Positions 1 to 21,008 of a DNA stretch of 21,008 nucleotides are shown here, piece by piece. The position numbers and the translations under genes are program-made. This stretch comes from a virus. The notes beneath the pieces were generated by a model. That model worked only from the letters and a program-made list of their open reading frames with translations. It searched no databases and was not told the origin of the DNA. The stretch's first letter is position 1; every line of letters starts with the position of its first letter. The DNA lies in the IMG/VR virus record IMGVR_UViG_3300017957_000097, positions 1-21,008 of that record; one strand, 5' to 3'.

Positions 1-1
1 C

Positions 2-880
2 CGCGCTCAAACTGATAACCACAAGCTGCTTGACACGGTGCGTGGTGCAACTGAAGAGCTAGAAAGTAACACCACTGGTGCTGAAGCGACTAACGCTGAT
101 GGTTTGACAGCGTTCAACTCGGATGGCTTTGCGCTGGGTGCTGATGTTGAGTACAACACCAGTTCTGAGGCTTATGTTGCCTGGACTTGGGACGCCGGTT
201 CTTCAACCGTGTCGAACACAGATGGCACCATAACTTCTCAGGTAAGGGCGAATCCCACTGCGGGGTGCTCGGTTGTTAGTTATACGGGAACAGGGGCCAA
301 CGCCACAGTTGGGCATGGTTTAAACGCTGTGCCAGAAATGATTATAGTTAAAAACCGTGACGCGGCACTTAACTGGAATGCATATCATGTTGGAGTCGAT
401 TCCTCAAGTCCTGAGGACTACTTTCTGAGGTTAAATTTTACTGACGCGATAATTGCTTCAGTTAAGCGGTGGAACAACACCGCCCCCACAAGTAGTGTCT
501 TCTCAGTAGGAACTTCTGGTAATGTAAATGGTAATACCCAAGATTTGATTGCCTACTGCTTCGCCCCAGTCGAAGGCTTCAGCTCCTTTGGTTCGTTTAC
601 TGGGTCAACTTCAAATACATTTGTTTACACCGGAATGCGTCCACGGTGGCTGATGATTAAGCGGACTGATACTACTGGTAATTGGCAAATCCTTGACACC
701 GAACGGGAAGGTTACAACGTAGATAATGACCCTTTGTGGGCAAACCTTGCTGATCAAGAGGGTACTACCGACATTGCAGATATTCTCAGCAACGGTTTCA
801 AAATGCGTGATGGCGCTACTGGCGATTACATCTACGCAGCCTTCGCTGAACATCCTTTCAACACGAGCCGTGCTCGGTAG
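2..880 (+). CDS. DUF7483-like tail fibre/structural protein, 5' truncated by window
   Basis: The reading frame is open from base 2, so the true start lies upstream and at least 292 residues are visible. The protein is rich in Ser, Thr, Asn and Gly. It shows the pattern of phage fibre proteins of the DUF7483 type: a segment ending in YVAWTWDAG, a VSYTGTG repeat start, VPEMIIVKNR, then a second copy-like unit with FVYTGMRPRWLMIKRTD, ending in YIYAAFAEHPF. The two units (VPEMIIVK and RPRWLMIK) look like repeated beta modules. Such proteins sit at the distal tail and are thought to bind the host surface or carry decoration. It is first in a rightward run followed by tail-assembly-like genes, which fits. 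The DNA is clearly AT-richer than the replication genes (hand count 27 G+C of 60 in 481-540), as is common for exchanged host-range genes. The family call is from memory of motifs; the receptor is unknown. Confidence 0.7.
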   Translation, partial: RAQTDNHKLLDTVRGATEELESNTTGAEATNADGLTAFNSDGFALGADVEYNTSSEAYVAWTWDAGSSTVSNTDGTITSQVRANPTAGCSVVSYTGTGANATVGHGLNAVPEMIIVKNRDAALNWNAYHVGVDSSSPEDYFLRLNFTDAIIASVKRWNNTAPTSSVFSVGTSGNVNGNTQDLIAYCFAPVEGFSSFGSFTGSTSNTFVYTGMRPRWLMIKRTDTTGNWQILDTEREGYNVDNDPLWANLADQEGTTDIADILSNGFKMRDGATGDYIYAAFAEHPFNTSRAR

Positions 881-903
881 ACTTTCCTTATCACCGCGGA
901 ACC

Positions 904-1455
904 ATGCCCTACTACCTCGACGGCAGCGCAATCTCAGATAACCGCGCATTTGTCCACGGCGGGATTCAGTATCCCGCTAACTGGATTCGCCTTTCAACCC
1001 AGGAGGATCGCGACGCGATTGGCATGACTTTTGTGCCAGAAGCCCGCAACTGGGATCAGCGTTTTTACTGGGGCTACGACGGCAATGGCGATCTAATCCC
1101 CAAAGATCACGCTGATCTCGTTTCCCTTTGGACGGGTAAAACTCGGGACACTGCGGGCGGCTTGCTGCAAGGCAGCGACTGGATGGTAATTCGCCAGGCA
1201 GATAATGGCACAGCAATTGATGACGCCTGGAAAACCTGGCGCGAATCAATCCGCACGGCATCAAGCGCAAAGATCACCGCTATCGCCGCAACATCTACAA
1301 CGGACGAGCTGCGGGCATACATTCTTGGTGCCGATTACCCTGTATGGCCACAAGATCCCAGTCAACCAGTTGTAACTGAATCCGACGCTGATACCGTTGA
1401 GGTAGGCGACGCAACTGCTGCCAGCGCTGGACCTGTGCCCATCGACACGCCGTAA
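904..1455 (+). CDS. Tail fibre assembly / chaperone-like protein
   Basis: This 183-residue protein begins 23 bases after the fibre gene, at an ATG without a clear Shine-Dalgarno. The first third (PYYLDGSAISDN, PANWIRLSTQEDRDAIG) resembles the N-terminal part of tail-fibre-associated proteins, in which a short substrate-contact segment precedes an assembly domain. Residues about 85-115 (LLQGSDWMVIRQADNGTAID, then WRESIR) match the typical phage tail assembly chaperone motif LL..SDW.v.R..d.g......w...R. The C-terminal tail is acidic and low in complexity. The position directly after a fibre gene supports a role in folding or attaching that fibre. A minor structural role is possible instead. The motif is seen; the chaperone function is inferred from the family. 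Confidence 0.55.
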   Translation: MPYYLDGSAISDNRAFVHGGIQYPANWIRLSTQEDRDAIGMTFVPEARNWDQRFYWGYDGNGDLIPKDHADLVSLWTGKTRDTAGGLLQGSDWMVIRQADNGTAIDDAWKTWRESIRTASSAKITAIAATSTTDELRAYILGADYPVWPQDPSQPVVTESDADTVEVGDATAASAGPVPIDTP

Positions 1456-1457
1456 CC

Positions 1458-1796
1458 ATGGCTATCCAACCCGGCAAATACGACATCACGCTGCAGCGCC
1501 GAGCTGATTACAGCGTGACTTTGCGGTTCATTGACAGCAACAGCGTCTCAATCGATTTGACAGGTTGGACAGTTGCAGCGCAGGTGTGGAATAAACCCCG
1601 GACCACAAAATACGCTGATTTTGCTGTGACCTACACAGACCGCGCAAATGGCACCGTTGCAGTCGCGCTGACAGACACCGAAACAGCTACGTTCCCAGAC
1701 GACGCGTATTATGACGTCCTGCTCACGAACACTGACGGACTGAAAGAGTATTACCTTGAGGGCACCATAACTGTTTCTGAGGGGTACACCGCATGA
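1458..1796 (+). CDS. Small Ig-like/BppU-N-like virion protein
   Basis: This 112-residue protein starts two bases after the previous stop. Alternating hydrophobic beta strands are visible: YDITLQR, YSVTLRFID, WTVAAQVWN, GTVAVALTD, YYDVLLTN and YYLEGTITV. This is the layout of the small immunoglobulin-like domain found in phage baseplate or tail proteins (BppU N-terminal type), with the typical order RGD/RAD-type turn, GW.v...v, then n...v.l. and a closing strand. The protein has no membrane segment and only this one domain. It overlaps the next gene by four bases (ATGA), so the two are probably translationally coupled. The same architecture occurs in the first half of the head-tail joining protein at 18225. 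The exact role is unknown; a baseplate or head decoration function is inferred. Confidence 0.5.
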   Translation: MAIQPGKYDITLQRRADYSVTLRFIDSNSVSIDLTGWTVAAQVWNKPRTTKYADFAVTYTDRANGTVAVALTDTETATFPDDAYYDVLLTNTDGLKEYYLEGTITVSEGYTA

Positions 1797-1975
1797 CTGC
1801 CGTTCAGGTCAGCTCAGTTAAAAACACGGTTGTTGTTACTGGTGATGCCGACACCAGAGTTGTCACGGTCGCGACCGCAGGGCCTCAAGGTGCAGCAGCA
1901 ACTGTTGCAGCGCTAGAAGCTCGCGTTGCAGCACTAGAAGCTGTTGACTATCTGGTGCTGCAGGACGGCAACTAA
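1793..1975 (+). CDS. Small collagen-turn/coiled-coil protein
   Basis: This 60-residue protein is coupled to the previous gene by an ATGA overlap. The first half is a beta-rich segment (VSSVKNTVVVTGDADTRVVT). It is followed by a single collagen-like turn (AGPQGAAA) and a short heptad region with two near-identical units, VAALEARVAALEAV, which should form a short coiled coil and probably trimerise. Short proteins with this order occur beside tail fibres in cyanophages, where they may act as trimerisation adaptors. That role is inference. The stop (TAA) shares its last base with the ATG of the following gene. Confidence 0.5.
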   Translation: MTAVQVSSVKNTVVVTGDADTRVVTVATAGPQGAAATVAALEARVAALEAVDYLVLQDGN

Positions 1976-2112
1976 TGGCGGTTAAGTCGAAGACTGCACT
2001 GGGGCGGGTTGAGCACAAAGCCGGTCATCCCAAGACCACAAAACAAGGTTTCGGACAGCACTCACGGCCTCGCCGTCGTGGTAAAAAGCCCTTGCGGGGT
2101 CAGGGTCGTTAG
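1975..2112 (+). CDS. Small highly basic cyanophage-type protein
   Basis: This 45-residue protein has its ATG overlapping the previous stop by one base (TAATG). It is strongly basic, with Lys/Arg/His throughout, and contains HKAGHPKTTKQGFGQHSR and the C-terminal RRRGKKPLRGQGR. Very similar small proteins with an H+KPG.PKTT..G...S+ core and a terminal YRGQGR-like tail are common beside structural and lysis genes in marine cyanophages. The function is not known. Its charge suggests DNA or RNA binding, perhaps as a virion-packaged nucleic-acid-binding peptide. The family resemblance is recalled from motif shape and was not searched. Confidence 0.6.
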   Translation: MAVKSKTALGRVEHKAGHPKTTKQGFGQHSRPRRRGKKPLRGQGR

Positions 2113-2117
2113 CGTTA

Positions 2118-2134
2118 GGGCAGCGTTAGTGCCC
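2118..2134 (+). promoter_or_regulatory. Short hairpin two bases before a GTG start
   Basis: GGGCA (2118-2122) pairs with TGCCC (2130-2134) around a 7-base loop, in the only non-coding gap between the structural and lysis modules. The hairpin ends two bases before the GTG at 2137. CGTTAG occurs three times here (2107, 2113, 2124). There is no T-run, so it is not an intrinsic terminator. It could affect translation of the next gene. Confidence 0.3.
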
Positions 2135-2136
2135 CC

Positions 2137-2418
2137 GTGGATCGCCTAAATGTTGAGCTAATCGGCGGCATCTTGGCTATCGCCGTGCAGGCTGGTATTG
2201 CGGTCTGGTGGGCTAGCGGCGTCAGCTCCAAGATGTTTCACATCGAGCATGAGCTGATGAAGCTGAATATGAACGTGGAGCAGAACACCGAGTTTCGTAT
2301 TCTCTGGCCGCGTGGCGAAATGGGTGCGTTGCCGGACGATGTTAAACAGGATTCCGCAATTCAGGTATTGCAGGCAGAGGTTGAGCGGCTTAGACAGCGG
2401 ACAGTATGCGCCCGATAA
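2137..2418 (+). CDS. Small membrane-anchored protein of the lysis region
   Basis: This 93-residue protein has a GTG start and no strong Shine-Dalgarno. Residues about 7-27 (VELIGGILAIAVQAGIAVWW) form one hydrophobic transmembrane segment near the N-terminus. The soluble remainder ends in a predicted helix with heptad character (IQVLQAEVERLRQR). Several similarly built tiny proteins follow before the endolysin, so this may be one component of a holin or membrane-disruption set, or a membrane-anchored accessory protein. It does not match a holin family that I can name. It abuts the next gene: its TAA supplies two bases just before that ATG. Confidence 0.5.
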   Translation: MDRLNVELIGGILAIAVQAGIAVWWASGVSSKMFHIEHELMKLNMNVEQNTEFRILWPRGEMGALPDDVKQDSAIQVLQAEVERLRQRTVCAR

Positions 2419-2562
2419 ATGGACCCCGACAAGCTAGAAAACTGGCGAAAGATTAAGGAAGTATTAGAACAAGCTGGGAAAACCGACTGCGATTACTACC
2501 GCCGAGCCGTTGTAATCCTGCAGGGCCGCAGGGACCCATGGCGCCCACCTTCGATAGACTGA
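2419..2562 (+). CDS. 47-residue hypothetical protein
   Basis: The ATG follows the previous TAA directly and the frame closes at TGA 2560-2562, giving 47 residues. The protein is charged and helical at first (DKLENWRKIKEVLEQAG), then has a short CDYYRRAVVILQGRRDPW segment. It has no membrane segment or signal peptide. The tight packing between two other small genes in the same direction supports it being expressed. The function is unknown. Confidence 0.45.
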   Translation: MDPDKLENWRKIKEVLEQAGKTDCDYYRRAVVILQGRRDPWRPPSID

Positions 2563-2580
2563 ATCCAACAGACCGCAGCC

Positions 2581-2781
2581 GTGGATCCGTTTATCACGCC
2601 ATTGATCACGGCCGCAATAGTTGCTGGCGTTGGTGCGCTTTGGCGCATTGATAAACGTGCCAGCGTGATGGACACGCGGGTGGCGCTAATCCTTGAGCAA
2701 ATCACGGCATTGCGAAGTGATCACAAAGAACGTCTCGACGATCACGAACGCCGGTTGCGTCGCCTTGAACAACAGGGCTAA
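2581..2781 (+). CDS. Small holin-like membrane protein with coiled-coil tail
   Basis: This 66-residue protein starts at a GTG. A hydrophobic segment at residues about 4-21 (FITPLITAAIVAGVGALW) is followed by a charged helix with heptad spacing up to the C-terminus (LILEQITALRSDHKERLDDH, then ERRLRRLEQQ). One N-terminal membrane helix plus a charged coiled coil is the layout of small phage lysis-region proteins such as hemolysin XhlA-like or holin-associated proteins. The position just before the endolysin supports a role in lysis. The exact role (holin, antiholin or membrane tether) cannot be decided from the sequence. Confidence 0.5.
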   Translation: MDPFITPLITAAIVAGVGALWRIDKRASVMDTRVALILEQITALRSDHKERLDDHERRLRRLEQQG

Positions 2782-2805
2782 CTTTCAAGCAGTCAACGCC
2801 TCCAA

Positions 2806-2943
2806 ATGGACCCCACTACCCTTGCCGCAATCGCAATTCTCGCCGCGGCCGGATCTGAAATCATCACCCTGCTGCCGATCCGCGAAAACAGCTGGGTCCA
2901 GCTGCTGGTCAAGGTGCTCAACGTTATTGGCAAAAAAAAGTAG
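2806..2943 (+). CDS. 45-residue hydrophobic holin-like protein ending at a slippery site
   Basis: The ATG at 2806 opens a 45-codon frame that ends TAG at 2941-2943. The N-terminal half is hydrophobic (TTLAAIAILAAAGSEIITLL). A second amphipathic stretch (WVQLLVKVLNVI) and the basic end GKKK follow, as in class II or pinholin-like small holins with a positively charged tail. It lies directly upstream of the endolysin. The last three codons form an A8 run, and the heptamer A AAA AAG lies immediately before the stop in the correct phase for a -1 frameshift. The -1 frame continues for 78 codons with no start codon of its own. The short form may therefore be one of two products. Alternatively, the A8 run may hide a one-base deletion from a longer gene. 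Confidence 0.6.
   Translation: MDPTTLAAIAILAAAGSEIITLLPIRENSWVQLLVKVLNVIGKKK
2934..2940 (+). other. Candidate -1 ribosomal frameshift site, A AAA AAG
   Basis: The heptamer A AAA AAG lies at 2934-2940 in the phase of the upstream frame and is followed directly by TAG. It is the same heptamer used by E. coli dnaX. A -1 slip keeps both Lys codons paired and continues with GTA at 2940. I see no strong pseudoknot just downstream. GGCGGC near 2943-2948 could pair with GCCGCC near 3092-3097, but only at long range. An AAGGTG about 20 bases upstream is farther away than the internal Shine-Dalgarno of dnaX. Confidence 0.5.
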
Positions 2944-3176
2944 GCGGCACAACTTGGCTTCTGCGCTTTGGCGATAAGGATTGGCGGCACCACGTCCACA
3001 AAGCAGCGCAGGATTGGAAATTCAGGGCCACTCTCAAACCGCGGCTAGATCGCGAGATTGAGGATTGGCATAAAACCCAACCTGCTGCGGGGCCGCCACC
3101 AATCATCAGCAGCGATGAGCTGCGCATATCTGCACCCTGGGCCACCGATGAGCAACCCGGCACCGATCAGTCTTGA
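2940..3176 (+). CDS. -1 frame extension lacking its own start codon
   Basis: After the slippery site the -1 frame is open from 2940 to TGA 3174-3176, adding 78 residues to the upstream 45. It contains no ATG, GTG or TTG codon, so it cannot be started conventionally. The translation looks like real protein: charged, with four DW or EDW steps (GDKDWRHHVHKAAQDW, REIEDW) and a proline-rich stretch (PAAGPPP) near the end. The frame overlaps the endolysin start by 29 bases, like other overlaps here. A fusion product would be a 123-residue protein with an N-terminal membrane helix and a soluble charged domain. Competing explanations are a homopolymer error (A8 for A9) or a broken gene. No homologue is recognised. 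Confidence 0.45.
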   Translation, partial: VGGTTWLLRFGDKDWRHHVHKAAQDWKFRATLKPRLDREIEDWHKTQPAAGPPPIISSDELRISAPWATDEQPGTDQS

Positions 3177-4227
3177 GCAGCTGTTTCGCTACTACAAGGC
3201 GCTGCCCCACCAGGCCGCGGCAATTAAAGAACTAGAGGCCGACCTAGAGGCCAACGGCTACGAAACGGCAATGCGCCGTGATCGCGGCTGGTTCCAGACT
3301 TGGAGCCAAGACGGCAAGCAAGCCAATTTGGCTGCAGCCATCGCGCTGATTAAAGAGTTCGAGGGCGTGCACCTGAGCGCGTACCCGGACCCGCTAAGCG
3401 GCGATGAGCCTTGGACCATTGGTTACGGAACCACGCGCTACAGCGGCGGCGTGCCGGTCAAGCGTGGCGATCGGATCACGATCATCGAAGCCGACATGTT
3501 GTTGCGGCTTGAGGTGGACCGCATCGCTGAGAAGCTGCGGGCCAGCGTGCCGTTCTGGAAAGAGATGGACGACAACCAGAAGTCGGCTCTGGTGTCGTTC
3601 GCCTACAACCTCGGTTCTGGTTTCTACGGCTCTGGCGGATTCGAAACGATCAGCCGCTGCTTGAAAGAAAAAGATTGGGCCGGAGTGCCTGCAGCTCTGG
3701 AGCTGTACCGCAACCCTGGCACCAACGTCGAGGCTGGCCTGCTGCGGCGGCGCAAGGCTGAAGGCAAATGCTGGGGCAAACATCGGCCGCAGTATCAGCA
3801 GCAGACCGCGAAGCTGAGCATTGATGCGCCATTTACGGCCAGGATGACGCCGCACATCACCTTGGGCGAATTTGCGCTCGGTCAAGAGGCGCGGCGGTTT
3901 GTTCGTGCCGATCAGCTAGAGATCGCCGCTGAACTGGCGGCATTCCTGGAGCGGGTGCGCGTGGCGTTTGGCGGCAAACCCGTCATCATCACCTCCGGCT
4001 ATCGACCGCCTTTGATTAATGCCGCGGCAAATGGGGCTAGCAACAGTGAACACCTCTACAAACCCGGTTGTGGTGCGGTTGATTTCTACATCGATGGCGC
4101 CGACATCTACAAAGTCGAGGATTGGTGCGACAAAAACTGGCCCTACTCAATCGGATACGGAGCCGGTAAGGGCTTTGTCCATGTAGGCATCCGCAGCAGC
4201 AGGGCTAGGGTTCGCTGGGATTACTAA
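3148..4227 (+). CDS. Two-domain endolysin: GH24 lysozyme + peptidase M15
   Basis: This 359-residue protein degrades host peptidoglycan at the end of infection. Residues 1-60 are a helical N-terminal region of unknown role. Residues about 62-215 are a GH24 (T4-type) lysozyme with the catalytic Glu72 in KEFEG, Asp81 in AYPDP and Thr90 in WTIGYG, and with the conserved ALVSFAYNLGSG and GLLRRRKAE motifs. Residues about 233-359 are an M15-type zinc peptidase (peptidase M15_3/VanY-like) with TSGYRPP, His302 in NSEH, Asp312 in AVDFY and His345 in FVHVG as metal ligands. The protein should therefore cut both the glycan and a peptide cross-link. There is no signal peptide, so release needs a holin, and candidate genes lie directly upstream. 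I chose the ATG at 3148 because the frame extends upstream only through TTG or alternative codons and that stretch overlaps the -1 extension. ATG 3115 is the alternative. Confidence 0.9.
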   Translation: MSNPAPISLEQLFRYYKALPHQAAAIKELEADLEANGYETAMRRDRGWFQTWSQDGKQANLAAAIALIKEFEGVHLSAYPDPLSGDEPWTIGYGTTRYSGGVPVKRGDRITIIEADMLLRLEVDRIAEKLRASVPFWKEMDDNQKSALVSFAYNLGSGFYGSGGFETISRCLKEKDWAGVPAALELYRNPGTNVEAGLLRRRKAEGKCWGKHRPQYQQQTAKLSIDAPFTARMTPHITLGEFALGQEARRFVRADQLEIAAELAAFLERVRVAFGGKPVIITSGYRPPLINAAANGASNSEHLYKPGCGAVDFYIDGADIYKVEDWCDKNWPYSIGYGAGKGFVHVGIRSSRARVRWDY

Positions 4228-4233
4228 TCGCCA

Positions 4234-4749
4234 GTGCTGCTACCAGACCATGAAATTCGCCGGCTATGCCAGCGCAATTCCCTGCTGTCGCCGTTTAATG
4301 AGGAACAGCTAAACCCAGCCAGCTATGACGTGACGCTGGGCACCCAAATCATGGTCGAGGTGGCGCAAACTTCGGAGCTGCAGAAAATCCAGCTACACGG
4401 CCACACGCCCGACGATCCGTTTTGGATTCAGCCGGGCGAGTTTTTCCTGGCCGAGACGATGGAGATTTTCAATCTCCCCGATCACGTCGGCGCTCAGTTC
4501 GTGCTTAAGTCCAGCCGCGCTCGCGAGGGCTGGGACCATGCCGAGGCTGGCTGGGCGGATCCGGGCTGGTTTGGCAGCAGGTTGACCATGGAGCTGCGGA
4601 ATCAGCGCCGCCTCCATCCACTTCCGATCTGGCCTGGCCTGCGCATCGGCCAGATGAAGTTTCTACTGGTCAGTGGCCGCGTTGAGAAGAGCTACGCGCA
4701 GACTGGCCGCTATAACGCCGACCTAGGCGTTACCGCTAGCAAGGGCTAA
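4234..4749 (+). CDS. dCTP deaminase / dUTPase family protein
   Basis: This 171-residue protein has a GTG start six bases after the endolysin stop. It matches the trimeric dCTP deaminase/dUTPase fold: LNPASYDVTLG near residue 26, FFLAETMEIFNLPDHVGAQF (about 70-89), the nucleotide-binding LKSSRAREG (91-99), DPGWFGSRLTMELRNQ (109-124) with Glu120 in the position of the catalytic Glu of deaminases, and PGLRIGQMKF near the end. Enzymes of this family make dUMP or dUTP from dCTP, or hydrolyse dUTP, and so adjust nucleotide pools for phage DNA synthesis. The SSRAR and E..N motifs favour deaminase over simple dUTPase. The placement after the lysis gene rather than with replication genes is unusual but has precedent in phages. 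A strong terminator follows. Confidence 0.8.
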   Translation: MLLPDHEIRRLCQRNSLLSPFNEEQLNPASYDVTLGTQIMVEVAQTSELQKIQLHGHTPDDPFWIQPGEFFLAETMEIFNLPDHVGAQFVLKSSRAREGWDHAEAGWADPGWFGSRLTMELRNQRRLHPLPIWPGLRIGQMKFLLVSGRVEKSYAQTGRYNADLGVTASKG

Positions 4750-4772
4750 CGTCCGACTGGCGGAGGAGACAT

Positions 4773-4800
4773 GCCCCGGCCTAGCCAACCGGGGCTTTTT
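4773..4800 (+). terminator. Rho-independent terminator ending the rightward late run
   Basis: GCCCCGG (4773-4779) and CCGGGGC (4789-4795) form a perfect 7-bp GC stem with a 9-base loop. TTTTT follows at 4796-4800. It lies 24 bases after the deaminase stop. There is no A-run on the other side, so it works for rightward transcription only. It overlaps the 3' end of the leftward gene that follows. Confidence 0.85.
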
Positions 4801-4994
4801 CACGGCAGCATGATCGCCGGGTTTTTTAGCGGTGCCATGCGCTGCCGCAGCACCTTGCCAGGCGCCTCTGCTGGATCATCCAGCTGCAGCATGGTGAAGC
4901 TATCGACGCCGTGCTTTTCAGCCCACCAGCTGGCGGCCTTGTGGGTGTCGAAGGGGCCGACGTGCCAGGGGCCGACCTTGAGGATGTATTGCAT
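4800..4994 (-). CDS. 64-residue GPWHVGPF-type hypothetical protein
   Basis: This leftward 64-residue protein begins MQYILKVGPWHVGPFDTHKA, followed by AASWWAEKHGVDSFTMLQL. This fold-like pattern (beta strand, GPW/GPF turn, then a helix with A..WA...G and a closing strand) recurs in small proteins of marine Synechococcus and their phages. I do not know its function. It is the second gene of a two-gene leftward unit, 37 bases after the preceding one, and its stop touches the T-run of the terminator from the opposite strand. Confidence 0.55.
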   Translation of the reverse strand: MQYILKVGPWHVGPFDTHKAASWWAEKHGVDSFTMLQLDDPAEAPGKVLRQRMAPLKNPAIMLP

Positions 4995-5031
4995 GGCGGG
5001 AGCGTAGGGGCAGCGGGCCGTTCCGTCTAGG

Positions 5032-5205
5032 TCAGGCGAGGTCGGCCCAAGTTGCGAAAGCTTCGGCGGCGGCGGTTTCGAGGGAGCAGCCGGTGCCGCG
5101 GCGGATCACCTCGGTGGACAAGGTGACGGAAGCGATCAGCTGGTCGGAGGGGCTGGTGATGCCGGCTGCGGTGATGGCGGCGAGGGCGGCGGTGGAGTAG
5201 GTCAT
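5032..5205 (-). CDS. 57-residue hypothetical protein
   Basis: This leftward frame is started at the ATG at 5205-5203 (MTYSTAALAAITAAGITS). A longer form of 78 residues is possible, but it would run back through the likely promoter region near 5230. The protein is Ala/Thr-rich and probably all-helical (TAALAAITAAG, QLIASVTLSTEVIRRG, LETAAAEAFATWADLA), with no convincing membrane segment. It is the first gene of the short leftward pair. The function is unknown. The opposite strand and the other leftward frame in this stretch give arginine/histidine-rich low-quality translations and look like shadows. Confidence 0.45.
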   Translation of the reverse strand: MTYSTAALAAITAAGITSPSDQLIASVTLSTEVIRRGTGCSLETAAAEAFATWADLA

Positions 5206-5229
5206 GAGTCCGGTTCGGTTGATGCAATA

Positions 5230-5260
5230 ACTATACACCACAAACGGGGCACTGTGGCAA
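5230..5260 (-). promoter_or_regulatory. Possible sigma-70-type promoter for the short leftward pair
   Basis: On the minus strand TTGCCA (complement of 5255-5260) is followed after 19 bases by TATAGT (complement of 5230-5235). Transcription would start near 5223, just before the ATG at 5205. The -10 is close to consensus and lies in an AT-rich patch of an otherwise GC-rich region. The spacer is longer than ideal. Confidence 0.3.
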
Positions 5261-5323
5261 CAGGGCATGAAGCGATCCCAAAGAAACCCAGAAAACCAAG
5301 CCGCAACGGTGGCACCCGCTACC

Positions 5324-5344
5324 GTTAGCCAAGCGGCGGCTAGC
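5324..5344 (+). promoter_or_regulatory. Hairpin two bases before an ATG start
   Basis: GTTAGCC (5324-5330) pairs with GGCTAGC (5338-5344), seven pairs including one G-U, around a 7-base loop. It ends two bases before the ATG at 5347 and would mask the ribosome-binding region. No T-run follows, so it is not an intrinsic terminator. Confidence 0.3.
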
Positions 5345-5346
5345 CC

Positions 5347-5532
5347 ATGCGGGCGTTTTACCTAGAAATCTCCGCCAAGCTGGTCTATCGCTCTGACAGC
5401 GATCCAGACGACTTGCCGGCTGACATTTACAGCCAGATCAGCGAGTTCATCCCGAGCGATGAGGACATCATCGATATCGAGGTGCAAGCTCTGCCCCTTC
5501 CTGCGGATCTATGTGGAACAGCATCACATTGA
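5347..5532 (+). CDS. 61-residue acidic hypothetical protein
   Basis: This rightward protein has the sequence pattern RAFYLEISAKLVYRSDSDPD, then DLPADIYSQISEF and DEDIIDIEVQALPLP. It is acidic, with a beta strand, an acidic loop, a helix and a second strand. Small proteins with the FYLE.SAK..Y..dsDPDDLP pattern occur in cyanophages; the role is unknown. Its end overlaps the likely start of the HNH gene by about 20 bases in another frame, which suggests co-translation. Confidence 0.5.
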   Translation: MRAFYLEISAKLVYRSDSDPDDLPADIYSQISEFIPSDEDIIDIEVQALPLPADLCGTASH

Positions 5533-5818
5533 TGAAACGCGCCTAGTCACGCGGCGCTCTGCCCGCGATCAGATCCACTTGGCGTGGAGTTACCGCTGCG
5601 CATACTGCGACGATCCGCTAGGCCGCTCGCCAACGCTCGATCACATTGTTCCAAAGGTGCACGGCGGCCTCACTGTCCGGGAAAACCTCGTGAGCTGCTG
5701 CCTGGCCTGCAACTCATCCAAAGGCCACAAAGACTGGACCACTTGGTTCCGCGCGCAGGAATTTTGGTCAGCACTCCGCGAGTGGGCCATTGCGCGCTGG
5801 CTGAACGGCGAGCACTAA
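5513..5818 (+). CDS. HNH endonuclease
   Basis: This protein has 101 residues from the GTG at 5513. An ATG at 5459 would add 18 residues but would overlap the upstream gene by 74 bases. The core is a zinc-binding HNH fold: C29-A-Y-C32, then TLDHIVP with Asp43-His44 as the catalytic/metal motif, GGLTVRENLV, and CLACN with C63, C66 and Asn67, followed by SSKGHKDW. The two CxxC pairs bind the structural zinc. The C-terminal FRAQEFWSALREWAIARWL matches compact HNH proteins of cyanophages. It may nick DNA as a homing-type or packaging-associated nuclease. It is far from the terminase, so a free-standing homing or host-DNA-directed role is as likely as packaging. Confidence 0.8.
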   Translation: MEQHHIDETRLVTRRSARDQIHLAWSYRCAYCDDPLGRSPTLDHIVPKVHGGLTVRENLVSCCLACNSSKGHKDWTTWFRAQEFWSALREWAIARWLNGEH

Positions 5819-5827
5819 ACTGCAAGC

Positions 5828-5852
5828 TCGAAATTCTATTGAGGAATCTCGA
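5828..5852 (-). terminator. Hairpin between converging transcripts
   Basis: TCGAAATTC (5828-5836) and GAATCTCGA (5844-5852) form a 9-bp stem with one mismatch, which becomes a G-U pair on the leftward transcript, around a 7-base loop. It lies in the 97-base gap between the HNH stop (5818) and the end of the leftward operon (5916). A second GC-rich element, GGTG-GGGAG with CTCCC-CT-CACC on the minus strand, lies at about 5876-5911. Neither has a T-run, so termination is only probable. Confidence 0.4.
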
Positions 5853-5915
5853 AGCGTCCGCCGACGGCAGGCGACGGTGAGGGGAGGACTGCTCCGGCAA
5901 GCTCCCCACCTGCCA

Positions 5916-6086
5916 CTATTTGGCCAGCAGTTCATCCAAGTACATCTCGGCTTGCCAGAGGTCCGACGAATACCTGCAGTAGCCATGCGCGCAACTGCGG
6001 TAGTAGATCTCCATGCCTTCCCGAAACAGGGTTTCGATGTAGCCGCCGTCCCGGTCGGTGCGGCTAACAACCTCTAAACGGTTCAT
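5916..6086 (-). CDS. 56-residue hypothetical protein, last gene of the leftward operon
   Basis: The chosen start is the ATG at 6086-6084 (MNRLEVVSRTDRDGGYIETL), which has an AGGTG about nine bases upstream. The frame could extend to an ATG at 6107. The sequence continues REGMEIYYRSCAHGYCRYSS and ends QAEMYLDELLAK. It overlaps the preceding gene by 23 bases. A strand-turn-strand followed by a helix is likely; two Cys lie in SCAHGYC. The function is unknown. It ends the array of small coupled genes. Confidence 0.5.
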   Translation of the reverse strand: MNRLEVVSRTDRDGGYIETLFREGMEIYYRSCAHGYCRYSSDLWQAEMYLDELLAK

Positions 6087-6396
6087 AAAATTCGCACCTG
6101 GCCGCATAGCGTCCACCGCTTCGTTTTGATTCTGGCAAGGCCAGCTCGCAGCAATGCCGCTGGGTATCCCATTGCAGGCAGTCCCAGCACATCCGTTTGT
6201 CACCCGGTGGTCTGATCTGACTGACGGCCGCCTGGTAGATCACCTGGGCCTTTAGCAGCGCCTCCTGCAGCGTGATAGCGCCAGTGTCAGCTTCAATCTG
6301 ATGCTCAGGTTTAGGCCCCAAAATCACGCGCGCGTGCCACGTTCGATCGGCGCGGTCGCAAACCAGCAGCAGGCGACCAGCGTGGAGCCGGATCAT
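6064..6396 (-). CDS. Cysteine-cluster hypothetical protein (possible zinc site)
   Basis: This 110-residue protein is coupled to the preceding gene by an ATGA overlap. The first half has beta strands (GRLLLVCDRADRTWHARVIL) and a helix (ALLKAQVIYQAAV). The second half holds C70-W-D-C73, C82-C83 and C101 in a compact module (MCWDCLQWD, RHCCELALPES, YAARCEFYEP). The pattern CxxC-x8-CC-x17-C followed by EFYEP suggests a small zinc ribbon or an Fe-S site. I recall similar CWDC...LPE....A..C.FYEP modules in cyanobacterial phage-like proteins but cannot name a family. The function is unknown; nucleic-acid binding is a guess. Confidence 0.55.
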   Translation of the reverse strand: MIRLHAGRLLLVCDRADRTWHARVILGPKPEHQIEADTGAITLQEALLKAQVIYQAAVSQIRPPGDKRMCWDCLQWDTQRHCCELALPESKRSGGRYAARCEFYEPFRGC

Positions 6397-6608
6397 TCGG
6401 TTTCGCCCGCTGATGGCTGGTGGTAGATCCGCTCAAGCTGCATCGATGGCGGTTCAGGCTCGGCCAGCATCGGGTCGTCGCTGTTGGCCGCCACAAATAC
6501 GCTTGGCCATCCCAGCTCTTTGACCACCACCAAGCTGGTCCTAGGACTCTTGACCAGAATCCGCAGCGCCAGGCGCTCTAGCAGGTTCAGCCCAGGCAGA
6601 TACATCAT
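6393..6608 (-). CDS. 71-residue hypothetical protein
   Basis: The start is placed at the ATG at 6608-6606, which makes an ATGA overlap with the preceding DUF3310 gene; its own stop makes another ATGA overlap with the next gene. The N-terminal half is helical and basic-hydrophobic (LNLLERLALRILVKSPRTSL), then a strand pair (VVVKELGWPSVFVAA), then an acidic/proline-rich tail. It is not clearly transmembrane, because Arg and Glu interrupt the hydrophobic stretch. The function is unknown. The two-sided coupling is the best evidence that it is translated. Confidence 0.5.
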   Translation of the reverse strand: MMYLPGLNLLERLALRILVKSPRTSLVVVKELGWPSVFVAANSDDPMLAEPEPPSMQLERIYHQPSAGETE

Positions 6609-6829
6609 GCGCCCAGTTTGGCGATGAGCCGATCCAAATACCAGCGGCATTTCTGGGCGTTTTCTAAAGGGTCACCCTTCAACCAAAGCCTCAGCAAATA
6701 CTTGATCGCATTTCCATGGCAGTAGGCGGTAGGCATGTCTGGCGCGTCCTGAATGGCGCTTTCGATGATCTCAATCACTTCCACCGGGCCGCGGTTGTAA
6801 TGCGGCGGATGGTTCACGTTGTCAGGCAT
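6605..6829 (-). CDS. DUF3310 family protein
   Basis: This protein has 74 residues from the ATG at 6829, which overlaps the preceding stop by eight bases. Longer forms starting at 6880 or 6895 are possible but overlap more. The protein shows the DUF3310 signature in order: DNVNHPPHYNRGPVEVIEII at the N-terminus, then YCHGNAIKYLLRLWLKGDPL, then NAQKCRWYLDRLIAKL at the end. DUF3310 proteins are short helical phage proteins, sometimes labelled as nucleotide kinase-like or SaV-like, with no settled function. They often occur with DNA-metabolism genes. The family assignment is strong from the motif order. Confidence 0.8.
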   Translation of the reverse strand: MPDNVNHPPHYNRGPVEVIEIIESAIQDAPDMPTAYCHGNAIKYLLRLWLKGDPLENAQKCRWYLDRLIAKLGA

Positions 6830-7025
6830 CAAGCCATCCCCATGCGATACGTCGGCAGATTCGCCAGGCGTGTTTTTCATCGACATCAAATTCAAAGGCC
6901 AACTGCCGATAACTCCAACCCTCGTCGCGGAGCCGGCGCATTTTGCGGACCAGCTCCGGCGTGAGCAATGCGTTCAGGTTGTGCTCGCCGCGTTTGAATT
7001 TGCGGCCTTCAGGTATTACGCCCAT
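6822..7025 (-). CDS. Small HTH DNA-binding protein
   Basis: This 67-residue protein overlaps the preceding gene by ten bases. It contains RGEHNLNALLTPELVRKMRR, then LRDEGWSYRQLAFEFDVDEK, then HAWRICRRIAW. This is the 'GE.N..A.LT...V..ir.l...G.s...lA..f.v....i..I.....W' pattern of the short helix-turn-helix module often found at the end of phage HNH proteins or as a stand-alone protein. It probably binds DNA and may regulate the operon. Its HTH spans roughly residues 20-60, almost the whole protein. Confidence 0.7.
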   Translation of the reverse strand: MGVIPEGRKFKRGEHNLNALLTPELVRKMRRLRDEGWSYRQLAFEFDVDEKHAWRICRRIAWGWLDA

Positions 7026-7303
7026 TTGCCCAGCAATTCAGCGCGGCAAACCTGGATGGCCTGCTGGGCCTGCTTATGGGTGAACACCGATTGACACTCA
7101 TCCATGGCCATGCAGACCTTGGCGTGGAGTTCGGCGTAGTCCGTGTCGCGGAAGTTGGCGGCAATGTCGGCGCAGAACTCATCCCACAGGCCCGTGTAGG
7201 TCTTACGGCGTGCATCGCCTACGGGCAACTCATCGCGGCCGCTGCGCCGGTAGAGCGATTCCAGAAAATCGGCGCGTTGTTGGTCTAGCTGTTGCTCGGT
7301 CAT
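7016..7303 (-). CDS. 95-residue helical hypothetical protein
   Basis: It is coupled by ATGA to the preceding gene and overlaps the next by ten bases. The protein is almost all helical and charged: TEQQLDQQRADFLESLYRRS at the N-terminus, TYTGLWDEFCADIAANF in the middle, and a final helix AQQAIQVCRAELLGKW. It has no membrane segment or recognisable catalytic motif. The two Cys-containing helices could pack as a small bundle. The function is unknown. Confidence 0.5.
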   Translation of the reverse strand: MTEQQLDQQRADFLESLYRRSGRDELPVGDARRKTYTGLWDEFCADIAANFRDTDYAELHAKVCMAMDECQSVFTHKQAQQAIQVCRAELLGKWA

Positions 7304-7500
7304 GGCTCGATCAGATTTTTGAGACGGTGGAGTTCGGCGCAGAGCTGCTCGCGGTTGCGAATGCCATGCGTGCCGCGTAGCTGTTCCACGCGGACGTCAA
7401 TCAGCAGGCGCAGGCGGTCGCGTTCGCATTGCTGGCCGGCCCTGAACGTGTTGCTGCGATCCAGAAGCTCATAAAGCCTGGCACGGACGGGATCGGTCAT
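7300..7500 (-). CDS. 66-residue basic helical hypothetical protein
   Basis: The start at the ATG at 7500 gives an ATGA overlap with the preceding gene, and the stop gives another with the next. The frame runs on to 7674, but that extension is arginine-rich shadow of the upstream gene. The protein is a charged helical peptide (VRARLYELLDRSNTFRAGQQ, then RDRLRLLIDVRVEQLRG, then EQLCAELHRLKNLIEP) with heptad-like leucines. It may form a coiled coil. The function is unknown. Confidence 0.5.
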   Translation of the reverse strand: MTDPVRARLYELLDRSNTFRAGQQCERDRLRLLIDVRVEQLRGTHGIRNREQLCAELHRLKNLIEP

Positions 7501-7724
7501 GCCACCTCTACCTCGCAAGATGGCCAGCGGTTCTGGGCGTATTTGATCGCCGCGCTTTTGTTTTCTGCGCGGGTGATCCATGTGAGCGGCTTGGCGCCTT
7601 TCGGGTAGACGATCAGCCGATACTCCTTGGTACGGCTGCCGCTCTTTGGCCGGCTGACGCCCTCGCCATAGCAACCTTGGGGCTGGTCAGCCCATTGCAG
7701 CAGTGCGCCCTTGATCTCAGCCAT
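7497..7724 (-). CDS. 75-residue hypothetical protein with a RAEN-helix motif
   Basis: It is linked to both neighbours by short overlaps. The N-terminus (KGALLQWADQPQGCYGEG) is followed by a linker rich in Ser, Lys and Arg. A compact beta-alpha unit comes next: KEYRLIVYPKGAKPLTWITR, then AENKSAAIKYAQNRWP and a last strand CEVEVA. The strand, then I.RAEN..AA..A...W pattern also appears in the next gene of the operon. The function is unknown. It could be a small double-psi or ferredoxin-like fold that binds a protein partner. Confidence 0.5.
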   Translation of the reverse strand: MAEIKGALLQWADQPQGCYGEGVSRPKSGSRTKEYRLIVYPKGAKPLTWITRAENKSAAIKYAQNRWPSCEVEVA

Positions 7725-7890
7725 TGGTGATTAGGTGGTTGTCTTTGTCGGGGTTAAGCCAGCGGATTTCGTCCCAATACTGAATCCAGCCATCGAACGC
7801 CTCAGCTTTGGCTTGCTGGAAATTCTCAGCCCGGATGCATTCCCGCACCGCTGCGCTTTCGATATAGAAGTAATAGGACTTCTCAGTCAT
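7717..7890 (-). CDS. 57-residue hypothetical protein with a RAEN-helix motif
   Basis: It starts at the ATG at 7890-7888, overlapping the preceding stop by eight bases. The sequence is TEKSYYFYIESAAVRECIRA, then ENFQQAKAEAFDGWIQYWDE, then IRWLNPDKDNHL. A first beta strand (YYFYIES) is followed by CIRAEN and a helix ending in W, closely paralleling the next gene's ITRAEN helix. It is acidic and tryptophan-rich at the end. The function is unknown. Similarity to its neighbour suggests a duplicated small fold. Confidence 0.5.
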   Translation of the reverse strand: MTEKSYYFYIESAAVRECIRAENFQQAKAEAFDGWIQYWDEIRWLNPDKDNHLITNG

Positions 7891-8089
7891 ATCGGGGATA
7901 GCGGTTGGCCATACTTGAGCGATCACCAGCAAAGTCTTGAACGTGCAGCCAAGCAGAAGCAGTGCGCGCTTGGGCTGCGTCTTCAGGGGTCTGGAAGTAG
8001 CCCAAAAATTGATAGTTGCCATGCATAAGCAAGTGAGCCTTGAATCGTTTTTTAATTGGATCCCAAATAATGTCGGGCTTATCAGTCAT
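7883..8089 (-). CDS. Small AP2-like domain protein
   Basis: This protein has 68 residues from the ATG at 8089; an ATG at 8098 is also possible. Residues about 9-45 (WDPIKKRFKAHLLMHGNYQF, LGYFQTPEDAAQAR) follow the AP2 domain plan: W.....k+.a.....g....LGyF.T.EdAA.Ar, that is, a three-stranded sheet and a helix. AP2 domains in phages and mobile elements are DNA-binding parts of HNH homing proteins or stand alone. Here the domain is alone, with a short basic C-terminal tail. It is probably a DNA-binding accessory protein. The call rests on this motif only. Confidence 0.55.
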   Translation of the reverse strand: MTDKPDIIWDPIKKRFKAHLLMHGNYQFLGYFQTPEDAAQARTASAWLHVQDFAGDRSSMANRYPRYD

Positions 8090-8213
8090 GGCGCACATAC
8101 TCCTGAGTGCCGGAATGGGTGGAGCCATGGTGGGCAGTGGCGTCAAGGCCGATCATCGCGAAGGCGCCTGCAGCGATGACGAAGCAGAGCAGGTTGCCGA
8201 GTTTGTTGCTCAT
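8082..8213 (-). CDS. 43-residue signal-peptide-like or membrane peptide
   Basis: This very short frame starts at ATG 8213-8211 in an ATGA overlap with the preceding gene, and its TGA at 8084-8082 overlaps the next ATG by eight bases. It has an N-terminal Lys, a hydrophobic core at residues 6-23 (GNLLCFVIAAGAFAMIGL), then DATAHHGSTHSG and a short polar end. This is a plausible signal peptide, with a possible AxA-like site near DATA, or a single membrane helix with a histidine-rich periplasmic tail. A Cys in the hydrophobic core is not in a clear lipobox. The two-sided overlap argues that it is real. Confidence 0.5.
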   Translation of the reverse strand: MSNKLGNLLCFVIAAGAFAMIGLDATAHHGSTHSGTQEYVRHD

Positions 8214-8404
8214 GTGGTGAGCGCCTTACGGACGCGGTAGGTGGAGAGGTTCAAGCGTTCAGCAATCCGCTGTTGGCTCATGCCAGTGGTGCGGAGGATG
8301 CGAACGCGGCGATCGGTGGAAGCGGTAAGCCAATCGATCACTGCTATTAGGAACAGCAGAGGAAGAAACAGCTTCCAGATCGCCAAGAAAAAAGTGGTGA
8401 TCAT
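8210..8404 (-). CDS. Membrane-anchored helix-turn-helix protein
   Basis: This 64-residue protein has a strongly hydrophobic N-terminus, residues about 3-27 (TTFFLAIWKLFLPLLFLIAV). A helix-turn-helix follows at about 31-62: DRRVRILRTTGMSQQRIAER, then LNLSTYRVRKAL. The HTH has the usual 'G.sq..IAe.L.ls...V+kaL' spacing of FixJ/sigma-region-4-like recognition helices, and basic residues suit DNA contact. A membrane helix fused to an HTH in so short a protein is uncommon and suggests a membrane-tethered regulator or a DNA-membrane anchor. It is followed by an ATGA-coupled membrane peptide. Confidence 0.65.
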   Translation of the reverse strand: MITTFFLAIWKLFLPLLFLIAVIDWLTASTDRRVRILRTTGMSQQRIAERLNLSTYRVRKALTT

Positions 8405-8471
8405 GGTTTCATGGGCGGCCGGTTGGCCGTGCCGTAATTGTGCCCCGCCTACAGAGCACAGGCTAGGGCGT

Positions 8472-8488
8472 TGTGACAGTTGTTCACA
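8472..8488. promoter_or_regulatory. Inverted repeat TGTGA-N7-TCACA
   Basis: TGTGA (8472-8476) and TCACA (8484-8488) are perfect inverted arms separated by seven bases. The element lies between two genes of the leftward operon and overlaps the stop codon of the zinc-ribbon gene (8484-8486). It resembles a CRP-type half-site pair, but the spacer is seven rather than six. It may be an operator or a small RNA hairpin. Confidence 0.3.
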
Positions 8489-8717
8489 CAGCCCCGTCGC
8501 CTACAGCCAAGCTCACCGGAACCCGCAGCATCGGCTTGCTTTGCCCAGTAGGTCCAATCCGGCCCCAGCCCACTACAGCGGGGCTGACGTTCAGCTCGAC
8601 AGTGAACCAAGAATGCCCGCAGGCCAAGCATTTCCGCTTGCGCGTGATGTGCCCCTGGTCATGCCCATTGGTCGCTGCGGCTCGAATGTTGCTGCTGCTG
8701 CACTTCGGACAGTTCAC
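8484..8717 (-). CDS. Zinc-ribbon protein (NrdR/Ogr-like N-terminal type)
   Basis: This 77-residue protein starts at GTG 8717-8715. It has C3-x2-C6 (MNCPKC) and C30-x2-C33 (KCLACGHSWFTVE) with IRAAATNGHDQGHITRKRKC between them, the pattern of small zinc ribbons like the N-terminal domain of NrdR or phage Ogr/Delta-type transcription activators. The 'R.R.C..CG..W.T.E' stretch is typical of DNA- or RNA-polymerase-binding ribbons. The C-terminal part (VVGWGRIGPTGQSKP...) has no recognisable domain. It is the first gene of the leftward operon, so a role as transcription regulator is attractive but inferred. A long open frame on the opposite strand has no such motifs. Confidence 0.65.
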   Translation of the reverse strand: MNCPKCSSSNIRAAATNGHDQGHITRKRKCLACGHSWFTVELNVSPAVVGWGRIGPTGQSKPMLRVPVSLAVGDGAV

Positions 8718-8775
8718 GGGTTAGCTATCGTTGGATGTACCCCATCCCTAGCATACGGTGAACTTCGGCGACTGG

Positions 8776-8955
8776 ATGGCGGTGGACCTATCCACCGAGC
8801 AAAAATTCGAGATCGAAAAACAAGCCCGCAGCCTGCTCGAAAGCGAAGACGCGGGCGTATTTGCCGCAGCTCTGCTGAAACAGTGCTGCTATCAGCAGCA
8901 GCTGCTCCAACAGGCCGTCAACGAAATTGCCCGCCTGGAGTGCGAGCTGATGTGA
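8776..8955 (+). CDS. Small helical protein, possibly NblA-like
   Basis: This protein has 59 residues from the ATG at 8776; a GTG at 8758 would add six. It is two-helical: VDLSTEQKFEIEKQARSLLE, a short turn ESEDAGVF, then AAALLKQCCYQQQLLQQAVN and EIARLECEL. The start 'LS.EQ.F.i' followed by a helix, a D/S-rich turn and a second helix resembles NblA, the ~60-residue adaptor that directs phycobilisome degradation, which is carried by some cyanophages. The conserved C-terminal NL.K-type contact of NblA is not evident, so another small helical family is possible. It is a lone rightward gene between two leftward operons. It is separated by zero bases from the end of the recombination operon, with no terminator visible. 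Confidence 0.5.
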   Translation: MAVDLSTEQKFEIEKQARSLLESEDAGVFAAALLKQCCYQQQLLQQAVNEIARLECELM

Positions 8956-9270
8956 TCAGAACATGTCGCCTTCAACCTCGACCACCTGGCCGTCAAAGGC
9001 TGCGGCGAGCTTCTGAGCGCCATCGCCAGGATCCACCCAGTCGCGCGGAGGCTGGCCCACTGCGCTGATGTAGTTCAGCCCCGACTTGGCCTGTTTCTTC
9101 CAGCCGCTGATCGGCACCTGAACCGACCCGTACTGATCCGGGGTCTGGCTCATCACAAAGCGGCAGAGCGCGTCCAGCTCTTCCACCTTGATATTCATCA
9201 TTCCCGAAAAGTCAATTTTGCTGTCGGGCTTGGTGCTCTTAAAGATGCTCAGGTTCAGCTTGAAGCTCAT
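8956..9270 (-). CDS. 104-residue protein of the recombination operon
   Basis: This leftward protein is coupled by ATGA to the excisionase-like gene. It begins MSFKLNLSIFKSTKPDSKID, has a core MNIKVEELDALCRFVMSQTP, then VQVPISGWKKQAKSGLNYIS and an acidic end VVEVEGDMF. The plan (beta strands, one helix, 'GW.k..k.G..YiS') resembles small proteins encoded beside RecT or single-strand-binding proteins, which often have an OB-like fold and an acidic tip. I do not recognise a family. An SSB-like role in recombination is only a guess from position and the acidic C-terminus. Confidence 0.5.
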   Translation of the reverse strand: MSFKLNLSIFKSTKPDSKIDFSGMMNIKVEELDALCRFVMSQTPDQYGSVQVPISGWKKQAKSGLNYISAVGQPPRDWVDPGDGAQKLAAAFDGQVVEVEGDMF

Positions 9271-9461
9271 GGTTTTTTGTGGGTGATGGTGTTGGCCTGT
9301 TCAAATTGCTCCACCTCGGCCAATGGGTAGAGCACAACGCCGGGCGTCTTGAAATACGCCGGCCCCTTCTCAGCCTTGCGCCATCGCATCAGCGTGTCAG
9401 GGTGTAACCCCCAACGCTTGGCCAGCTGAGTTGCTGTCAAATACTCAGAAGAGTTCGCCAT
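9267..9461 (-). CDS. Excisionase/MerR-like HTH protein
   Basis: This 64-residue protein matches the HTH_17 (excisionase/AlpA-like) pattern: EYLTATQLAKRWGLHPDTLM, RWRKAEKGPAYFKTPG, VVLYPLAEVEQFEQ. The winged helix places WGLHPDTLMRWR as the recognition helix and Y-P-LAEVEQF as the wing and closing helix. Such proteins bind DNA as regulators or directionality factors. No integrase is visible, so I favour regulator over excisionase. It overlaps recT by 17 bases and the next gene by four. Confidence 0.75.
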   Translation of the reverse strand: MANSSEYLTATQLAKRWGLHPDTLMRWRKAEKGPAYFKTPGVVLYPLAEVEQFEQANTITHKKP

Positions 9462-10092
9462 CCTCGACAGGCTCCGGCTTGGGTTGTTCCGCCACCTTGG
9501 CGTTTAGATCAGACACTGGCGAGGTGACCGTGACCTCTTCAATGTCGATCGCCTCCTCTTGCGTGTGGGTAATGCCCACCAGCAGCTCGGGCACATACAA
9601 CCGGCCCCACATTGCTGCCGACCGATAGCGAATCATTAGCTCGGGCATGGTGCGCCATTTGCTGCCGCTTTTGGTCGCCCAGCCCTCAGCCTTGGCCATC
9701 GCCATGCTGACGGTGGGGCCAGTCAGATCCTTGCCGGTGGCTTTTTCCTTTGCCACGGCGTAGCAGGCCAGATCATCGCCTTTGCCCGACATTTCGTACC
9801 GCAGCGGCTCAAAGCGGCCGCAGCCGTTAATCAGCGCAATGATGAACTGGCTTGACCAGCTAGGCCGCCCGTGAATGATGTGCAGGTTTTGCATAACCTG
9901 CAGCGGGCTGAGGCCCATCCGGCCTGCAATCTCCAAGGCCACCAACGTATTGGCCAGGCCCTGTTGCCCTTGGAACTGCTGCGGCACCAAGCTGCTGCTG
10001 GCCAGCGCCTTGGCAATACGCTGCGCATCCTCGAACGCTTGAATCCCGCCGAACACGTTGCCGGTGGTTGTTAGTGCGTTGTTCTGGTCCAT
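9445..10092 (-). CDS. recT: RecT-family single-strand annealing protein
   Basis: This 215-residue protein anneals complementary single strands during phage recombination and concatemer formation. The RecT signature is clear: LVALEIAGRMGLSPLQVMQN, then LHIIHGRPSWSSQFIIALIN, CGRFEPLRYE, KAEGWATKSGSKW, then TMPELMIRYRSAAMWGRLY and VPELLVGI. The acidic, proline-rich tail (EQPKPEPVEDGELF) could contact partner proteins, as acidic tails do in other annealing/SSB systems. It starts in a one-base overlap (TGATG) with the upstream recE-like nuclease, the usual RecE-RecT order. Confidence 0.9.
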   Translation of the reverse strand: MDQNNALTTTGNVFGGIQAFEDAQRIAKALASSSLVPQQFQGQQGLANTLVALEIAGRMGLSPLQVMQNLHIIHGRPSWSSQFIIALINGCGRFEPLRYEMSGKGDDLACYAVAKEKATGKDLTGPTVSMAMAKAEGWATKSGSKWRTMPELMIRYRSAAMWGRLYVPELLVGITHTQEEAIDIEEVTVTSPVSDLNAKVAEQPKPEPVEDGELF

Positions 10093-10931
10093 CAGAATCC
10101 CTCGATCTCATCGGTGGTAATCGGCGCGCTTGTGCCCTTCTTTGCCCAGTCAGGCAAGGTGAGCGTTTCGATGGCGTCGCTGTAGCTAGGCCATTGGTCG
10201 GTCTCGCGGCAGTCGGCCAGCTTCTGCAGATCGCGCTGGCATAGTCGCCAACCGTGTTCTATCAGCTCTTCATCTGCGGCATAGACGCCGACGCCATACG
10301 GCGCCTCAGTTTCAACCGCGATAAAGATGAACGCCTCTGGCCGGATGTTCGTGGCCTGCTCAATCCCGTGGCTGTACCAGGCAGCCTGCACGCCGTAGCG
10401 ATAGGCCATCACGCTTTGCCGAAAACCTCGCGGGCTGGCGTCGCGTGTGCTCTTTAGGTCAATGGCGATCTTGCCATCGTCGCTGAGCCAGTCCGGCCTG
10501 CACTTGCACTGCAACCCGGTGGCAGCATCGCGCCACATGTGCGTGGTCTCAGGCTCGCCGTTCATCGTCAGCAGCATTGCCGCCGCTGGGTGCTTCCACA
10601 CCGCTCGGCCCATGTGCTGGACTTTCTCGCCCTCCTCAGCAGTTAGCACCTGCTTGCCTTGGGCGATTGCCTGAAACTGCGCCCAGGTTTCTTTCCCGGC
10701 TTTGGTACGCCGGTCAATGCCAGCCGGTGCTACGGCCCACTCGTCATCCCATTTGCTCAGCTCAAGCGTGTGGGTATGGAAGGCACTGCCAAGCCGCATC
10801 GATGGCGTCGGTTCTGGCGTCACCCGTTTGGGGTCCACATACCGCGCCCAGTAATGCAGCGGACTGCGGGCGATTTTGTCGAGATGGCTTTTGCTGATGG
10901 CTGGATGCGCGTGATACGCGGCGTTGTCCAT
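10092..10931 (-). CDS. RecE-like PD-(D/E)XK exonuclease
   Basis: This protein has 279 residues from the ATG at 10931; a TTG at 10943 would add four. It is the 5'-3' exonuclease partner that generates the single strands RecT anneals. Visible motifs are ISKSHLDKIARSPLHYWARY at the N-terminus, LGSAFHTHTLE with His52, CKCRPDWLS with Asp147, and the nuclease core IAIDLKSTRDAS with Asp158 and Lys160. YRYGVQAAWYSHG follows with Gln182 and Tyr186. This is the order seen in RecE C-terminal/exonuclease VIII-like enzymes (DUF3799 type). The length equals the nuclease domain alone, without the long N-terminus of E. coli RecE. The divergent start region toward the helicase holds repeats. Confidence 0.85.
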   Translation of the reverse strand: MDNAAYHAHPAISKSHLDKIARSPLHYWARYVDPKRVTPEPTPSMRLGSAFHTHTLELSKWDDEWAVAPAGIDRRTKAGKETWAQFQAIAQGKQVLTAEEGEKVQHMGRAVWKHPAAAMLLTMNGEPETTHMWRDAATGLQCKCRPDWLSDDGKIAIDLKSTRDASPRGFRQSVMAYRYGVQAAWYSHGIEQATNIRPEAFIFIAVETEAPYGVGVYAADEELIEHGWRLCQRDLQKLADCRETDQWPSYSDAIETLTLPDWAKKGTSAPITTDEIEGF

Positions 10932-10932
10932 G

Positions 10933-10952
10933 ACTTGTGGCAACTTGTGGCA
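10933..10952. repeat. Perfect tandem 10-bp repeat in divergent promoter region
   Basis: ACTTGTGGCA occurs twice head to tail (10933-10942 and 10943-10952), directly between the start of the recE-like gene (10931, leftward) and the helicase (10970, rightward). A 10-bp period is one helical turn, so two protein subunits could bind the same DNA face. TTGTGG within the first copy, followed 15 bases later by TATAGC, gives a weak rightward promoter. Confidence 0.6.
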
Positions 10953-10963
10953 GCCTATAGCCT

Positions 10964-10981
10964 GTTGCCATGCAATGCAAC
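10964..10981. repeat. Inverted repeat over the helicase start codon
   Basis: GTTGC (10964-10968) and GCAAC (10977-10981) are perfect inverted arms with an 8-base spacer. The ATG at 10970 lies inside. In RNA this would form a short hairpin over the start; in DNA it could be an operator. Confidence 0.4.
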
Positions 10982-12367
10982 GCTATGCAGCTGCGGCCAT
11001 ACCAAAACCGCGCCATCGGCGATCTCCGCCATGCCTACCGCTCTGGTAGCCGTTCGCCCCTCCTATGCCTACCGACTGGCGGCGGCAAGACCGTCATCTT
11101 TACCGCCATCGCCCAAGCAACAGCAGCTAAAGGCATCAACGTCCTGATCCTGGTGCACCGCCGCGAACTGCTGCGCCAAGCATCTGCCAAGCTCCGCGAC
11201 GTAGGTCTGCAGCACGGAACTATTGCTGCCGGCTTGCCCCTAACCAGCGACCATGTGCAGGTCGCCTCAGTGCAGACCCTGGTGCGCCGCCTGTCGCGCA
11301 TCGACTGGCAGCCGGGCCTGATCATCATCGACGAGGCTCACCACGCTGTAGCCGGATCTTGGGACCGTGTGCTCAGCCATTGGCCCAGCGCCTACAGGCT
11401 CGGCGTATCTGCCACGCCATGCCGGCTAGATGGCCGCGGCCTAGGCAATGCGTTTGACGCCCTGGTGCTAGGGCCATCCGTCGCTGATCTGACCTGCCAA
11501 GGATTTTTGGCGCAGGCTCGGATCTACGCGCCACCCGTGATTGCGGACCTGGGCAAGCTTCATACCCGCGCAGGTGACTACGCCACCGATGAGGCTGCCG
11601 ACGCAATGGATCGGCCCACCGTTACCGGCGACGCGGTTAGCCACTACCAGCGACTGGCAGCAGGCCAGCCCGCCATCGCCTTCTGCTGCAACACAAAGCA
11701 CGCAGCATCAGTCGCCCGCCAGTTCCAAGCAGCAGGCATCAACGCTGCCACATTGCTAGGCACAAACAAACCCGAGGAACGCGATCAGCTGGTAGCTGAC
11801 CTGGCCTCAGGCCGCCTGCATGTGCTGGTCACTGTCGATGTGGTCAGCGAGGGTTTCGACTGCCCCGGCGCATTTGTCGCAATCCTGCTGCGGCCCACAA
11901 AATCCGAATCGCTCTACCTACAGCAAGTCGGCCGCGTGCTCAGGCCAAAGCCCGATGGCAGCAAGGCGCTGATCCTCGATCACGTCGGCAACGTCATGCG
12001 GCATGATTTCCCCGATGCACACCGCGCATGGTCGCTCGCTGATGGCCTCAGGCGTGCCAAAGCCAGCTCAGCAGCGCCAACAGTGCGCACCTGCCCCAGC
12101 TGTTATGCAGCGTTTAAGCCCCAACCGCTATGCCCGGTCTGTGGGGCTGATTGCGCGCCTAAAGCAAAACGCGGGATGGCCCAAGTGGATGGAGAGCTGC
12201 AGGAACTGCGCCGCGAATCAGTCAAGCAGCGCATTGCTGAACGGACTAGCCATCGCAAGCAGCAGGGCCGTGCTCGCACGCTTTCAGATCTGCTCGCTCT
12301 AGCCAAAGAGCGCGGCTACTCTCCTGGTTGGGCGTACAAGGTCTACGCATCGCGTGGCAAACGATGA
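10970..12367 (+). CDS. SF2 DEAD/DEAH-box helicase with C-terminal zinc ribbon
   Basis: This 465-residue protein unwinds or remodels DNA with ATP. The motifs are in standard order: Q-like LRPYQNRAI, Walker A PTGGGKT (35-41), VHRRELL (62-68), DEAH at 121-124, SATP at 147-150, then in the second RecA domain AIAFCCNTKHA, DVVSEGFDCPG and motif VI QVGRVLRPK at 319-327. A CPSC...CPVCG pair (C375, C378, C388, C391) forms a zinc ribbon. A basic C-terminal tail follows with ARTLSDLLALAKERGYSPGWA. This is the COG1061-type helicase often paired with phage replication genes. A later ATG (10985) could be the start. It overlaps the VRR-NUC gene by 14 bases, which suggests joint function. Confidence 0.88.
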   Translation: MQCNAMQLRPYQNRAIGDLRHAYRSGSRSPLLCLPTGGGKTVIFTAIAQATAAKGINVLILVHRRELLRQASAKLRDVGLQHGTIAAGLPLTSDHVQVASVQTLVRRLSRIDWQPGLIIIDEAHHAVAGSWDRVLSHWPSAYRLGVSATPCRLDGRGLGNAFDALVLGPSVADLTCQGFLAQARIYAPPVIADLGKLHTRAGDYATDEAADAMDRPTVTGDAVSHYQRLAAGQPAIAFCCNTKHAASVARQFQAAGINAATLLGTNKPEERDQLVADLASGRLHVLVTVDVVSEGFDCPGAFVAILLRPTKSESLYLQQVGRVLRPKPDGSKALILDHVGNVMRHDFPDAHRAWSLADGLRRAKASSAAPTVRTCPSCYAAFKPQPLCPVCGADCAPKAKRGMAQVDGELQELRRESVKQRIAERTSHRKQQGRARTLSDLLALAKERGYSPGWAYKVYASRGKR

Positions 12368-12707
12368 GACCACAATCCAGCAGCAGATACGCCTTGCGCT
12401 AGGCACTCGATCCGACCTGCGACTGTTTCGCAATAACACCGGCACGCTCCCAGATCCGCGCACTGGCCGCCCCGTGCAATTCGGCCTCGCCAAAGGATCC
12501 GCTGATCTCATTGGCCTGCGCACTGTCACCATCACGCCCGACATGGTGGGGCAGCAGGTGGCCGTCTTCACCTCTATAGAAGTCAAGACCCAATCAGGCC
12601 GCGCAACACCCGCGCAGCAGAACTGGCTTCATATGGTGCGCCGCGCTGGTGGCATCGCAGGAATCGCTCGCTCAGTGCAAGACGCGCAATACCTATTGGA
12701 TTCTTGA
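12354..12707 (+). CDS. VRR-NUC domain nuclease
   Basis: This 117-residue protein starts at a GTG inside the helicase 3' end. It matches the VRR-NUC (PD-(D/E)XK) module: LFRNNTGTLPDPRTGRPVQF, then GLAKGSADLIGL with Asp51, then the core FTSIEVKTQSGR with Glu76 and Lys78, and TPAQQNWLHMVRRAGGIAGI with Gln88. VRR-NUC stand-alone proteins in phages cut branched structures and are often encoded beside helicases. It probably acts with the preceding SF2 helicase in processing replication or recombination intermediates. The length is typical of the phage single-domain form. Confidence 0.9.
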   Translation: MANDETTIQQQIRLALGTRSDLRLFRNNTGTLPDPRTGRPVQFGLAKGSADLIGLRTVTITPDMVGQQVAVFTSIEVKTQSGRATPAQQNWLHMVRRAGGIAGIARSVQDAQYLLDS

Positions 12708-12755
12708 GACTCGCCTGCAAGGCGTTCCCAACCTCCTAACCCTGCGCCACACTCT

Positions 12756-12776
12756 GACGGCTACACCTCCGCCGTC
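12756..12776 (+). promoter_or_regulatory. Hairpin two bases before the primase start
   Basis: GACGGC (12756-12761) pairs perfectly with GCCGTC (12771-12776) around a 9-base loop in the 71-base gap before the primase gene. Only TA separates it from the ATG at 12779. It may control translation, or weakly terminate the upstream message, although it has no T-run. Confidence 0.35.
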
Positions 12777-12778
12777 TA

Positions 12779-14821
12779 ATGGCACCCATCGTCGATCAGC
12801 TCTGCGCCATTCCCGACACCTGGGCGCTAGTCGCTGTAGGTAACGACAAACGCCCATATCAGCCCGAGTGGCAGAAACACCCGCTCACTAAACGCCAAGT
12901 CGAGGCCGAGCTATCCGCAGGCCGTGCCGTAGCTGTTGGCGTCCTAGCTGGCCCACCCTCAGGTGGCCTCCTATTCGTTGATCACGATGGCCTCGGCGCT
13001 TCAGAAGTGCTCGAATCCATCGGCACCTCACTCCGCGAACTCCCCAAATCCTGGGCCGTAACTTCCGGCCGGGATGGTCGCCTGCAAATCATCTACAGCG
13101 TCCCCGAACCCTTCTGGGATCAGATCAAAACCACCAAACTCAAATCCAGCATTAAAGGCGAACAGCTAGAGCTGCGCTGGACCGGCTGCCAATCCGTTGT
13201 GATCGGCAAGCACCCGATGACTGGCGCCTATCGCTGGCTCAAAGATCGCTCGCCCGCTGACCTCCCATTAGCCGAAGCTCCATCGGTGCTGCTGCAGCAA
13301 ATGCAGCGCCCAATCGAAACGCCACCTCTCCTGGCCGCGGCCAATCCAATCGAAGACGCCGAACGCGCTCGCACCTACCTAGCCAACATCCCCAGCTCAA
13401 TCGCGGATGACTACGACGAATGGGTCAAGGTCGGAATGGCGCTCCATAGCGTCGGCGACGATTCCCTCCTGGCTGATTGGTGCCAATGGTCCGCAGCGTC
13501 CGGCAAGTTCAAAGCCGGCGAATGTGAGGCCAAATGGGCATCCTTCAAATCTGATTCGGGTGGCATTGGCCTTGGCACTCTCTACCACCTGGCTGGTGGA
13601 GTCTCCCCGCGTGATCAGGCCATCAAGGCCATCAAATCTGCCCTCGGCACAAACAACCCCAAGGCGCAAACGATCGGCTCTGGATCTAAAGCCATCAAGC
13701 TTGAAACCGATGAGCTGATCCAACTGATCCAACAGCAAATGTCGGATCGGCTGCGCTTCAACACCTACACCCAAAAAGTCGAGCTAGACGAAAAACCCAT
13801 CACGGATATCGAGCACCGTTACCTCGAATTTGCCCAGATGGGCGTCAAGGTCGCCAAGGAGCTTGCCGCTGATTCCATGGTCTACGTCGCGCGCAAGAAC
13901 CCTTACGACCCCGTGCGCGAATACCTCGACCGCGTAGCCGATGAGGTGACCCCTGCCCCTATCGACCACCTAGCAAGCGCCTACCTGCGCCCTGGTGACG
14001 CCCCAGGCAGCCTGTATGACGCCATGCTCCGCTGCACCCTGATCGCCGCTGTACGGCGTGTCTACGAGCCAGGCAGCAAGCACGACAGCGCGTGCGTCCT
14101 GATGGGGCCGCAAGGCTGCGGCAAATCCACCTTTTGGCGCAACCTCGGCGGCGCGTTCTTCTCAGACGCGCTCCGCGACATCAACAGCAAGGACGACCTG
14201 ATGGTGCTCCATTCCAGCTGGGTTATGGAGTGGGCCGAACTCGATCACATCACCGGCCGCCGCCACGCTGGCCAGGTCAAGGCGTTTCTCTCTCAGCAGA
14301 CCGACAAGTTCCGCGTGCCATACGGCAAGGCTGCTGAGGACTTTCCCAGGCGATGCATCATCGTTGGCTCCACCAACCGCGACAGCGGTTTCCTGGTAGA
14401 TGACACCGGCAACCGCCGCTTTTGGGTCATACCCGTGACCGTTGCGCCCCACATCCCCGTTGATGGCCTGCTGCTTGAACGTGATGCCATCTGGTCTGCT
14501 GCTGTTGCCGCCTACCGCAATGGAGAGGCCAACCACCTGCCCCGTGAGCTTGAGCGCCAAGTGGAACTGGAGAACGAGAGCTACCTGGTTTCGAACCCGT
14601 GGCAATCCGCCATCGAGACCTATCTCACAAATCGCAGATCCGTCTCACCTTTGACATCAGAAGAGATTCTCACCAACGCAATCGAGAAACCACTGGAGCG
14701 CCAAACCAAGGGGGATCAGATGCAGGTGGCATCCATTCTCAAGGATCTCGGTTGGGTCAAGTATCGAGACTGCCAAAACGGCAAACGCCAGTACGCATGG
14801 CGTATGCCCAACCTTGCCTGA
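12779..14821 (+). CDS. Prim-pol + VapE/VirE-like ATPase replication protein
   Basis: This 680-residue protein combines primer synthesis and a helicase-like motor. Residues about 1-170 are a primase-polymerase (prim-pol/AEP) domain with FVDHDG (Asp68, Asp70) and the SGRDGRLQIIY and ELRWTGCQSVVIGKHP motifs. Residues about 190-275 look like a PriCT_2-type linker (YDEWVKVGMALH, GLGTLYHLA). Residues about 375-600 are a VirE/VapE-type P-loop domain with Walker A GPQGCGKST (443-451), the Walker B-like MEWAELDHI (483-491), and STNRDSGFLVDDTGNRRFWV (531-550) as the sensor/arginine-finger stretch. A short winged-helix-like C-terminus follows. It likely starts replication at the phage origin. Its 3' end forms a hairpin, and an unusual AT-/G-rich region follows. 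Confidence 0.88.
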   Translation: MAPIVDQLCAIPDTWALVAVGNDKRPYQPEWQKHPLTKRQVEAELSAGRAVAVGVLAGPPSGGLLFVDHDGLGASEVLESIGTSLRELPKSWAVTSGRDGRLQIIYSVPEPFWDQIKTTKLKSSIKGEQLELRWTGCQSVVIGKHPMTGAYRWLKDRSPADLPLAEAPSVLLQQMQRPIETPPLLAAANPIEDAERARTYLANIPSSIADDYDEWVKVGMALHSVGDDSLLADWCQWSAASGKFKAGECEAKWASFKSDSGGIGLGTLYHLAGGVSPRDQAIKAIKSALGTNNPKAQTIGSGSKAIKLETDELIQLIQQQMSDRLRFNTYTQKVELDEKPITDIEHRYLEFAQMGVKVAKELAADSMVYVARKNPYDPVREYLDRVADEVTPAPIDHLASAYLRPGDAPGSLYDAMLRCTLIAAVRRVYEPGSKHDSACVLMGPQGCGKSTFWRNLGGAFFSDALRDINSKDDLMVLHSSWVMEWAELDHITGRRHAGQVKAFLSQQTDKFRVPYGKAAEDFPRRCIIVGSTNRDSGFLVDDTGNRRFWVIPVTVAPHIPVDGLLLERDAIWSAAVAAYRNGEANHLPRELERQVELENESYLVSNPWQSAIETYLTNRRSVSPLTSEEILTNAIEKPLERQTKGDQMQVASILKDLGWVKYRDCQNGKRQYAWRMPNLA

Positions 14822-14831
14822 CCAGGTTGGG
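14807..14831 (+). terminator. 8-bp hairpin over the primase stop codon
   Basis: CCCAACCT (14807-14814) and AGGTTGGG (14824-14831) pair perfectly around a 9-base loop containing the TGA at 14819-14821. There is no T-run, so termination is uncertain. It could protect the 3' end of the replication message or act on the DNA. Confidence 0.45.
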
Positions 14832-14873
14832 AGCTGAGATCCACGGTCCCTATTGCCTTCTCCCTATCTCCTT

Positions 14874-14978
14874 ACCTCCTAACCTCTTAGAAAGAATATA
14901 AATAAATAGAGAGAGAGGGGGGTATAGGGGCCTAAATACCTAAGTGTTAGGGGGGGGGTCGGGTTGGGTTGGGTTGGG
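14874..14978. other. Structured non-coding region: inverted repeat, AT island, GA tract, G-quadruplex
   Basis: A pyrimidine tract (about 14855-14888) is followed by an AT-rich island AGAAAGAATATAAATAAATA (14890-14909), then GAGAGAGAGGGGGG (about 14909-14922). Outer arms pair: 14875-14883 with 14946-14954 (one G-U), and CTTAG 14886-14890 with CTAAG 14940-14944, giving an imperfect 14-bp stem around the island. A nine-G run (14950-14958) and GGGTTGGGTTGGGTTGGG (14961-14978) form a strong quadruplex sequence. The region lies right after the replication protein and before the packaging genes. It could be an origin, a regulatory site or a recombination site. I see no gene in it. Confidence 0.55.
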
Positions 14979-15006
14979 CACGGCTTGCGCCTCCTACCCT
15001 GGGGAC

Positions 15007-15675
15007 ATGGGCAGCATCACCCTCGACGCAGACCTATCAGGCGCCATCAACTGGTCGGCCTCAATCGCGCGGCAAATGCCGTTCGCCACGTCTCACGCGC
15101 TCAACCGCACGGCCTTTGACATCCGCCAACAGCTCAACCACGAGACCGGCAGATATTTCGATCGCCCCACCCGTTTCACCCAAACCGCCTTCCGCGTTGA
15201 CAAGAGCACCAAGCAGAACCTCACCGCGCTGATCTACGCCGAGGATCAACGGGCCAGATATCTGCGCTTTGGTGTCGATGGCGGCTCACGCCCCCAGAAG
15301 GGATTTGAACGCAAGTTCCTAGGCCTGACCGCTCCGACGATCTCACCCAACGCTCAGCTGCGCCCTACAGGCGCTGTAAGGCGCAATGCAGCGGGCAACG
15401 TGGGCCTCGCCACCCTTCGCAACATCAGCGAGCGCAGAGCGACCAAGGGGCACCGCAGCGTGATGGTTGGCCGCCCCACTGGTGGCGCTAGACCCCCAGG
15501 CATCTACGAACGCACAGCACGGGGCAAGCTGCGCCCGCTGTTCATCGCCACCACCACGCGGGCTAGGTACACACCACGCTTGCCGATGTCGGATATCAGC
15601 ATGAAGATCGCCGAGACCCGCTGGATGGACTACCTGATGAGCAGCTTGCAGCAGGCAATCGCTACCGCCCGCTGA
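15007..15675 (+). CDS. Phage morphogenesis protein, minor tail protein Z-like
   Basis: This protein has 222 residues from the ATG at 15007; the frame opens earlier, but that part reads the G-rich repeat. It shows PFATSHALNRTAFDIRQQLN, then RYFDRPTRFTQTAFRVDKST, which is the 'a.alNrTa..v+........fdrPT.fT..a....' start of tail-completion/minor tail Z-type proteins. RYLRFGVDGGSRPQKGFE, NVGLATLRNISERRATKGHR and FIATTTRARYTPRLPM follow. It is basic overall. It probably has a structural or assembly role in the tail or head-tail joint. Placement ahead of the terminase genes instead of within the tail cluster is notable. The family name is tentative. Confidence 0.5.
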   Translation: MGSITLDADLSGAINWSASIARQMPFATSHALNRTAFDIRQQLNHETGRYFDRPTRFTQTAFRVDKSTKQNLTALIYAEDQRARYLRFGVDGGSRPQKGFERKFLGLTAPTISPNAQLRPTGAVRRNAAGNVGLATLRNISERRATKGHRSVMVGRPTGGARPPGIYERTARGKLRPLFIATTTRARYTPRLPMSDISMKIAETRWMDYLMSSLQQAIATAR

Positions 15676-15869
15676 AATCCCTTGCGCCGCAACGGGTCTC
15701 AGCCGTCGAGGTCGCGGGTCCTTTCGGCCTCAAAGCCTGCGGGTCGTTCGTGCGCGCGTTGTTGGGGTAGGTGCGGGGTGGGAGGTTTGTGAGTCCCTGA
15801 GGTGCACTTTCCCCCTCCCCCGTTATTATTTAGGGGCATTTAATTGACATTAAGTCGCAATAAGGCTGG
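15676..15869. other. 194-base non-coding gap upstream of terminase; candidate packaging-site region
   Basis: There is no gene here. CGGGTC occurs three times in the same orientation (15693-15698, 15715-15720, 15740-15745), at 22- and 25-base steps; the last two share GCGGGTC followed by a T-rich TTCG-like end. In lambda-type phages the cos site with repeated small-terminase binding sites lies just before the small terminase gene, as here. Also present are a C-tract (CCCCCTCCCCC at about 15811-15821), an AT-rich patch with TATTAT (15824-15829) and TTGACA (15844-15849). No well-spaced -35/-10 pair is seen. Confidence 0.4.
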
Positions 15870-16358
15870 ATGCTGCTTACTAAGGCCGACGCCGCAAGAG
15901 CTTTAGGCGTTCATCCTTCCGCGATTTCAAATGCCCTGCGCGATGGGCGCCTGGTGCCTGTGACTGGGCCTGACGGCCGGGAGATGATCAACGGCGATAC
16001 GTTGCGCGATGACTGGAAGCAGAACACTCGGGCGAGGATGCGGCCGGTGAACGTGAGGACCAAGAGCGCGCCGATATCTCGGCCTAGTAGCGATGTGCCG
16101 GACTACAACGAAAGCCGAGCGCGGACTGAGCACCTGAAGGCGGAGCTATTGGAGCTTGAGAGGGCGGAGAAAGAGGGCGAGCTGGTCAGGGCCGATGAGG
16201 TGGCGAAGAAATGGGGCGAGGTGGTAGCTATTGCACGGACCAAGGTGATGGGCATTCCGAGCAAGGCGAAACAGCGAATCCCTGAGATCCCGGCGGATGC
16301 TTTTGTGGCGCTTGAGGAGATCGTCCGTGAGGCGCTAGAGGACCTGGCGGATGGCTGA
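15870..16358 (+). CDS. terS: Terminase small subunit (Nu1-like)
   Basis: This 162-residue protein recognises phage DNA for packaging. An N-terminal HTH at residues 3-25 (TKADAARALGVHPSAISNAL) is followed by a basic linker (RARMRPVNVRTKSAPISRPS). The C-terminal part DYNESRARTEHLKAELLELE, RAEKEGELVRADEVAKKWGE, then ARTKVMGIPSKAKQRIPEIP is the conserved oligomerisation/partner-contact region of Nu1/DNA-packaging proteins. Its start has a weak AAGG four bases upstream of ATG. It overlaps the large subunit gene by eight bases, the standard order. The gap before it probably contains its binding site. Confidence 0.88.
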   Translation: MLLTKADAARALGVHPSAISNALRDGRLVPVTGPDGREMINGDTLRDDWKQNTRARMRPVNVRTKSAPISRPSSDVPDYNESRARTEHLKAELLELERAEKEGELVRADEVAKKWGEVVAIARTKVMGIPSKAKQRIPEIPADAFVALEEIVREALEDLADG

Positions 16359-18222
16359 CATCAACGACTTGGTGCGCGGCGCTCTGGAGGGCTTTAAGCC
16401 ACCGGAGAAATTGACGTTGAGCGAGTGGGCAGACAAGTTCGCGTTTCTGTCGGCAGAGAGTTCAGCAGAGGCCGGGCGGTGGCACACGCTGCCGTATCAG
16501 AAAGGAATGATGGACGCGGTGACTGATCCGAGCGTGGAGCAGATCACGGTGATGAAGTCCGCGCGGGTGGGATATACCAAGATGATCAACCACGCGATTG
16601 GGTTTCACATCCATCAGGATCCCTGCCCGATCATGGTGGTGCAGCCGACGGTTGAAGACGCCCAGGGCTACTCCAAGGAAGAGATTGCGCCAATGCTGCG
16701 CGATACGCCGTGCATCGCCGGGCTGGTAACGGAGGCCAAAGCGAAGGATGGCAGCAACACGATTTTGCAGAAGGGGTTTCCGGGCGGAACGTTGAGCCTG
16801 GTTGGGGCCAATAGCCCGCGAGGTTTCAGGCGGGTTAGCCGGCGGATCGTGTTGTTTGACGAGGTGGACGGCTACCCGGCGAGTGCTGGCACGGAGGGCG
16901 ACCAGATCAAGCTCGGCATTCGGCGGACTGAGTACTACTGGAACCGCAAGATCATTGCGGGCAGCACGCCGACCGTGAAGGATTTCAGCCGCATCGAGCG
17001 GATGTTTGGCGAGTCAGACCAGCGGCGGTATTTCGTGCCGTGTCCGGATTGCGGGCATATGCAGTATTTGAAATGGCCGAACATTCGCTGGATTGACAAC
17101 GACACGAGCACAGCGGCTTATGGCTGCGAGAGTTGCGGCGTTCTGATCCCGCACACGAAAAAGCGGTGGATGGTTGAGCGGGGCGAGTGGAGGCCAACGG
17201 CGCCTGGGAATGGCAAGCACGCTGGGTTTCATATTTGGGCGGCGTATAGCTACAGCCCCAACGCGACTTGGGCCAATTTGGTCGAGGAGTTTTTGGAGGC
17301 CAAATCAAACCCTGAGGCGTTGCGGGTTTGGATCAATACGGCGCTGGGTGAGACGTTCGAGGATGACTACGCGAGCAAGATTGGCGCCGAGGCGCTGCTG
17401 GAACGTTGCGAGCAGTACCAAGAGGGTTTACTGCCTGCTGGCGTGCTGGCGGTGACGATGGGCGTAGACGTGCAGGGCGGCGGCGGATCACTTGGGGAGA
17501 GATTGGCAATCAGCGTTTGGGGTTGGGGCCGTAACGAGGAGGCTTGGCTGATCCAGCACTTGGAGGTGGCTGGCGACCCGACGCGGGCAGAGGTGTGGAA
17601 ACAGCTGGATAAGCTTGTGACAAAGGATTGGCCGCATGAACTGGGCGGCAGCTTGAAAGCTGATGTGGTGGCTGTGGACTCCGGCGGCCATGCGGTCTCG
17701 GAGGTCTACCAGTACGCGCGAGAGCGCAAGGCCCAAGGCGTGATTGCGATCAAGGGCCAAAGCCAGCGAAACAAACCACCGATTGGCAAGCCGAGCCGGG
17801 TTGACATCAACGCCAACGGGCGGACGTTGAAGAAAGGGGCCGTCCTATATCCCGTGGGGTCTGATACCTGCAAAACGACGTTGTTTGGCCGCTTAAAGCA
17901 TGTAGAGCCAGGTGAGGGCTATTTGCATTTCCACGCAACAACGGGCGAGGAGTATTTCAAACAGCTGACGGCTGAAAAACAGGCGATCAAATTCAGAAAT
18001 GGCTTTCCCGAACGGATCTGGGTCAAGAAACCAAATGCGCGAAACGAGGCTCTGGACACGTTGGTTTATTCCTACGCAGCGTTGCAGTTGCTCTACCGCA
18101 AATATGACCGCCGAACGATTTGGGATCAGCTTGAGCGCAGGCTCGAAGATTCCGAGAAGCCAAAGCTAAGATCAAGTAAGAAGCCGCAGGCCGCGGCCAG
18201 CAGCTTTGCGACTAACTGGTAG
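16351..18222 (+). CDS. terL: Terminase large subunit, lambda gpA family
   Basis: This 623-residue protein is the packaging ATPase and nuclease. Residues 1-300 hold the motor: TLSEWADKFAFLSAESSAEA, the deviant Walker A KSARVGYTK (69-77), QPTVEDAQGYSKEEIAPMLR, and Walker B IVLFDEVDG (166-174), then GSTPT as motif III/C. A zinc finger-like CPDCG (231-235) and C259-x2-C262 pair is present. The nuclease domain has GVDVQGG with Asp373 and VAVDSGGH with Asp443, plus LDTLVYSYAALQLLY near the end. This arrangement is that of the lambda gpA (PF05876) group, which cuts at cos sites. It overlaps terS by eight bases. Length is normal, with no truncation. Confidence 0.95.
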   Translation: MADINDLVRGALEGFKPPEKLTLSEWADKFAFLSAESSAEAGRWHTLPYQKGMMDAVTDPSVEQITVMKSARVGYTKMINHAIGFHIHQDPCPIMVVQPTVEDAQGYSKEEIAPMLRDTPCIAGLVTEAKAKDGSNTILQKGFPGGTLSLVGANSPRGFRRVSRRIVLFDEVDGYPASAGTEGDQIKLGIRRTEYYWNRKIIAGSTPTVKDFSRIERMFGESDQRRYFVPCPDCGHMQYLKWPNIRWIDNDTSTAAYGCESCGVLIPHTKKRWMVERGEWRPTAPGNGKHAGFHIWAAYSYSPNATWANLVEEFLEAKSNPEALRVWINTALGETFEDDYASKIGAEALLERCEQYQEGLLPAGVLAVTMGVDVQGGGGSLGERLAISVWGWGRNEEAWLIQHLEVAGDPTRAEVWKQLDKLVTKDWPHELGGSLKADVVAVDSGGHAVSEVYQYARERKAQGVIAIKGQSQRNKPPIGKPSRVDINANGRTLKKGAVLYPVGSDTCKTTLFGRLKHVEPGEGYLHFHATTGEEYFKQLTAEKQAIKFRNGFPERIWVKKPNARNEALDTLVYSYAALQLLYRKYDRRTIWDQLERRLEDSEKPKLRSSKKPQAAASSFATNW

Positions 18223-18224
18223 CC

Positions 18225-18797
18225 GTGGCGATTTCAATCCCAGCGCAAATCAGGGCCGGTGACACGGTCAAATGGCGCGTTGATGCAACGCAAGACAATT
18301 TGGGCAATGCCGTTGATAGCGGCACTTGGACGCTGACCTACTACCTAAGGACCAATACAGCAACCGAGGCTGCAACTGTTGTTGGCAGCGCTTATGGCGC
18401 CGGCTGGGAGTTGACACTTGCTGCGACCACAACGGCCGGATTTATTGCTGGCGATTGGTATTGGCAGGCGGTTGCAACGCATGGCAGCGAAAAGCTGACG
18501 CTGGGCGCTGGCAAATTAGAGGTGCTGGCTGCGCTTGAGTACAGCGGCACGCCTGTTGCTTATGACGGACGAACGCAGGCGCAGATTGATCTTGATGCTG
18601 TCCAGGCTGCAATCCGCAGCTTGATTAGCAATGGAGCCAAGCAGTACAGCATTGGCGGGCGGAGTTTTACCAAGCTCGATTTGCCTGACTTAATGCAGAG
18701 AGAAAGTACGCTTAAGGCTGAGGTAAAGCGCGAGCAGAAGGCTGCCTTGATCGCTAATGGTCTAGGCAATCCCCACAACCTGTTCGTGAGGTTCTGA
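18225..18797 (+). CDS. Head-tail joining protein: Ig-like domain + gpW-like C-terminus
   Basis: This 190-residue protein starts at GTG two bases after the terminase stop. Residues about 1-105 are beta-rich and Ig-like (IRAGDTVKWRVDATQ, TWTLTYYLRTN, GWELTLAATTT, GDWYWQAVATHGSEKLTLGA). Residues about 110-190 are helical and end IANGLGNPHNLFVRF; the DLDAVQAAIRSLISNGAKQY, SIGGRSFTKLDLPDLMQRES, TLKAEVKREQ pattern is that of gpW/head-tail connector-like proteins next to lambda-type portals. It likely sits at the head-tail junction. The stop shares one base with the portal ATG (TGATG). The function is inferred from family and position. Confidence 0.7.
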   Translation: MAISIPAQIRAGDTVKWRVDATQDNLGNAVDSGTWTLTYYLRTNTATEAATVVGSAYGAGWELTLAATTTAGFIAGDWYWQAVATHGSEKLTLGAGKLEVLAALEYSGTPVAYDGRTQAQIDLDAVQAAIRSLISNGAKQYSIGGRSFTKLDLPDLMQRESTLKAEVKREQKAALIANGLGNPHNLFVRF

Positions 18798-20338
18798 TGG
18801 GTCTGCGCACGCGACTATTTCGGGCTTTGGGGTATCAGCCCATTCGGCAACGTCGGCCGCGGCGTATGTATGAGGGGGCAACCATTAGCCGCTTGACCGC
18901 TGATTGGGTGGCTAGTGGCACGAGTGCCGACGCTGAAATTAATGGCAGCTTGAGCCGCCTGCGCAATCGTGCGCGGCAGTTAGTGCGTGACTCGGACTAT
19001 GCGCGGCAGGCCAAGCGGGCGGTGGTGTCAAATGTGATTGGCACGGGCATCAGGATGCAGGCCCAGGTGCCAATGCAACGCGGCGGCCGCTTGGATGATC
19101 AGATCAACGGCGCCATTGAAATGGCGTGGAAGCGCTGGGGATACAAAGAGCATTGCGACGTGGCGGGCCGGCTGTGCTTTGCCGAGATCGAGCGCATGGC
19201 GATTGGCGCTATGTGCGAAAGCGGCGAGGTTTTTATCCGCATGATCCGGCAGCCGTTTGGCGGCGGCCAGGTGCCTTTTGCGCTGCAGATCATTGAATCT
19301 GATCAGCTGGACGAGACCTACAACGGTGTTAGCACCATCTCCGGCAACGAATGGCGCATGGGCGTCGAGGTTGATAAATGGGGCCGGCCTGTTCAGTACG
19401 CATTTCTGGCCAAACACCCTGGTGATGGTCCGTTCTCCGGTTCGCCCGGCAAGCGACACCTGATGCTTCCTGCTTCTGAGGTCATCCATTTGGCGATCTT
19501 GGAGCGTCCGGGCCAGACCCGCGGCGTTACGTGGTTTGCCTCTGCGATCAAGCGGATGCATCACCTGTCGGGCTATGAAGAGGCTGAGGTTGTGCGCGCA
19601 CGGGCCAGTAGCGCGCTGATGGGTTTTATTACGTCGCCTGAGGGTGAGCTGGTAGGCGATGATGTGATTGACGGCGAGCGGGTTTCGTCGTTTGAGCCTG
19701 GCGTCTTTAAGTATCTGCAGCCGGGCGAGTCAGTCAGCGTGCCCAGCCTCGATGCGCCTGATGGGCAGTTTGAGCCGTTTTTGCGGGCGATGCTGCGGGC
19801 TGTTGCTGCTGGTATTGGCTGCAGCTATGAGTCGGTCAGCCGTGATTTCAGCCAGACCAACTACAGCAGCAGCCGGCTAGCGCTGTTGGAAGAACGGGAG
19901 CACTGGAAAACACTGCAGGATTACATGGTCAAGAATTTCCACCAGCCGGTCTATGCGGCATGGCTGGAAATGGCTGTGATGAGCGGCGCATTAAACCTGC
20001 CTTTGTACGAGGTGGAGCCCGATCGGTTTAAGCGCGTCAAGTGGGTGCCGCGTGCATGGGGCTGGGTTGATCCTCAGAAGGAAGTTGCCGCATACAAAGA
20101 GGCAATCCGCTGCGGTTTTAAAACGCTGTCTCAGGTTGTTGGTGAGCAAGGCGGCGATTTGGATGAATATTTGGCTGCTCGCAAAGCTGAGCTTGAAAAA
20201 CTTGAAGAACTGGGCATCGCTGTTGACACCGACCCCAATGTGATGACGGCAGCCGGAAGCCTGCAACCCGCTGCGGCGGAATCGACCGATTTGCCTAGCC
20301 CTGATGTAGAAACGAGTTCTGAAGATGAGAACGGATAA
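18797..20338 (+). CDS. Portal protein, lambda gpB family
   Basis: This 513-residue protein forms the dodecameric DNA entry channel. Recognisable stretches are ISRLTADWVASGTSADAEIN near residue 30, LRNRARQLVRDSDYARQAKR, AVVSNVIGTGIRMQAQ, MCESGEVFIRM, FALQIIESDQLDE, GRPVQYAFLAKHP, VIHLAILERPGQTRGVTWFA and FSQTNYSSSRLALLEE. These define the lambda-family portal (PF05136). The C-terminal tail is acidic and variable, ending PSPDVETSSEDENG. It overlaps the protease gene by 14 bases. The size is normal for the family. Confidence 0.95.
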   Translation: MGLRTRLFRALGYQPIRQRRPRRMYEGATISRLTADWVASGTSADAEINGSLSRLRNRARQLVRDSDYARQAKRAVVSNVIGTGIRMQAQVPMQRGGRLDDQINGAIEMAWKRWGYKEHCDVAGRLCFAEIERMAIGAMCESGEVFIRMIRQPFGGGQVPFALQIIESDQLDETYNGVSTISGNEWRMGVEVDKWGRPVQYAFLAKHPGDGPFSGSPGKRHLMLPASEVIHLAILERPGQTRGVTWFASAIKRMHHLSGYEEAEVVRARASSALMGFITSPEGELVGDDVIDGERVSSFEPGVFKYLQPGESVSVPSLDAPDGQFEPFLRAMLRAVAAGIGCSYESVSRDFSQTNYSSSRLALLEEREHWKTLQDYMVKNFHQPVYAAWLEMAVMSGALNLPLYEVEPDRFKRVKWVPRAWGWVDPQKEVAAYKEAIRCGFKTLSQVVGEQGGDLDEYLAARKAELEKLEELGIAVDTDPNVMTAAGSLQPAAAESTDLPSPDVETSSEDENG

Positions 20339-21008
20339 GATTAAAGGAAAAGCTGGTTTGCCGATGGACACAACAGAGCTTGAGATTGAGCAGCAACCAA
20401 GCGCTGAGGTTTCTGCGGCTGATTCCGCTGAGGAACTGAATCTGCGCGATTTAGAAGGTAAGTATCAGCGTGCAGAGCTGACCACCTTTGACGAGGTGGA
20501 AGACCGGACTTATGAGTTTCCTTTTAGCTCTGAGTATCCGGTGGCGCGGTATTTCGGAAACGAAATTCTGAGCCATGACGAGAAAGCGGCTGACCTGGCC
20601 CGGTTGAACGACGCGGCTCCGCTGCTGTTCAACCACAACCCTGATCGCGTGATTGGGGTTGTCGAGCGCGCATACGTTGACGGTCAAAAACGCCGTGGCT
20701 ATGTGCGCGTGCGGTTCAGCCGCAATCCGTTCGCCCAGGAAGTCCTAGGCGACGTGAAGGATGGCGTTCTTAGGAACGTCTCTTTCGGCTACTCCATCGA
20801 CAAAATGGAGGAGCGTGGCGGTGGCGATTTTGTCGCTACTGCTTGGACCCCTTACGAGGTGTCCGTGGTTTCTGTGCCGGCTGATCCCTCTGTAGGGGTT
20901 GGCCGTTCCTTAGAGACCGACTCCAACGCTGCTCCGGCAGCACCTCAACCTGATCCCATTCCTGAAATGGAAAACACCACCCCTGATCTGGCAGTGGTGC
21001 GGGCCGAA
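20325..21008 (+). CDS. HK97-type prohead protease, 3' end outside window, possibly fused to capsid
   Basis: The frame is open from ATG 20325 to the window end, so 228 residues are visible; an ATG at 20364 is the alternative start. The protease core (about 48-200) has EFPFSSEYPVARYFGNEILS, the catalytic His104 in LLFNHNPDRVIG, Ser153 in NVSFGYSI, and Glu178 in YEVSVVSVPADPS as the likely third residue. These are the S78/U35 prohead protease signatures. It matures the capsid by cutting the scaffold. After the core a proline- and Ala-rich linker (SNAAPAAPQPDPIPEMENTT) continues without a stop. This is expected for a protease-scaffold or protease-major capsid fusion, but the rest is not visible. 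Head genes of HK97 type thus follow a lambda-type terminase and portal. Confidence 0.85.
   Translation, partial: MRTDKIKGKAGLPMDTTELEIEQQPSAEVSAADSAEELNLRDLEGKYQRAELTTFDEVEDRTYEFPFSSEYPVARYFGNEILSHDEKAADLARLNDAAPLLFNHNPDRVIGVVERAYVDGQKRRGYVRVRFSRNPFAQEVLGDVKDGVLRNVSFGYSIDKMEERGGGDFVATAWTPYEVSVVSVPADPSVGVGRSLETDSNAAPAAPQPDPIPEMENTTPDLAVVRAE

Follow-up and report, generated by a model that had tools for sequence, protein, structure and literature searches.

The window analyzed here is a 21,008-nucleotide stretch of viral DNA (IMG/VR record IMGVR_UViG_3300017957_000097, positions 1 to 21,008) whose left part carries RecT, exonuclease, helicase, VRR-NUC and PrimPol/VapE primase genes and whose right part encodes tail, terminase, portal and head functions. 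The primase gene (12779..14821, + strand; Pfam PF09250, PF08707 and PF05272) encodes a replication initiator made up of a PrimPol domain, a PriCT-2 domain, a VapE-type AAA+/SF3-like helicase and a C-terminal winged helix (approximately residues 607-675). Between its stop codon (TGA, 14819-14821) and the ATG of a minor tail gene (15007..15675, + strand; phrog_1924, E = 7e-47), which lies outside the module described below and was used as a control gene, there is a 185-bp spacer (14822-15006), and the start of terS follows roughly 0.97 kb downstream of the AT-rich core of this spacer. The contig is an incomplete 21-kb fragment, and the genome may hold further origins elsewhere. The host is probably picocyanobacterial, judging only from the nearest isolate, Synechococcus phage S-LBS1, whose primase is 49% identical; matches from the GTDB genome scan are MAG contigs of doubtful binning.

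The initial annotation of the spacer listed a stop-codon hairpin, a pyrimidine tract, inverted arms and a G-quadruplex as separate elements. They are real, but most of them amount to a single feature, namely copies on opposite strands of an iteron with core AGGTTRG. The hairpin joins CCCAACCT (14807-14814) to AGGTTGGG (14824-14831) over 8 of 8 bp across a 9-nt loop, beginning within the primase gene and thus ahead of the start originally given for the region; its arms are iteron-like copies in inverted orientation that span the stop codon (14807..14831), and a perfect pair of at least 6 bp is found there in 108 of 157 relatives, against 8% expected by chance. The pyrimidine tract is present at 14846-14888, and its actual nature is that of a tight left iteron array with an 8-bp period (CTCCCTAT, CTCCTTAC, CTCCTAAC and CTCTTAG; 14860-14890, - strand) that aligns across relatives and has a reverse-complement unit close to TTAGGAGG, with core AGGTTAG. 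The AT island (14887-14910), a probable DNA unwinding element, has the highest AT content of any 24-bp stretch in the contig: its value of 87.5% is reached by only 2 of 20,984 contig windows, both in the spacer, and by none of 2,000 order-1 Markov 185-mers. The description of its flanks as imperfect 14-bp inverted arms is fair but loose, the best pair (14845-14874/14903-14932) being 70% complementary. The reported GA/G tract is found at 14909-14922, on one side of the core, and together with a GTATAGGGG block (14909..14930, + strand) it marks the polarity of the module when forward and reverse-complemented inverted modules are aligned. The right iteron array (GTTAGGGG..., CGGGTTGGGTTGGGTTGGG; 14946..14978, + strand) has a 5-bp period and contains the GGG runs spaced by TT, CGGGTTGGGTTGGGTTGGG at 14960-14978, preceded by a G9 run at 14950-14958; relatives show AGGTTGG(G/C)-type units at 9-10 bp spacing. 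The iterons of the window are themselves so degenerate that a generic detector fails to tell them from shuffles (20/200), and the case for an origin therefore depends on relatives.

Protein scans of IMG/VR and a scan of GTDB yielded approximately 300 loci, of which 284 include the region 3′ of the primase, providing 157 distinct 150-nt spacers that fall into 36 clusters when the primases are grouped at 85% identity. Scanning IMG/VR for an exact pattern returned no match, and a DNA search of the spacer against named phages gave nothing beyond one 25-bp match at chance level. Iterons, an AT-rich core and opposite iterons are found in the spacers of the 36 primase clusters, with primase identities to the window of 53-83% outside its own cluster. 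In the window and its relatives alike, the spacer begins at the primase stop codon. The order of elements comprises, often, an inverted pair over the stop, then a tight array of about 8 bp (e.g. CTAACCTTCTAACCTT), the AT-rich core, the purine/G tract, in many cases a CTATAGG- or CTCCTA-like block, and finally an opposite array with a 9-10-bp period (e.g. AGGTTGGCAGGTTGACAGG). The core, with 72-100% AT over 18 bp, is present in all cluster representatives. Two observations had been proposed that would count against a functional site: absence of the elements in close relatives and assembly errors in the G-runs. The architecture is kept in all intact relatives, and assembly error is excluded because the G-runs recur in independent contigs (L001, L002, L004, L006, L013 and others).

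Forward-type relatives also share a semi-conserved block, AGATCC-N-(C/T)TGC...GCAG, located some 20-50 bp past the primase stop and outside the tight array, and inverted modules carry it likewise; it is possibly a third, putative, protein-binding site. The contig of one relative (IMGVR_UViG_3300009124_000071) breaks within the spacer, into an apparent Nextera adapter (CTGTCTCTTATACACATCT), and the contigs of several others stop close to the putative origin. A 73,028-bp record contains two primases of the window's primase family 46 kb apart, one in the gene order of the window (67% identical) and the other in a different gene order (56%), and it represents either two replicons or a joined contig.

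The repeat units differ among lineages, including AGGTTRG, AGGTAGGAAAG (L065 and L074), GGAAC (L050), AGTAGGG (L032), tandem GGTAGG (L135) and GGTTAGACGG (L240), but despite these differences the left and right repeats remain reverse complements of each other. We assessed this covariation by counting the k-mers that the reverse-complemented left arm shares with its own right arm and with the right arms of other clusters. With 8-mers, sharing was 2.09 for the own arm vs 0.85 for other arms over 23 clusters, a difference matched in 13 of 20,000 permutations; with 6-mers and 49 clusters, 2 of 20,000 permutations were as good. An earlier permutation test on 16 clusters had been suggestive only (22-72 of 5,000), and the signal became strong once more divergent relatives were added. 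Because own arms share more k-mers than swapped ones, the pattern does not stem from independent decay of an ancestral inverted repeat.

In 10 of the 36 clusters (L090, L240, L242, L256, L258, L260, L274, L278, L296 and L301) the whole module is inverted, so that the tight array comes after the core, on its right, and a C tract at the left corresponds to the G tract. Nine of these modules, once reverse-complemented, align with forward ones, including core, G tract and blocks, and the tenth (L260) was recognized by eye; the order of tight array, G tract and loose array is preserved. The orientation of four clusters (L041, L050, L151 and L260) was assigned by eye from the alignment, automatic calls being wrong, and the trees use the corrected labels. 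Tolerance of inversion would be expected of an origin but not of an RNA element, a terminator or a promoter.

The closest solved structure to the initiator, by sequence (E = 1.2e-34) and by fold (E = 6.6e-14), is PDB 7pds, 'PriRep1 with dsDNA', establishing its homology to the SaPI Rep/PriRep helicases. An initial AlphaFold model had a pLDDT of 57, and a deeper alignment for residues 303-680 raised it to 76, with the helicase core still weak. In model m91f06e02e92f the winged helix appears as three helices and a two-strand wing (H-H-H-E-E), with block pLDDT mostly between 76 and 90. In a set of 81 primases, spacer similarity tracks the identity of the last ~70 residues once the contributions of the helicase and the N-terminus are removed (partial r 0.49; none of 2,000 permutations), compared with a partial r of 0.10 for the helicase when the C-terminus is removed instead. 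Where a homologous tail gene follows (51 loci), the partial r is 0.51 for the primase C-terminus and only 0.08 for the equally close tail gene, so physical linkage alone is rejected as the main cause.

Individual lineages illustrate this association. The body of the L090 primase resembles those of L065 and L074 (85% identity over residues 1-150, 91% over 430-560), but its C-terminus is only 35% identical to theirs and 74% identical to that of L240, and L090 repeats and orientation are of the L240 type. The L240 helicase is in turn L239-like (95% over residues 430-560), with 46% identity in the C-terminus and repeats that are different and inverted. Between L050 and L088 the helicases are 99% and the C-termini 54% identical, and the iterons are GGAAC and GGTAGG, respectively. 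In phylogenetic trees, L090 groups with L065/L074 by body and with the inverted group by C-terminus, and the body tree needs four orientation changes vs two on the C-terminal tree. AU tests reject trees that keep the C-termini grouped with the relatives of their bodies (p = 0.002 and 4e-7), p-values that are descriptive, since the groups were named after the identities had been seen. As read from these comparisons, the natural swaps (L090; L240/L242; L050 vs L088) are exchanges of winged helix and array together, and the best explanation is that the C-terminal winged helix of the primase is the predicted reader of the iterons.

Considering jointly the conserved architecture, the covariation of left and right arrays, the inversion of the module, and its inheritance and swapping with the primase DNA-binding domain, we consider it highly probable, from sequence evidence, that the region at ~14807-14978 is the replication origin of a tailed phage, forming a rep-ori unit with the primase-helicase immediately upstream. 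In this scheme, the winged helix at the C-terminus of the PrimPol/VapE protein would bind the iterons (core AGGTTRG) in the two inverted arrays, and the AAA+ helicase domains would assemble at both sides, probably as two rings, with one assembly per inverted array. The AT-rich core would then melt, allowing the helicases to load onto single strands and presumably depart in both directions, with the PrimPol domain supplying primers. Of the three functions that the initial annotation had contemplated, that of an origin is thus strongly supported, and those of fork control or recombination site are disfavored as a conserved function. GC skew, which had been put forward as a check, is compatible with an origin but not decisive. 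Skew in the gene-order group of the window is negative on the left side and turns positive between about +1 and +6 kb, and the cumulative minimum of the contig falls at 15500-15750, at the tail/terS junction, ~0.7 kb to the right of the core. This minimum shifts with terS in relatives: because the sign switch follows the terS start (L306 and L307) and is missing in lineages L315-L320, GC skew is not counted as evidence. As regards DnaA boxes, the pattern searched for, TTWTNCACA, occurs nowhere in the contig.

Several other roles for the spacer can be entertained. If the primase or another regulator bound the repeats to control the primase's own or late genes, the region would be an operator rather than an origin. 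Iterons commonly autoregulate, here copies extend across the stop codon as well, and the replication genes are set apart from the tail and packaging genes by the spacer. Nevertheless, no sigma-70-like promoter is detected in 14600-15200, the initiator gene lies 5′ of the site and the module occurs in either orientation; furthermore, an operator needs no AT-rich core, yet the core is present in every cluster, making this reading very unlikely. The proximity of terS and terL could likewise point to a packaging site (cos/pac) read by the terminase. We deem this extremely unlikely, given that the spacer and the primase of the window are 88% and 96% identical to those of L004/L304 while terS and terL are only 28% and 49% identical, that L315-L320 possess the module but no homologue of the window's tail, terS or terL genes in the 15-20 kb fetched, and that the repeats track the primase C-terminus.

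The 8-bp hairpin across the stop codon would suit a transcription terminator or a structured RNA closing the early operon, but there is neither a T run nor a terminator-like site, no Rfam match comes near the gathering score, a 207-nt strand taken as a whole folds no better than shuffles (z = +0.60, DNA parameters), and the module is inverted in 10 clusters; the chance that it acts in this manner is very slim. Equally improbable is that a G-quadruplex or telomere-like element here governs fork progress or recombination. The four TT-spaced GGG runs are the sole G4 motif of the contig on either strand, with a chance expectation of ~0.25% per 185 bp. The telomere-like form, (GGGTT)2GGG, is however restricted to the window, L001, L002 and L004, that is, to 4 of 157 spacers, all in the window's cluster, and any + strand G4 motif is found in just 6 of 36 clusters; relatives have 9-10-bp iterons at that place. 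The right array of the window has shrunk to a 5-bp period, GGGTTGGGTTGGGTTGGG, which gives it the appearance of a telomere-like G-quadruplex. Judging from the aligned spacers, the quadruplex proposed in the initial annotation as an element in its own right is a variant of the right array peculiar to one lineage and not a conserved function.

The proposed origin resembles several characterized replicons. The C-terminal domain of SaPI Rep recognizes iterons directly downstream of its own gene, and that of SCCmec Cch2 binds repeats in the same location (PMC7581432). The origins of PICIs consist of two iteron sets around an AT-rich region 3′ of rep, and pri-rep-ori segments replicate in replicon tests (PMC6092414). 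The window shares with SaPI/PICI rep-ori units the location directly 3′ of a primase/helicase initiator, an AT-rich core bordered on either side by iterons and a PriRep1 (7pds) homologue, and on the basis of this likeness and of the homologous initiator we class it as that kind of origin. PICIs are satellites that lack a full structural set and depend on a helper. The contig of the window, in contrast, encodes its own terminase (terL), a portal, a head protease, tail proteins and, for lysis, an endolysin, and is not classed as a PICI. It differs as well in that PrimPol is fused to the helicase, the left and right arrays diverge in consensus and period, and the module occurs in both orientations. 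With SCCmec Cch2 it shares a self-loading helicase that uses its C-terminal domain (in the window, by prediction) to bind short repeats immediately past its gene, but the SCCmec system has a separate CCPol-MP primase complex, three iterons only and a D5-type helicase (PMC7581432), where the window has VapE. P4 alpha is also a fused primase-helicase-origin-binding protein with an iteron origin (PMC4234260, in part), but with a TOPRIM primase in place of the PF09250 PrimPol found here; no second iteron cluster akin to P4 crr was seen in the window's contig. The ORF904 replicon of pRN1 combines PrimPol, helicase and C-terminal winged helix with an origin region directly 3′, but requires a stem-loop of ~100 nt and is devoid of iterons (PMC4234260), whereas here there are iterons and no exceptional stem-loop. 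A pRN1-type stem-loop origin was rejected on the basis of the folding result given above.

Further support comes from named phages. At the same place, the spacer of S-LBS1, a phage cultured on Synechococcus sp. TCC793, presents a textbook arrangement: three copies of CCTAACCTA, an AT-rich stretch and four copies of AGGTTGGGC. A text search of the S-LBS1 paper found no origin or repeats reported (PMC6157547). The 'complete' S-LBS1 record (MG271909) ends with 127 nt that exactly repeat its putative origin region (2762-2888 and 3016-3142 of the fetched locus), a length that suggests a k-mer assembly stop in a repeated origin, or else a real tandem origin. Six distant named phages were scanned as well; in five of them, the top-scoring window for inverted repeats and AT richness within the 5-6 kb fetched lies directly 3′ of the primase, with scores there vs elsewhere of 31 vs 2 in Marinobacter phage PS3, 30 vs 4 in APSE-2, 14 vs 2 in Evtepia phage NatCom_11697, 5 vs 2 in Javan405 and 4 vs 0 in RcPescado. 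The first three are the most distinct, and the 6-mer score of RcPescado is not significant vs shuffles. With the same detector, no AT-rich core between inverted repeats was found 3′ of PrimPol in cyanophage S-2L (3165-3523 of the fetched locus), which has a related primase. This phage uses 2-aminoadenine in place of A, and an AT-rich melting site may therefore not suit it.

In the open literature searched, we found no precedent for such an origin in autonomous cyanophage-like and other phages, for its inversion, or for the joint exchange of winged helix and array. We regard it as somewhat more likely than not that winged helix and iterons make up an exchangeable and invertible 'origin cartridge' swapped to alter origin specificity, and that inverted-iteron origins of the PICI type are general to autonomous phages with VapE-type primase-helicases and no PICI hallmark. 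The organization of PICI origins has been stated to be common to no other known bacterial replicon (PMC6092414), a claim that these results counter, as they do the generalization that a large stem-loop serves as origin in PrimPol/SF3/winged-helix phages, stem-loops having been proposed generally for such phage proteins (PMC4234260). In practical terms, an AT core between inverted repeats 3′ of the gene enables origins to be found from sequence in uncultivated phages with VapE-type primases, and the natural swaps of the last ~70 residues with their repeats provide ready-made specificity experiments on the recognition code of self-loading helicases.

A separate conserved box, C(C/T)TACCCTTGG-N3-ATG, is located at 14993-15009, directly where the first tail gene begins, and occupies the same place in most forward-type relatives. 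It has no evident Shine-Dalgarno sequence and occurs about once per 15-20 kb locus, almost exclusively at the tail start, and is possibly a translation or late-transcription signal.
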